IMG/VR virus record: IMGVR_UViG_3300017831_000047
Location: 1 to 42,767 of that record
Length of the DNA stretch: 42,767 nt
Strand: one strand, 5' to 3'
Source: a virus
Shown: piece by piece, positions 1 through 42,767 of the stretch
Layout of the letters: each line of letters opens with the position of its first letter
Numbering within the stretch: position 1 is the stretch's first letter
Notes under the pieces: model-generated
What the model was told of the DNA's origin: nothing
Databases searched by the model: none
What the model saw: the letters and a program-made list of their open reading frames with translations, nothing else
Program-made: the position numbers and the translations under genes

Positions 1-262
1 GGGCAAAGGGCGCACGAGGTGCGCCCGCCGTCGTTCCACGGAAGGAGAAAGATCCCTTTTTCACAGGCGATCCCGGAAGAAAGAAAGTTCTGAGACGATC
101 GAAAAAACAGAGAAGAGAAAGAGCTCTGGGAGAAAATCGTTTTTTGAACAAAAAGTGACTTGATTTTCAAAAAAATCGACAGAAAAAATTGCGGAGAGGA
201 CTGATTCTACCTGCGAAATATGCGTTCTATGGTCGCAAATCCACCATACGAAAGGAGTCGAG

Positions 263-916
263 ATGGTCCAAGAGAGGCTATCCATGTTCAAAGTGTTGGA
301 AGTCCTGGAAGAACGGTATGGGAAGGGCGAGGAGTCGGTGCGAAGGATCGCACGATCGGTCGGGATCTCGCGTCCGACGGTGGCGAAGTATCTGGCCTTG
401 GCCAAGGAACTCGGGATCTGCCATTGGCCGCTTCGGGAGGAGAGCCGGGACAGGGAGCGGCTAAAGAGCGCCCTTTATCCGGAGAGAAAGGAGACGGCGC
501 GGTCGGGAGCGGCGATTCCGGACTGGAAAGCGGTGGAAAAAGAGCTGCGGCAGCGGAAGAAGAGCGGCGTGACCCGACGGCTTCTCTGGGAGGAGTACCG
601 GCAGTCCCACCCGGAGGGCTTGGGCTACAGCCAGTTCTGCGCGCTCTACAAGGAGCATCTGAAGAACGGGGATCTGCGGCTGCACATTCCCCATGCGCCG
701 GGACAGGAGCTCTACGTCGATTATTCCGGACCGAAGATCCTGATCGAGCCACCCGGGGGAAAGCCCTATTGGGCGAGCCTGTTCGTGGCGGTCATGGGGC
801 GGTCGTCCTACACCTTCGCCTGCGCCACCCCGATGTCACCGGTCGATTCAAAACCAGCCACTGCGGGTCGGTTCAAACCCAGCCACTGCGGGTCGGTTCA
901 AACCCAGCCAGTGTGA
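263..916 (+). pseudogene. istA: IS21-family transposase IstA, C-terminally truncated
   Basis: The N-terminal half of an IS21-type IstA transposase is present: a helix-turn-helix (about residues 20-45, SVRRIARSVGISRPTVAKYL), then the start of the DDE catalytic core with the ELYVDYSG motif at about 150-157, which supplies the first catalytic Asp. Homology stops near residue 190, where the family normally continues for another 200-300 residues. The frame then runs into tandem 25-bp repeats of the kind found at IS ends. No IstB ATPase gene follows. The start is ATG 263 with AAAGGAG upstream. I read this as an internal deletion joining istA to the right end of the element, so it is a dead remnant. 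Confidence 0.8.
841..915. repeat. three tandem 25-bp repeats, probable IS terminal repeats
   Basis: Three head-to-tail 25-bp units occupy 841-865, 866-890 and 891-915. Each follows the pattern GGTCGGTTCAAACCCAGCC plus six bases; the second and third differ only at the 3' end and the first carries a few substitutions. IS21-family elements often carry multiple terminal repeats that bind transposase. The position at the breakpoint of the truncated istA fits the right end of the element. No inverted copy is visible in bases 1-262. Confidence 0.6.
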
Positions 917-1187
917 TGGTTGAAGTGGGAGGTTCGGAGGAACCTCCCGGAAGTTGCTCCTATCATTTTCCCCAAACGGCGTAAATGTCAAGGTTTTGGA
1001 GAAATCATTCTTTGTAGACTCCCCTGAACTCAATGCTTCTTGTACCTTCAGGTCAATGACAGGTATATGCTGTCTCTAGAATCCATTATCCTTTGATAGT
1101 GGCAAAGGGTGGGCCATGAGGGCATTGTCGGGTGACTCCGATGTAGGAGTGGCCCAAGGCTAACCCTGTTTAAGGAGGGTTCTTCCT
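917..1187. other. intergenic region without a recognised gene
   Basis: About 270 bases between the IS21 remnant and the next gene. The only structure seen is a spaced inverted repeat (TGGGCCA at 1110-1116, TGGCCCA at 1150-1156) and a ribosome binding site AAGGAGG at 1172-1178 for the gene starting at 1188. No convincing promoter hexamers could be assigned. Confidence 0.5.
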
Positions 1188-1799
1188 ATGGATAAGAGAA
1201 TCAGCGGGTTAATGGAGAGATTGGCGGAAGCTGAGCGGGAACTTGAAAGAGCTCTCGCCTCCGAAATGACGGAAAAACAGAAAGATTTCCGGTATCGCAT
1301 CGACAAAAAGAAAGTCCTTTTTGAAGAGGAGATCAAAAAGGTCCAAAAAGAAATGCGTCAAGGGGTGGTCGCATTTCTGCTATCCACCCCGCTCATGAGC
1401 CTTCTTGTCGCCCCCGTTATTTACTCACTCTATGTTCCCCTATTTCTGCTCGATCTGTGGATCGCCCTGTACCAGGCGGTCTGCTTCAGGGCCTACGGGA
1501 TAAGGAAAGTCCGACGTTCCGATTATATCGTTTTCGACCGTGGGGGGCTTCCATATCTCAATATTATCGAGCAGTTCAACTGCAACTACTGCGGGTATGC
1601 GAATGGCCTCGTGGCCTATGCTCGGGAGGTTGCCTCGCGGACAGAGCAGTTTTTCTGCCCGATAAAGCATGCCCGGAAAATTTTCGGGACCCACGACCGG
1701 TACCGGAAGTTCTTCGATTTCGGAGACGGTGAGCGTTATCGCAAGGAGCTGGAGCGTCTCCGGGAGGAAGTCAGAAAGGACGGGAAACCGGTTGTTTAA
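1188..1799 (+). CDS. conserved hypothetical protein, membrane segment plus CNYC / CPIKHA motif
   Basis: 203 residues. The N-terminal 60 residues are charged and predicted coiled coil (LMERLAEAERELERAL...EEEIKKVQKEM). A hydrophobic stretch of about 40 residues follows (VVAFLLSTPLMSLLVAPVIYS to LYQAVCF), enough for one or two membrane segments. The C-terminal part carries FNCNYCGYANGLVAYAREVASR and FFCPIKHA; these conserved cysteines suggest metal binding and are the hallmark of an uncharacterised bacterial family I recognise but cannot name. The start is ATG 1188 with a strong AAGGAGG ten bases upstream. It is a chromosomal gene outside the prophage. Function unknown. Confidence 0.8.
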   Translation: MDKRISGLMERLAEAERELERALASEMTEKQKDFRYRIDKKKVLFEEEIKKVQKEMRQGVVAFLLSTPLMSLLVAPVIYSLYVPLFLLDLWIALYQAVCFRAYGIRKVRRSDYIVFDRGGLPYLNIIEQFNCNYCGYANGLVAYAREVASRTEQFFCPIKHARKIFGTHDRYRKFFDFGDGERYRKELERLREEVRKDGKPVV

Positions 1800-1814
1800 G
1801 AATGCGGCAGGGCC

Positions 1815-2732
1815 TCACCCCCCAAGAATAAGTCCCAGCTCGAATTCCATCATGAAGTAGGTTGTGGGCTGAGGTCCAAGACTGCCATAGATCGTAAGCC
1901 CTTCGCCGATTTCATTGAGCCAGAGGTCTCCGTAGGGCATGTAGGCGACTTCCGGAATGAAGGTCAGGGTCGGAGCCACTCTTCCGATGGAGAGGGGAAT
2001 GGCCCCATTGGCATCCGCTTCGATCTGGAGAGCAATCGTCTGTTCGAAGGTCCGCCCGACACTGATTTCGAAAAACGGATTGGCGATCGCTCCGATTCCT
2101 TCAGGGATGGTATACCCTGTGATTCCCTGAAAAAAGACTCTGTGGTACCGATAGGCCCAAAGGAGCTCGGGAGTGACCGAATTCCCCTGTCCGGGAAAGT
2201 TCAGGGTTTGAGGAGTCGGCCAGAGATTTCCCTCGACCTCCATGGAGAGAATCGCCGCTTCCCTTGAGACTTCGGTGCCTGTCTGGAAAGGGACGATACG
2301 AAGGCCCAAGGTGATGGGCCCAAATCCCGAGGGAGCTTGGCCGAGGGGATAGGTCATCAGAAGAACAGGAAAATCGAGCTCGCCTCCAAGCCAGTCGTTT
2401 AAGGCAAAGTCCATTTCGCCGGAGAGTGTCCACATGTTTCCTCGTGAGAGATTGTCGGCATTGACTGAATGGAGGTAGAGCGCATTTTCGACCCAGGATT
2501 CTTCGATGTTCAAGCTTCGGACGATCCCCCTGTCCAAGTCGAGCGGAGGGGGGAAGTCTAATTCCTGGGGAGAATTCTGCGCTGTTCCGATTGCAGACTG
2601 GAGAGGGTCCGCCAGGGAAATCCAGGTGTGAAACAGGACCGATATCAATAAAAATCCATATGGAATAATAACCTTCGTGATAGTTTCCAGACATTGCCCC
2701 CATTTCTTTAGGATAACGAGAATCATTATCAT
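1815..2732 (-). CDS. putative outer-membrane beta-barrel protein, Fur-controlled
   Basis: About 290-305 residues with a hydrophobic signal-type segment (VIIPYGFLLISVLFHTWISLA, then DP) followed by alternating aromatic/hydrophobic strands ending in FMMEFELGLILGG, as expected of a secreted beta barrel. No specific transport family is recognised. The coordinates give the longest reading frame, but the start is doubtful: the promoter -10 and a 17/19 Fur box lie on top of codons 1-7, so transcription probably begins near 2718 and translation further downstream. No ATG lies in frame there; CTG 2690, after a GGGGG tract, is one candidate. It may be a protein made under iron limitation, which would be notable in an iron-oxidising host. 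Confidence 0.65.
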   Translation of the reverse strand: MIMILVILKKWGQCLETITKVIIPYGFLLISVLFHTWISLADPLQSAIGTAQNSPQELDFPPPLDLDRGIVRSLNIEESWVENALYLHSVNADNLSRGNMWTLSGEMDFALNDWLGGELDFPVLLMTYPLGQAPSGFGPITLGLRIVPFQTGTEVSREAAILSMEVEGNLWPTPQTLNFPGQGNSVTPELLWAYRYHRVFFQGITGYTIPEGIGAIANPFFEISVGRTFEQTIALQIEADANGAIPLSIGRVAPTLTFIPEVAYMPYGDLWLNEIGEGLTIYGSLGPQPTTYFMMEFELGLILGG

Positions 2733-2753
2733 TTATCGGAAGTGGATTTGCAA
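2712..2753 (-). promoter_or_regulatory. promoter with overlapping Fur box
   Basis: On the minus strand, TTGCAA (2748-2753) and GATAAT (2725-2730) are separated by 17 bases, a good sigma-70 promoter. Bases 2712-2730 read on the + strand as GATAACGAGAATCATTATC, matching the classical 19-bp Fur consensus at 17 positions and overlapping the -10 and start site. This is the expected geometry for iron-dependent repression of the outer-membrane gene transcribed leftward. Confidence 0.75.
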
Positions 2754-2832
2754 GCCGGGGATCAAAAATGGGTGAGATGGTCACGAAAGGTTCTGGATCT
2801 AAGGCTCTTAGAGAGACATTCTCGAAATTGTC

Positions 2833-2861
2833 TTGACCATCGGCTCGGATTTGTCCATAAT
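2833..2861 (+). promoter_or_regulatory. tRNA-Lys promoter
   Basis: TTGACC (2833-2838), a 17-base spacer and CATAAT (2856-2861) place a transcription start about seven bases on, at 2868-2869, which is the first base of the tRNA. Confidence 0.7.
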
Positions 2862-2868
2862 CGAACGC

Positions 2869-2944
2869 GAGCCGCTAGCTCATTCGGTAGAGCATCGCCC
2901 TTTTAAGGCGAGTGTGCTGGGATCGAAGCCCAGGCGGCTCACCA
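2869..2944 (+). tRNA. tRNA-Lys (anticodon TTT), host of the attachment site
   Basis: A full cloverleaf can be drawn: acceptor stem GAGCCGC/GCGGCTC (2869-2875 with 2934-2940), D-arm GCTC/GAGC, anticodon stem TCGCC/GGCGA with loop CTTTTAA (anticodon TTT at 2902-2904), T-stem CTGGG/CCCAG, discriminator A and encoded CCA (2942-2944). The T-loop ATCGAAG has A instead of T at position 54, which is unusual. The gene stays intact after phage integration because attL supplies an identical 3' half. Confidence 0.92.
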
Positions 2945-2954
2945 CTATTTTATG
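2900..2954 (+). repeat. attL: direct repeat at the left end of the prophage
   Basis: Bases 2900-2945 (46 bp, anticodon loop to CCA plus one) are identical to 42421-42466. After one mismatch (T/C) the next eight bases (ATTTTATG) also match. The integrase stop codon (TAG on the minus strand, 2945-2947) lies inside the duplicated segment. Confidence 0.92.
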
Positions 2955-3961
2955 ATCTCCAATATCTGCTGGGACGTATTTGGGACGCGACCCCCATTCC
3001 CGGCAAATTTTTGGAGGTGCTCACTGGAGAGGTGGGCATACCTCTTGACCATGCTCACCGACTCCCATCCTCCCAACTCCTGAAGAACAGACAAAGGTGT
3101 TCCGTTCTGGATGTGCCATGAGGCCCAGGTGTGTCTCAGGTCATGCCAGCGGAAATCTTTAATCCCCGCCTTCTGAAGTGCCTTTTGCCATCCCCTGTTA
3201 TTGACGCGGGCGAGGGGCTTTCCCTTGAAACTGAAGACATGCGTCTCGCATTTTCCGAGCTGTCTTCGGATGACCTCCACCGCCTCCTCTGACAGTGGGA
3301 CCGAAATCGCTTTTCTTGCCTTCGCCTGGTCTGGATGAATCCACGCGACCCTTCTGGTCAAGTCCACTTGCGACCACTCGAGACCAAGCACGTTGCTCAT
3401 TCGGAGCCCCGTCGCAAGAGAGAACCGCACGATGTCCGCCTTGTGTTCCGGGAGGGCCCGAATGAGTCGAGCGGCTTCTTCATGCGTCAGATACCGCACA
3501 CGCTTTGTCTCTGTCTTCAATGTGCGGATTCTTGGTGAAGAAGGGAGCCAGCCGAGGGCATGCGCGTGTCTCAGGACGGCTCGAAGCACCATGAGGTACT
3601 TGTTGACCGTCGCCGGGCTGACCTTCTCCTTTTTCTTTTTTGAAATCAAATCCCCGATCATTGCCGCATCGATCGCCTCCAGAGGACGACCCTCCAGATG
3701 ACCGGTGAGCCATCGGAGAATCCCCTTGAGCGTCCCGTTGTCTGGACGTTCCCGGTCATCGAGCCAGGACAGCGCGGCCTCGTCCCAGATCTTGGGGGCT
3801 TTCTCCCCAAGTTGATCCCGTCTCCACGACTCTGCTTTCAGGCGGTCGTGGAGTTCTTGGGCTTCCTTTCTGTCGGTTGTCCGAGCCGACTTCTTAATGC
3901 GTTGACCGCCTGGTGTGGTGAAGTCAACGAACCAGACGGACCCTCTTTTGAATATTCCCAT
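2945..3961 (-). CDS. int: tyrosine-recombinase phage integrase
   Basis: 338 residues; catalyses site-specific integration at the tRNA-Lys core. The catalytic set is visible: R187 in ATGLRMSN, a Lys-rich beta-hairpin region at about 213-217, H273-x-x-R276 in HDLRHTW, W299 in LGGW and the nucleophile Y308 in VKRYAHL. The N-terminal 60 residues form an arm-binding type domain (FKRGSVWFVDFTTPGG), followed by a SAM-like core-binding domain. I chose ATG 3961 because GGAGG lies six bases upstream; a longer frame exists but has no such signal and would extend far into the excisionase gene. Its 5' 124 bases overlap the excisionase gene in another frame. It is the last gene of the leftward operon and abuts attL. 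Confidence 0.93.
   Translation of the reverse strand: MGIFKRGSVWFVDFTTPGGQRIKKSARTTDRKEAQELHDRLKAESWRRDQLGEKAPKIWDEAALSWLDDRERPDNGTLKGILRWLTGHLEGRPLEAIDAAMIGDLISKKKKEKVSPATVNKYLMVLRAVLRHAHALGWLPSSPRIRTLKTETKRVRYLTHEEAARLIRALPEHKADIVRFSLATGLRMSNVLGLEWSQVDLTRRVAWIHPDQAKARKAISVPLSEEAVEVIRRQLGKCETHVFSFKGKPLARVNNRGWQKALQKAGIKDFRWHDLRHTWASWHIQNGTPLSVLQELGGWESVSMVKRYAHLSSEHLQKFAGNGGRVPNTSQQILEIIK
2970..2987 (+). promoter_or_regulatory. candidate integrase arm-type site, left
   Basis: TGGGACGTATTTGGGACG contains two TGGGAC units 11 bases apart. It matches 16 of 18 bases of a module in the same orientation near the right end (42295-42312). Here it sits inside the 3' end of the integrase gene, 16 bases inward of the repeat. 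Paired arm-type sites flanking the core are typical of tyrosine-integrase attP sites; binding is inferred. Confidence 0.5.
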
Positions 3962-4161
3962 GGAACCTCCACGAATGAGGTCCGGGTGTGCCGATCTTGA
4001 GCGTACCCCGACCTGACCCAAACGACAAGATCCTCCTGCAGGAACCGCCAGATTCTTCCGACCTTCCTCCCGGGGATCCGTCCTGCTTTCGCTTCCTTGC
4101 GGAGCCAATCAGGGTGGATCTTGAGAAAGTGGGCGGCTTCATCAAGAGTGAGCGTGGTCAT
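3838..4161 (-). CDS. xis: excisionase-like helix-turn-helix protein
   Basis: 107 residues. Residues 3-52 form a MerR/excisionase-type winged helix (LTLDEAAHFLKIHPDWLRKEAKAG followed by a GRIWRFLQEDL wing). The rest is polar and probably disordered. It should direct the integrase toward excision by bending attL/attR. The start is ATG 4161 with AGGAGG upstream, overlapping the stop of the preceding DUF3850 gene by four bases. The last 41 codons overlap the integrase start in a different frame, which could couple the two. The assignment rests on the fold and position next to int. Confidence 0.75.
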   Translation of the reverse strand: MTTLTLDEAAHFLKIHPDWLRKEAKAGRIPGRKVGRIWRFLQEDLVVWVRSGYAQDRHTRTSFVEVPWEYSKEGPSGSLTSPHQAVNALRSRLGQPTERKPKNSTTA

Positions 4162-4403
4162 CTGCCCCTCCTGAGCCGGAAGCCGAAAACACAGAGATCG
4201 TCCGGCAATCCCCAGCTCCCCGCTTTCGTGACATGCGTGATGACCACGAAGAGTTCCCGTCCGGTATACCCCTTGACCCACTCCCTCAGCCACACTTCAT
4301 CCCCCACCGTAAACGGTCTGTCGGCTTTCCGGATCTCGTACCGTTTCTTTCCGGCCAGGATCTCCTCGAACGGCGGATTCCAGATTTTGAGTTCGTGGGT
4401 CAT
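4158..4403 (-). CDS. DUF3850 (ASCH/PUA-like) domain protein
   Basis: 81 residues matching the DUF3850 pattern over nearly its whole length: HELKIWNPPFEEILAGKKRYEIRKADRPFTVGD at the start, EWVKGYTGREL in the middle and a VFGFRL end strand. The domain resembles ASCH/PUA folds and is thought to bind RNA or modified bases; the role in phages is not known to me. The start is ATG 4403 with AAAGGA upstream. It is co-directional with the recombination and excision genes and overlaps the next gene by ATGA. Confidence 0.8.
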   Translation of the reverse strand: MTHELKIWNPPFEEILAGKKRYEIRKADRPFTVGDEVWLREWVKGYTGRELFVVITHVTKAGSWGLPDDLCVFGFRLRRGR

Positions 4404-4489
4404 GGAGATTCCTTTCCGTAATGCCAGTAAGCGCTTAGCTTTGATGTTCTAGATAAGCACATGATCGTGTTCTTATTTGAGGGAACCGG

Positions 4490-5188
4490 TCATGCGCGGC
4501 CTCTCACCGAGGATTCAACGACCACCCTGCACCCGGGGACATTGAACGCCTCCTTGAGCGCCCGTGCCATGCCGTTCAGGGCTGTCTGGTTCACTTCCAG
4601 AAGGCCGATTGGGGCCCTTCCCTGGGCGACAGCCTGGATAAGCTGAGCGAGATTGACGACCTCTCCCTTGTAGATTTTGCTGACGGAGAGTCCTTCCACC
4701 TTCGGGGCTTGTGTGGCGACCTTCGGGACAACAACTGGCTGGGGGAGAATGGGGGCTTCCAGGATCGCATCCGCCATCGCGGAATCCCCTTCCTGTTCCA
4801 GTCTGGCCGCTTCTTCAAGTCGACGTTCTTCCTCTTCTTTTCTGGCCTGTTCTTCGGCCTCTTTCCGGAGACGGTCTTCTTCCGCCTTACGAATCCTCTC
4901 CTGCTCCGCATGAAAGTCTCCGATCTTCCGGTCGATGATCTTCTGGGCCTGTTCGACCGGCTCCATGACCTTCTTCTTTTGAGCGACCGCTTCCTTGTGT
5001 GCCTCGTAGGCCTTCTTTACGATCGGGTCGAAGGTGTTGTCGATCTCCTTTTTTACCGCTCGGAGGGTCAGTGTGAACTCTGCGGCCTCTTTGAAGGTGT
5101 CTGCATCCATGATCTGAATGTGGGCTGCTTTCTCCGGGAGGGTGAGGGCCCTCTGTTCCACTTCCTCTATAGCCACGACTGCGCTCAT
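4490..5188 (-). CDS. phage coiled-coil protein of the recombination operon
   Basis: 232 residues. The N-terminal half resembles phage proteins found next to annealing proteins (LTLRAVKKEIDNTFDPIVKKAYEAHKEAVAQKKKVMEPVEQAQKIIDRKI). Residues about 95-135 are a Glu/Arg-rich coiled coil. The C-terminal 65 residues are compact (VSKIYKGEVVNLAQLIQAVAQGRAPIGLLEVNQTALNGMARAL). I recognise this type in phage recombination cassettes but know no activity; it may assist the exonuclease or annealing protein. The start overlaps the exonuclease stop by ATGA with GGAG seven bases upstream, indicating translational coupling. Confidence 0.7.
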   Translation of the reverse strand: MSAVVAIEEVEQRALTLPEKAAHIQIMDADTFKEAAEFTLTLRAVKKEIDNTFDPIVKKAYEAHKEAVAQKKKVMEPVEQAQKIIDRKIGDFHAEQERIRKAEEDRLRKEAEEQARKEEEERRLEEAARLEQEGDSAMADAILEAPILPQPVVVPKVATQAPKVEGLSVSKIYKGEVVNLAQLIQAVAQGRAPIGLLEVNQTALNGMARALKEAFNVPGCRVVVESSVRGRA

Positions 5189-5763
5189 TTTATTGCTCCT
5201 TGTTTGATGTGGTAGACCCTGAGCACGGCCAACCAGTCCGCCGAATGCTCGATGCTTTTATAGGACTCGACGGAATAGGTCCCGTCTTTTCGTAGATGAA
5301 CCCCCCACATGTCCCAGATCGGGATGTTGATCTCCCTCTTGACCATGAGGGCATAGGCCGCAAGCTGGAGCCTGTGCCAGGACTGAGGAGGCCCGGTTTT
5401 GATGTCCAGAAGAAGTGGATTGATCTTGTGAGTTTTTCCAATCCGGTCCACCGTTCCGGCGTATCCCTGATCGGAACAGAACGCCTGTTCGATGTGAGAC
5501 GGGGCGAAGCCCGTTTCCTCCCGAAACTTCTTCCACGCTGACAGGTATCCGGCCCATTCCTCCGGGAGTGTGTCGTCGTCCATCCCCGTCTCATCCCAAA
5601 AGACGGTGGCCTCATGAACCCGGGTCCCTCTCTCGGCATGTTCGGGGGCGAAGAACGTGGTATCGATCAGCCCCACGTCCTTCAAAATCTGGGTGACGGA
5701 GGGGAGGACCGTCTCCCCTTTCCGGTATGTGTGGGTCTCGGGATCGAAGGTCAGGGCGTTCAT
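5185..5763 (-). CDS. PD-(D/E)XK exonuclease (lambda-exo functional analogue)
   Basis: 192 residues with the RecB/Cas4-like nuclease signature: RGTRVHE (H50), IEQAF (E92), GYAGTVDRIG (D106), LLDIKTG (D120, K122) and QLAAYALM (Q133, Y137). It should be a metal-dependent, 5'-3'-type DNA exonuclease that makes single strands for the adjacent annealing protein. It is short for the superfamily but complete. It overlaps its upstream and downstream neighbours by four bases each, so the three genes are likely co-translated. Confidence 0.82.
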   Translation of the reverse strand: MNALTFDPETHTYRKGETVLPSVTQILKDVGLIDTTFFAPEHAERGTRVHEATVFWDETGMDDDTLPEEWAGYLSAWKKFREETGFAPSHIEQAFCSDQGYAGTVDRIGKTHKINPLLLDIKTGPPQSWHRLQLAAYALMVKREINIPIWDMWGVHLRKDGTYSVESYKSIEHSADWLAVLRVYHIKQGAIK

Positions 5764-6611
5764 ATCTCAGCCGCATCCTTCTGCCCCTCGATCCAGGCGA
5801 TGATTCCGTCATACTGGCTCTTCAGAATCTCGTTCGATGACTTGATACCAAGATTGGCCAGGTGAGCCTTGATATCTTCGGTGGAGACTCCATTCTCCCG
5901 GGCGATCGCAAAGAGCCGCTTTCGCTGGGGGTCGGAGATATATTGGTCATCAGGAGTGGTGAAGGTCCCTTCCGTTTTCTTTTCCGACCCGTTTTGAGGT
6001 TGTGTGGGGGAAGGGGAAGACGGTCTTCCCAGCGTCTCGGGATCCATGTCCTCGATGTCTTGGGTGAAGATATCGCTGGCTCCCAGGGTGGTGAGAGTGG
6101 CATCGACAAGGGCCCGTTTCTTTGCCATCTTGAGGATGGTGTTAGCCTGGTCGTGGGGATTGGTCCGGACCTGCTTGATCTTTTCCACCTTCCCGTATTT
6201 TTTCGAGAATTTGATCCGGCGCTGGTCGACGGGGGTCTCTTCGTACTCTTCGTCGCACACGGCTCCCCGCCATTTGTACTTCTCCTCGAGGGAGGAACAT
6301 TCTCCGACCCCGCTTCCCACGAATCGTCCGTCGAAGGTCAGGAGCCGCACCTTGACTCGATACCCGATCCCTCCTTCAAGGAAGAGCGGTTCCACTTCCG
6401 TTTCCGGGGCCAGCCGGAAGGTCATGATGAGCTTTTCCGCCCCGGCTTTCAGAAGAGTCGGTTTGTCTCCGGCTCCCGGGATCTTTCCGTAATGCTGTCC
6501 GTCCTGCATGACGGACCGCATGACTTCCTGAATGCGGTTGACCTGGGCCCGGATATCGAGGGCGGTCATCGGGGCATGGTTCTGGGGGGCAATATCAAGT
6601 TCGGTGCTCAT
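5760..6611 (-). CDS. putative single-strand annealing / recombination protein
   Basis: 283 residues. The N-terminal domain has VMQDGQHYGKIPGAGDKPTLLKAGAEKL, then a beta-rich stretch and ILKMAKKRALVDATLTTLGASDIFTQDIED, a set of motifs common to phage proteins encoded next to exonucleases. The C-terminal 60 residues (QRKRLFAIARENGVSTEDIKAHL...IIAWIEG) form a small helical domain also seen at the end of annealing proteins. I see no clear RecT, Erf or Sak4 signature, so the role is inferred from family resemblance and from the exonuclease directly downstream. The start is ATG 6611 with AAAGGAG upstream. Confidence 0.65.
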   Translation of the reverse strand: MSTELDIAPQNHAPMTALDIRAQVNRIQEVMRSVMQDGQHYGKIPGAGDKPTLLKAGAEKLIMTFRLAPETEVEPLFLEGGIGYRVKVRLLTFDGRFVGSGVGECSSLEEKYKWRGAVCDEEYEETPVDQRRIKFSKKYGKVEKIKQVRTNPHDQANTILKMAKKRALVDATLTTLGASDIFTQDIEDMDPETLGRPSSPSPTQPQNGSEKKTEGTFTTPDDQYISDPQRKRLFAIARENGVSTEDIKAHLANLGIKSSNEILKSQYDGIIAWIEGQKDAAEI

Positions 6612-6796
6612 GCGGATTCTCCTTTTCTAAAAATGGCAGGTCGGTTCTGGGAATCGCAGGGTCGGCACATGCCGTGAACCCTGATGAAGCCCCTTTCCTG
6701 AAAGGGCCTTTCGTTCTGGCAAACAGGACAAATGGGGTAGTCGTACCGGAGCCTGATCACTCCGTCTTCCACGATGCAAAACTCGGCAAGTCCCAT
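6608..6796 (-). CDS. small zinc-ribbon protein
   Basis: 62 residues with two CxxC pairs (CPVC and CRPC) spaced about 20 residues apart, a probable zinc ribbon. It overlaps the annealing-protein start by ATGA and the upstream gene stop by one base. Function unknown; small zinc proteins in PL-type operons are often host-takeover factors. Confidence 0.7.
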   Translation of the reverse strand: MGLAEFCIVEDGVIRLRYDYPICPVCQNERPFQERGFIRVHGMCRPCDSQNRPAIFRKGESA

Positions 6797-6966
6797 TACG
6801 CCTCCTTTGTTTGTGCCCGTTGCTGGGCGAGAATGTACTCCCCCATCCGACTGCAGGCCGAATAGAGGTCCCGGAGATGGGAAAGATCCTCATCCGGGAG
6901 GCCGTTCGATTTCTCAATCTGCTCCATCAATTCCCAGAGGGCATACCGGATCTCGGTCGGGATCAT
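6796..6966 (-). CDS. small hypothetical helical protein
   Basis: 56 residues, predicted all-helical (IRYALWELMEQIEKSN, LSHLRDLYSACSRMGEYILAQQ). I chose ATG 6966 because GGGGAGG lies just upstream; the longer reading frame overlaps the preceding gene without a binding site. No homology recognised. Confidence 0.6.
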   Translation of the reverse strand: MIPTEIRYALWELMEQIEKSNGLPDEDLSHLRDLYSACSRMGEYILAQQRAQTKEA

Positions 6967-6968
6967 AC

Positions 6969-7190
6969 CTACCTCCCCGTGACGATGCGCCAGGTTGAAT
7001 AAGTCAGCGGGATCAGAAGGAGCGACCCCGCCGCAAGAATCAGGGTGACAAGGACCAGAGGCCAGAGGGGAACCGAAACGACCTCGGCCGTTCTGAGCCG
7101 ACACTCGAAACATTCTTCCTCCATGCTCTCCAGCAGGGCCCCGCACTGGCAGAGTTCAATGGGTATGCTTGGATCGAAAATACGGTCCAT
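6969..7190 (-). CDS. small membrane protein with N-terminal CxC/CxxC motif
   Basis: 73 residues. A cysteine-rich head (CQCGALLESMEEECFEC) suggests a zinc knuckle, and it is followed by one membrane helix (VPLWPLVLVTLILAAGSLLLIPLTY). The second of two nearby ATGs (7190) is preferred because GGAG is six bases upstream of it and directly abuts the first (7196). Likely an inner-membrane phage protein of unknown role. Confidence 0.6.
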   Translation of the reverse strand: MDRIFDPSIPIELCQCGALLESMEEECFECRLRTAEVVSVPLWPLVLVTLILAAGSLLLIPLTYSTWRIVTGR

Positions 7191-7202
7191 GGCCATCTCC
7201 TT

Positions 7203-7322
7203 TCAGCAGCCGTTCCATTTCGCCAAGAGACTGAAGAACAAAAGCACATTGAGGCCAAGAAGGATCTGCCGCATGATCCGGTGGCCTTGGTCACTTGAGG
7301 GCCAGCCATACACCTTCTTCAT
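7203..7322 (-). CDS. 39-residue single-pass membrane peptide
   Basis: Starts at ATG 7322, overlapping the upstream stop (7319-7321), with GGAG seven bases before it. A basic N-terminus (MKKVYGWPSSDQGHRIMRQ) is followed by one membrane helix (ILLGLNVLLFFSLLA) and KWNGC. The spacing, binding site and overlap fit a real operon member even though it is very short. Confidence 0.5.
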   Translation of the reverse strand: MKKVYGWPSSDQGHRIMRQILLGLNVLLFFSLLAKWNGC

Positions 7323-7534
7323 CGAACTCTCCGGTACAGCATCCGGATCAGCTCGTAGGCCGCAGTCACATGATCACGGATGATCTGGTCATCCGAGTCG
7401 ATAAACTGGATCTTTGCCGCTCCTAGGTGGGCGAAGGCTTCTTCGATGAGGTCCTTGGCCGGAACGGGGGGGAGTTTCTCACTCATGCCTGAGATCTGAT
7501 TAAGTGCCTGGTCGAATACCGATAAGCTGTCCAT
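7319..7534 (-). CDS. small hypothetical protein
   Basis: 71 residues, mainly helical (AKDLIEEAFAHLGAAKIQFI, IIRDHVTAAYELIRMLYRRVR). ATG 7534 is preferred over ATG 7555 because GGGG lies about five bases before it; the start follows the stop of the upstream zinc-finger gene by one base. Function unknown. Confidence 0.6.
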   Translation of the reverse strand: MDSLSVFDQALNQISGMSEKLPPVPAKDLIEEAFAHLGAAKIQFIDSDDQIIRDHVTAAYELIRMLYRRVR

Positions 7535-7535
7535 C

Positions 7536-7733
7536 TCATCCCCTTTCCCATTCATCGTTCAACGCCAAGAGGTCTTCGTAAGCCTCGTCCTCTTCCCGGA
7601 GGATTCCGTCCCCCCGGCATCGATAACAGCACCCCTCTCCGGCTGGCCCCCAGGGAGACTCCCCGGAGCCGGAACAGGCGGGGCAGATCCGCTCTTCCTC
7701 GTCCTCTCCCATGACGTTCTTAAACATCGACAT
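7536..7733 (-). CDS. small DnaJ-type zinc-finger protein
   Basis: 65 residues with CPACSGSGESP and CYRCRGDG, the CxxCxGxG repeats of DnaJ-like zinc fingers, inside an otherwise acidic protein. It may bind a partner protein; function unknown. Start ATG 7733 with AGAGGA upstream. Confidence 0.65.
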   Translation of the reverse strand: MSMFKNVMGEDEEERICPACSGSGESPWGPAGEGCCYRCRGDGILREEDEAYEDLLALNDEWERG

Positions 7734-7745
7734 GGCATCCTCTTG

Positions 7746-7967
7746 CTACTCTGTTAAAATTTGTGCCAGATGAGCGCAGTCTTCCGGTCTAAGGGGAAAG
7801 GACATGCTGAGGTCGTCCTTGCGGATCACTAGCACTTTTCCCCGCTCCCCGTTGTTTTGCACCGTGATCATTTCAATGCGGGTGGGAAAGCGGGCAAGTC
7901 CCGCTTCTGTTTTGCGAAAGGAAACGGCATTTTCATAAGGTTCATTGGACGAAAGGATCTCTTCCAT
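7746..7967 (-). CDS. hypothetical protein, first gene of the leftward operon
   Basis: 73 residues with a beta-rich middle (RIEMITVQNNGERGKVLVIRKDDLSMSFPL) and a helical end. It is not recognised. It is the promoter-proximal gene of the leftward early operon. Its ATG (7965-7967 on the complement) shares a CATG palindrome with the ATG of the divergent gene at 7966. Confidence 0.55.
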   Translation of the reverse strand: MEEILSSNEPYENAVSFRKTEAGLARFPTRIEMITVQNNGERGKVLVIRKDDLSMSFPLRPEDCAHLAQILTE

Positions 7968-8295
7968 GACTGGCCTTTCTGAGATTTTCGGAATTCTTAA
8001 CCTCTTTAAATGGATCGGAAAAGCTTGGTCTCGTTTAAAAAAGTCCTTTTCAATGCGAGCCCATGTTTCCGATTTGGAGAAAAGGGTTCAAAATTTGGAA
8101 ACACTTCTTTCGGAGAAAAAAGATCTTCCTCCCGGAGAGAAATGTCCCGGTTGCAGCTTGCCTGCTTTTAGGATGATTTCTCGCACCCCTTTTACCGTCC
8201 TTCCCAATGGAACTCCCATTTCCTTTAGAACGACAAAACAATGCTCAGAATGCGGTTTCAGTGAGACAAATGTTAGCGGTCCTTCGTCTTTGTAA
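7966..8295 (+). CDS. coiled-coil plus zinc-ribbon protein
   Basis: 109 residues. A short coiled coil (VSDLEKRVQNLETLLSEKK) precedes a zinc ribbon (CPGC ... CSEC, about 35 residues apart). This layout is common in small phage and bacterial proteins of unknown role. It runs against the leftward transcript from the promoter at 8397, so it may be a lysogenically expressed extra gene. ATG 7966 has AAAGGA upstream; TTG 7945 is an alternative start. Confidence 0.6.
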   Translation: MTGLSEIFGILNLFKWIGKAWSRLKKSFSMRAHVSDLEKRVQNLETLLSEKKDLPPGEKCPGCSLPAFRMISRTPFTVLPNGTPISFRTTKQCSECGFSETNVSGPSSL

Positions 8296-8365
8296 TTTCT
8301 TTGAGTGCAACTTTGCTTGGGTGCCCTCACCGCCCGCTGGCCCTGTAATATCCAGCGATTCAAGG

Positions 8366-8380
8366 GCTCCTCGAAGGAGC
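8366..8380 (-). other. hairpin in the leader of the leftward transcript
   Basis: On the minus strand GCTCC-TTCGA-GGAGC forms a 5-bp stem with a 5-base loop, about ten bases after the expected start of the leftward early transcript. Size and position resemble a lambda boxB, but no convincing boxA and no N-like gene were found. Confidence 0.3.
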
Positions 8381-8396
8381 GGGGGAACTGAGAGGA

Positions 8397-8436
8397 ATAG
8401 TACAGGAAATGCCTTAATAAGTCAAGTTATACCTGT
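8397..8436 (-). promoter_or_regulatory. leftward early promoter and operator (PL/OL-like)
   Basis: On the minus strand TTGACT (8420-8425), 17 bases, TACTAT (8397-8402). The promoter is framed by ACAGG and CCTGT half-sites (operator 8402-8436). The 35-bp operator matches the one before cro (12981-13015) at 29 positions, in the same orientation relative to transcription. It should be shut by the same repressor and drives the recombination/excision operon. Confidence 0.75.
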
Positions 8437-8464
8437 AGTGTGGGTACTCGAAGGAATGAGGCAC

Positions 8465-8485
8465 AAAAAAACCGCCCGAAGGCGG
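8465..8485 (-). terminator. Rho-independent terminator
   Basis: On the minus strand CCGCC-TTCG-GGCGG followed by eight Ts: a stable UUCG tetraloop hairpin with U-run. It ends the leftward transcript of the 8538-8879 gene just upstream of the PL-like promoter. Confidence 0.85.
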
Positions 8486-8537
8486 CTGGGGGGGGGAAGT
8501 GGAGGAAGTGGTACGGGGAAGGTGTCGGTTATTTTTT

Positions 8538-8879
8538 CTATTCCAAAAGATAAGCGATTCGCCAGAGGAGTACTATGACCACGGTGAGAGCAATAAACAA
8601 CAAAGCATCCGGTTTAAGAATATTGTGAAACTCGTTGGAGACCTCCAAGCTCATCCCGATGACCGAATAGACGATGGTGGGTAAAATGGTTGGATGGTAA
8701 ATTTCGAGAAACAGGATGGTTGCTACGCTTCCCCCTATATAAACGAATCTACGGAAATTTTTAAAACTCCATAATGTGGCGAAAAAGGCGTGGAGGCCAT
8801 CCGTTGTTCGCTTTAATTTATTCCTTTTTGTGATTTTTCTTTGAGAGTTTTCCTTAACTTCTAGATCGGAAGAGAGCAC
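8538..8879 (-). CDS. AT-rich membrane protein of the immunity region
   Basis: 113 residues. The N-terminus is basic and polar. It is followed by about three hydrophobic segments (FVYIGGSVATILFLEIY, TILPTIVYSVIGMSL, ALLFIALTVVIVLLWRIAYLL). Starts with GTG 8879, with GGGAGGA about ten bases upstream, and has its own terminator at 8465-8485. The low GC content and position between the two operators suggest a lysogenic-conversion gene, for example superinfection exclusion, but no family is recognised. Confidence 0.6.
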   Translation of the reverse strand: MLSSDLEVKENSQRKITKRNKLKRTTDGLHAFFATLWSFKNFRRFVYIGGSVATILFLEIYHPTILPTIVYSVIGMSLEVSNEFHNILKPDALLFIALTVVIVLLWRIAYLLE

Positions 8880-9092
8880 CTTCAGTTCCTCCCTTTTCTT
8901 ATTGTTTTTTCAAGATTTTTGTCCCTTCTTTATGTAAAAGTCAACAGCAAACACGGGCAACACGGAAGGGGAAGGGGGCCTTACTGGAGCATGGCAGGAA
9001 CTATTGGAAAGAGAGTTGAGGGCAGATCCGTATACTTTATTTTGGAAAAAACGATCAGATCAATTTCTAGAATAAATAGAGAGGAGGTGATA

Positions 9093-9290
9093 ATGATGTT
9101 CTTGCATGAGCAAGTCTTAGAAATGGGGGCAATTTACTTTTCCCCAATCTACAGGGGCCCTGTTCATTGCGTGGCCTGTAATGTAGGAGAAGTGGCGTTT
9201 ACTCCGGTAGGCAACCCTGTATTCGGAGTGGCCCAGGTCTACGCTCTCCTATGCGATCACTGTGGCCGGACAGGGGTCCACCCGAATTAA
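9093..9290 (+). CDS. small zinc-ribbon protein
   Basis: 65 residues with CVAC and CDHC pairs separated by about 28 residues, a zinc-ribbon arrangement. The start was set at ATG 9093 because a near-perfect GAGGAGGTGA lies immediately upstream; the upstream frame extension is AT-rich and lacks a signal. It is followed by a terminator. Function unknown. Confidence 0.65.
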   Translation: MMFLHEQVLEMGAIYFSPIYRGPVHCVACNVGEVAFTPVGNPVFGVAQVYALLCDHCGRTGVHPN

Positions 9291-9316
9291 AGGTTGTATT
9301 CAGAGGAGGTGAATCA

Positions 9317-9366
9317 GGGTATGATGGGAGGGATTTTTGTCGCCCTCCTTCATACCCACTTTTTTT
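9317..9366 (+). terminator. Rho-independent terminator
   Basis: A long stem (GGGTATGATGGGAGGG at 9317-9332 with CCCTCCTTCATACCC at 9343-9357, one bulge) followed by CTTTTTTT. It should end the transcript of the zinc-ribbon gene at 9093. Confidence 0.8.
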
Positions 9367-9382
9367 ATAGAATGGAGTCCTT

Positions 9383-9640
9383 GTGCTTTTACCGGAAACA
9401 ACAGACCTTGGCCGAGCCATCAATGAGTTCATCGAGATCAATGCAACCTTGGATATGCCGAGAGAGGACAGGAAGTTCGAGGGGGCAGTCGTGGCCCATG
9501 TCATTGCCGACAAACTGAACGACCTCTCGCCTGATGAGCGTCACCGATGGGTCATGACACTTCTGGCCTACCTGGCGGAAGCGACAAACCTTGCCTACCA
9601 GAAGGGCGTGGAGGTTGAAAGGATGTTGATTTCAAAGTGA
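9383..9640 (+). CDS. hypothetical helical protein
   Basis: 85 residues, predicted all-helical and acidic (LGRAINEFIEINATLDM, DRKFEGAVVAHVIADKLNDLSPDERHRWVMTLLAYLAEATNLAYQKG). GTG 9383 has GGAG upstream. It lies between the terminator at 9317-9366 and the convergent restriction gene. Not recognised. Confidence 0.55.
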   Translation: MLLPETTDLGRAINEFIEINATLDMPREDRKFEGAVVAHVIADKLNDLSPDERHRWVMTLLAYLAEATNLAYQKGVEVERMLISK

Positions 9641-9797
9641 ATTTAATTTTTTATAAAAATTGGCTCGCTACCTTGTCTTCTTCTAAGAAGAACATCTATT
9701 TTTCTACATTCGAGTAAATAGATGCATTTAATCCGCCACCCTTTTCGAATTCGAAATGTAATGAGTTTGAGAAAGAGGAGATTCATAATAATCTTCA

Positions 9798-10898
9798 TTA
9801 AGAAACCTTTGGTATGCATGATTCCATAAAGCTGTCTAAAAAATCCTCGCCAATGCCTTTGATATTTCTTCTTTGGCAAAGTGAATAAAGCTCTTCGATG
9901 GAGGAGTATGGAAAGAACTTAGTATTCAATGTTTTAAATTGGTCTTTATTGGCTTCGGTCATTACTTTTTCTCGGTCTTCATCCGGAGCGGCAATTACCC
10001 ATCGACTGGAAAAAGGAGGGATCAAATCTTGAAAGGCTTTCATTCGGGTTAATCCGCTCGTTACACCAGTTGTATGTTCAATTTCAATAACTGCAGGCAT
10101 AAATCTTGCATTTCGGAACCAAACAACATCTATCAACAATGCGGCTCTAGCAGCTTCAGAATATGAGGCTAATTGAGGCAATTCGGACAGTGTTGGAACA
10201 ACTCCGGGTGTTTCTCCGAGCCTTTTTCCTTTATACACAATTCCTTTATCGTTTTGAGCAATCCAAGTTTTGAAGCCAAGCTGTTTTCCGATTTCCAGTA
10301 AGGCCACCTGAATTTGGGCGTGCCTTCTCTGAATCTCTGGCGGAAGAGACCCAGTGGGGGATCCAGCTTCAATTAATTCAGAGGGAATAAGAAGGGCTTC
10401 GTATACGGCCTCCCTTGTAGGAATTTCAGATATGGTCATTCCTTGAACATTTTTTTCTTCTACCACTCCAAGGCGATGGGGTTCCTCTGGAAGCCATAGT
10501 AAATGTTTATGTCCCTCTTTGATTTGGGTAGAGGATTCTCTTATTTCTATTCTACCCGGATAGCAATATTTAAATTGAGGTGTATGTGCTAAGAGGGCTT
10601 CGAGTGCCGAGCGAGTGTTGTAGCTTGCTCCTAAGATTCGATCTATATTGATTGGCATCCCTGGAGAAATGGCATTTGCCACGCGACTTATCATTTGGGG
10701 AGAAATTGTTTCAGATTTTGCAGATTTGGGAGTACCTCCTTTATGAGGATTGTATCTTTTAATTTTTATGGGACCCTCTGGCCGCACGATATCAACAATT
10801 TCTATTTTAGTTTTTGTTGAGCTGGAAAGGTAGTTATACGCCCTGTCCTTGGGTAGATTTCCAATTGCTTGCACAATATCTGACGCTGTCAACCTCAT
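9798..10898 (-). CDS. putative type II restriction endonuclease
   Basis: 366 residues. The C-terminal half has the layout of a PD-(D/E)XK nuclease family: HAQIQVALLEIGKQLGF...WIAQNDKG (about 193-219), LIDVVWF (D257), then VIEIEHTTGVTSGLTRM (E272, E274), then a WVIAAPDEDREKV strand-helix. The EIEHTT element stands where most relatives have E-x-K. The N-terminal half is unrecognised and may recognise the target. ATG 10898 has GGAGGGGAGG upstream; the start overlaps the 3' end of the methyltransferase gene by 65 bases, a classic restriction-modification pair. It is AT-rich compared with phage core genes, which suggests acquired cargo. Confidence 0.7.
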   Translation of the reverse strand: MRLTASDIVQAIGNLPKDRAYNYLSSSTKTKIEIVDIVRPEGPIKIKRYNPHKGGTPKSAKSETISPQMISRVANAISPGMPINIDRILGASYNTRSALEALLAHTPQFKYCYPGRIEIRESSTQIKEGHKHLLWLPEEPHRLGVVEEKNVQGMTISEIPTREAVYEALLIPSELIEAGSPTGSLPPEIQRRHAQIQVALLEIGKQLGFKTWIAQNDKGIVYKGKRLGETPGVVPTLSELPQLASYSEAARAALLIDVVWFRNARFMPAVIEIEHTTGVTSGLTRMKAFQDLIPPFSSRWVIAAPDEDREKVMTEANKDQFKTLNTKFFPYSSIEELYSLCQRRNIKGIGEDFLDSFMESCIPKVS

Positions 10899-12009
10899 AT
10901 TCCTCCCCTCCAAGAAAGAAGTTCAAAGCTTTTGCTAAATTTTTTGAAAGGAGAAATGGCACTCCATTTCCGATCGCTTTAAACATGCTGGAAAGACTCA
11001 TTTCTTCAGGCAAAAGAAAATTTTGGGGAAGACTCTGAATAGCCAACGCTTCTGCAACCGAAATTCTCCTTGGTTTGTACGGATGCAAATGAACTTCATT
11101 ATTGCCGTAGCAAGCTGTAGGAGAATATCTCCAACGATGGAGACGCTTGAATGATTTTTTGCTGTCATCCCCTTCAGGAATTATCTTAAACCTAGGAAAA
11201 CCAGCTCGAGGATGAAAGTGATGTGGCTGATTGGGATGAAGTTCCACTGAGTTTTTCTCAAACCAGTATTGAACGGTGAGTTCCTTGATTAATCCTATCG
11301 GTGGGGAGATCTGCTTGTCTTCAGAAAATGGTGTGGTAGTGGGCCACGGTTTAGAAAAAATATCTGCTTTATCGTACCGTTTAAATTTCTCCCAAGGAAA
11401 AAAGGATCCGGGAAGTTTTTTTAACGAGGATCTTCCCAATATTTCTTTTTTAAACCCTAAAAGAATAATTCTCTCCCGATCCTGAGGCACTCCGAATTCA
11501 AGAGAATTCAGGAGCTTGTCGGAAAGGATATATCCTGAGTCTTTTAAGTGTATTTTTAACTCCTCATAGAATTGTCGGTGTTTTTTGGTTTGCCATAACC
11601 CTTTCACATTCTCGAAAAGGAAAAAGTCCGGAGCTTGTTGACAAATTAATTGGATATAAGCAGATGAGAGTTTCCCATTGTCGCCTTCCCTACCAAGGTT
11701 TTTCCCGCCAATAGAAAAATCGGGACATGGTGGTCCCCCGATAAACCCAACTAAAGAGCCATCGCGTTTAGCCTCTTTAATCAAATTTTTCATTGTTCTT
11801 TGTTTCGGTTGCTCCAGCAACTCTGTGATAGAGCCTTGAAAAAATCCAAATTCAGGCTCTTTTATGTTAAGTGTTTTCCGGCTGTATTTGTAGGCTTTTA
11901 GGAATGAAGGATTCAGTTCGTTAACATACGAGATGGAAAATCCTTCAGATTCAAAGCCTAGATCTAGAAGTCCAGCTCCCGAGAAAAATGAGAAAATTTT
12001 ATATTTCAT
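10834..12009 (-). CDS. DNA (cytosine-5) methyltransferase of a restriction-modification system
   Basis: 391 residues with the C5-methyltransferase motifs in order: I FSFFSGAGLLDLGFE (6-20), IV GGPPCPDFS (91-99, catalytic C95), VI LFENVKGL (131-138), VIII PQDRERIILLG (175-185), X AIGNGVPFLLSKNLA near the end. It transfers methyl groups from S-adenosylmethionine to cytosine, protecting the DNA from the endonuclease encoded next to it. ATG 12009 follows AAGGA by six bases. The variable region before motif X (about 190-330) should carry the target-recognition domain. AT-rich like its partner. Confidence 0.9.
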   Translation of the reverse strand: MKYKIFSFFSGAGLLDLGFESEGFSISYVNELNPSFLKAYKYSRKTLNIKEPEFGFFQGSITELLEQPKQRTMKNLIKEAKRDGSLVGFIGGPPCPDFSIGGKNLGREGDNGKLSSAYIQLICQQAPDFFLFENVKGLWQTKKHRQFYEELKIHLKDSGYILSDKLLNSLEFGVPQDRERIILLGFKKEILGRSSLKKLPGSFFPWEKFKRYDKADIFSKPWPTTTPFSEDKQISPPIGLIKELTVQYWFEKNSVELHPNQPHHFHPRAGFPRFKIIPEGDDSKKSFKRLHRWRYSPTACYGNNEVHLHPYKPRRISVAEALAIQSLPQNFLLPEEMSLSSMFKAIGNGVPFLLSKNLAKALNFFLGGEEYEVDSVRYCASNWKSTQGQGV

Positions 12010-12235
12010 TTTTTTCCTTAAAGAGCTACGAGGCCATTTGTTTTTAATTTAGGTTCAGAATTCCGTTCGGGTCTCCTAGTATACATTTGAGAGATTGAAA
12101 ATCGTCTGAAAATACCTCATTACAACGATCTCCCGGGTGATTGGATTTCATGTAGAAGGAAAAAGAAAAAAATACTCTCACCTTTATTTTTCAGAAACAC
12201 CCTCCCACCTGCTTAAATCGGTAGGGTTTATCCGC
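12010..12235. other. AT-rich spacer between methyltransferase and repressor genes
   Basis: 225 bases. It must hold the promoter of the leftward restriction-modification operon and the end of the repressor transcript. I see the methyltransferase binding site AAGGA but no hexamer pair or terminator hairpin that I would defend. Confidence 0.4.
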
Positions 12236-12943
12236 TCAGTACATTTTCTGCTTCCCGACCACCACTCCCACGATGAGGGCCTTTCGTCCGTTCAGACGGA
12301 TGGGCTCATATTTCGGAAAGTTGAGCGGTAAAAGCGAGACATTTCCGGCATCCACGACATACTTCTTGAACGTGGCCTCCTGGGTATCCAGGAGTTTTGC
12401 AATCACGAACGAGCCGTTCTCCGGTTGGCGGTGGGGATCCACGAGGATGATGTCTCCATCGGCAAACTCGGGGATCATGGAATCGCCCCTCACCCGAAGA
12501 CAGAAAGCGTTCGGCATATCCTTTCGCGGAATACCAAACGGCACCCACATTTCAGCATCGCCCGGCTGAAAATTATCGACGATTTCAGACCACTCCCCGG
12601 CTTGAACCCAGGAGATCAGCGGGAAGTCCTTCAGGATCAGATGGGTTTCCTCGAGTCCTTCTTCCCCCTTCCTGGCCGAGTGGAGGGTGGAGGTGGCGAC
12701 ATTCGGATCCTTCCGGGTCGGCTCTGACAAGACGAGGTCTGGGCCATCTCCAAATTCGAGCCATGCGGGAGATACTTCTAAAACTCTGGCGATCTCTTTC
12801 ATGCGCTTTCTGTCCGGAGGCTTCCCTTCCCGCACCCATTCATAAACCGATTGGGGAGTAATTCCAAGCTCTTTGGCTAATCGGTAGGGTTTCATCCCTT
12901 TTCTCTTGAGGGCTTGATCAATTCTTTCGCAAATAGGGTTCAT
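12236..12943 (-). CDS. cI: phage repressor, HTH plus S24/LexA-type peptidase
   Basis: 235 residues. N-terminal helix-turn-helix (about 17-40, PYRLAKELGITPQSVYEWVREGKPP), a linker, the Ala-Gly self-cleavage site in WVQAGEW (A115-G116), and the S24 catalytic dyad S155 in VRGDSM with K193 or K194 in TFKKYV. It keeps the lysogen silent and should cleave itself on RecA activation. ATG 12943 is chosen because the HTH starts there and the putative promoter lies directly upstream. No Shine-Dalgarno is seen, so the message may be leaderless, as for lambda cI made from PRM. It is divergent from cro. Confidence 0.9.
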   Translation of the reverse strand: MNPICERIDQALKRKGMKPYRLAKELGITPQSVYEWVREGKPPDRKRMKEIARVLEVSPAWLEFGDGPDLVLSEPTRKDPNVATSTLHSARKGEEGLEETHLILKDFPLISWVQAGEWSEIVDNFQPGDAEMWVPFGIPRKDMPNAFCLRVRGDSMIPEFADGDIILVDPHRQPENGSFVIAKLLDTQEATFKKYVVDAGNVSLLPLNFPKYEPIRLNGRKALIVGVVVGKQKMY

Positions 12944-12956
12944 GTGTAAGAGGCTA

Positions 12957-13020
12957 CAGGGCTTCCCTGAACCTAGCAAGACAGGCATATCTTGATTTAT
13001 ATCGGCATTTCCTGTATACC
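12957..13020. promoter_or_regulatory. repressor/Cro operator region with divergent promoters (OR-like)
   Basis: Rightward promoter TTGATT (12992-12997), 17 bases, TATACC (13015-13020), framed by ACAGG (12981-12985) and CCTGT (13011-13015). A leftward promoter for the repressor may be TTGCTA, 17 bases, TAGCCT on the minus strand; its spacer contains the palindrome CAGGG-CTT-CCCTG (12957-12969). These CAGG half-sites are probably bound by repressor and Cro. Confidence 0.7.
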
Positions 13021-13028
13021 TACTCCTC

Positions 13029-13250
13029 ATGAAAACCACCTCTCTTTCTCTCATCGATGTCATTGAGTATTTCGGCAACCAATCCGCCCTAGCGCGGGAG
13101 CTTGGAATCAAGCCCCAATCGGTACAGGAATGGGTTTCGTCCAACCACCTTCCCATCCGCCGAGCCATCCAGATTGAACGGATCACGGGCGGAGAGATCC
13201 GCCTGGAGGACATCATTCATCTGACGGGCGTGGAAAAGGTGGCCTCATGA
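13029..13250 (+). CDS. cro: Cro-like helix-turn-helix protein
   Basis: 73 residues with an HTH of the YdaS/Cro type (VIEYFGNQSALARELGIKPQSVQEWVSSNHLPIRRAIQIERITGG). The recognition helix region closely resembles that of the repressor (ITPQSVYEWV against IKPQSVQEWV), consistent with sharing operators. It starts only a few bases after the expected transcription start and has no Shine-Dalgarno, so it may be leaderless. First gene of the rightward early operon. Confidence 0.85.
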   Translation: MKTTSLSLIDVIEYFGNQSALARELGIKPQSVQEWVSSNHLPIRRAIQIERITGGEIRLEDIIHLTGVEKVAS

Positions 13251-13303
13251 TGAGCTTAAGGGCGCGGGTATTGGAAGAACAGGAAAAAGAGTTTTGGGGA
13301 GAC

Positions 13304-13975
13304 TCAGGAGGTGGGGGGGATGGCTTTTTCTTGCCGTTCTTTAATCATCCCAGGAAGAGTGAAGACATACGTCAAGAAAATTTCAGTGAACGAAATGATT
13401 TCAGCGGCCTGTTTTTTGGAGAAGGTATCAGGGTCGTGGGAAGCATCATTTCCATCATTCCAAATTATTTTCCCCCATTCGCACAAGTCTTTTGTAAGCA
13501 CCCCTGCCGAAAAGAGCGAGTCGAACCGTTTTGGTCGACTTCTTACGCCAGGATCAGCTCCCAATTCAAATGTAGAAGCATCAACCACTTTTCGGCATGC
13601 CATTCCACAACTATTCGTATTTCCCCGGTGAAAAGAGTCTACGGCCTCAAGAAAGAACACGGCAATATTGTCCGGCACAAACCGAGGAGCTTCCGGGATA
13701 GGTGGCTTTGGGTAAATTTTGAGAACTCTGTAGCGTGGTTGATTTTCAATGGCCGATGGATGGTTCGAAGGGGGAGGGGTATTATTACTGGCTTCGATTG
13801 TTGCACAAATCCCTTGTCGACACCCATTGCAATGGAAATAGGTTGTCCACCGGATAAGGAGGTCATTTCCGAAGGGGTTTCGTCCAACCTCTTTCTCCAT
13901 TTCTATTTCCGAAACTTGCGTGCAAGCGATTTTTTCCCTGTGGCAATGCGGACATGTAACCGTGAGTATTGCCAT
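13304..13975 (-). CDS. DUF4145-like protein with N-terminal zinc finger
   Basis: 223 residues. The N-terminus has CPHCHREK and a second cysteine pair CNGC, probably one zinc site. Residues about 110-180 resemble DUF4145 (IAVFFLEAVDSFHRGNTNSCGMACRKVVDAS...WNDGNDASHDP), a helical domain often attached to nucleases and defence proteins. It is opposite in direction to the surrounding early operon and starts from a CATG shared with the divergent gene at 13974, so it looks like inserted cargo expressed independently. ATG 13975 has GGAGGGGGAG upstream. Possible immunity or exclusion role, not shown. Confidence 0.65.
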   Translation of the reverse strand: MAILTVTCPHCHREKIACTQVSEIEMEKEVGRNPFGNDLLIRWTTYFHCNGCRQGICATIEASNNTPPPSNHPSAIENQPRYRVLKIYPKPPIPEAPRFVPDNIAVFFLEAVDSFHRGNTNSCGMACRKVVDASTFELGADPGVRSRPKRFDSLFSAGVLTKDLCEWGKIIWNDGNDASHDPDTFSKKQAAEIISFTEIFLTYVFTLPGMIKERQEKAIPPTS

Positions 13976-14168
13976 GTATGACTCCCCCCTCCACGACCTC
14001 ACCCGTCACTCCCAAATCATCCACAAAATTATGACATACGGGGAGGGAGTTCCCCAACGGCTTTTCGACCGCTACCGGATTCTCTCGGAACAACACGAGA
14101 AGGATGCCTTCGTTCTTGCTCTGATTGGGGCACTTCTCATTTCTGAGGGAAGGCGCAAAAGCCAATGA
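13974..14168 (+). CDS. small hypothetical early protein
   Basis: 64 residues, helical (LTRHSQIIHKIMTYGEGVPQRLFDRYRIL, KDAFVLALIGALLISEG). The ATG shares a CATG with the divergent DUF4145-like gene. The stop overlaps the next start (ATGA), placing it in the rightward early operon. Function unknown. Confidence 0.55.
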   Translation: MYDSPLHDLTRHSQIIHKIMTYGEGVPQRLFDRYRILSEQHEKDAFVLALIGALLISEGRRKSQ

Positions 14169-14404
14169 GTTCAGATTCCCTCTACCAAAAGAACCTGGAG
14201 CTTCTCGAAGACCGGCTTACGCAGTACGGAGCCCGGAAAAACCTTGCCAGGGAGGTCGGCATATCTGAATCCCAACTTTCCAAGCTCCTGAACGGATTCC
14301 TTCGGGTTTACTGCCAAATTCTGGCCGCTCTGAAGCTGGAGGTGGTTCCCCAGGAATATCTCAAAGCACTCAAGACCGTGGCTAAAGAGGAGCTTCGGCC
14401 GTGA
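14165..14404 (+). CDS. small helix-turn-helix regulator, CII-like position
   Basis: 79 residues with a clear HTH (RLTQYGARKNLAREVGISESQLSKLLNG). Its place, two genes after cro and before replication, matches lambda cII, but sequence alone does not prove an activator role. It overlaps both neighbours by four bases. Confidence 0.65.
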   Translation: MSSDSLYQKNLELLEDRLTQYGARKNLAREVGISESQLSKLLNGFLRVYCQILAALKLEVVPQEYLKALKTVAKEELRP

Positions 14405-15627
14405 AAAGGTGGGCGTACTACAACGAACATGATCCCTTCGCGGCAGAATGGATCCGGAGATTGATCGAAAAGGGCTTGATCGCCCCTGGAGTCGTGGATG
14501 AACGGAACATACAGGAGGTGAAGGCCGATGATCTCAAAGGATTTGTCCAATGCCATTTTTTCGCCGGGATCGGCGGATGGTCCCGAGCCCTCCGTCTGGC
14601 CGGATGGGACGATTCAAGACCCGTCTGGACCGGTTCTTGTCCTTGTCAGCCCTTCTCGTCAGCGGGTAAAGGAAAAGGGGGGGACGACGATAGACACCTG
14701 TGGCCGGAATGGTTCCGGCTCATCGGAGAGTCGCGCCCTCCAGTCATCTTTGGAGAGCAGGTTGAAAGCGCGATTCGGCATGGCTGGCTCGATCTTGTTT
14801 CGACAGACCTGGAAGGAGAAGGTTACGCCTTCGGGTCGACGATACTCGGCGCACACAGCGTCGGCGCTCCGCACATCCGACAACGGTTGTGGTTCGTGGC
14901 TGTCTCCGAGAGCCAGAGGAGATGCGGGAGGAAGTCTGGAGAAATTACGGAATTTGGAGGATCAGGCGAGATCATCTTGGCCGACCCCGAGGGCCAACGA
15001 TTCGGAGAAGATGGGAAATATAGCGACAGATCCGAGAAATGGGTTGCCAGGGAGTGTGATGATGGCGTCCTGGCCAACTTGCCAAAGTCGGGATTGGAAG
15101 TCCGGGCAGGAAGAGAGGGCGAAGTCCGAGAATCGGTCCAACGACCTGAACGATTTTGCGAAACTGGCATCGTGGCCGACCCCGAACACTATGGACACCA
15201 TCAAGCGGGAAGGATTGCGTCCAAGTCGGGAAAAGACGAATCGAAAAACGGGGTTCTTGTCGGAAATGGCAAGCTGGGCAACAGCCTCTTCGAGGGATTG
15301 GAAAGATACGGGAAACATGGAGACATCGATGGTCCGGCCGGACGGAAAGTTGAGGAACGACACGATTCCCCGTCAGGCTTTTGGGATAGGAGAGAATGGC
15401 TCCCCTGCCGGGACGGAAAAGCCCGGTGCGTTGAATCCCTCACTGTCGAGATGGCTTATGGGATACCCAATGGAATGGGACTTGTGCGCTATGGAGATCG
15501 AGCGATCTTCCATCCGCTCGTCAAGGAAACCAAAAACCGGGTTGGAAGATTGAAGGGATACGGGAACGCTATCGTGCCTCAAGTGGCGGCGGAATTTATA
15601 AAATGCGCGATGGAGATGAGCCCATGA
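14401..15627 (+). CDS. phage DNA (cytosine-5) methyltransferase
   Basis: 408 residues. Motifs: I HFFAGIGGWSRAL (52-64), IV GSCPCQPFSSAGKG (catalytic C82), a divergent VI (FGEQVES), VIII GAPHIRQRLWFVA (156-168) and X GYGNAIVPQVAAEF near the end. The long part between VIII and X carries repeated ADP / AN / GN elements (LADPEGQR, VADPEHYG, VGNGKLGNS), unlike ordinary target-recognition domains, and is the region double-coded by a second gene in the +1 frame (14528-15553). GTG 14401 follows GAGGAG and overlaps the HTH gene. It probably protects phage DNA from host restriction. Confidence 0.85.
   Translation: MKRWAYYNEHDPFAAEWIRRLIEKGLIAPGVVDERNIQEVKADDLKGFVQCHFFAGIGGWSRALRLAGWDDSRPVWTGSCPCQPFSSAGKGKGGDDDRHLWPEWFRLIGESRPPVIFGEQVESAIRHGWLDLVSTDLEGEGYAFGSTILGAHSVGAPHIRQRLWFVAVSESQRRCGRKSGEITEFGGSGEIILADPEGQRFGEDGKYSDRSEKWVARECDDGVLANLPKSGLEVRAGREGEVRESVQRPERFCETGIVADPEHYGHHQAGRIASKSGKDESKNGVLVGNGKLGNSLFEGLERYGKHGDIDGPAGRKVEERHDSPSGFWDRREWLPCRDGKARCVESLTVEMAYGIPNGMGLVRYGDRAIFHPLVKETKNRVGRLKGYGNAIVPQVAAEFIKCAMEMSP
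14528..15553 (+). CDS. nested out-of-frame gene with SW-x-T-P repeats inside the methyltransferase gene
   Basis: 341 codons uninterrupted in the +1 frame, wholly inside the methyltransferase gene. ATG 14528 has a perfect AGGAGGTGA (14513-14521) six bases upstream. The product has five spaced repeats beginning SW (W124, W151, W182, W216, W250), three of them reading SWPTP or SWPT, each followed by a basic/acidic D-x-K or RDWK segment; a middle segment LFRQTWKEKVTPSGRR; and an end ALNPSLSRWLMGYPMEW. I recall this architecture as a recurrent phage hypothetical protein. The repeats are the +1 reading of the ADP elements of the methyltransferase. Function unknown; it may be a partner of the enzyme. 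Translation is inferred from the binding site. Confidence 0.6.
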   Translation: MISKDLSNAIFSPGSADGPEPSVWPDGTIQDPSGPVLVLVSPSRQRVKEKGGTTIDTCGRNGSGSSESRALQSSLESRLKARFGMAGSILFRQTWKEKVTPSGRRYSAHTASALRTSDNGCGSWLSPRARGDAGGSLEKLRNLEDQARSSWPTPRANDSEKMGNIATDPRNGLPGSVMMASWPTCQSRDWKSGQEERAKSENRSNDLNDFAKLASWPTPNTMDTIKREGLRPSREKTNRKTGFLSEMASWATASSRDWKDTGNMETSMVRPDGKLRNDTIPRQAFGIGENGSPAGTEKPGALNPSLSRWLMGYPMEWDLCAMEIERSSIRSSRKPKTGLED

Positions 15628-15773
15628 AAAAGTGCCCGGTCTGCACGATGCCCATCCCCACAAAGACCTACTGCGGACGCTACTGCGCTGCCCAGGGTTG
15701 GAAGGCCCAGCACACCACGATCTTAGGTAAGAAGACGAGACGGCGGCTGGAGAAGCGGAGGCTGTCGAAATGA
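15624..15773 (+). CDS. 49-residue zinc-finger peptide
   Basis: Starts at ATG 15624 overlapping the methyltransferase stop and ends by overlapping the rusA start (ATGA). Residues 4-21 contain CPVC and CGRYC, as in short FCS-type zinc fingers, followed by a very basic tail (KKTRRRLEKRRLSK) suited to nucleic-acid binding. The tight overlaps on both sides support it as a real operon member. Confidence 0.65.
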   Translation: MKKCPVCTMPIPTKTYCGRYCAAQGWKAQHTTILGKKTRRRLEKRRLSK

Positions 15774-16186
15774 CTCAAATCCGCCTCTTTATCCCTGGCG
15801 AACCGGTTGCAAAAGGGCGGCCCCGGATGACCCGGACGGGTCACGCCTACACCCCGGCCAAGACCCGATCTTATGAAGGGAAGATGGCCCTCTTCGGATC
15901 CCAGAAAATGGCCGGGAAATCTCCCCTTGAATCCCCCCTGCACGTCGATCTTATGGTTGTCCTTCCGATTCCGGCTTCGTGGTCCCAGCGCAAAAAATCG
16001 GAGGCTTTGGCCTGCAGGATTCTGCCGTCAGGCAGAAAGGACCTCGACAACTTCGTAAAGACGCTCGACGGACTGAATGGGATCGTCTGGAAGGATGACG
16101 GCCAGATCTGTTCCCTCAACGCCCGGAAGGTCTATGGGGAGATCCCCGGGCTCCACATCACCATCCAGGAAATGAACGCATGCTAG
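15770..16186 (+). CDS. rusA: RusA-type Holliday junction resolvase
   Basis: 138 residues matching RusA throughout: N-terminal IPGEPVAKGRPRMTR, then the acidic active site GRKDLDNFVKTLDGLNG (D91, D93, D100) and WKDDGQI (D109/D110). It cleaves four-way junctions and branched phage DNA as a dimer, preparing concatemers for packaging. Four-base overlap with the zinc-finger peptide gene. Confidence 0.93.
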   Translation: MTQIRLFIPGEPVAKGRPRMTRTGHAYTPAKTRSYEGKMALFGSQKMAGKSPLESPLHVDLMVVLPIPASWSQRKKSEALACRILPSGRKDLDNFVKTLDGLNGIVWKDDGQICSLNARKVYGEIPGLHITIQEMNAC

Positions 16187-16228
16187 GCAGCCGGGTGACG
16201 CCCGTACAGCGTCCGATGCAAAAGCCTT

Positions 16229-16265
16229 CCCGTGACTCTCGCACGGGAGGGGCCCGGCCCTTTTT
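16229..16265 (+). terminator. possible terminator between rusA and the replication gene
   Basis: Hairpin CCCGTG-ACTCTCG-CACGGG (16229-16247), then a second short GC stem GGGC-CCG-GCCC (16250-16260) followed by five Ts (16261-16265). It could attenuate transcription into the replication genes; there is no separate promoter that I can name downstream. Confidence 0.5.
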
Positions 16266-16286
16266 CTCACGAGAGGAGAATATACG

Positions 16287-17261
16287 GTGAAGAAGCAGAA
16301 TCCTTGGTTCCGACTGTACGCAGAAGTCCTGGAGGATCCGAAGGTCCAGCGTTTGAACGGGGAAGCCTTTAAGGGCTGGGTCAATTTATTGTGTCTCGCC
16401 TGCAAGAGGGGCGGCCGGATCTCCCAGGATGAGATTGCCTTCTCGCTGAGGCTTCCAGACAAAAAGGCCGAGGAACTCCTGAAAACATTGAGGGAGAGAG
16501 GATTGATCGAGTTCGAAGAGAAATTTGTCATCCCTCATAACTGGAACGGTCGTCAATTTCAATCAGATGATGCGACGGAACGTTCCAGAAAATTCAGAGA
16601 ACGAAAGAAAAAAGAGTTAGGCAACGTTCCAAGCACCAATGATGCAACGTTGCATGCAACGATTCCAGATCGTTTCTCGCAACAACTAGAAAACGTTTCA
16701 GCAACGGCGGATGCAACGCCCCCAGATACAGATACAGATACAGATACAGATACAGATACAGATACAGAAAAAAGATTAAAAGCATATGTCGAAATCCGCG
16801 AAAAACCGGATTTCGACTTGCCTGCCCTGTGGAAAACCCATTGCCCCTCTCTGCCCCAGATTCGGGAACTGACGAAGAAGCGCAAGGACAAGATCAAGTC
16901 CCGTCTGAAGGAACATCCCGAAGAATCGTGGTGGATTCAGGTCTTTTCCCTCATCGAAGCCTCGGACTTCTGCAAGGGGAATAGCTCCGCTGGCTGGAAG
17001 GCCACCTTCGACTGGATCATCGACAATTCCGACAACGCCGTGAAAGTCCTCGAAGGCAAATACTCAAACACGGGAGGCTCCTATGTGGCACCAACCGGAG
17101 GAAATGGCTCAAGACCTAAAACTTTCCGGGAAATCGACGCCGAAAACGACGCCCGTAACCGCCGTAACTACCTCATCGCCTCCGGTCTCTTCCCCCCGGA
17201 TGGCTCTTTTGTCGATGCTGGTCTACCAAGCCTACCTCACCCTGGGCAAGAAAATGCCTGA
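16287..17261 (+). CDS. replication initiator (lambda O-like)
   Basis: 324 residues. The N-terminal 95 residues form a winged helix typical of phage replication proteins (WFRLYAEVLEDPKVQRL...FKGWVNLLCLACKRGG...LTLRERGLIEFEEKFVIPHNW). The middle (about 110-165) is low complexity and ends in seven DT repeats. The C-terminal part ends in KTFREIDAENDARNRRNYL, as in O-like proteins. GTG 16287 follows GAGAGGAG. The low-complexity middle coincides with iteron-like DNA repeats and an AT-rich tract, so the protein probably binds the origin located inside its own gene, as in lambda. Confidence 0.75.
   Translation: MKKQNPWFRLYAEVLEDPKVQRLNGEAFKGWVNLLCLACKRGGRISQDEIAFSLRLPDKKAEELLKTLRERGLIEFEEKFVIPHNWNGRQFQSDDATERSRKFRERKKKELGNVPSTNDATLHATIPDRFSQQLENVSATADATPPDTDTDTDTDTDTDTEKRLKAYVEIREKPDFDLPALWKTHCPSLPQIRELTKKRKDKIKSRLKEHPEESWWIQVFSLIEASDFCKGNSSAGWKATFDWIIDNSDNAVKVLEGKYSNTGGSYVAPTGGNGSRPKTFREIDAENDARNRRNYLIASGLFPPDGSFVDAGLPSLPHPGQENA
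16572..16790. other. candidate replication origin: AACGTT/GCAACG iterons plus AT-rich tract
   Basis: Four AACGTT-centred sites lie at 16579, 16623, 16646 and 16693 (spacings 44, 23 and 47, close to multiples of two helical turns), including perfect palindromes GGAACGTTCC (16577-16586) and TGCAACGTTGCA (16643-16654). GCAACG occurs at 16621, 16644, 16656, 16701 and 16713. An AT-rich stretch (16766-16790) follows a hexamer repeat. This is the layout of an iteron origin inside an initiator gene. Confidence 0.55.
16724..16768 (+). repeat. hexanucleotide tandem repeat (AGATAC)7
   Basis: Seven copies of AGATAC plus a partial unit. It encodes DT repeats, so copy-number change keeps the frame. It joins the iteron cluster and the AT-rich tract and could act as a flexible or easily melted spacer. 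Confidence 0.9.
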
Positions 17262-17679
17262 AGGTGCCGAGGCAAAACTCTTCAACGATGGCTGGTATTC
17301 CGCGCTGAAAGACGTTCCCACCGAGTCCCTCAAGGATGCCTTCTCCGATGCCATTGCTTCCGGAAAGCCTTTCATCCCCGGCCTCGTCGTTCAGTCGTGG
17401 CGAGAAAAGATCGGCGTTCACAGGGAAGAGATCAAACGAAAACCCCAAGACGAGGGCGAGAGACCCTTCCCATTCCATGCCAAACTCCGGGAAGCTGGAA
17501 CCGAAAGGGTTTACTCATTTGCTCTCTTAGAACCGCCTCTTTGCCGGGATTGCGGCCGTCCGGCTGAGGTTTTCCGATATGTCGGACCCCGAAAAGCGAA
17601 GATGTTTTTCTGCTCGTTCCATGGAGAAATACCTCCCGTGGCGACTTTCGCCCGGCAGGAGGAAGAAATCCCTTTCTAA
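17083..17679 (+). CDS. possible replication-associated / helicase-loader type protein
   Basis: 198 residues. The central part (LVYQAYLTLGKKM...LFNDGWYSALKDVPTESLKDAFSDAIASGKPFIPGLVVQSW) has the LW/alternating-helix look of small phage proteins that follow replication initiators. The C-terminus has a probable zinc site (CRDC ... CSFH). ATG 17083 has GGGAGG five bases upstream but gives a 179-base overlap with the initiator gene; internal ATGs at 17200 and 17215 lack binding sites. The first 40 residues look like unconstrained sequence. Role inferred from position. Confidence 0.55.
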   Translation: MWHQPEEMAQDLKLSGKSTPKTTPVTAVTTSSPPVSSPRMALLSMLVYQAYLTLGKKMPEGAEAKLFNDGWYSALKDVPTESLKDAFSDAIASGKPFIPGLVVQSWREKIGVHREEIKRKPQDEGERPFPFHAKLREAGTERVYSFALLEPPLCRDCGRPAEVFRYVGPRKAKMFFCSFHGEIPPVATFARQEEEIPF

Positions 17680-17692
17680 CCCAGGAGGAATC

Positions 17693-17881
17693 ATGACTCT
17701 GCAACTTCACAAGGATCTTCCGATCGTCGGGAAGTCCGCCCCCAAATGCGTGTTCCAGGCCAAAACTCCCAAGGGCTTCGTCTGCGTGGTTGCCGATCAC
17801 ATGGCCGAAGCCGCTGCCGTCCTGCACCAGAAAGGCTTTGATGTGGGGCTCCTCCAAAGCGTCGGGGAGCTCGTAGAATGA
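17693..17881 (+). CDS. small hypothetical protein
   Basis: 62 residues (LPIVGKSAPKCVFQAKTPKGFVCVVADHMAEAAAVLHQKGFDVGLLQSVGELV), a compact alpha/beta pattern. Start ATG 17693 with AGGAGG upstream; the stop overlaps the next start (ATGA). Not recognised. Confidence 0.65.
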   Translation: MTLQLHKDLPIVGKSAPKCVFQAKTPKGFVCVVADHMAEAAAVLHQKGFDVGLLQSVGELVE

Positions 17882-19119
17882 GTGCCAAATCCAAAGCGGA
17901 AGCCTTTTCTAGAGCGCATATAAAGTATTTCAGGCTCTCCGAGCTAATCCCCTACGCCCGGAACGCCCGAACCCACAGCGATGCACAGGTTGCTCAGATC
18001 GCGGCTTCGATTCGAGAGTTCGGCTGGACAAATCCGGTGCTGCTCGATGGTGAAAAGGGCATTATCGCTGGGCATGGGCGCGTTCTGGCCGCTCGGAAGC
18101 TCGGGATTGAAGAAGTTCCCTGCATCGAGCTCTCTCACCTCACGGAAGCCCAAAAGCGGGCCTATATCCTGGCAGATAACAAGCTGGCGGAGAATGCGGG
18201 ATGGGATCCGGATCTCCTGAAGCTCGAACTGGGCGAACTGAGGGACCTGGGGATGGACCTTTCCCTCACCGGCTTTGATGAGGCCTTCCTTGCCGACCTT
18301 CTCACCGAACGGACAGACGGGCTCTGTGATCCAGACGAGTTACCGGAACAGCCAGAACCCAAGACAAAGCCTGGCGACGTGTGGATTCTTGGAAGGCATC
18401 GCCTGGTGTGCGGTGACTCGACCGTGGCGACCGACGTCGAAAAAGCGCTCAATGGCGTTGTCCCGCATCTCATGGTCACCGATCCCCCCTATGGCGTGGA
18501 CTATGACCCAAGCTGGCGCTTGAAAGTCCACCTCAACAAGCCCGATCAAAAATTGGCGGAGGGAAAAGTCCTCAACGACGACCGTGCCGACTGGTCGGAA
18601 GTTTGGGCACTCTTCCCCGGCGATGTTGCCTATGTGTGGCATGGCTCCCTTCATGCGCCTGTCGTGGCGGAGAGCCTGCAAAAATGTGGGTTCACCCTCC
18701 GGGCAATGGTGTTGTGGGTGAAAACAAATCCCGTCATCGGCCGAGGCCATTATCACTGGCAGCACGAGCCCTGCTGGTACGCGGTCAGGGAGGGAAAGAC
18801 TGGACATTGGAATGGGGACCGGAAACAGACGACTGTTTGGAGTATCCCCAACATGCACCGGACCCAGGGAAATGTCGACGATGGGAAAACGCAGCATGGC
18901 ACTCAGAAGCCGGTTGAGTGTATGCGTCGGCCCATTGAAAACAACTCGAGTCCTGGTCAGGCGATCTTCGAGCCTTTTGCTGGTTCTGGAACCACCATCA
19001 TTGCCGCCGAACAGACAGGGCGCATCTGTCTTGCTCTGGAGCTCAACCCTGCCTATTGCGATCTGATTGTCGCCCGCTGGGAAAAATTCACGGGGGGGAA
19101 GGCATGTCTAGAATCGTGA
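17878..19119 (+). CDS. ParB-domain / N6-N4 DNA methyltransferase fusion
   Basis: 413 residues. Residues 15-100 are a ParB/sulfiredoxin-like domain (LSELIPYARNARTHSDAQVAQIAASIREFGWTNPVLL...IIAGHGRVLAARKLG). Residues about 165-410 form an amino-methyltransferase with TDPPYGVDY (motif IV, 201-209) first and FEPFAGSGTTIIAAEQTGR (motif I) near the C-terminus, the beta-class order. It methylates adenine N6 or cytosine N4, probably protecting phage DNA. This fusion is frequent just before terminase genes in prophages. It overlaps the next gene by 16 bases. Confidence 0.9.
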   Translation: MSAKSKAEAFSRAHIKYFRLSELIPYARNARTHSDAQVAQIAASIREFGWTNPVLLDGEKGIIAGHGRVLAARKLGIEEVPCIELSHLTEAQKRAYILADNKLAENAGWDPDLLKLELGELRDLGMDLSLTGFDEAFLADLLTERTDGLCDPDELPEQPEPKTKPGDVWILGRHRLVCGDSTVATDVEKALNGVVPHLMVTDPPYGVDYDPSWRLKVHLNKPDQKLAEGKVLNDDRADWSEVWALFPGDVAYVWHGSLHAPVVAESLQKCGFTLRAMVLWVKTNPVIGRGHYHWQHEPCWYAVREGKTGHWNGDRKQTTVWSIPNMHRTQGNVDDGKTQHGTQKPVECMRRPIENNSSPGQAIFEPFAGSGTTIIAAEQTGRICLALELNPAYCDLIVARWEKFTGGKACLES

Positions 19120-19571
19120 AACCGAAATCGAAACGGAAAAGGGTGGCCTTCAAATTCACCCCTACCTTGGAACAACGCAAAAAGGTGGAGCAGCTTCATG
19201 CTTTCGGGCTGACCACTTTTCAGATTGCGGCTGTTTTGGAAGTTTCCGAAGTCACAATCCGTCGTCATTTCAAGAAAGAGCTTGAGCAAGGGACAGCGAA
19301 GGCCACGGCCCTTGTCGCGCAAAACCTTTTCAGAACTGCTACGGAGGGTCGTGGGATGACAGCCCTCACCGCCCAGATGTTTTGGCTCAAAACACGAGCC
19401 AGGTGGCGAGAGGTCGATCGTCTCGAGGTGACCGGTGCGGAGGGACAACCTCTCCAGATCGGCGTGGTCGCAATCCCGGCCAAGGTCCAGTCGGTTGAAG
19501 AGTGGGTGCGTCTGCAGGAAGAACGCAAAGCTTTATCCGACAGGAATGTCATCGATGCCGAAGGAGAGTAA
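19104..19571 (+). CDS. terS: terminase small subunit
   Basis: 155 residues. A helix-turn-helix (LHAFGLTTFQIAAVLEVSEVTIRRHFKKEL, about 29-58) for binding the packaging site, then the typical LFRTATEGRGMTALTAQMFWLKTRARWREVD segment for oligomerisation and large-subunit contact. ATG 19104 follows GGGGGAAGG. The 17-base overlap with the large-subunit gene and the position support the call. Confidence 0.82.
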   Translation: MSRIVKPKSKRKRVAFKFTPTLEQRKKVEQLHAFGLTTFQIAAVLEVSEVTIRRHFKKELEQGTAKATALVAQNLFRTATEGRGMTALTAQMFWLKTRARWREVDRLEVTGAEGQPLQIGVVAIPAKVQSVEEWVRLQEERKALSDRNVIDAEGE

Positions 19572-20901
19572 TTCCATCGTCTGGAAACCCCAGGAGGGAC
19601 CCCAACGGGCTCTTCTGGAGTGCCCGGTCCCGGACGTGTTTTTCGGGGGCGCTCGAGGAGGGGGAAAGTCCGATGCGTTGCTGGGGGATTGGCTCTCCCA
19701 CGCTCATGCGCACGGCAAGCACGCCAAGGGGATCCTGTTCCGGCAAAGCATGCCTGAACTCGAAGAGCTGCAAGGACGAGCCCTCCAGATCTTTCCGGCC
19801 ATCGGGGGAGAGTGGAAAGCCGGACCTCGCACCTGGTATTTCCGAAATGGTGCCAGTCTGAAAATGCGCTGGCTCGAGCGCGTCGAGGACACCAGCAAAT
19901 ACCAGGGACATGCCTATACCTGGATCGGGATCGACGAATGCGGAAACTATCCTACGCCGGAAGCGATCGATCGGCTGCGGGCGACCATGCGGTCCGCCCA
20001 CGGCGTCCCCTGCGTTCTCCGACTGACCGGAAACCCCGGGGGGGTCGGCCATGAATGGCTCAAGGAGAGATACATCAAGCCCTCTCCTCCCGGAAAGCCC
20101 TTCTGGTCTGAAGCCCAGAAGACCTTGCGCGTTTATATTCCCTCCCGGCTCCAGGACAACAAGGTTTTGATGCAGGCAGACCCCGGCTATGTCGATCGGC
20201 TCTATGCCTCCGGCCCGTCCTGGCTCGTGAAAGCGTGGCTGGAAGGTGATTGGGATGTGTCGGTCTCCGGAAAGCTGTTCCTGAGATCCTGGTGGCAGTT
20301 CTATTCTCTCGTGCCGGATCTTTTGGCGATCTTCCAGGTGTGGGACACCGGGGTGAAGGACCGAGAGGATAACGATCCTTCGGCCTGTCTGACCCTGGGG
20401 CTGCACCGTCTCGGTTGGTACGTCCTCGATGCCTGGTCGGATCGCGTGGAGTATCCCGAGCTCAAGCGCCAGGTAGGAATTCAGTTTGCCAAGTGGAAAG
20501 AGCCCGGGTGCTCGCAGATTCTGATCGAAGATGCAGCCTCAGGGTCGTCTTTGATTCAGGACCTGAGAACCGGGGGAAGACTGCCGATCAAACCGGTTCG
20601 CCACAAGAACAAGATCAAGCCGGCCTATGCGATCAGTCCTCTGGTGGAATCCGGGCGCGTCTTCCTCCCGCACGATGGGCGCTGGACCAGCGACTTCATC
20701 GAACAGTTCGCGCTCTTCCCGAATGGTCCGCATGACGAGTGGGTGGACTGCCTGACCTTCGGGATTCTGGACGGTCCCAAGATCGAGTCGGCCATTCCAA
20801 ACACGCCTCAGGAGCCTGTGAGCTATATTCCGGCTTCGAAGCGCAAGGGGAGAGCTATTCCTCAAGACGACGATATCCGGTGGGGAGGGGGAAGAAAGTG
20901 A
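19555..20901 (+). CDS. terL: terminase large subunit
   Basis: 448 residues. ATPase: Walker A FFGGARGGGKSD (29-40) and Walker B YTWIGIDECGN (D127, E128). Nuclease: the first acidic residue in FQVWDTGVKDRED and further Asp residues in ILIEDAASGSSLI and DEWVDCLTFG. It powers DNA translocation into the procapsid and cuts the concatemer. ATG 19555 was chosen because homology starts there, with AGGA upstream. Confidence 0.95.
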   Translation: MPKESNSIVWKPQEGPQRALLECPVPDVFFGGARGGGKSDALLGDWLSHAHAHGKHAKGILFRQSMPELEELQGRALQIFPAIGGEWKAGPRTWYFRNGASLKMRWLERVEDTSKYQGHAYTWIGIDECGNYPTPEAIDRLRATMRSAHGVPCVLRLTGNPGGVGHEWLKERYIKPSPPGKPFWSEAQKTLRVYIPSRLQDNKVLMQADPGYVDRLYASGPSWLVKAWLEGDWDVSVSGKLFLRSWWQFYSLVPDLLAIFQVWDTGVKDREDNDPSACLTLGLHRLGWYVLDAWSDRVEYPELKRQVGIQFAKWKEPGCSQILIEDAASGSSLIQDLRTGGRLPIKPVRHKNKIKPAYAISPLVESGRVFLPHDGRWTSDFIEQFALFPNGPHDEWVDCLTFGILDGPKIESAIPNTPQEPVSYIPASKRKGRAIPQDDDIRWGGGRK

Positions 20902-21113
20902 AGAAAAATGTGACACTCGGGGACACTTTGTTCCTCTCAATCGTGCTCTCAAATTATTTACGAGAAGCAAGAGGGAGAGCGGATCTCAAGGAAGTCTACA
21001 AGGTCTGTTCGTACCTTGATACCAACCTGGAGCAAAAGTCATTCGAATCCTTCCGAAAGGCCTATTATCGCGCCAAAAGAAAGTTCCAAGGGGTGTCCCT
21101 AACTGTCACATAA
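20898..21113 (+). CDS. small hypothetical protein after terminase
   Basis: 71 residues, helical (TLFLSIVLSNYLREARGRADLKEVYKVCSYLDTNLEQKSFESFRKAYYRAKRKF). GTG 20898 overlaps the terminase stop (GTGA) and follows a GGGGAGGGGG tract. Downstream the DNA has several TGTCACA units and a short inverted repeat GTCG-TTTT-CGAC (21136-21147). Function unknown. Confidence 0.65.
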   Translation: MKKNVTLGDTLFLSIVLSNYLREARGRADLKEVYKVCSYLDTNLEQKSFESFRKAYYRAKRKFQGVSLTVT

Positions 21114-21164
21114 TGTCACACAAATTTTAGTGTAAGTCGTTTTCGACCATGCTATTTCTCAGGC

Positions 21165-23408
21165 ATGGACACTCTCACCGACGACCAGATTGTTGCCCGC
21201 ATAAACTCCTGGCTCTCCGAACAGTCCTACGAATTGCAGGGCTATCTCGAGCGCGAGGAGGATGCGCTTGCCCGGTATCTGGGGGGCCGTCCCAAGGCCA
21301 ACCCCGATTCTCCCTGGGAAGGCTCATCGGACCTCGATATCGGGGGGTCCCTCACTCTCGCCCATGTGGAATCGATTCATTCCCGCACGATGTACGCTCT
21401 CCAGCGCTCCGCTCCTTTCGTCACCGTGAAATCCAAAAATCAGGATCTCGCCGATCAGGCCGAGCTCTACCTCCGCCATGTTCTGGACCATGAGACGGCT
21501 TTTCTCCGTTTCGCCTCGAAATGGATCCGGCCCGCTCTCGTGGGAGGCTGCAGACGGGCGAAGGCCGTGTGGGAAAAAGACGTGCAGCGGGTGGGAGAGA
21601 CCCACCGATTCACGTTGCCTCCCGGGATTGTGGGAAGCGATCTGGAAGAACCCGCCATCCGTGCGTTCCTTCTCGAACGTCTGAAAAACCGCTTCGGGGA
21701 ATTCACGATCCACGAGCGGACCGACTCGCATTGGACGATTCGATTCGAGCGCGATGGGGAAGAGGTCGAGGCCGACCTCCGGTACGTCCTCCACGGCGAC
21801 AAGATCGATGCCACGGTGGAATGGCCGGATGTGACCTTCGAAGGGGTCCGCTACACCGTGGTCAAGCCGGAAGACTTCTGGAAGAGTCCGGGCCCCATTC
21901 AGACCTGTCGCTACCTGATCCACCGGGTCTGGATGACCTGGAGCGAACTTGTGGCACGGGTCGAAGACGGAACCTACGATCTGGATCTTGAGCGCGACTA
22001 CTCCGAGTTCAAGCAGTATGCGACCGATCCCATCATGCAGGTGGAGGGCGGCTCGGATCTCGTCCAGCAACGCCGGGAAGTGGCTGGGGAATCGACCATG
22101 ATCCTCGGAGAAGAATACTACGAGATCCTCGAGTGCTACATCCTCGACTTCTGGGACAACCGGGAATACCTCGAAGATCGGATCATCACCGTCTTCCGTG
22201 GGCCCGGCAAGATCCTCCGGAATGAGCTCCGCTCCAGCGCCGGATATCCCATGCGTCCGTTCTCGGAAATCATCATCCAGCCCATCCCGGACAAGGATTC
22301 CTACGGCCTGGGCATTCCCACGATCATCGGGCCTCTTGCCGACGAAGAAACGGCCGTCCACAACCTCATGATGGATTCCGCCACAATCACGGCGGTTCCT
22401 CCCATTTTCTACGACGAGACCAGCGGCCTCAAAAACGAAAAGATGAAGGTCGCTCCCGGCCGGATGGTGCCGCTTTCCTCTACCAATGGGAACCTAGGCT
22501 CCGTCATCTGGATGCCTACCTACGGGGCTAATCTCTCTCCCATCTCCTCCCTCCAGAACCGGATCGACACCATCATGCAGTCGGTGGATGGCGTGTCGGA
22601 CACCCAACTTGCCCATGCCCCCAAGTCGAAGACGCTGGGGCAGAGCACGCTTGTCCAGGACGAGATCAACATCCGTTTTCAGGCTATCTGGGACAACATT
22701 GTGGGAAATATGTCGGAAATGTCCGGACTGGCGGGATTGATCGCCATCACGGCCGCACTCTACCAGCGCTTCGGAAAACCGCTGGAGATCGAGGCGGTCA
22801 CCGGAGAGTATTCCGAAGTCTCGTTCCCGCAAGCCTTCAAGTACTCCCTCCAGATCACGGCAAACATCAACAAGATCAACCAGAATGCCCAGGTGGCCAA
22901 GGCTCGGGGCGTGGTCCAGACCCTCATGAACCCCATGCTCATGCAGCTTGGCCTCGCCAATCCCCAAACCCTCTATCACGCTCTCAAGAATCTTCTGGAA
23001 GCCATGGACGTGGACAACTGGGAGGATCTCCTCGCCGAACCTCCTCAGGAAAAAATGGCCTCCGTCAACCCAGATCAGGAAAACCTCCAGATGCTTCCGG
23101 GAAAGATCGTGCCTGTTCATCCGGCCGACGACGACCAGGCCCACATTGTGGCCCATGCGGGATTCCTGCAGAAACTCCAGGAGGAACCGGGGCTTTGTCA
23201 GAACCCGGCCGTTTACGTGGAGCACATCAAGCGTCACCGGAAACAGGAGCAGATGAAGGCCCAGCAACAGCAAAGCCAAGCCGACATGCCAGGGGCCGGG
23301 ATACCGCAAGGACCTGCTGGCTCTCCGATCGCCAATACTCCGGTGCCGGGAGGGGCTCCCGCGATGCCGGAAGGTCCGGTCGGAGCCGGAGCCATGCCGA
23401 ATGCGTAG
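21165..23408 (+). CDS. portal protein
   Basis: 747 residues, in range for podovirus portals. Typical features: the N-terminal GRPKANPDSPWEGSSDLDIGGSLTLAHVESIHSRTMYALQ, an acidic/aromatic core, and a long C-terminal helical part. The last 70 residues are Gln- then Gly/Pro/Ala-rich. It forms the dodecameric DNA channel at one capsid vertex. The Shine-Dalgarno before ATG 21165 is weak (only AGG close by), so translation may be modulated. Confidence 0.87.
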   Translation: MDTLTDDQIVARINSWLSEQSYELQGYLEREEDALARYLGGRPKANPDSPWEGSSDLDIGGSLTLAHVESIHSRTMYALQRSAPFVTVKSKNQDLADQAELYLRHVLDHETAFLRFASKWIRPALVGGCRRAKAVWEKDVQRVGETHRFTLPPGIVGSDLEEPAIRAFLLERLKNRFGEFTIHERTDSHWTIRFERDGEEVEADLRYVLHGDKIDATVEWPDVTFEGVRYTVVKPEDFWKSPGPIQTCRYLIHRVWMTWSELVARVEDGTYDLDLERDYSEFKQYATDPIMQVEGGSDLVQQRREVAGESTMILGEEYYEILECYILDFWDNREYLEDRIITVFRGPGKILRNELRSSAGYPMRPFSEIIIQPIPDKDSYGLGIPTIIGPLADEETAVHNLMMDSATITAVPPIFYDETSGLKNEKMKVAPGRMVPLSSTNGNLGSVIWMPTYGANLSPISSLQNRIDTIMQSVDGVSDTQLAHAPKSKTLGQSTLVQDEINIRFQAIWDNIVGNMSEMSGLAGLIAITAALYQRFGKPLEIEAVTGEYSEVSFPQAFKYSLQITANINKINQNAQVAKARGVVQTLMNPMLMQLGLANPQTLYHALKNLLEAMDVDNWEDLLAEPPQEKMASVNPDQENLQMLPGKIVPVHPADDDQAHIVAHAGFLQKLQEEPGLCQNPAVYVEHIKRHRKQEQMKAQQQQSQADMPGAGIPQGPAGSPIANTPVPGGAPAMPEGPVGAGAMPNA

Positions 23409-23643
23409 AGGGCTCTCCCTTGAGGAATGCTCGGCGCTCTATTCGCTTTTTCAGCATCCCGGCATGAGGGTATTGAAACAGCGGATCGCGGAATACATCC
23501 CTGACGTTCTGATGCAGGACCTCAGAAACGGGGGGAAGGAAGCCCATGAACGTAATGTGGGTCGAATGATCGGTGTCGAAGGAGTGCTGACCCTTCTGGA
23601 TCAGCTGAAAGAGGAAGCCATCGCTAAAACGAAGGAGTCGTGA
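23401..23643 (+). CDS. small hypothetical head-region protein
   Basis: 80 residues, helical (LSLEECSALYSLFQHPGMRVLKQRIAEY, VEGVLTLLDQLKEEAIAKT). Overlaps the end of the portal gene by eight bases and the next start by one. This kind of small protein often sits beside portal genes; role unknown. Confidence 0.65.
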   Translation: MRRGLSLEECSALYSLFQHPGMRVLKQRIAEYIPDVLMQDLRNGGKEAHERNVGRMIGVEGVLTLLDQLKEEAIAKTKES

Positions 23644-24167
23644 TGGGAGCACTGGACGGGAATCAGACGAACGGGAAGGGATCCAATTTCGATGCGGGAG
23701 GAATCAGCACCTACGGGCCCGTGAATGCTCTGACTGTTGAAGCCGGAAACGGACAGGCCAATCAGGTGGTTCTTGAGGGTGCGGCTACTGGCAATCCTCC
23801 GCAGATTGTCGTCCAAGGAAGCGACGCGACTATTGATCTCGCTCTTGTGGCTAAGGGGGGCGGAGGTGTGCGCCTTGGAGCAGCTTCGTCCAATCCAATT
23901 TATGACACCTATGTCGAGTCTTTGGCTATCACGCCTGCCTCTGTTCCGGCCAATTCTTCGGAGGAGCAGATCTTTCCGGATAACGGGACGGCATCAGTTG
24001 GAGATGTATTGATCGCCAATTGGCAAGGAGCTTTGACCGCCGGAATCAGCATAGGAAATGTTCGGGTCAGTTCGGCCGGCCATATAGGAGTGACCTTTGT
24101 CAATTCGACGTCAGCTGCCATCACCCCCGCAGCCGGAACTCTCAAGATCCTTGGATTCACGGTTTAA
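23643..24167 (+). CDS. putative head fibre / decoration protein
   Basis: 174 residues. The N-terminal half has fibre-type repeats (NALTVEAGNGQANQVVLEGA and ATIDLALVAKGGGGVRLGA), and the C-terminal 90 residues form a beta domain (SLAITPASVPANSSEEQIFP...GNVRVSSAGHIGVTFVNST...GTLKILGFTV) seen in virion surface proteins. ATG 23643 has AAGGAG five bases upstream; GTG 23640 is possible. Confidence 0.65.
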   Translation: MGALDGNQTNGKGSNFDAGGISTYGPVNALTVEAGNGQANQVVLEGAATGNPPQIVVQGSDATIDLALVAKGGGGVRLGAASSNPIYDTYVESLAITPASVPANSSEEQIFPDNGTASVGDVLIANWQGALTAGISIGNVRVSSAGHIGVTFVNSTSAAITPAAGTLKILGFTV

Positions 24168-24178
24168 AGGGGGGGCAA

Positions 24179-24388
24179 ATGGCCAAACTAACAGCGAAAA
24201 AGCGCAGCAGCCTTCCTAAGAAGGATTTTGCCGGACCTGGCCGGAGCTATCCGGTCGAAGACAAGGCCCATGCAAGAGCCGCTGAAATGGAGGCGGGAAT
24301 CGCCTGGAAGAAGGGGCGGATGTCGACCGGAGAAAAGAACCGGATCGACGCGAAAGCCAGAAAGGTGCTGAAAGGAGGGAAGCCGTAA
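24179..24388 (+). CDS. small phage protein, DUF6582-like motif
   Basis: 69 residues, basic. SSLPKKDFAGPGRSYPVEDKAHARAA followed by a helical tail is a motif found in phage head-maturation or scaffold-region proteins. Here it stands alone among head genes. ATG 24179 follows AAAGGGGGGG. Confidence 0.65.
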   Translation: MAKLTAKKRSSLPKKDFAGPGRSYPVEDKAHARAAEMEAGIAWKKGRMSTGEKNRIDAKARKVLKGGKP

Positions 24389-24591
24389 TGGAATCGGGAC
24401 TGAAAAAGATCAAGGACCTGAAGAAGGGTGGCCGCAAGGCCAACAAGACGCTCGAAAAAGAGCGGGCAAAAAAGAAGGCCGATCTGAAGGCCGGTGGTCG
24501 CAAGGCCAACAAGACGCTCGAACGGGAACGAAAAGAAGGCAAGGAAAAGAAACCGTCCAAGAAGCTGATGGACGCCATCCGGAAGGGATAG
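24388..24591 (+). CDS. lysine-rich protein with internal duplication
   Basis: 67 residues, about one third Lys or Arg. Two copies of a 15-residue unit (KKGGRKANKTLEKER and KAGGRKANKTLERER) occupy 12-26 and 34-48. It is likely to bind DNA or RNA; location between head genes suggests a capsid-internal or packaging role. Start overlaps the previous stop (TAATG). Confidence 0.65.
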   Translation: MESGLKKIKDLKKGGRKANKTLEKERAKKKADLKAGGRKANKTLERERKEGKEKKPSKKLMDAIRKG

Positions 24592-24646
24592 CCGGTCCCA
24601 ACTGTCCCAATGTCGGGAGCCACCCCGTAAAAGGCAAGGAGGACGT

Positions 24647-25510
24647 ATGCGACCCGTCATCGCAAGTGAAGAGGATGAATACCAGAACTGGCTTTTGACC
24701 GAGTACGTGCCCATCTCGGGGGGCGACGAGAATGCCGATCCCGGTGACACTGCCGGACTCACTCCTGAGGGAGCCGATGGGGAAAATCCTGGGGTGCCTC
24801 CTGGAGAGGGAGACAACGGAACTGCCGATCCGGGCGAGCCCAAGGATGACAAGGGAGTTCCCCTTAAAAACCGTTTGGAAGAGGAACGGCGCAAACGGGA
24901 AAAAGCCGAACGGAAGCTCTTGGAAGAGCAGGCGGCCAACAGGGCACGTCAGGAAGAGTGGGAACGTCAGCAGGCCGCTCTCCGAAAGACGCAAGAAGGA
25001 GCCGAGCCCGAAGAGGATCTGGACAGCCTTCAGTATTCGGATCCGGCCCGGTATCGGGCGCTTGTGGCGGAAGAGGCGGCCAGAAAAGCGGCTGAGGCGG
25101 TTCGAACTGAAATGACGGCCCGTGAGAAGGCCAAGGAAGCTCAGGCGACCTTCGAACGTCTCAAGGATCAGTATGACGAGCTGGCCGATCCGGAGTCCGA
25201 GTTCTACCAGGAAGTGGACCGGGAATATACGGCGAAACTCCGGAGACTAGGGATACCTTTTGATGCCCAGCTCCTTGAAGACACCGTACAGCTGATTGCC
25301 TACAGAAAGCAGAAGAAGCCTGTGAATAGGTCGACGGAACGGCCTCCGGTGGGGGAAATGGGAAATCCGAGGGGAAACCCGAACCGGAACCCGAAAATTA
25401 CGGACGGATCGAGAAAGCTGGCCAAGGCGCTCGGTTTCTCGGAAAAGCGGCTGAATGCGGCGTTTTCCCGAGACCTGTCCAATGAAATCGGAACCGGAAC
25501 GCGCGGATAA
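24647..25510 (+). CDS. scaffolding protein
   Basis: 287 residues: acidic, Pro/Gly-rich N-terminus, long charged coiled coil (about 75-125, RLEEERRKREKAERKLLEEQAANRARQEEWERQQAALRK), helical centre and a basic C-terminus, as expected of an internal scaffold just upstream of the major capsid gene. No protease domain. Start ATG 24647 with AAGGAGG upstream. Confidence 0.72.
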   Translation: MRPVIASEEDEYQNWLLTEYVPISGGDENADPGDTAGLTPEGADGENPGVPPGEGDNGTADPGEPKDDKGVPLKNRLEEERRKREKAERKLLEEQAANRARQEEWERQQAALRKTQEGAEPEEDLDSLQYSDPARYRALVAEEAARKAAEAVRTEMTAREKAKEAQATFERLKDQYDELADPESEFYQEVDREYTAKLRRLGIPFDAQLLEDTVQLIAYRKQKKPVNRSTERPPVGEMGNPRGNPNRNPKITDGSRKLAKALGFSEKRLNAAFSRDLSNEIGTGTRG

Positions 25511-25536
25511 CCCAATAAAACCACAGGAGAACGTCG

Positions 25537-25932
25537 ATGAACAAGGTCATGGTGCAAGGAAGCAAGAAGAAAGATGGAAATGTCCGCCGATTCGTGACAG
25601 CCAACGAGTTTGAGGATTACCGGGAAGCCGGTTGGGAAAGGGATCCGGATGGTAAGGCGATCCCGGATCAAGTGGTCGACCAGCTGATTCCCGTCCGCAT
25701 GAGCGAAGAGCAGTATAAGCGTTTCCAGCGGGAATACCAGGGGGGACGCCAAACCGAGCTTCAGGAAAGGAATCTCAACAGAAAGCTCAAGGACAACGAG
25801 GCTCCGGATGGGTATGGCGAGGAGAAGGTCTCTCTCGGAAAAGTCGGGTCCCGGGAAGAGGCCGAGGAAGTCGAGCGAAAAGCGAAAGAACAGCGGCAGA
25901 GGGGAAAGCCCACTGTCGTTGCCATGTCGTAA
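25537..25932 (+). CDS. hypothetical head-region protein
   Basis: 131 residues, highly charged, with a helical C-terminal half (MSEEQYKRFQREYQGGRQTELQERNLNRKL). N-terminus RRFVTANEFEDYREAGWERD resembles a short recognition module. It is between scaffold and decoration genes; role unknown. Confidence 0.6.
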   Translation: MNKVMVQGSKKKDGNVRRFVTANEFEDYREAGWERDPDGKAIPDQVVDQLIPVRMSEEQYKRFQREYQGGRQTELQERNLNRKLKDNEAPDGYGEEKVSLGKVGSREEAEEVERKAKEQRQRGKPTVVAMS

Positions 25933-25970
25933 CACCCTGAAAAGGGACCTTTCAAGGAGGATGAAAGAAA

Positions 25971-26441
25971 ATGAACATTCCGATTCTGCCCCCGCAACCT
26001 GAGATCGATGAGGCGTCCCATGTGGTCCAGATTGCCCCAACAACCACCGACACCTTCTCTCCGCATGAGTTCGTAAAGCTCGCGGGGGGACTGGTCGTTC
26101 CTTCGGCCAGTGCGGATGCCTCGGTCTTTGGGCTTTGCCTCTCGGAGTATCCCGATCCTTCCGGAAAGCTCAATCAGTCAGTCATCCCGGTGTTGCGGGC
26201 CCGAGCAGGCCAGCGGTTCTGGATGAACGTCTCCGGAGCCGTCCTTTCTCAGGCCAATCTGGGGGGTCAGTACGGTCTTGTGATCACCAACGGGGTCGCC
26301 ATGGTGGATCTGACCAATACCACGGAAAAGGTCTTCGAGATCATCGAGATCGGGGTGCAGGCGGGAGTTCTTCCCAACGGCGGAATCGGGGACACGAACG
26401 CCCGGGTTCTGGTCGAAATTCTTTCATCCGCTGTGGCCTAA
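25971..26441 (+). CDS. putative capsid decoration protein
   Basis: 156 residues, beta-rich (HVVQIAPTTTDTFSPHEFVKLAGGLVVPSASADASVFGLCLSEYP...QRFWMNVSGAVLSQANLGGQYGLV), ending in VLVEILSSAVA. Size, composition and its place directly before the major capsid gene suggest a capsid-stabilising protein. ATG 25971 follows AAGGAGGA. Confidence 0.6.
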   Translation: MNIPILPPQPEIDEASHVVQIAPTTTDTFSPHEFVKLAGGLVVPSASADASVFGLCLSEYPDPSGKLNQSVIPVLRARAGQRFWMNVSGAVLSQANLGGQYGLVITNGVAMVDLTNTTEKVFEIIEIGVQAGVLPNGGIGDTNARVLVEILSSAVA

Positions 26442-26470
26442 GCCATAGCCTTTCAGGAGGTCCTTGAAGA

Positions 26471-27361
26471 ATGAATATCAATCAATTTCCCTGGGAAGTG
26501 TACCCGGCTCTCCGGGATGTGATTTACGAGGAGTATGACGCGAACGCGCTTATCTACCCCAAGATCACCGTTTCGGACGGGACGGACAAGTATTACGAGG
26601 AAGAGACCACGGAAGTGGGGATCGGCCTGTTCTCGGAGACCGGCGACGGGGAGGACTACCACGAGGACACGAACTTTCAGGGATTCTATACCCGGTACAA
26701 CCTGGCCAAGTTCACCAGCTACTTCCGGGTGTCGGAAGATCTGATGGAGTTCGAGCGCTACAACACCATGGGCCGGAGAAGCCGGGACCTTGGAAACAAG
26801 GCAAACGTCACGGAGGACACCCTGGTTCATCTGGTCTACAACAACGGGTTCACCACTGTCCTCTCCGATGGGCAGCCCCTCTTCTCGGTGAATCATCCGG
26901 GCTATCCGGGGTCGGGGAATAAATTCGCCAATGTTCTGGCGACTCAGAGCGCTCTCTCCTACACCTCCTTCAATTCGGTTCTGACGGCCATCAAGCGCCA
27001 GACCGATGAACGGGGAACCCTCATCCGGATGCGTCCGGCCAAGCTGGTGGTCGCTCCCGAAAACGAGCTCACCGCGCGGGAAATCCTGAAATCCACCGGG
27101 CGTCCCGACACGGCAGACCGGGCCGATAACGAGCTGAAGAAAATGGCGGCAGGTATCGAGCTTGTCGTGGATCCTTACCTCAACAGCCCCTCCATGTGGT
27201 TCGTCATCTGCGACCGGTTCTTTGTCAAAGCCTTCACTCATGGCGGTCTGACGACAAAGACCAAAGAGGACCCCTTCAACGGAGACTGGATGGTCTTCGG
27301 GCGTTTCTACCTGGCCTATGGAGCATCCTCACCCTGGGGCGTTTTTGCAGGGTCCGCCTAA
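26471..27361 (+). CDS. major capsid protein
   Basis: 296 residues with an HK97-fold style sequence: an N-terminal arm (PALRDVIYEEYDANALIYPKI), an E-loop rich in acidic residues (EEETTEVGIGLFSETGDGEDYHED), then the A/P domain (FTSYFRVSEDLMEFERYNTMGRRSRDLG...RMRPAKLVVAPENELTAREIL...DPYLNSPSMWFVIC). Position after scaffold and a strong GGAGG site suit an abundant protein. Confidence 0.85.
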   Translation: MNINQFPWEVYPALRDVIYEEYDANALIYPKITVSDGTDKYYEEETTEVGIGLFSETGDGEDYHEDTNFQGFYTRYNLAKFTSYFRVSEDLMEFERYNTMGRRSRDLGNKANVTEDTLVHLVYNNGFTTVLSDGQPLFSVNHPGYPGSGNKFANVLATQSALSYTSFNSVLTAIKRQTDERGTLIRMRPAKLVVAPENELTAREILKSTGRPDTADRADNELKKMAAGIELVVDPYLNSPSMWFVICDRFFVKAFTHGGLTTKTKEDPFNGDWMVFGRFYLAYGASSPWGVFAGSA

Positions 27362-27372
27362 AGGAGGTACCC

Positions 27373-27771
27373 GTGGGACTTGCCAGTCATTTTGGGCCCA
27401 CCAAGATCATCCCCCAGACCTCAATTTCGGGATCTGGGGGACTTGGGGGTGTCTTTACCGATAACAAAGGGAATCAAATTGTCGGCTCCCCTGTGGGGGG
27501 AATCATTAATGGAGCCGAGAAAATCACGGTTTGGATCAATGTCACCCAGATAAGCGGAACTCTGGGGGTATTCGGCGAAACGTCTCCGGATGGAGAAAAC
27601 CTGACGTGGGGAACTGTCCTGGGGGGGAATAGTGGGATTACCTCCCCCGGCCTGTACACCTTTTCCTACAATGGGTCACCTGTCAGCATGATCGGCTTCC
27701 GCTGGACACTTGGAACTTCATCGGATACGGCGACGATCGACGGGATCTGGTTCGAAGGATCCCTGGCTTAA
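27373..27771 (+). CDS. small beta-rich virion protein
   Basis: 132 residues, Gly- and Ser-rich beta protein (ISGSGGLGGVFTDNKGNQIVGSPVGGIINGAEKITVWINVTQISGTLGVFGETSPDG). The pattern, a lectin- or jelly-roll-like domain, suggests a second decoration or head-tail protein. GTG 27373 follows a perfect AAGGAGGT. Confidence 0.6.
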   Translation: MGLASHFGPTKIIPQTSISGSGGLGGVFTDNKGNQIVGSPVGGIINGAEKITVWINVTQISGTLGVFGETSPDGENLTWGTVLGGNSGITSPGLYTFSYNGSPVSMIGFRWTLGTSSDTATIDGIWFEGSLA

Positions 27772-27791
27772 TGCCATGAGGAAGAGCGACG

Positions 27792-28700
27792 ATGTATTCA
27801 ACATTTCAAAGTTGTTATCAGGAGGTCTTAAACCGGACCCGCTCTCTTCCTCAACAAAGCTACCTCTCCCCGCTCAAGAATGCCGTAAACGCCATTTATC
27901 AGGAGCTGTGCTCCTGGCGTGAATGGCCATTTCTCCAGAAGACGGGACGGCTGACCCTTGTCGCTCCCGTCACCACGGGGACTCTTTCAGGCCAAGCCGG
28001 TACAAACACGCTCTCCGGGAGCGGCACAGCTTTCACCATTTCTATGATCGGCTGGTATCTGCGTTATGGGTCCGATAACGCGCTCTATGAGATTACGGGA
28101 GTGGATCCGGTTTCCCAGACGCTCACGGTGGCTCCAGTCCTTTCCTTGGGCGGAACGGACCTCTCCTATTCCGTTTTCCCCTTCTCCTACTCACTTCCTT
28201 CGGACTTTCGGCTCCCGGAACCCGTGACGGCATTCCAGTTGTCTCCCAAGATGCGCTTTGTCGGCACCCGGGAGATCCAGTCCGATTTGATCAATACCAG
28301 GTTCGGAACTCCCGACCGTTGGACTATCGTCTATCGCAGCGATGAGCCACAGACCCCTCAGATGGTGTTCTTTCCCTTTCCAGCCCAACCCATCGTGGTG
28401 CAGTTTCTCTACCTGCCTCAGGTTCCTGACCTTGTGAACGATTCTGATCCCATTCTGATTCCCTCCAATTACCGGAGGGCGATCATTGAAGGGGCTATGG
28501 CTATCTTCTACCGGGACGTTCTGGACGATCCGGCAAGAGCCCAGATCTCCAAGGGGGAGTATATCCAGCTTCGGAATCAGATGTGCACCGATTATGGGTT
28601 GTGGGATGACCAGCCACAGCTTCGGCCGGCCAGTTTCCGGGGTCTCCAGAGAAGGTTTGGAGCCGACGCCATTATTGAGCGCATGGTGTGGAGAGTCTAA
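27792..28700 (+). CDS. short-tail tube / adaptor protein (tail tube A-like)
   Basis: 302 residues. Helical N-terminus (YSTFQSCYQEVLNRTRSL...NAVNAIYQELCSW), a small inserted beta domain (about 55-120), then SLPSDFRLPEPVTAF...PSNYRRAIIEGAMAIFYRDVLDDPARAQISKGEYIQLRNQM, the helix pair of podovirus head-to-tail adaptors. It should connect portal to tail tip. ATG 27792 follows GAGGAAGAG. Confidence 0.65.
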   Translation: MYSTFQSCYQEVLNRTRSLPQQSYLSPLKNAVNAIYQELCSWREWPFLQKTGRLTLVAPVTTGTLSGQAGTNTLSGSGTAFTISMIGWYLRYGSDNALYEITGVDPVSQTLTVAPVLSLGGTDLSYSVFPFSYSLPSDFRLPEPVTAFQLSPKMRFVGTREIQSDLINTRFGTPDRWTIVYRSDEPQTPQMVFFPFPAQPIVVQFLYLPQVPDLVNDSDPILIPSNYRRAIIEGAMAIFYRDVLDDPARAQISKGEYIQLRNQMCTDYGLWDDQPQLRPASFRGLQRRFGADAIIERMVWRV

Positions 28701-30601
28701 TGGCCCAACCCTCCCTCCGTAAAAACATCACATTGGACTTCGGCAAATTTGGGCTGGATACCCGTCTTCCGCCCATTGCCCCCCAAGTTCTGGGTTTCAA
28801 CAAGGCGACCAACATCTATTTTACCGTTCGCGCCTCTTTCAAGAGCCGACCGGGACACCAGTGGTTCGGGCCGGACTTTCCGTCTTCAGATCCCATTGAC
28901 GGGCTTTTTGACTTTTGGGTCGACGGCCAGAGCGAATATGTGCTGGCCGTTCAGGGGGGCATCGTCTGGGTCTATAACTCGGGGACGAACACCTGGACCC
29001 AGCTTTCGGTTTCCAATCCCACGACGGCTCCCACCTTATCCTTTTCCTCCTCGTCCGGAACATTGGCGGCCGGGACCTATACCTATGCGGTGACGGCCCT
29101 GAATGGGCAAGGGGAAACTCTCGCTTCTCCAACCGCTTCTATTACGACAACGGCCACAGGAGAAATCGCGGTTTACTGGAATGCGGTTCCGGGAGCGACT
29201 TCCTACAATGTGTATGGCCGCACGAATGGGGCACTTGGTCTCATTGCCAATACGACCTACCTCTCTCTCATGGACAATGGCTCCTTGACGCCAGGCGTTG
29301 CACCTCCCACGACCGATTCGGCGATGTACCACACTGGTCTTCCAGTCAATTTTGCCGTTCTGATGCGCAAGGTCGTTTTCGGTAACGGGACGGATCACAA
29401 CTACATCTTTGACGGGACGACGCTTTCGGACCTCACGGTAACAAATGGCGCATACAACCTCGTGCCATGTAGTTATTTTCTGGCCCATAACAACCGGATC
29501 TATGCGGCGGGATCCTCGGTCCACCCCTCCACGGTCTACTGGTGCGCTGTGGACAATCCTTCCGACTGGACGGCTCCTGACGATGCCGGAAATGTTCAGG
29601 TTGAAGGTGGCCGGGATGTCATTACCGGGCTGGGGTCGTTCGGTTCGGATGTCTGGATCTTCAAGGGGCCAAAATATGGGGCCATTTTTGTTTTGTCCGG
29701 AACCAGCTATGACAATTTTGCCCTTCAACCCGCCTACCGGGGAATGTTCGGCTATCACCGGTCTATCGTCAATGTGGGCAATGATCTCCTGTTCCAGGGC
29801 CCGGACGGGATTTACTCTCTGGCTCACATGATGCAGACCGGGGGGAATCTCCAGACGTCCCGCATCTCGGAAAACGTCCAATCCCTCTTCCAGGCCCTCC
29901 CGGCCTCCATGCTGGGAGCCGGATGTGCAGTCTATTACGAGCCAGAAAACATTGTGGTCTTTTATCTGTCCAAGGGAGGAGTCAATCTCGATTACGCCCT
30001 GGTGGTGAGTCCTCCGGATCCGCTCGATGTGAATATGTTCGGGTTTGGCTCCGAGCAGTACAAATACCGCTGGGCCTCCTGGAACCTGCCTCCCTCCGAT
30101 GTGGCGACCTACCAGATCTCCTCGACGAATGTGAAAGGGGTGCTGACCGGGCAGATCGACACGAACGGCAATCGTCGTGTCTCTATCTGGAACTGGACGT
30201 CGGGAACGGATTCGGATGGGACTCAGGTGACCGGGGTTCTCAGTCTTCCGTTCCTTTCGATGGGCCATCTTCTCCGGGAAAAACTCTTGCGTCATCTTGC
30301 CGTGGCCTATTTCGCCACCGGTGAGATCGCCGCAACCCTCACCATGATGAATGGATCGTCCTATCCCGTGACATTTCCTGCCGTCACTCAGCAGGACTGG
30401 CCGGACGTTCCCACGGGAGACACGTGGCCGGATGTTCCCACCACCACTCCTTGGCCGGCCGGGGAAACCCCCATCCTGAACAATGTGCCGATCGGCGGAT
30501 CCTCGACCGCTTTTTCCTTGTCCCTGTCGAATATCGGGGGAGTGATGGAGGTCTTTGTGTTCGAGCTTTTTTATCTTTTCGGAGGATGGAATGAGAATTG
30601 A
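28700..30601 (+). CDS. large tail protein with FN3-like insert (tail tube B-like)
   Basis: 633 residues. N-terminus DFGKFGLDTRLPPIAPQVLGFNKATNIYFTVRASFKSRPG is typical of podovirus tail-tip proteins. Residues about 110-185 form a fibronectin-like module (SGTLAAGTYTYAVTALNGQGETLASPTASITT...YNVYGRTNG) also present in the tail fibre at 38042. The rest is a long beta structure. ATG 28700 overlaps the previous stop (TAATG). Expected in the tail hub beneath the portal. Confidence 0.7.
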   Translation: MAQPSLRKNITLDFGKFGLDTRLPPIAPQVLGFNKATNIYFTVRASFKSRPGHQWFGPDFPSSDPIDGLFDFWVDGQSEYVLAVQGGIVWVYNSGTNTWTQLSVSNPTTAPTLSFSSSSGTLAAGTYTYAVTALNGQGETLASPTASITTTATGEIAVYWNAVPGATSYNVYGRTNGALGLIANTTYLSLMDNGSLTPGVAPPTTDSAMYHTGLPVNFAVLMRKVVFGNGTDHNYIFDGTTLSDLTVTNGAYNLVPCSYFLAHNNRIYAAGSSVHPSTVYWCAVDNPSDWTAPDDAGNVQVEGGRDVITGLGSFGSDVWIFKGPKYGAIFVLSGTSYDNFALQPAYRGMFGYHRSIVNVGNDLLFQGPDGIYSLAHMMQTGGNLQTSRISENVQSLFQALPASMLGAGCAVYYEPENIVVFYLSKGGVNLDYALVVSPPDPLDVNMFGFGSEQYKYRWASWNLPPSDVATYQISSTNVKGVLTGQIDTNGNRRVSIWNWTSGTDSDGTQVTGVLSLPFLSMGHLLREKLLRHLAVAYFATGEIAATLTMMNGSSYPVTFPAVTQQDWPDVPTGDTWPDVPTTTPWPAGETPILNNVPIGGSSTAFSLSLSNIGGVMEVFVFELFYLFGGWNEN

Positions 30602-30610
30602 GGTGACACA

Positions 30611-31555
30611 GTGATTTCGCCCTCTTCAGCCCTCGCCCTGATTGCTCCGGGCGATTCAATGGATATCACCCAGGTTCATGCGGAACTGGCGTGGATTGAG
30701 TCCCGCGCGTTGGATGCCGGAAATTCCCAGGGTGACGCTATGGCCGGTCCTCTCACCGTTCCAGGGCTCGTTCTGGGGGGAGTGAGCGTATCGACCAACG
30801 GCATGTTCTACTTCGGCTCCGATACGGGATCCGTGAACAATCTGGCTGTTACCACGTCCTTTCCTTCAGCCATGGCCAAGGGGCAGGTGATCGCCGTCAA
30901 AGTGGGCAATACCAATACGGGATCGGCCACGCTCAACGTCAACAGTCTGGGGGCTTACACCATCTTGCAGGCCGGGATTCAGCTGAGTGGTGGAGAACTC
31001 CCGGCTGGAGGATGGGTGCTCCTGGAGTTTGACGGGTCTTACTGGAACGTGGTCGGGATGGCTCCGGGGGGCAATCCCAATGTCGATGTAAAGATGCACG
31101 CCTTCCCCTCCGGGACCCGGATGCTCTTTCAGCAAGCGACAGTCCCTCCCGGCTGGACTCAGGACACCTCGGTTCAGAACGACTCGCTTCTCCGTATGGT
31201 CAATGGAAGCGGGGGTGGGGTCCATGGAGGAAATGGGGTTTCTTCCGTTCTATGGGGGGGTGCTTCTTCAGACGGGACGGCAATCAGCGTGTCCCAGATG
31301 CCTTCGCACAGTCACGGAGTGAATGATCCGGGGCATGCTCATTGGCAAATGACACAGACGGGGGGCGGAACTCCCTCACCGGGGAATATTCCAACTGGAA
31401 CATGTTGTGGGGCTCTAAGTCAAGCGAGTACTACGACGGAATATGCTGGTACTGGCATCTCTATCCAAAATAATGGGGGAGGAGCAGCCCATTCTCATAC
31501 CCTCTCGGCTCTTAACGTCAACACGCTGGATGTCATTGTGGGAGTGAAGAATTGA
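30611..31555 (+). CDS. tail fibre with HxH receptor-binding tip
   Basis: 314 residues. N-terminal virion anchor, a middle resembling fibre domains (VIAVKVGNTNTGSATLNVNSLGAYTILQ), and a C-terminal tip region FPSGTRMLFQQATVPPGWTQDTSVQNDSLLRMVNGSGG followed by histidine motifs MPSHSHGVNDPGHAH and AAHSHTL, like collar/knob tips of fibres in which HxH sites bind metal. Likely receptor-binding. GTG 30611 follows GAGGTGA. Confidence 0.75.
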   Translation: MISPSSALALIAPGDSMDITQVHAELAWIESRALDAGNSQGDAMAGPLTVPGLVLGGVSVSTNGMFYFGSDTGSVNNLAVTTSFPSAMAKGQVIAVKVGNTNTGSATLNVNSLGAYTILQAGIQLSGGELPAGGWVLLEFDGSYWNVVGMAPGGNPNVDVKMHAFPSGTRMLFQQATVPPGWTQDTSVQNDSLLRMVNGSGGGVHGGNGVSSVLWGGASSDGTAISVSQMPSHSHGVNDPGHAHWQMTQTGGGTPSPGNIPTGTCCGALSQASTTTEYAGTGISIQNNGGGAAHSHTLSALNVNTLDVIVGVKN

Positions 31556-31614
31556 TGCCCAAGGAAGACAGACTTCCTTATGACGATGGCCCGGATGAGG
31601 AGGAGGACGATTGA
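31555..31614 (+). CDS. 19-residue acidic peptide
   Basis: MPKEDRLPYDDGPDEEEDD, starting inside TGATG at the end of the fibre gene. Its GAG GAG GAG codons form the Shine-Dalgarno of the next gene, so it may be a leader whose translation controls that gene rather than a functional protein. Confidence 0.35.
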   Translation: MPKEDRLPYDDGPDEEEDD

Positions 31615-31844
31615 AGGTTGTCAAACTGTTCAAGACTGGCGAAACCCGGAACGAAGCCCGGATAAAGAGAGACCTCGTCCGGGAGTTCCGGAAGGCCATG
31701 CGGGAAAACCCGGAAAGTTTCTGTCTGACCTATTCTACGAGAAAAGGGATGGATTTTCGGGTCAGTTTTTCCGGTACGGTCTCGGAAGCCGTTGGACAGC
31801 TTGAGCGTGCAAAATTCGCCCTTATGAAGGAGATGGACCGTTGA
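31611..31844 (+). CDS. small hypothetical virion-region protein
   Basis: 77 residues, basic, alpha/beta (VVKLFKTGETRNEARIKRDLVREFRKAMRENPESFCLTYSTRKGMDFRVSF). TTG 31611 follows GGAGGAGG. Overlaps the next gene by four bases (TTGA). Not recognised. Confidence 0.6.
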   Translation: MKVVKLFKTGETRNEARIKRDLVREFRKAMRENPESFCLTYSTRKGMDFRVSFSGTVSEAVGQLERAKFALMKEMDR

Positions 31845-32155
31845 AAAAGCCGGAAAAGATCGAGCCGAATTGCCCGCTGATTCAGGTTCCATGCGTGGAA
31901 GAGGGGTGCCGGTTCTGGCTCCGGATGGAAAGACGCAACATCGCCACCGGCGCACGGGAGGAATATCACGAGTGCGCCTTTATCGTTCAGATAGGGGTCG
32001 CAACGGAGAACTCCATGGCTCTCAACCGGATGGTGGAATCGTTAGGAGCTTTCCGCGATCACACTGTAGAAGCTGTCCGGAATCATTCGCTCGCCATGGC
32101 GATGCATCTGGACAAGGGGTTCGGGAACCTTAAGGCCTTGGAGGAAAAACCGTGA
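31841..32155 (+). CDS. hypothetical protein with cysteine pairs
   Basis: 104 residues. N-terminal cysteines (CPLIQVPCVEEGC ... HEC) could bind a metal; the C-terminal half is helical (NRMVESLGAFRDHTVEAVRNHSLAMAMHLDKGFGNL). TTG 31841 with AAGGAGA upstream. Four-base overlaps on both sides. Unknown role. Confidence 0.6.
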   Translation: MKKPEKIEPNCPLIQVPCVEEGCRFWLRMERRNIATGAREEYHECAFIVQIGVATENSMALNRMVESLGAFRDHTVEAVRNHSLAMAMHLDKGFGNLKALEEKP

Positions 32156-32526
32156 TCCGGAATTTGCGTTCCTCCGAAAAACTGCCCGAGTGGTCCGATC
32201 TCATTTTCCGGCGACTGGATCCTGAATGGGTGTGGGTATTGGAGGAATCAGAAGAAATTAGGGTTGTTCTCGTTGCGGCTCCCGTTCATGACCTGGTTCT
32301 GCTGTGTCGGGTGCAGTCGCACTATCCAAAAGAGCGGATGTGGTGGAAGAAGATCATGCAGAAAGTGGCCTCCGATTGTCTCAATCGAGGATTCAGCACC
32401 TATTTGTGTACCACGGTGCCGGAAGATCGGGCCTCGCGGGGATTGAATGCTTTTTTCCGAAGGCATGGGGCCCGTGAGGGTAAAGAAGGAATCTGCTTCA
32501 TCGGCGAATGGGAGAAGATCGCATGA
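32152..32526 (+). CDS. putative GNAT-like protein
   Basis: 124 residues. The order of strands and helices (WVWVLEESEEIRVVLVAAPVHDLVLLCRVQSH...WWKKIMQKVASDCLNRGFSTYLCTTVPED...GLNAFFRRHGAREGKEGICFIGEW) resembles the acetyltransferase fold, but the acetyl-CoA loop is not clear. Such proteins recur between fibre and ejection genes in podoviruses. GTG 32152 overlaps the previous stop. Confidence 0.5.
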   Translation: MIRNLRSSEKLPEWSDLIFRRLDPEWVWVLEESEEIRVVLVAAPVHDLVLLCRVQSHYPKERMWWKKIMQKVASDCLNRGFSTYLCTTVPEDRASRGLNAFFRRHGAREGKEGICFIGEWEKIA

Positions 32527-33272
32527 GTCTTAATTTCGGAAGCGGAAGCCAGACAAGTACAACAAGCGGGACAACCAGCACAAAAGGAACCTCGTCCGGA
32601 TCGTCCAAATCCAGCCAGTCGATTGCCCCCATGTCTTCGACGGAAAAGGGGTTGACCCGGAGCTTGGCCTCTTATTCCCCAAACTACATGAATCCGGCGA
32701 CCTCCGGAGGACTGTCGGCCATCATGAATATGTATCAGACCGGAATGCAACCGACGAAAGCCCAGCAAAGCGGCCTTCAATCGATCGAACAGTCCCAGTT
32801 GGCCGCAGACCAGCAAGGGTTGAATTTTTCGCTATTCGGTCCCGGGGGATGGATGGATCAAATCAACAACCAGATGGCCGACCGGGGAATGACCAACTCT
32901 TCCGTCGACACGATGGCTCAAACAGGAGCAGTGGAAAACGCCCAGAATCTCATGAACCAGGACGTTCAAAATGCCAATTCCCAATACCAGCAGGGAATGC
33001 TGAACCTTCCCTACGAGAATGCCAATGTTCTGTCCGGTCTGGCCTCTCTGGGTTTGAATGTCTCCGGCCAAAACGCTCGCGTCATGCAGGGGCTTCTCGG
33101 ACTTCTGACTCAGCGGGATATGGCCAACGCAACCCAAACCGGGAACTTCAACCAATCCACGAACCAGACGCAGAATTACAACTCCACGACGACCGGCAAT
33201 AGCAGTTCCTTCGGGATCGGCACCGGAAACTTGGGAGGCGGCCTCGTAGCCGGCCTGACTGCGGGCTTATAA
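32523..33272 (+). CDS. putative ejection / internal virion protein, Ser-Gln-Asn rich
   Basis: 249 residues. Low-complexity Ser/Thr/Gly N-terminus (SQTSTTSGTTSTKGTSSGSSKSSQ), a helical, Gln/Asn-rich centre with few charges (QTGMQPTKAQQSGLQSIEQSQLAADQQGL), and a C-terminal Asn/Thr-Gly tail. This composition matches small ejected proteins that cross the cell envelope. ATG 32523 with GGGAGAAG upstream. Confidence 0.6.
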   Translation: MSLNFGSGSQTSTTSGTTSTKGTSSGSSKSSQSIAPMSSTEKGLTRSLASYSPNYMNPATSGGLSAIMNMYQTGMQPTKAQQSGLQSIEQSQLAADQQGLNFSLFGPGGWMDQINNQMADRGMTNSSVDTMAQTGAVENAQNLMNQDVQNANSQYQQGMLNLPYENANVLSGLASLGLNVSGQNARVMQGLLGLLTQRDMANATQTGNFNQSTNQTQNYNSTTTGNSSSFGIGTGNLGGGLVAGLTAGL

Positions 33273-33281
33273 GGAGCGTCC

Positions 33282-35132
33282 ATGGGATTTCTCTCTTCTC
33301 TTGAAAGCGGGATGGATACGGCCGGAAGGGTGTTGGGACTGCCCGTGGTCTCCCCGCTTCTCGAACTTCCTCAATACCTTCATCGGAAGAATCAGGATGC
33401 GGCTCTTGAAAAGGCGGTCGGCTCTCTTGATCAAAAAGGGGCTCCTTCCCGGAGTCTGCTTTACCCCACGGCTCCAGTGAACGGAAATGCGCCGACTCCT
33501 TCCGGAAGTTTGGGGCTCCTCGCATCAGCCGATCCTCCCCTTCCGGCCAATTTTAAACCGGGGCAACCTCTTCCTCGTCCTTCGGCACAGGAGATCCCTC
33601 AAGGGGCGCAAATCGCGCAGGGTCCACCCCGATTGGTGTCGTCTGCCACTCCTCCCGGCACGAGGTCGAAAGAGTTCCTGGGAACCCTGCAGAAGATCTA
33701 CAGCCCTGAAGCCTTGGCCTCCATGAAGAAAACCGATCCGAAGCAATATGCCAAGGTCATGGCCTTCCGGGGGATTGCCAACTACGACCAGGGGAATGCC
33801 CAAGGTGCGGTGGCCGATTTGGTGGAGGCCGGCCTTCCGGCGACCGACGCCATTGCGATCCTGCAGGAGCAGAAGGCCCAGAAGGCGATGGGTCAGTTCG
33901 GAGAGACCCTCCAGAATCTCTTGAAAGGACCGGCTCCAGCACCAGGTCCAAAGCCTCCGGTCATGGTTCCGCCCGAGCGTTTGTCTCCCATGAGTCAGAC
34001 GGGATCGGGCCAGGCAATTCCGGCGTCGTTTCCTCAAGGGGTGGGAAGCTCCACTCTTCCCACGGCTCGGGATGGGATGCCCCTCACAAAGCAGGAGTTC
34101 ACGCAGAAGGCCTTCAAGGCTCTTCTGTCCGTTCCTCCGGCCCAGAGGAATGCGGCCTTCCAACAGGTGCAGCAAATCGCTTCAACCCTTCCGGACAGGA
34201 AGGAATTAGCCCCTCTTCGGGCCCAGCAACAGCTTCCTGCCTTTGAAGCCGGGTTGAGCGCGGCCAGAACGCCCCAGGACGTTCAGAATCTGATCGCCTC
34301 CCAGATCCGGAAGCTCCCGGTTGCCGCCCGTGATCCCTTCATCAAATCGATCAGCCCTCTTCTTGCGAACTGGCAGAAAAACTATGCGGTCCAACAGAAG
34401 GAAAGCACCCTCACCGGACCGGCTCTGGATCTTGCCGCCAAGCAGTATCTGGCAACAGGCACCATGCCGTCTTTCGGAATGCAGGGGCAGAAACAGAAAG
34501 AAGCGGTCATGAACCGGGCGGCCCAAATGCAGCAATCCGAAGGGTTGACCCCGGACGATGTCGTTTTCAACCAGAACGAGTTGAAAACCGCGAGACAAGC
34601 GTTGGGGCAGATCCAGAAATCCCAGGGGATGATCATGCAGTACGAGGAAACGGCTTACAAGAATGCCGATCTGGCCCTCAAGGCTGCGGATCAGACCGAT
34701 CGGACGGGAGTTCCTCTGCTCAATCGCTGGAAGATGGCCCTAATAAGCGGGGTGGGGGGAAGTCCGGAGGTGGCCCGTTTCAATGCGGCCAACCAGACCT
34801 TTGTGAATGAATACGCCAAGGTCATGTCGGGGGGATACGGAGCGTCGGCCACTTCGGATTCGGCCCGGCAGGAGGCCCTCTCGATGCTCAACACCGCCCA
34901 GACACCGGAGCAATACCGGGCCGTTGTGGATCAGCTCAAGAAGGAAATGAACAACCGGATGCAGGCGATGAAGGATACCCGAGCCTTCCTGGAGAACCAG
35001 ATGAAACGGGCGATTTCCGGGAAACGGGCTCCCTCTTCGGGAGGTCTGCCCAAAGGGGCCATCCCTGGAACCTTCCGAGGACAAAAAGGATATCTCCTGA
35101 ACGGCCGCTTCTACCCGGAGAAGACCCAATGA
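33282..35132 (+). CDS. putative ejection / internal virion protein
   Basis: 616 residues, Ala/Gln/Pro-rich and largely helical, with an amphipathic N-terminus (GFLSSLESGMDTAGRVLGLPVVSPLLELP). The middle has Pro-rich linkers (GPAPAPGPKPPVMVPP). The C-terminal half has long helices (DVVFNQNELKTARQALGQIQKSQGMIMQYEETAYKNADLALKA) and a GYGASATSDSARQEALSMLNTAQTPEQYRAVVDQLKKEM segment shared by many podovirus ejection proteins. Overlaps the next gene by four bases. Confidence 0.65.
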   Translation: MGFLSSLESGMDTAGRVLGLPVVSPLLELPQYLHRKNQDAALEKAVGSLDQKGAPSRSLLYPTAPVNGNAPTPSGSLGLLASADPPLPANFKPGQPLPRPSAQEIPQGAQIAQGPPRLVSSATPPGTRSKEFLGTLQKIYSPEALASMKKTDPKQYAKVMAFRGIANYDQGNAQGAVADLVEAGLPATDAIAILQEQKAQKAMGQFGETLQNLLKGPAPAPGPKPPVMVPPERLSPMSQTGSGQAIPASFPQGVGSSTLPTARDGMPLTKQEFTQKAFKALLSVPPAQRNAAFQQVQQIASTLPDRKELAPLRAQQQLPAFEAGLSAARTPQDVQNLIASQIRKLPVAARDPFIKSISPLLANWQKNYAVQQKESTLTGPALDLAAKQYLATGTMPSFGMQGQKQKEAVMNRAAQMQQSEGLTPDDVVFNQNELKTARQALGQIQKSQGMIMQYEETAYKNADLALKAADQTDRTGVPLLNRWKMALISGVGGSPEVARFNAANQTFVNEYAKVMSGGYGASATSDSARQEALSMLNTAQTPEQYRAVVDQLKKEMNNRMQAMKDTRAFLENQMKRAISGKRAPSSGGLPKGAIPGTFRGQKGYLLNGRFYPEKTQ

Positions 35133-36757
35133 GCGGCATCGTTCTGACACCGGACCAGTTGAAAGAATTCAAGCCTGACCCGGGCATCAAACTCACTCCT
35201 CAGGACATGAAGGACTTTGTTCCTGAAGGAGGGGCACAAAAAGCGTCTCCGGCTTCTTCCTCCCCCCAAAAAAGGAAGTGGTCCCAGGTGCCGGGAGAAG
35301 CTCTGAAAAATGCTCTTCCTTCGCTCGGGAAAACGGCCGAAAACATCGGATCGTCCCTTCTTCATCCGCTGGATACCGTGGAGGCCGGGGTCAGGGGACT
35401 TTCGGGAGGCCTGGATCTCTTTCTGAAGGCCATGGACCTCCATCCCTCGAAGCTCTATCGACACCCCGAGGAATATCAGAAAGACGTGGCGGTGGCCCGC
35501 TCCCTCCTGCATCACCTTTCCGGCCGCTACGGTTCCGAGGATGCGATCAAGAACACCTTGGCTACTGATCCAGCGGGAGCTCTTCTGGATGCGTCGGCCC
35601 TCTTGTCTCCCGCCTCGGGACTCCTTCGAAAAGCAGGACTTCCTGACGCTGCCTCCGTCGCTGACAGGGTGACTCAGGCCCCCGTGGCTCTGGCTGTGAA
35701 AGGGGCAAAGAAGGGGAGCCAGCTTGCCGGTAAAGGAGTGGCCCAGGTTTTGGGGAAAACGACCGGGGCAGGAGCGGAGGCTGTTGCGGAGTCGGTGAAG
35801 GGTCGTCCGGGATTTGTCGAATTGATGCGGGGAGGACCCCAGGAGGAAGAGGACCTGGCCAACAAGGCCTTGGCTCGTCTGGCCCAGCTCAAGATGGAGC
35901 GAAGTCAGAAGTATGACGCCGCCTTGAAAGATCTCGGGAATCCCCTCCTGTCGACCGAACCGATGGCCCGAAATTACGTGAATGTGATGAAAAAAATGGG
36001 AGTGGCCGCTCCCGGGGGAAAGACGCTGGATTTCTCGAAGTCGAGTTTGGGATTCGATGAAGGTCTTCCAAAGCTCGAGGCGGCTCATCAACTTTTCCGG
36101 GATGCGTGGATGAAAAAGAACGTGGGGCTCCAGGAAGCCGTGGTCTTGAAGCATCAGGTGGGGAACCTTCTGGATTCCACGAAGCCGGGAAGTCGGGCCC
36201 AGATGGTCCTGACAAAGCTCGTGAAAGGGATCGACGATGTGCTGAAACAGCATCCGGGCTACCGCAAGATGAACTTGGAGTATGCGGCCCAATCCAACCT
36301 CATCTCCCAACTTGAAAAGGCGTTTTCGCTGAAATCGGCCAACAGGAAAAATATCCAGACCATCCTCACCAAGATGCACACCCATTCGAAGCGGAAGAAT
36401 GATTTCTCCCGGGCGCTCATGGAAAAGCTTGATCCCACCGGCGACCTCGCGGCCCGGATGCGGGGGATGATGATGAAACCGGCGTTCAGGCATGGAATGA
36501 CCGGCACATGGGGAACGGGGATCCTGACGGGAGAAGGGGTGCTTGGGGGCTACGGACTGTATGGACACTCGGTCGCTCTTCCGGGGGTGGGGCTCGGAGC
36601 TCTGGCCTTGACCTCTCCTCGTCTGGTGGGAGAGGCGGGGAATCTCCTTGGCAAAGGAGGAAGGGTGGTCGGATCGCTGGCGAAGCGGAGTCGACTTCCG
36701 GCGTCTGGACTTCTGGCCATCCTTGAAGAGGAAGGAGCGCTCACCAATGGCCAATAA
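35129..36757 (+). CDS. putative large internal virion protein
   Basis: 542 residues. The N-terminus has two short repeats (LTPDQLKEF and LTPQDMKDF). Helical, Gly/Ala-rich stretches (PLDTVEAGVRGLSGGLDLFLKAM, GALLDASALLSPASGLL) and a hydrophobic C-terminal region (GTGILTGEGVLGGYGLYGHSVALPGVGLGALAL) suggest membrane-active ejection. No lysozyme or transglycosylase motif seen. It overlaps the ATP-grasp gene by 11 bases. Confidence 0.6.
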   Translation: MSGIVLTPDQLKEFKPDPGIKLTPQDMKDFVPEGGAQKASPASSSPQKRKWSQVPGEALKNALPSLGKTAENIGSSLLHPLDTVEAGVRGLSGGLDLFLKAMDLHPSKLYRHPEEYQKDVAVARSLLHHLSGRYGSEDAIKNTLATDPAGALLDASALLSPASGLLRKAGLPDAASVADRVTQAPVALAVKGAKKGSQLAGKGVAQVLGKTTGAGAEAVAESVKGRPGFVELMRGGPQEEEDLANKALARLAQLKMERSQKYDAALKDLGNPLLSTEPMARNYVNVMKKMGVAAPGGKTLDFSKSSLGFDEGLPKLEAAHQLFRDAWMKKNVGLQEAVVLKHQVGNLLDSTKPGSRAQMVLTKLVKGIDDVLKQHPGYRKMNLEYAAQSNLISQLEKAFSLKSANRKNIQTILTKMHTHSKRKNDFSRALMEKLDPTGDLAARMRGMMMKPAFRHGMTGTWGTGILTGEGVLGGYGLYGHSVALPGVGLGALALTSPRLVGEAGNLLGKGGRVVGSLAKRSRLPASGLLAILEEEGALTNGQ

Positions 36758-38045
36758 ACCCCTTCGGATCGCTTTCCTGACCAAGGATGGTACCTATCTG
36801 CCCTTTGCCGTCCGCTGCCTCATCGAAGGGTGCGAGGTGCGGGCTGTCTGGACGAGGCCCCGCAAAAGCCGGATCGGCGTCGGAATGGTAGACGAGCTTC
36901 CTCTGGGTGCGCTTCCGAAATGGAAGCCGGATGCCGTCATCGTCGATTGCACCGGGATGGGGAAAATTGCCGATCGACTCAGGAAAGCGGGGCTTCCCGT
37001 CTATGGAGGTTCCGAATTGGCCGATCTTCTCGAATACGAGCGGGACAAGGTTCTGGACCTTCTCAAGCAGGCCGGGATCGCTGTTCCGGAGACCTATTCC
37101 ACCCGGAATGTCTCTCAGGCGATCGCCCATGTCCGAAAGACGGGAGGGTCTTTCGTGATCAAGCTGGACGGGGAGAAAGGGGCAGGATCCTCCCTCACGT
37201 ATGTCGGGACTGGTCCGGAGGATGTGATCGAAATGCTCGAAACCTACTCGGGGAAGATCGGAGGGGCCATCATCAATCTCCAGACCAAGGTCCAGGGAGT
37301 TGAGATCAGCACCGAGGGATTCTTCGACGGACGGACTTTCCTTCCCGGTCTTTGGAACCACACCCTCGAGCGCAAGAAGTTCATGAATGGGGATATCGGC
37401 CCGAACACGGGATGCGCGGGAGACGTGATGTGGTGGACCGACACCAACCGGGTGATCGAAGAGGGGATCAAAAAGCTTGAGCCAGTCTTGGCGAAAATGG
37501 GATTTTACGGGCAGATCGACCTGAATACCATTGTCGAACGGAGCTGGGAGGATGGAAAAAAGGATCCCGTTCTGAAGGTCTGGGGGCTCGAACTGACTCC
37601 CCGTTTCGGGATCAATGCCTCCGTCACCCTGATGCAGCTGGTGAACCAGCCCATGTCTCGGTATTTCGTGGAGGCGGCCCACCGGGAAATCAAGGATATC
37701 AAGAAGGACAAAGGATACGCCCTGTCCGTGACGGTTTCCATCCCGCCCCATCCGAACAAGACTGCTGAGATTCCGTCGAAGGATATTCCGGTGTTGTTCC
37801 CGCTGGAGATGCTTTCGCACGTCAATCCGCTCGACATGTGGTGGAACGGGGATCATTTCGAGAGCGCGGGGGATGGGGGCTGGATCTGCTCCCCGGCCGG
37901 GACGGGATCCTCCATTAAAGAAGCGAAGTATGACGCCTATCGGATGGTCGACGAGATCAACCTTCCCAACAAGCAGTACAGGACGGATATCGGCGACAAG
38001 GCGGAGGAGGATATCAAGACCCTTGAGCGGTGGGGGATGTTGTGA
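36747..38045 (+). CDS. PurD-like ATP-grasp ligase in the virion gene cluster
   Basis: 432 residues with the glycinamide-ribonucleotide-synthetase layout: an N-terminal Rossmann-like domain (LRIAFLTKDGTYLPFAVRCLIEGCEVRAVW), ATP-grasp A domain (FVIKLDGEKGAGSSLTYV), GVEISTEGFFDGRTFLPG, then the signature GDIGPNTGCAGDVMWW and the metal/ATP end GLELTPRFGINASVTLMQL. The classical PurD N-terminal GxxGREH motif is absent, so the substrate may differ from phosphoribosylamine. Its location between ejection and fibre genes suggests a virion-assembly or surface-modification ligase rather than purine synthesis. ATG 36747 with AAGGAG upstream. Confidence 0.8.
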   Translation: MANKPLRIAFLTKDGTYLPFAVRCLIEGCEVRAVWTRPRKSRIGVGMVDELPLGALPKWKPDAVIVDCTGMGKIADRLRKAGLPVYGGSELADLLEYERDKVLDLLKQAGIAVPETYSTRNVSQAIAHVRKTGGSFVIKLDGEKGAGSSLTYVGTGPEDVIEMLETYSGKIGGAIINLQTKVQGVEISTEGFFDGRTFLPGLWNHTLERKKFMNGDIGPNTGCAGDVMWWTDTNRVIEEGIKKLEPVLAKMGFYGQIDLNTIVERSWEDGKKDPVLKVWGLELTPRFGINASVTLMQLVNQPMSRYFVEAAHREIKDIKKDKGYALSVTVSIPPHPNKTAEIPSKDIPVLFPLEMLSHVNPLDMWWNGDHFESAGDGGWICSPAGTGSSIKEAKYDAYRMVDEINLPNKQYRTDIGDKAEEDIKTLERWGML

Positions 38046-40348
38046 AGGTTCAGACGCGCCTTCAAGACATGGCCGATGTGGGGGTTCAAAAGCCAGCCGT
38101 TGGAGACCAGGTGGTGTTCGATGGAAAAGCCTGGGTTAACCGTACCTCGGTGAATCCCACCACACAGCAGAACGCCTTTTATGCTCCGGCTAAACTGCTT
38201 GTTTATTACGGAGAACCGATCGCCTTCCAGGATCTCTGGAGTGTCAGCGAAATCGTGATGCGGATCGCCAAGTGGGACATCTGGGTGTGCGGAGCCGGCT
38301 ATGAAAATCCCCAGGATGCCAATTACAGCACGACCACACAAATCATCGCCGGAGTCCGAGCGCTCGGAACGAAGGTCTTTGGTTATGTGACAGTGGGGGG
38401 CCCTCCTTTGGCCACCCTTGCTCAGATCCAGCAGAACGTCACGTGGTGGGCAAATATCGGGGTCGACGGCATCTTCTTTGATAGCTGTGGGTTCGATTTC
38501 ACCGGGGTCACCCGGGAACTTCAGATCGGAGCGAAACAAGCAGCCTTGTCCTTCGGTTTGCCTGTCGCCTGGAACGCCTACTATTTCGAGCATGTGGCGG
38601 CCGATAATATTACGCAGGTAACATGGCCCTCTTCCTCCTCCCGTTACCAAGAATTCCAGACCGGTAACCCGAACAATCTCGTCCTTCCCCGCACGGCAGG
38701 GGATATTTATGTGTTCGAGGATTTCGGATGTGACGCTAACGGGACATTTCCCAGCGATCCTTCCAATTCCAATATGGGGGATCTCCAGTTTCACCAGAAA
38801 GCCATGCAGGTTGTCTGGAACCAGCCCCAGGTGATCTTTGGCCAGTCTTCTCTTCCTCCTAGCCCCCCTCTTGCCCAATTTGCGGTGTGGGTCATCGTGA
38901 CCCTTCCCGAGACAGACAATACTGGCCAGGTCCCCAATTACTCCCTCCTTGGGAATCTCCAGAACCTCCAGCAAATTTTCGAGTATTTCTGGGCTTGTGT
39001 TTACCTCTATACAACGACGGGAAATTTGGGCGCTCCGTTTATCACGGCCGTCTGTATATCGGGTTCCAATTACGGGTCGTGGGGATACATCCTTGAGACT
39101 CCCCGTATGGCTCTGCCGGATGCCCTCTTGGGCACGATGACCCAGAACAATATGCCGGTGGCGGATTATACCCATCACACGTTTTCAAGACAGCTTGGGC
39201 CGCAAGCAGTCCTTGAAGTGGTGACGAACATTGCCGATTCTCCCAATCCTCCGGCCTTGTCGATCGTCTCCGGGAATCTTCCCCCCGGTACGTATTATTA
39301 CCGGATCACCCGATTCTCAACCTTTGGAGAAACCCTTCCGAGCACGGAGGTGTCCATTACTCTTTCTTCAGCCGGGGGGGTTCTTATTGATTGGGGCAAT
39401 ACTTCCGCCAGCGGATGGGAAAAGGCGTTCGCGGTGTATGGTCGAACATCCGGGGGGGAGCAGTTTTTGCAAAAGGTTCAAACGGTCAACGCAACAAACT
39501 GGACCGATGATGGATCGGTCACTCCTTCGGGTCCCATGCCCACCGAAAACACCGCCTATGAGTTTCTGCCCAGGTTTTCGAACCTTTTCTTCACCGGTGC
39601 CGGAGAACCTCTGCAGGTTGGAACGCTGGCCACGAGCGGGAACGCTTCGGTAGGGGGAGAACTGACCGCCAACAGTCTCTCTGTCACCTCCAGCGCCGTG
39701 GTGGGAGGAAGCATTTCGAGCCAGGGGGCGTCGATCAATGGCGCTGTGGCTGTCGATGTGGCTTCCGGTTTTACCGGGGATATTCTCGCCCTCGAGGTGG
39801 GAGGAGTCTCGAAGGTCACCGTGGATCAGGCAGGCAATGTCGTAGCGTCCGGGACAGTCCAGGGGGCCGATGCAGTGGCCAATACCCAGGACTTCATTCC
39901 CATTTCGCAGGCGGATGGCCGCTACCTTCTCGTGAGCGATCTTCCTCTGCCCATATCCGAAGGGGGAACTGGGGAAACAACGGCTTCAGCCGCACTGACA
40001 GCCCTGGGAGGAGTCACCAAAGCCCAAACGGATCTGCTCTACCCCTCCATGACTGGCTCGCTTACCACATTTTCCCCCGTGAGCGGGACGGTCTACCAGA
40101 ACACTTCAGGGCAACCCCAGACGATCATTGTGCCGGTCACTTACAGTCCGACTTCGACGGAGGCCGCAACGATGACCCCGGCCTTGGGATCCTCATCTCC
40201 TCCGGGGAACCTCCCGTCTGAAAGCGAGCCCGCCAGTCTCGCAGTGGGGAGGGTCCGGAGTTATTCCCTCCGGGTTCCGTCCGGATGGTATTACAGCTTC
40301 ACAACAGTCAACGCAACTCTGGGGACTGCCCAGATCATTCAGGGATGA
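38042..40348 (+). CDS. long tail fibre with spherulin-4/glycosidase-like head
   Basis: 768 residues in modules: about 1-50 virion-binding; about 50-300 a TIM-barrel-like domain (KLLVYYGEPIAFQDLW, TKVFGYVTVGG, NIGVDGIFFDSCGFDF, LPVAWNAYYFE, DIYVFEDFGCD) resembling spherulin-4/polygalactosaminidase-type glycosidases; a fibronectin-like module (about 405-480, LPPGTYYYRITRFSTFGETLPSTEVSITL); then fibre repeats and an SEGGTGETTASAALTALGG segment near the end. Probably binds and may cut host polysaccharide. GTG 38042 overlaps the previous stop (GTGA). Confidence 0.72.
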   Translation: MKVQTRLQDMADVGVQKPAVGDQVVFDGKAWVNRTSVNPTTQQNAFYAPAKLLVYYGEPIAFQDLWSVSEIVMRIAKWDIWVCGAGYENPQDANYSTTTQIIAGVRALGTKVFGYVTVGGPPLATLAQIQQNVTWWANIGVDGIFFDSCGFDFTGVTRELQIGAKQAALSFGLPVAWNAYYFEHVAADNITQVTWPSSSSRYQEFQTGNPNNLVLPRTAGDIYVFEDFGCDANGTFPSDPSNSNMGDLQFHQKAMQVVWNQPQVIFGQSSLPPSPPLAQFAVWVIVTLPETDNTGQVPNYSLLGNLQNLQQIFEYFWACVYLYTTTGNLGAPFITAVCISGSNYGSWGYILETPRMALPDALLGTMTQNNMPVADYTHHTFSRQLGPQAVLEVVTNIADSPNPPALSIVSGNLPPGTYYYRITRFSTFGETLPSTEVSITLSSAGGVLIDWGNTSASGWEKAFAVYGRTSGGEQFLQKVQTVNATNWTDDGSVTPSGPMPTENTAYEFLPRFSNLFFTGAGEPLQVGTLATSGNASVGGELTANSLSVTSSAVVGGSISSQGASINGAVAVDVASGFTGDILALEVGGVSKVTVDQAGNVVASGTVQGADAVANTQDFIPISQADGRYLLVSDLPLPISEGGTGETTASAALTALGGVTKAQTDLLYPSMTGSLTTFSPVSGTVYQNTSGQPQTIIVPVTYSPTSTEAATMTPALGSSSPPGNLPSESEPASLAVGRVRSYSLRVPSGWYYSFTTVNATLGTAQIIQG

Positions 40349-40359
40349 AAGGAGCAGAA

Positions 40360-40587
40360 GTGGGGGAAGACAAGATCAATCCGGTCGACTTCGGGCGGCT
40401 CATTGAAGCGGTGGAGGGAATGAAAAAGGCGATGGACCAATTGAACAACTCCATCCAGACTCTCGAGTCCCGGATCGAAGATCTGGAGAAGAAAAAGACT
40501 CTGGCGTTGGGAATCATCCTGGGGGTCGGAGGAATCGGCGGCTCGGTGGGAGCTGCTGTGAGCCGGTTCTTCGGAGGAGGGCACTGA
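40360..40587 (+). CDS. XhlA-like lysis accessory protein
   Basis: 75 residues. Coiled-coil head (LIEAVEGMKKAMDQLNNSIQTLESRIEDLEKKK) followed by a glycine-rich membrane helix (LALGIILGVGGIGGSVGAAV), the layout of XhlA/holin-partner proteins. GTG 40360 is preferred since GGAG lies five bases upstream; ATG 40345 overlaps the fibre stop but lacks a site. First gene of the lysis cassette. Confidence 0.65.
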   Translation: MGEDKINPVDFGRLIEAVEGMKKAMDQLNNSIQTLESRIEDLEKKKTLALGIILGVGGIGGSVGAAVSRFFGGGH

Positions 40588-41039
40588 TGAGGCTGTCGGC
40601 AAAGGGCCTGCAGTTCATCCAGCAGCAGGAAGGACTCCGGCTGTCCCCTTATCAGGATGTGGTAGGGAACTGGACGATCGGGTATGGCCACCTTATGACG
40701 GAAGAGGAGCTTGCGAAGTGGCCTCCCGGGTCCCGGATCTCCGAAGGGGACGCCCTTCTCTTACTTGAAGCGGATGTTGAACAGGCCGAGAACGCCGTCA
40801 ACAGCCTTGTGACCGTTCCCTTGTCCCAATCCCAATTCGATGCCCTGGTGGACTTCGTATTCAACCTGGGGGGAGGGGCCCTCCAACGATCGACCCTTCT
40901 TCAGGACCTGAATGATGGACGGTATAACGCAGCGGCCGCCCAGATCCCCCTTTGGGATCATGCCGGAGGACGGGTTGTGAAGGATCTGGAACTCCGGCGC
41001 TTTGCCGAGCAGCGGATGTTCTTGCAGGAGAGCGCATGA
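40587..41039 (+). CDS. GH24 endolysin (T4-type lysozyme)
   Basis: 150 residues with the exact E-8aa-D-5aa-T triad: E15, D24 and T30 in QQQEGLRLSPYQDVVGNWT, followed by IGYGH. The C-terminal LSQSQFDALVDFVFNLGGGAL and RRFAEQRMFL are also conserved. It cleaves the glycan of peptidoglycan. There is no signal or anchor sequence, so export depends on a holin. Overlaps both neighbours. Confidence 0.95.
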   Translation: MRLSAKGLQFIQQQEGLRLSPYQDVVGNWTIGYGHLMTEEELAKWPPGSRISEGDALLLLEADVEQAENAVNSLVTVPLSQSQFDALVDFVFNLGGGALQRSTLLQDLNDGRYNAAAAQIPLWDHAGGRVVKDLELRRFAEQRMFLQESA

Positions 41040-41116
41040 ATGGGATTCTGGCGCTCATGGTGGGACTGGCGATGCTCTTTTGCCTCCAGGCCAACAACAT
41101 TAACAAGGAGAAATGA
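41036..41116 (+). CDS. 26-residue membrane peptide of the lysis cassette
   Basis: Starts at the ATGA overlapping the endolysin stop; residues 3-17 form one hydrophobic helix (GILALMVGLAMLFCL), followed by a polar tail. Its AAG GAG codons near the end act as the binding site of the next gene. Plausible as a tiny holin-related peptide or a coupling leader. Confidence 0.4.
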   Translation: MNGILALMVGLAMLFCLQANNINKEK

Positions 41117-41117
41117 C

Positions 41118-41339
41118 ATGGTAGGAATTGTTTCGGAAGCGAACAAGGTTGAGGACTGGATCGAAAAGGAAGTGGGGCTGATCGAACACCGGGTCACCAC
41201 CACAAAAGCCTTCCACAGCGCCGAGCACATCGCAGCCAAGATCGACGGCTGGTTTGAGACGCTCGACAGTGGTCTGGATTCGGAAACTCGGAAATGCTAC
41301 GCGGAGGCGGCCACCCTGATTAAGGGGCTCTTCAAATGA
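41118..41339 (+). CDS. small hypothetical lysis-region protein
   Basis: 73 residues, amphipathic helical (VSEANKVEDWIEKEVGLIEHRVTTTKAFHSAEHIAAKIDGWFETL). ATG 41118 follows AAGGAG. No membrane segment. Overlaps the holin-like gene by four bases. Unknown. Confidence 0.6.
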   Translation: MVGIVSEANKVEDWIEKEVGLIEHRVTTTKAFHSAEHIAAKIDGWFETLDSGLDSETRKCYAEAATLIKGLFK

Positions 41340-41614
41340 AGTGGCTGAAGGACATCCTGACGGAGCGGGATGGGGAGACATACGAGCTCTCGGCTATCTT
41401 AGCCGCCTTCACTGTCGTGGGGTTTGTCGTCATGTCCGTCTGGAAGATGTGGGAGACGCGTCAGTTCGACCCCGTGAGCTACGGGACGGGAGCTTCGGCC
41501 ATCATTGGCGGGGGGGGACTGTCCCGGCTTTTTAAGGGGAAGGTGGGCGACTACACGGCTCCGGTCTATCCGTCACGCCCGGGTTTTGGGCCGGAGGGAG
41601 GAAACCCGTCATGA
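41336..41614 (+). CDS. holin-like membrane protein
   Basis: 92 residues. WLKDILTERDGETYELSAILAAFTVVGFVVMSVWKMW provides one membrane segment, and FDPVSYGTGASAIIGGGGLSRLF a second, weaker one, a pattern of phage holin-family proteins. It is flanked by endolysin-side genes and the spanin pair. Likely releases the endolysin. Confidence 0.65.
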   Translation: MKWLKDILTERDGETYELSAILAAFTVVGFVVMSVWKMWETRQFDPVSYGTGASAIIGGGGLSRLFKGKVGDYTAPVYPSRPGFGPEGGNPS

Positions 41615-41967
41615 TGTTCTTTCTGGCAAATTGGCAGCGGATCCTGATTGCGGTGGGGATCCTGGGGGCCTTGGGGTGGATCGGATGGGATCGGTGGAAG
41701 CTGGACTACTACGAGGCCTGGACTCAGCATTACGAAGCCGTCCAGAGGCGGAACGGAGAGGCGATCGACGCCCAAAACAGAGCGATCCGATTATTATGGC
41801 TTCGACAGAAAGAGGTGGCTGAGAGGGAGAAAAAGGCCCAAGTTGCCAGTGCCAAAATAATGGCAAACGCCCTTGTCGAAAGCCGGAAGCCCGTTCGGTT
41901 TACACAAAAAGCGACATGCGATCAGGACGTGGAAGAGATCTTTCAGAAGGTGAGGGGGCTCAAATGA
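41611..41967 (+). CDS. Rz-like inner-membrane spanin
   Basis: 118 residues. One N-terminal membrane helix (WQRILIAVGILGALGWIGWD) then a long periplasmic coiled coil (HYEAVQRRNGEAIDAQNRAIRLLWLRQKEVAEREKKAQ). It overlaps the outer-membrane spanin gene by four bases. Together they fuse inner and outer membranes in the last step of lysis of a Gram-negative host. Confidence 0.8.
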   Translation: MMFFLANWQRILIAVGILGALGWIGWDRWKLDYYEAWTQHYEAVQRRNGEAIDAQNRAIRLLWLRQKEVAEREKKAQVASAKIMANALVESRKPVRFTQKATCDQDVEEIFQKVRGLK

Positions 41968-42248
41968 AGACGCTCCTTTTCCTTCTGTCGTGCCTGATGG
42001 TTGGAGGCGTTCTCCTGTTGGCCGGGTGCACTCCGGTTTATGTCGACCGAGAGGTCAAAATTCCCATTATCGTTCCTTGCCGGGTGAAGTTGTCAAAGTT
42101 GGCAAGCTTGCCAACTGATGAACCGATACCTCCCGGCCTGACTGTGAAACAGAAAAGAGAGTGGATGCTGTCGGCTCTTTACCGGGATGTGGTACTTCTG
42201 GAGGGGGAGCTGGTGGGGACCCGAACGGCGGCGAAGGGTTGTGAGTAG
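41964..42248 (+). CDS. Rz1-like outer-membrane spanin lipoprotein
   Basis: 94 residues with a lipoprotein signal (MKTLLFLLSCLMVGGVLLLAGC; lipobox LLAGC, acylated Cys22) and a Pro-containing periplasmic part (VKIPIIVPCRVKL, LPTDEPIPPGL). The gene starts within the end of the Rz-like gene, the usual arrangement of separate overlapping spanins. Last gene before attR. Confidence 0.82.
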   Translation: MKTLLFLLSCLMVGGVLLLAGCTPVYVDREVKIPIIVPCRVKLSKLASLPTDEPIPPGLTVKQKREWMLSALYRDVVLLEGELVGTRTAAKGCE

Positions 42249-42250
42249 TC

Positions 42251-42271
42251 TGTGCCGTAATTGTGTCGTAA
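42251..42271 (+). repeat. short direct repeat near attR
   Basis: TGTGCCGTAA (42251-42260) and TGTGTCGTAA (42262-42271) are 11 bases apart, the same period as the TGGGAC pair at 42295. They may be further integrase or accessory-protein binding sites. Confidence 0.35.
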
Positions 42272-42294
42272 ATCGAAAATTTCAGAGGTACCGA

Positions 42295-42312
42295 TGGGAC
42301 ATATTTGGGACA
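42295..42312 (+). promoter_or_regulatory. candidate integrase arm-type site, right
   Basis: TGGGACATATTTGGGACA, 16 of 18 bases identical to the left-end module at 2970-2987 and in the same orientation, 109 bases before the core. Not expected by chance at both ends of one element. Confidence 0.5.
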
Positions 42313-42420
42313 TGGCAAGAACGGGGAGGGCCAAAATGTGATCCGTCTCAATCCGGTCGAATGATGGCACACCCGGCCTAAATTGGTGACGGATAATGAT
42401 TCATATGAGTCAGGATCGTT

Positions 42421-42475
42421 CTTTTAAGGCGAGTGTGCTGGGATCGAAGCCCAGGCGGCTCACCACCATTTTATG
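42421..42475 (+). repeat. attR: direct repeat at the right end of the prophage
   Basis: A copy of the tRNA-Lys 3' half from the anticodon loop through CCA, identical to attL over 46 bases and then 8 of 9. The upstream tRNA half is absent here, so this is not a functional tRNA gene. Confidence 0.92.
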
Positions 42476-42700
42476 CCAAATCAAAGAAAATCTCCTTCCT
42501 TCGAATTAAATTATTGTTGCAAATAAGTTGCAATGAACTCCGGAAAACGGATCATTAGGTCCGGTGGAAATCTTCTATTCCGGAGAAGAAATTGGCCTCA
42601 ATTTATCCTTCTTTAAGGCAGAATACTCCCTCTTAGAAGCCTGACCTTGCCCCATAAGTAGGGGGTGGACACGGCCAAAGTTTTCGTGTAGTCTGTGGGC
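42476..42700. other. chromosomal spacer to the right of the prophage
   Basis: AT-rich for the first 150 bases. The last 50 bases before the ATG (GGGGGTGGACACGGCC region) look like the end of an insertion sequence, but no inverted partner lies in the window. No gene seen. Confidence 0.4.
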
Positions 42701-42767
42701 ATGAAAATCTTCGGCCAGACTCTCGACACATCGATTCTCGACACGATCCGGGAAGAGGCGGCCTCTG
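42701..42767 (+). CDS. 5' end of an unidentified gene, cut by the window
   Basis: 22 codons are visible (FGQTLDTSILDTIREEAAS after the initial MKI). No Shine-Dalgarno is evident. The ending DTIREEAAS resembles the start of DUF4338/DruA-type proteins, which are linked both to insertion sequences and to Druantia defence, but too little is present to decide. Confidence 0.4.
   Translation, partial: MKIFGQTLDTSILDTIREEAAS

Follow-up and report, generated by a model that had tools for sequence, protein, structure and literature searches.

Among described immunity regions, those of lambda and of P22 and phage L come closest to the locus considered here. The annotated operator sites of lambda have centre-to-centre spacings of 23 and 24 at OR and of 24 and 20 at OL, and when the lambda record is searched for paired 35-mers in the same way as the DNA described below, the sequences at PR/OR1 and PL/OL1 match at 26 of 35 positions in inverted orientation. 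In P22 and phage L, the immC region comprises c2, cro and c1. Two further phages are relevant: 933W, which has five rotationally symmetric repressor sites and no OL3 (PMC3317979), and HK022, in which an antitermination RNA of about 70 nt with two stem-loops, putL, lies directly downstream of PL (PMC9378689).

The stretch of DNA analysed in the current study (the window, 42,767 nt) is a virus record with an intact prophage in a tRNA-Lys gene. The prophage is about 39.5 kb between the copies of an identical 45-bp direct repeat, attL (nt 2901–2945, plus strand) and attR (nt 42422–42466). The former lies within the tRNA-Lys gene (nt 2869–2944), the 3' half of which it covers, and is adjoined by the integrase gene, while terminase, portal and head genes are found on the right side of the prophage. 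The first 25 kb of the window have no nucleotide match in phage records, and a flanking gene (nt 1815–2732) has no match among 150 genomes of one phylum.

The gene at nt 12236–12943 (minus strand) encodes a cI-type repressor of 235 aa with an N-terminal HTH domain, a Peptidase S24 domain and a VQAG cleavage motif (Pfam PF00717, 1e-26; PF01381, 9.9e-10). It can be aligned to the catalytic domain of lambda CI (2ho0; 4e-18), with the Ala-Gly and GDSM motifs conserved, and is about 35% identical to the phage L c2 and P22 repressors over 95–97% of its length; judged by these matches, it is an S24 protein of the P22 c2/lambda CI type. Divergent from it, across a shared operator region, is the gene for a Cro-like repressor of 73 aa (nt 13029–13250, plus; Pfam P22_Cro, 1.3e-16), and downstream of this is a gene for a CII-like regulator of 79 aa (nt 14165–14404, plus; PHROG 725 'CII-like regulator', 1.3e-8), whose match to Pfam Phage_CII falls just under the cut-off. 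No CII binding sites of the form TTGC-N6-TTGC, nor any shared direct repeat of 4+6+4 or 4+7+4, were found. A related repressor, a Cro of the P22_Cro type and a c1/cII-type gene are thus shared with immC of P22 and phage L, but the operators are different, no counterpart of gene 24 or of nut was found, and the window phage belongs to a separate lineage. Between cro and the CII-like gene, a gene for a DUF4145 (PHROG 1305) protein (nt 13304–14002, minus) opposes the rightward operon, and looks like inserted cargo.

The initial annotation had proposed that two 35-bp sequences, at nt 12981–13015 (plus) and nt 8402–8436 (minus), match at 29 of 35 positions, and both the coordinates and the orientation proved correct. 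No other 35-mer in the window matches at more than 20/35, and about 1.2e-7 matches at 29/35 would be expected by chance (binomial, whole window). A motif scan for further copies, using the consensus of the 35-mers and allowing up to three further mismatches, returned the two known places alone and nothing in 100 shuffles. The ACAGG...CCTGT ends reported for both sequences were confirmed, as was a CAGGG-CTT-CCCTG palindrome beside the repressor start, which is situated at nt 12957–12969, about 14 bp from the start codon. Promoter hexamers with 17-bp spacers had also been described within the 35-mers. They are present, in the same register, and give a predicted PR (nt 12992–13020, plus; TTGATT-17-TATACC, with a weak −10) and a predicted PL (nt 8397–8425, minus; TTGACT-17-TACTAT), but the −10 boxes begin at the last base of the 35-mer or just beyond it, and the 35-mers therefore hold the −35 box and spacer rather than a whole promoter. 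PR was not returned by a generic promoter scan.

While the position of the proposed 35-bp operator was accurate, each 35-mer is best read from its sequence as two adjacent 13-bp operators with CAGG-N5-CCTG half-sites. The half-site was read from the isolated palindrome, and the two regions were then resolved into 13-bp dyads. This gives three putative OR sites and two putative OL sites. OR3 (nt 12957–12969) would be the perfect CAGGG-CTT-CCCTG palindrome, in the spacer of a predicted PRM (nt 12951–12979, minus) with a weak consensus, read from the sequence as TTGCTA-17-TAGCCT, from which the repressor mRNA would be nearly leaderless. The candidate OR2 (nt 12982–12994, CAGGCATATCTTG) overlaps the −35 of PR and adjoins that of PRM, and OR1 (nt 13002–13014, TCGGCATTTCCTG), with two mismatches to the 13-bp dyad, lies in the PR spacer and ends at the −10. 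On the left, the candidate OL1 (nt 8403–8415, CAGGAAATGCCTT) similarly lies in the PL spacer and ends at the −10, and OL2 (nt 8423–8435, CAAGTTATACCTG) overlaps the −35 of PL; no OL3 was found at the left operator. The distances between site centres are 25 and 20 bp for the OR sites and 20 bp for the OL sites. The symmetry of the ACAGG...CCTGT ends, together with the 20/35 self-complementarity of the OL 35-mer, could instead mean that each 35-mer is one extended operator for a repressor tetramer. This is improbable, as the 13-bp dyad also accommodates the inner half-sites (CTTG; CGGC or AAGG) and is found on its own at OR3, and the lambda and 933W repressors bind separate sites of 15–17 bp (PMC3317979).

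A single 13-bp motif is no rarer than would be expected by chance: the window has 30 with one mismatch or none, against 23.7 expected. Significance rests on the 35-bp match and on clustering. The presence of four 13-bp motifs within about 120 bp has a Poisson probability of about 8e-7, a value that is no more than indicative because the motif was defined from the same sites. A PWM scan of the window returned five sites among the top six, with one unrelated late-gene match at nt 34011, but carries no evidential weight, because the matrix was trained on these five sites and random sequences reach similar single-site scores. No exact match to the operator consensus was found in IMG/VR.

Taken as pairs of adjacent dimer sites, the two 35-mers have a probability of roughly 90%, in our estimate, of being the operator/promoter regions on the right and the left of a lambda/P22-type immunity region carried by an intact prophage. 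They very probably contain the repressor sites that switch the dormant virus between silence and growth, in a layout like that of lambda. Repressor dimers would bind, perhaps cooperatively, to the 13-bp sites, at OR1 and OR2 to shut off rightward transcription from PR (cro, the CII-like gene and replication), and at OL1 and OL2 to shut off leftward transcription from PL (recombination, and probably excision/integration). A repressor at OR2 would be placed where PRM could be stimulated, while occupation of OR3 by Cro or by excess repressor would stop repressor synthesis. RecA-stimulated self-cleavage of the repressor at Ala-Gly would release the switch.

The likenesses to lambda extend to gene order and orientation, the three predicted OR sites, the inverted similarity of OR and OL, the position of an operator at the −10 of both PR and PL, accessory genes between the repressor gene and OL, and a CII-like gene after cro. 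The operators of lambda are 17 bp, however, compared with the 13 bp (CAGG-N5-CCTG) proposed for the window, and differ in sequence; in addition, only two OL sites are seen in the window, restriction-modification genes take the place of rex, and neither N nor nut was found. The predicted layout, with five sites and no OL3, is already known from 933W, although the sites of that phage are 15 bp and of another sequence (PMC3317979). The immunity system is, in short, textbook in kind, with operator sequences of its own, and the result is a complete and testable predicted map of the operators in a lineage of temperate phages to which none of the sequenced phages searched is a close match.

The recognition region of Cro, ELGIKPQSVQEWV, resembles that of the repressor, ELGITPQSVYEWV. 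At the nucleotide level, the recognition-helix DNA of the repressor (nt 12834–12871) and that of Cro (nt 13098–13135) share 84% identity across 38 bp in inverted orientation, a likeness that suggests a shared origin or an exchange of the DNA-reading part. Since the two helices are alike, either protein could bind the sites, and the assignment of operators to a given protein is indirect. It is nevertheless very unlikely that Cro or another regulator alone binds here, with the 35-mers serving as lytic-phase operators and the repressor acting elsewhere: the sole perfect palindrome of the CAGG half-site in the window falls within the repressor promoter region, and the repressor–cro gap has no other convincing cluster of inverted repeats.

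The proposal that the 35-mers are analogues of PL/OL and PR/OR is supported by gene content, by the lambda control and, above all, by a relative, L136 (IMGVR_UViG_3300033990_000601), which was found by a search with the leftward gene at nt 5760–6611 and provides the strongest independent support for this reading. The leftward operon is common to the two phages (75% DNA identity over nt 4500–6715 of the window), and the CII-like protein of L136 is 77% identical to that of the window, but L136 encodes another repressor and another Cro. Exact copies of TAGC-N5-GCTA occur three times in 13.5 kb of L136, against 0.03 expected, two of them in the repressor–cro gap and one at PL, and imperfect copies of this type adjoin the −35 boxes. 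Both L136 promoters have 17-bp spacers, with an operator reaching the −10, and in the test applied to the window the OR/OL match is 28/35, inverted. Recognition regions are alike within the repressor/Cro pair of each phage (PQSV-x-EW in the window, AY-x-Q in L136) and differ between the two phages. Repressor, Cro and operators have all been replaced in L136, and thus the operators have changed along with the proteins expected to read them, a co-replacement that would be expected of heteroimmune phages. The two form a clean natural pair, in which repressor, Cro and operators have been exchanged while the flanking operon and the PL leader have been kept, and lambda-style immunity exchange would thus operate here with its own operator sequences.

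The segment between the repressor gene and OL carries, as cargo, the genes for a type II C5-cytosine DNA methyltransferase (nt 10834–12009, minus; Pfam PF00145, 2e-49; PADLOC MTase_II, 5.8e-164) and its partner, a type II restriction enzyme (nt 9798–10913, minus; PADLOC REase_II, 3.4e-114), with overlapping reading frames (nt 9798–12009 overall). In L136 this position is occupied by other genes, including those for NYN-, DndB- and DUF5131-domain proteins. The immunity region also contains two small rightward ORFs (nt 9092–9640, plus), which are convergent with the restriction genes. The first encodes about 66 aa with CxxC motifs and is preceded by a strong Shine-Dalgarno sequence; the second (nt 9383–9640) encodes 85 aa. 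Near-identical inverted sequences framing a segment with cargo genes could also be the inverted termini of a mobile element of about 4.6 kb that carries the repressor gene together with those for restriction-modification, or could bound an invertible segment. Such an origin is highly implausible: of the segment genes tested, none was found to encode a transposase or recombinase, there is no target-site duplication (flanks GAATAGT and ATACCTA), and a transposon was rejected on these two counts. Moreover, a promoter lies in the same register in both 35-mers, the inverted OR/OL relation recurs in lambda and L136, where it is explained by operators, and L136 has repeats of another sequence at the same two positions.

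The leftward operon, putatively driven by PL (nt 4490–7967, minus), begins with small genes, which are followed by recombination genes: a phrog_10048-like gene (nt 5760–6611, minus), a PD-(D/E)XK gene (nt 5185–5763, minus) and an exonuclease-like gene (nt 4490–5188, minus). The tyrosine integrase gene (nt 2945–4108, minus; Pfam Phage_integrase, 2e-36) is at the distal end. According to the initial annotation, the operators showed this operon to be under repressor control as far as the integrase. A promoter and operator do point at these genes, but 'showed' is too strong, and transcription from PL through to the integrase is a prediction. Just upstream of PL, an intrinsic-terminator-like hairpin (nt 8470–8487, minus; 7 bp, TTCG loop, T run) separates PL from the immunity genes and would end the leftward transcript that precedes this promoter. 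An ORF on the opposite strand (nt 7966–8295, plus; 109 aa, two CxxC pairs), with no family match, intervenes between PL and the gene at nt 7967; at this position L136 has a different ORF, in the PL direction. The ORF of the window is antisense to the expected PL transcript and is back-to-back with the gene at nt 7967, their start codons overlapping.

No N-like family was found among the leftward genes tested and no nut site was seen. N proteins are short and divergent, and the lack of a match is for this reason weak evidence. An N-type antiterminator with nutL and nutR is in any case not universal, as HK022 has no protein requirement, and N and nut were therefore not treated as defining. Counting against the operator reading are the weak PR −10 (TATACC) and PRM hexamers and the singly unremarkable 13-bp motifs, as well as the lack of OL3, of an N-like protein and of a nut site, and the opposing ORF at nt 7966–8295.

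The least explained part of the locus is the PL leader (nt 8325–8399, minus), a conserved non-coding sequence with two possible hairpins that is 85.5% identical to nt 8784–8859 (plus) of L136, and is the longest non-coding stretch common to the two (blastn). The alignment of these two sequences has nine substitutions in all, and two of the pairs in the second hairpin (CGCUGG/CCAGCG versus CGCGGA/UCCGCG) are compensatory, with a p of about 0.005 by simulation. The leader RNA is probably structured, although folding of the single sequences was no better than that of shuffles. It has no Rfam match and no nucleotide match in phage records, and 17-mer matches in two other genomes (L216 and L217) were discarded as chance, since their flanks do not align. 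HK022 putL is a two-hairpin element at the same place, a resemblance alone, without a demonstrated sequence relation; unlike put of HK022, the leader has no second copy downstream of PR, nor was any leader element shared by PL and PR found. That the 75-bp leader is a structured RNA acting on RNA polymerase, by put-like antitermination or as a new class, and allows leftward readthrough despite the opposing cargo gene, is doubtful but conceivable. With two sequences available the leader is a lead, and the part of the locus that could lead somewhere new.

For more distant relatives of the repressor (mostly 30–37% identity), a 30-mer test gave no OR/OL repeat of this kind that rose above noise, and these relatives therefore provide no phylogenetic footprint; phage L gave only 21/35 in the 35-mer test. 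One distant repressor (L033), with a similar helix, TKQSVTGW, has the palindromes AAGGCATTGCCTT and CAAGCATTGCTTG upstream of nt 10001, which are close in sequence to OL1 of the window (AAGGCATTTCCTG) and may reflect a correspondence between helix and operator.

Follow-up and report, generated by a model that had tools for sequence, protein, structure and literature searches.

A predicted PurD-like ATP-grasp ligase family encoded among the virion genes of uncultured phages

Background

The podovirus-type phages of the phiEco32/Pa11virus kind carry an ATP-grasp enzyme in a cassette with an amidoligase and a glutamine amidotransferase (PMC10580990, PMC6209634), and the R2K/CDC123 type of phage-borne ATP-grasp enzyme is predicted to have a protein-modifying role (PMC4431377). 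Phages are also described as encoding arginine, ornithine and AdoMet decarboxylases as well as spermidine acetyltransferases (PMC9992855); the main text of that source, in which "ligase" occurs 0 times, names no PurD-like ligase. In PurD (GAR synthetase) the roles of individual residues have been assigned, including the glycine-binding Asp212, Arg287 and Glu292, and a PRA-bound PurD structure is not known according to the same source (PMC8880213). The literature searched yielded no description of a phage ligase resembling PurD (Iyer et al. 2009, the likeliest prior mention, lay outside the search), and the letters purD occur in PMC8725595 and PMC11041744 only within "Purdy" and "Purdue".

The PurD-like ligase analyzed here is encoded in the window, by which we mean the whole 42,767-nucleotide stretch of viral DNA under study (IMG/VR record IMGVR_UViG_3300017831_000047). 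It is phage-borne like R2K/CDC123, but is of the PurD type, and R2K/CDC123 gave no match to it in a Pfam scan at E up to 1 with filters that drop weak matches. The window resembles the podovirus-type phiEco32/Pa11virus phages in carrying an ATP-grasp gene, and a SU10-type adaptor is also present in it; unlike the described cassette with its glutamine amidotransferase, the window has 0 GATase_6 (PF13522) matches genome-wide, the control being matched in 14 of 14 genomes. The earlier remark that no purine gene lies nearby thus holds for GATase_6 throughout the genome and for that part of the window ORFs scanned by Pfam and PHROGs, among which no purine gene was found.

The gene and its place in the window

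The ligase gene overlaps the 542-aa ORF upstream by 11 nt and the 772-aa ORF downstream by 16 nt (Table 1). Comparison with an 85% identical relative (L001) gives dN/dS of 0.103/1.396, or ~0.07, and the gene is under strong purifying selection. The good ribosome-binding-like stretch, the overlaps on both sides, this selection and database matches far beyond chance establish that the gene is real. The preliminary description placed it between ejection and fibre genes; the overlaps on both sides stand, whereas the labels of the flanking genes are drawn from position and size. The 772-aa ORF falls into one BLAST cluster with the Hc3-like cassette-head protein, with which it has a region in common. 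A candidate GNAT gene at 32152-32526 looks GNAT-like by eye, but was set aside as it has no Pfam or PHROG match and is missing from L001.

Table 1. Features of the window around the ligase gene (all positions are those of the window)
Feature	Position	Strand	Basis
PurD-like ATP-grasp ligase, 432 aa, subject of this study	36747..38045	+	stop-free frame in the translation of the window; sub-cut-off PurD-family matches; AF2 model
Putative ribosome-binding-like stretch AGGAAGGAG	36729..36737	+	9 nt ahead of ATG 36747
542-aa ORF, last "ejection-type" protein by position	35129..36757	+	no Pfam/PHROG match; label from position and size
772-aa ORF, putative fibre/spike	38030..40348	+	weak Spherulin4 match, E 0.0037; esterase/lipase PHROG, E 5.5e-10
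616-aa ORF, ejection-type by position, ligase cassette	33282..35132	+	no PHROG match
254-aa Ser/Gln/Asn-rich ORF, ligase cassette	32508..33272	+	no PHROG match
Hc3/stabilisation-like protein, cassette head	28688..30601	+	PHROG head closure Hc3, E 3e-7
SU10-type tail adaptor	27792..28700	+	Pfam SU10_adaptor, E 5e-8, above its cut-off

Fold

Sequence profiles place the ligase near PurD at a distance: the NCBIfam purD model gives 77.7 bits (E 7e-22) against a cut-off of 288 bits, Pfam GARS_A matches above its own cut-off (E 9e-8), and PDB PurD chains match with E 2e-14, the alignment to PurD being full-length (HMMER, 2yw2). The AF2 model (pLDDT 84.3, pTM 0.85) falls below pLDDT 50 in the loops for ATP and substrate (residues 144-148 and 212-220), and has the PurD fold with its N, A, B and C domains by both Foldseek and VIA. 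The best 15 Foldseek matches are all PurD, led by 3lp8 (E 5.6e-25). The VIA Z score is 32.3 to PurD 2yw2, and the next-best folds, PurT (23.1), PurK (22.7) and PylC (22.5), lie about 9 lower and gave no sequence match to the ligase. In PurT and PurK, as in the ligase, the first ATP position is an arginine and the metal is bound by two acids. In BFVD the ATP-grasp matches are all distant, with a best TM of 0.45, and no PHROG family was found for the ligase among 12 members searched (0/12). The predicted fold is thus that of PurD, yet by score and residues the enzyme is not PurD.

Active-site residues

All three PurD-type ATP-grasp signatures originally read from the DNA, DGEKGAGSS (residue 141), GDIGPNTG (215) and ELTPRFGINAS (282), are present in the translation, and the loss of the PurD N-terminal glycine motif was likewise borne out. 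The HMMER alignment to 2yw2 served to place the PurD residues, which were counted in 32 phage-type rows against 11 true PurD rows; fragment L053 and the broken-frame L131 were counted among the residue rows and left out of the trees, and L152 has no usable PurD for the comparison. The Glu and His of the REH in GxGGREH occur in 0/32 phage-type rows vs 11/11 PurD rows, and the Arg in 1/32. Glu292 is found in none of the 32 and in all 11 PurD rows. Three further exchanges are complete on both sides: Arg for Lys (K103) at position 99, Gln for Glu (E185) at 179 and Glu for Asp (D212) at 208, each in 32/32 vs 11/11. At position 258 there is Asp in 30/32 phage-type rows where PurD has Tyr, at 260 Asn in 31/32 where PurD has Gly, and at 284 Thr in 30/32 where PurD has Asn (N285).

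Much of PurD is nonetheless shared, namely the whole-length fold, the domain order, a GPNTG-type loop, and the residues corresponding to K143 (Lys139), K214 (Lys210) and R287 (Arg286), which are retained in every row of both groups; this glycine-binding arginine is accordingly kept in 32/32 phage-type rows, and the metal acid Glu282 (PurD E283) in 31/32. The ribose-binding Glu186 is Ala in 4/32 and Cys or Asp in 2/32. An ATP-grasp enzyme is thereby indicated by the fold, by basic Arg99 and Lys139 (32/32) and by the acids Asp258 and Glu282. Judged by conservation, the putative carboxylate-activating core is kept, and the predicted ATP and metal residues are an intact, near-invariant set different from that of PurD. 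The family descends from PurD or is its sister, and would have specificity for neither PurD substrate.

Distribution and descent

In trees the members of the ligase family group together as a 100/100 clan, separate from the PurD sequences, among them that of the host itself; a second tree was made without L004, L007, L097, L121, L134, L136, L169, L171 and the truncated L282. The phage forms therefore do stand apart from PurD, but not as a phage-only clade, since profile searches and the tree reveal a bacterial chromosomal branch. A phage-only family had been read from a pattern scan of genome contigs that gave four loci (L128, L129, L130 and L131) and was refuted by profile searches of genomes, which found the family in 12/297, 2/395 and 4/395 genomes, query genomes and prophages counted. 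As to these four loci, L128 is a prophage, L130 lies near phage copies in the tree, L129 is beside a phage-type ORF and L131 is broken. All 12 rows of the bacterial branch have Arg99, Gln179, Glu208, Asp258, Asn260 and Thr284 and lack Glu292. By its residues and tree position this is a separate, apparently undescribed family of predicted ATP-driven ligases, widespread among uncultured phages and present in a small number of bacteria.

The ligase-carrying phage is a phage of iron-oxidising bacteria. The Leptospirillum genome that harbours an 85% identical prophage encodes a PurD besides (413.5 bits), and this prophage provides a host system in which to study the ligase. In a freshwater lineage, whose loci were fetched by the adaptor with the ligase gene unused in the fetching, the ligase is present in 20/20 loci with 9 kb or more of sequence 3' of the adaptor; of loci with 7.4-8.9 kb downstream 6/7 have it, L250 having none in 7.4 kb. 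The ligase is a core gene of this lineage.

Gene neighbourhoods

In the phage contexts examined the ligase lies within virion gene clusters: directly 3' of ejection-type genes in both the window and the lake phages, between terminase and portal in L111, L119 and L124, and elsewhere beside head or tail structural genes. A constant place next to fibre genes, a point raised in the preliminary description, thus does not hold. Nor is it an obligatory part of an ejection cassette, a candidate rejected on Bradyrhizobium phage ppBeUSDA76-2 and MW202825, which have one ejection-type protein match each and are not among the listed ligase matches. Homology of the window and lake-phage neighbour ORFs was also rejected, HHalign giving at most 1% throughout vs 99.9% for the ligase control, and order and sizes alone agree. 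One slot of the lake-phage ligase cassette is filled by a GNAT or a SET enzyme; over 228 phage loci, a redundant set since fetched locus sets share contigs, GNAT was matched in 68, SET in 28 and both in 0. In a second lineage a GNAT-fold gene overlaps the ligase.

Bacterial copies have different company. Acidobacteriota, with 8 loci, provide the majority of those looked at; its position relative to adjoining genes was established in 5/8 regions, and neighbour sequences were read in two (L267, L270), where the genes are metabolic, an aminotransferase and MFS transporters among them. L281 adjoins PvlArgDC (E 9e-62), DAP_epimerase (E 1e-19) and SET (E 7e-10) matches, in L282 AdoMet_dc (E 5e-33) overlaps the ligase start, and in L283 a guanidinoacetate-methyltransferase-like gene (GAMT, E 2e-37) follows. 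These neighbours suggest a small amine as the probable substrate, rather than a virion protein, fibre or glycan as the preliminary description had suggested.

Proposed function

The reading that we prefer, with a probability of roughly 0.5, is a late-expressed ATP-grasp carboxylate-amine ligase whose probable substrate is a small, polyamine-like amine. Phosphorylation of a carboxylate by ATP would give an acyl-phosphate that Arg286 and Glu208 hold, while Arg99, Lys139, Gln179 and Lys210 contact ATP and Asp258/Glu282 bind magnesium; attack of the amine on the acyl-phosphate would yield an amide. The amine would most likely be small and decarboxylase-derived, of polyamine or guanidino type, because three bacterial relatives adjoin an arginine decarboxylase, AdoMet decarboxylase or GAMT-like gene, and its partner may be a carboxylate either of a free acid or on the side chain of a protein. 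Since tblastn found no polyamine decarboxylase in the 228 phage loci, the small amine rests on these three sister-branch loci, and it is weakened by the Acidobacteriota majority of bacterial copies, whose neighbours, as read in L267 and L270, are of other kinds. The changed Glu186 and the low model confidence at 144-148 and 212-220 also speak against the preferred reading. The overlaps with flanking ORFs suggest that the phage makes the enzyme late, co-translated with virion proteins.

Modification of the virion itself during assembly, in which an ejection, fibre or head protein would receive an amino acid, an amine or a small carboxylate from the ligase alongside GNAT or SET, is a tentative possibility. 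It draws on the virion-cluster position, the core-gene status in one lineage, the alternating GNAT and SET of the cassette slot, the overlapping GNAT-fold gene and the SET that also adjoins bacterial L281; however, no single conserved target is evident because neighbour proteins differ between lineages, and the bacterial branch functions without any virion. An effector that is ejected or acts within the cell, packaged or made late and modifying a host protein or metabolite for takeover, anti-defence or a superinfection block, is unlikely: ligases that directly follow ejection-type genes, and R2K enzymes predicted to modify host proteins (PMC4431377, PMC7824862), are in its favour, but the terminase-portal location is away from ejection genes and early takeover is at odds with late expression.

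That the protein is an inactive ATP-grasp scaffold in structure or assembly is distinctly improbable; it would suit a gene among structural genes and the altered Glu186 of 6/32 rows, but the catalytic lysines, Arg286, Glu208, Lys210 and the metal acids persist across very divergent phages and bacteria, and the swap to a new residue set is coherent. A working PurD boosting purine synthesis, the auxiliary metabolic gene of the preliminary description, is scarcely credible despite fold and full-length alignment: this reading is unsupported because every member has lost Glu292 and the N-terminal motif and the Leptospirillum relative already encodes a PurD, and it was rejected on the residues together with the sub-cut-off score. 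Purine auxiliary metabolism is nevertheless where software that names purD would book the ligase, and virome purD and auxiliary-gene calls need a residue check for this ligase type.

Returning to the carboxylate-amine ligase, a wider scheme in which phages and bacteria share an amine-conjugation system, comprising the non-PurD ligase, SET or GNAT partners and the bacterial arginine or AdoMet decarboxylase, and yielding an amine-conjugated molecule or protein required by the phages for making or using particles, is rather unlikely. Apart from that scheme, the core status in one lineage and the virion-cluster location in several, yet with just one member in 50,697 deposited phage records among the matches listed, would imply novel chemistry at the assembly stage, and the bacterial decarboxylase-ligase-epimerase-like-SET operons offer a tractable route to the substrates.

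A ligase with the PurD fold that is not PurD

The ligase of the window is a real gene. The reading frame, the overlaps with neighbouring genes and the PurD-type motifs given in the preliminary description were all confirmed by translation, ORF listing and sequence check. Comparison with the 85% identical ligase of locus L001 gives dN 0.103 and dS 1.396; dN is higher (0.21-0.30) for the 254, 616, 542 and 772 aa ORFs of the cassette. The protein has the fold of PurD (GAR synthetase) but is set apart from it by score, motif, residues and tree. It matches solved PurD chains (E 2e-14) and Pfam GARS_A over the cut-off (E 9e-8), GARS_C under it (E 3e-6), and reaches 77.7 bits with NCBIfam purD, for which the cut-off is 288. 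The AF2 model, built on 14 window and locus sequences (pLDDT 84.3, pTM 0.85), has PurD as all 15 of its 15 best Foldseek PDB matches; VIA Z is 32.3 for PurD 2yw2, 23.1 for PurT and 22.5 for PylC.

A 100/100 branch parts 30 phage-type from 11 PurD rows in one tree, and the family is again 100/100 apart from PurD in a second tree of 24 phage-type, 11 bacterial chromosomal and 9 PurD rows, the PurD sampling being small in both. The second tree contains lake-phage (99/100), bacterial (100/97) and window-type phage (97/94) subgroups, and leaves their branching order undecided.

As described in part of a PurD study (PMC8880213), ATP is bound by Lys103, Lys143, Glu185, Glu192 and Lys214, glycine by Asp212, Arg287 and Glu292, and magnesium by Glu100 and Lys214. 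Mapped by alignment to 2yw2, the ligase has at the ATP positions, in order, Arg99, Lys139, Gln179, Glu186 and Lys210, at the glycine positions Glu208, Arg286 and Ala291, and Glu96 for Glu100. Comparing 32 phage-type rows with 11 of PurD, we find near-complete swaps at 99 (R/K), 179 (Q/E), 208 (E/D), 258 (D/Y), 260 (N/G) and 284 (T/N); position 291 is never E in the former and always E in the latter, and 139, 210 and 286 are the same in both. Twelve bacterial-branch rows share the phage pattern; as judged from aligned residues, the family has a conserved new active-site set. Unlike PurD, the family lacks the N-terminal loop, which we take to bind phosphoribosylamine, and Glu292, used by PurD besides Asp212 and Arg287 and presumably holding the amino group; Asp258 we take to bind metal, by analogy with the rest of the ATP-grasp enzymes. 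The ligase thus reads as a complete but different enzyme in which carboxylate activation would be kept, and it is probably catalytic.

Bacterial relatives and a possible substrate

The family has a bacterial branch. Profile searches (E <=1e-60) found it in 12/297 genomes from the phylum to which an Acidobacteriaceae MAG (G041) belongs, and in 2/395 and 4/395 in the phyla of two other query genomes (G040 and G038), counts that take in the genome of L131, the phage-like L130 copy and the Leptospirillum prophage. MFS transporters flank the ligase on both sides in L267 (Acidobacteriota), with a class III aminotransferase near. An AdoMet decarboxylase overlaps the ligase start in L282, the adjacent protein in L283 resembles guanidinoacetate N-methyltransferase (E 2e-37), and a methyltransferase ends at the ligase start codon in L280. 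The gene row of L281 is possibly an undescribed operon for small-molecule or protein modification. PMC10407285 and PMC9992855 show that some AdoMetDC homologues decarboxylate ornithine or arginine instead, and that polyamine enzymes are found in phages; "ligase" does not occur in their main texts. These papers and the bacterial neighbours lead us to hypothesize, from three bacterial loci, that the substrate may be a small amine. A tblastn search of 228 phage loci recovered no decarboxylase of this kind.

Gene neighbourhoods in phages

Positions of the ligase and associated features
Record	Position	Strand	Feature
Window	2869-2944		tRNA-Lys
Window	2945-4108	minus	tyrosine integrase
Window	28688-30601		Hc3-like protein
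Window	32152-32526		short ORF, GNAT-like by eye
Window	36747-38045	plus	ligase
Window	38030-40348		putative fibre
L002	15936-16343		lake-phage slot
L002	20001-21332		ligase
L049	5056-5907		lake-phage slot
L109	6891-8468		ligase with extension
L123	3239-4846		ligase with extension
L281	8782-12133		PvlArgDC, ligase, DAP-epimerase-like, SET protein, in that order
Leptospirillum MAG	from 26022		prophage, beginning with integrase

In the phages examined the ligase lies within virion clusters, and it is probably expressed late. The order in the lake phages is adaptor, Hc3-like, GNAT or SET, ~210 aa, ~500 aa, 470-1502 aa, ligase; the window follows it by ORF size and two family matches, and no homology was detected between its other cassette ORFs and those of lake phages. 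The ligase stands between terminase-like and portal-like ORFs in L111 (where PHROG matches were checked), L112, L119, L124 and the partial record L105, beside PHROG virion structural proteins in L108-type loci (checked in L117), and after a virion structural protein in L121-type loci, there overlapping a GNAT-like gene. The model of the latter (pLDDT 75) matches GNATs best, the matches listed being acetyltransferases with spermidine N-acetyltransferases first (E 6e-8). The ligases of L109 and L123 each continue into some 100 additional C-terminal residues, which contain a DLDGTLA motif and look HAD-like on inspection; the extension in L109 has no Pfam match.

The slot that precedes the ejection-type genes is filled by a GNAT in some lake phages and by a SET-domain protein in others. 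GNAT occurs in 68 and SET in 28 of 228 phage loci, and both in none. Pfam searches found GNAT in 9/39 records at E <=0.1 (8 over cut-off); of 44 searched for SET, 6 phage records and a single bacterial genome matched. No record had both. The short GNAT-like ORF of the window has no family match and is absent from L001. In the window, Hc3-like protein and putative fibre fall in one BLAST cluster, and each matches esterase/lipase PHROG 19622; the region common to them looks like the product of a domain duplication inside the phage genome.

Distribution, phage type and host

Sequence scans found relatives in IMG/VR at ~25-40% identity and in one GenBank record, MW202796 (L002), a circular phage genome in whose feature table the ligase is without annotation. 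The other fetched phage-collection matches behave as PurD itself: the trees place them with PurD, and two are annotated purD beside purH. Ordinary bacterial purD is seen in L166, L169 and further matches in phage-collection records (e.g. AFYI01000006, CAKLQH020000004), and such purD-bearing records look like bacterial contamination or misfiling. The ligase is present in all 39 phage records searched, which were picked for having it (one copy is split by a gap, one by record ends). With the adaptor gene as an independent bait, it was found in 20/20 loci that extend 9 kb or more downstream and in 6/7 that extend 7.4-8.9 kb. The loci are closely related to one another and in part identical, so they show the ligase to be a core gene of one freshwater lineage and do not count as independent events.

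The integrase directly beside tRNA-Lys, an S24/CI-like repressor and a C5 DNA methylase mark the window, a 42,767-base IMG/VR record, as a temperate phage. The L001 element is a prophage in a Leptospirillum sp. MAG (99.99% match), with leu/ilv, gyrA, gyrB and smpB genes, read by eye, ahead of its integrase on the contig; this MAG carries its own PurD (413.5 bits). A Leptospirillum-type host is thus probable for the window phage. The tRNA-Lys region of the window matches the same MAG at 98% over 86 bp, and the left part of the window may therefore contain an attachment site or host DNA.
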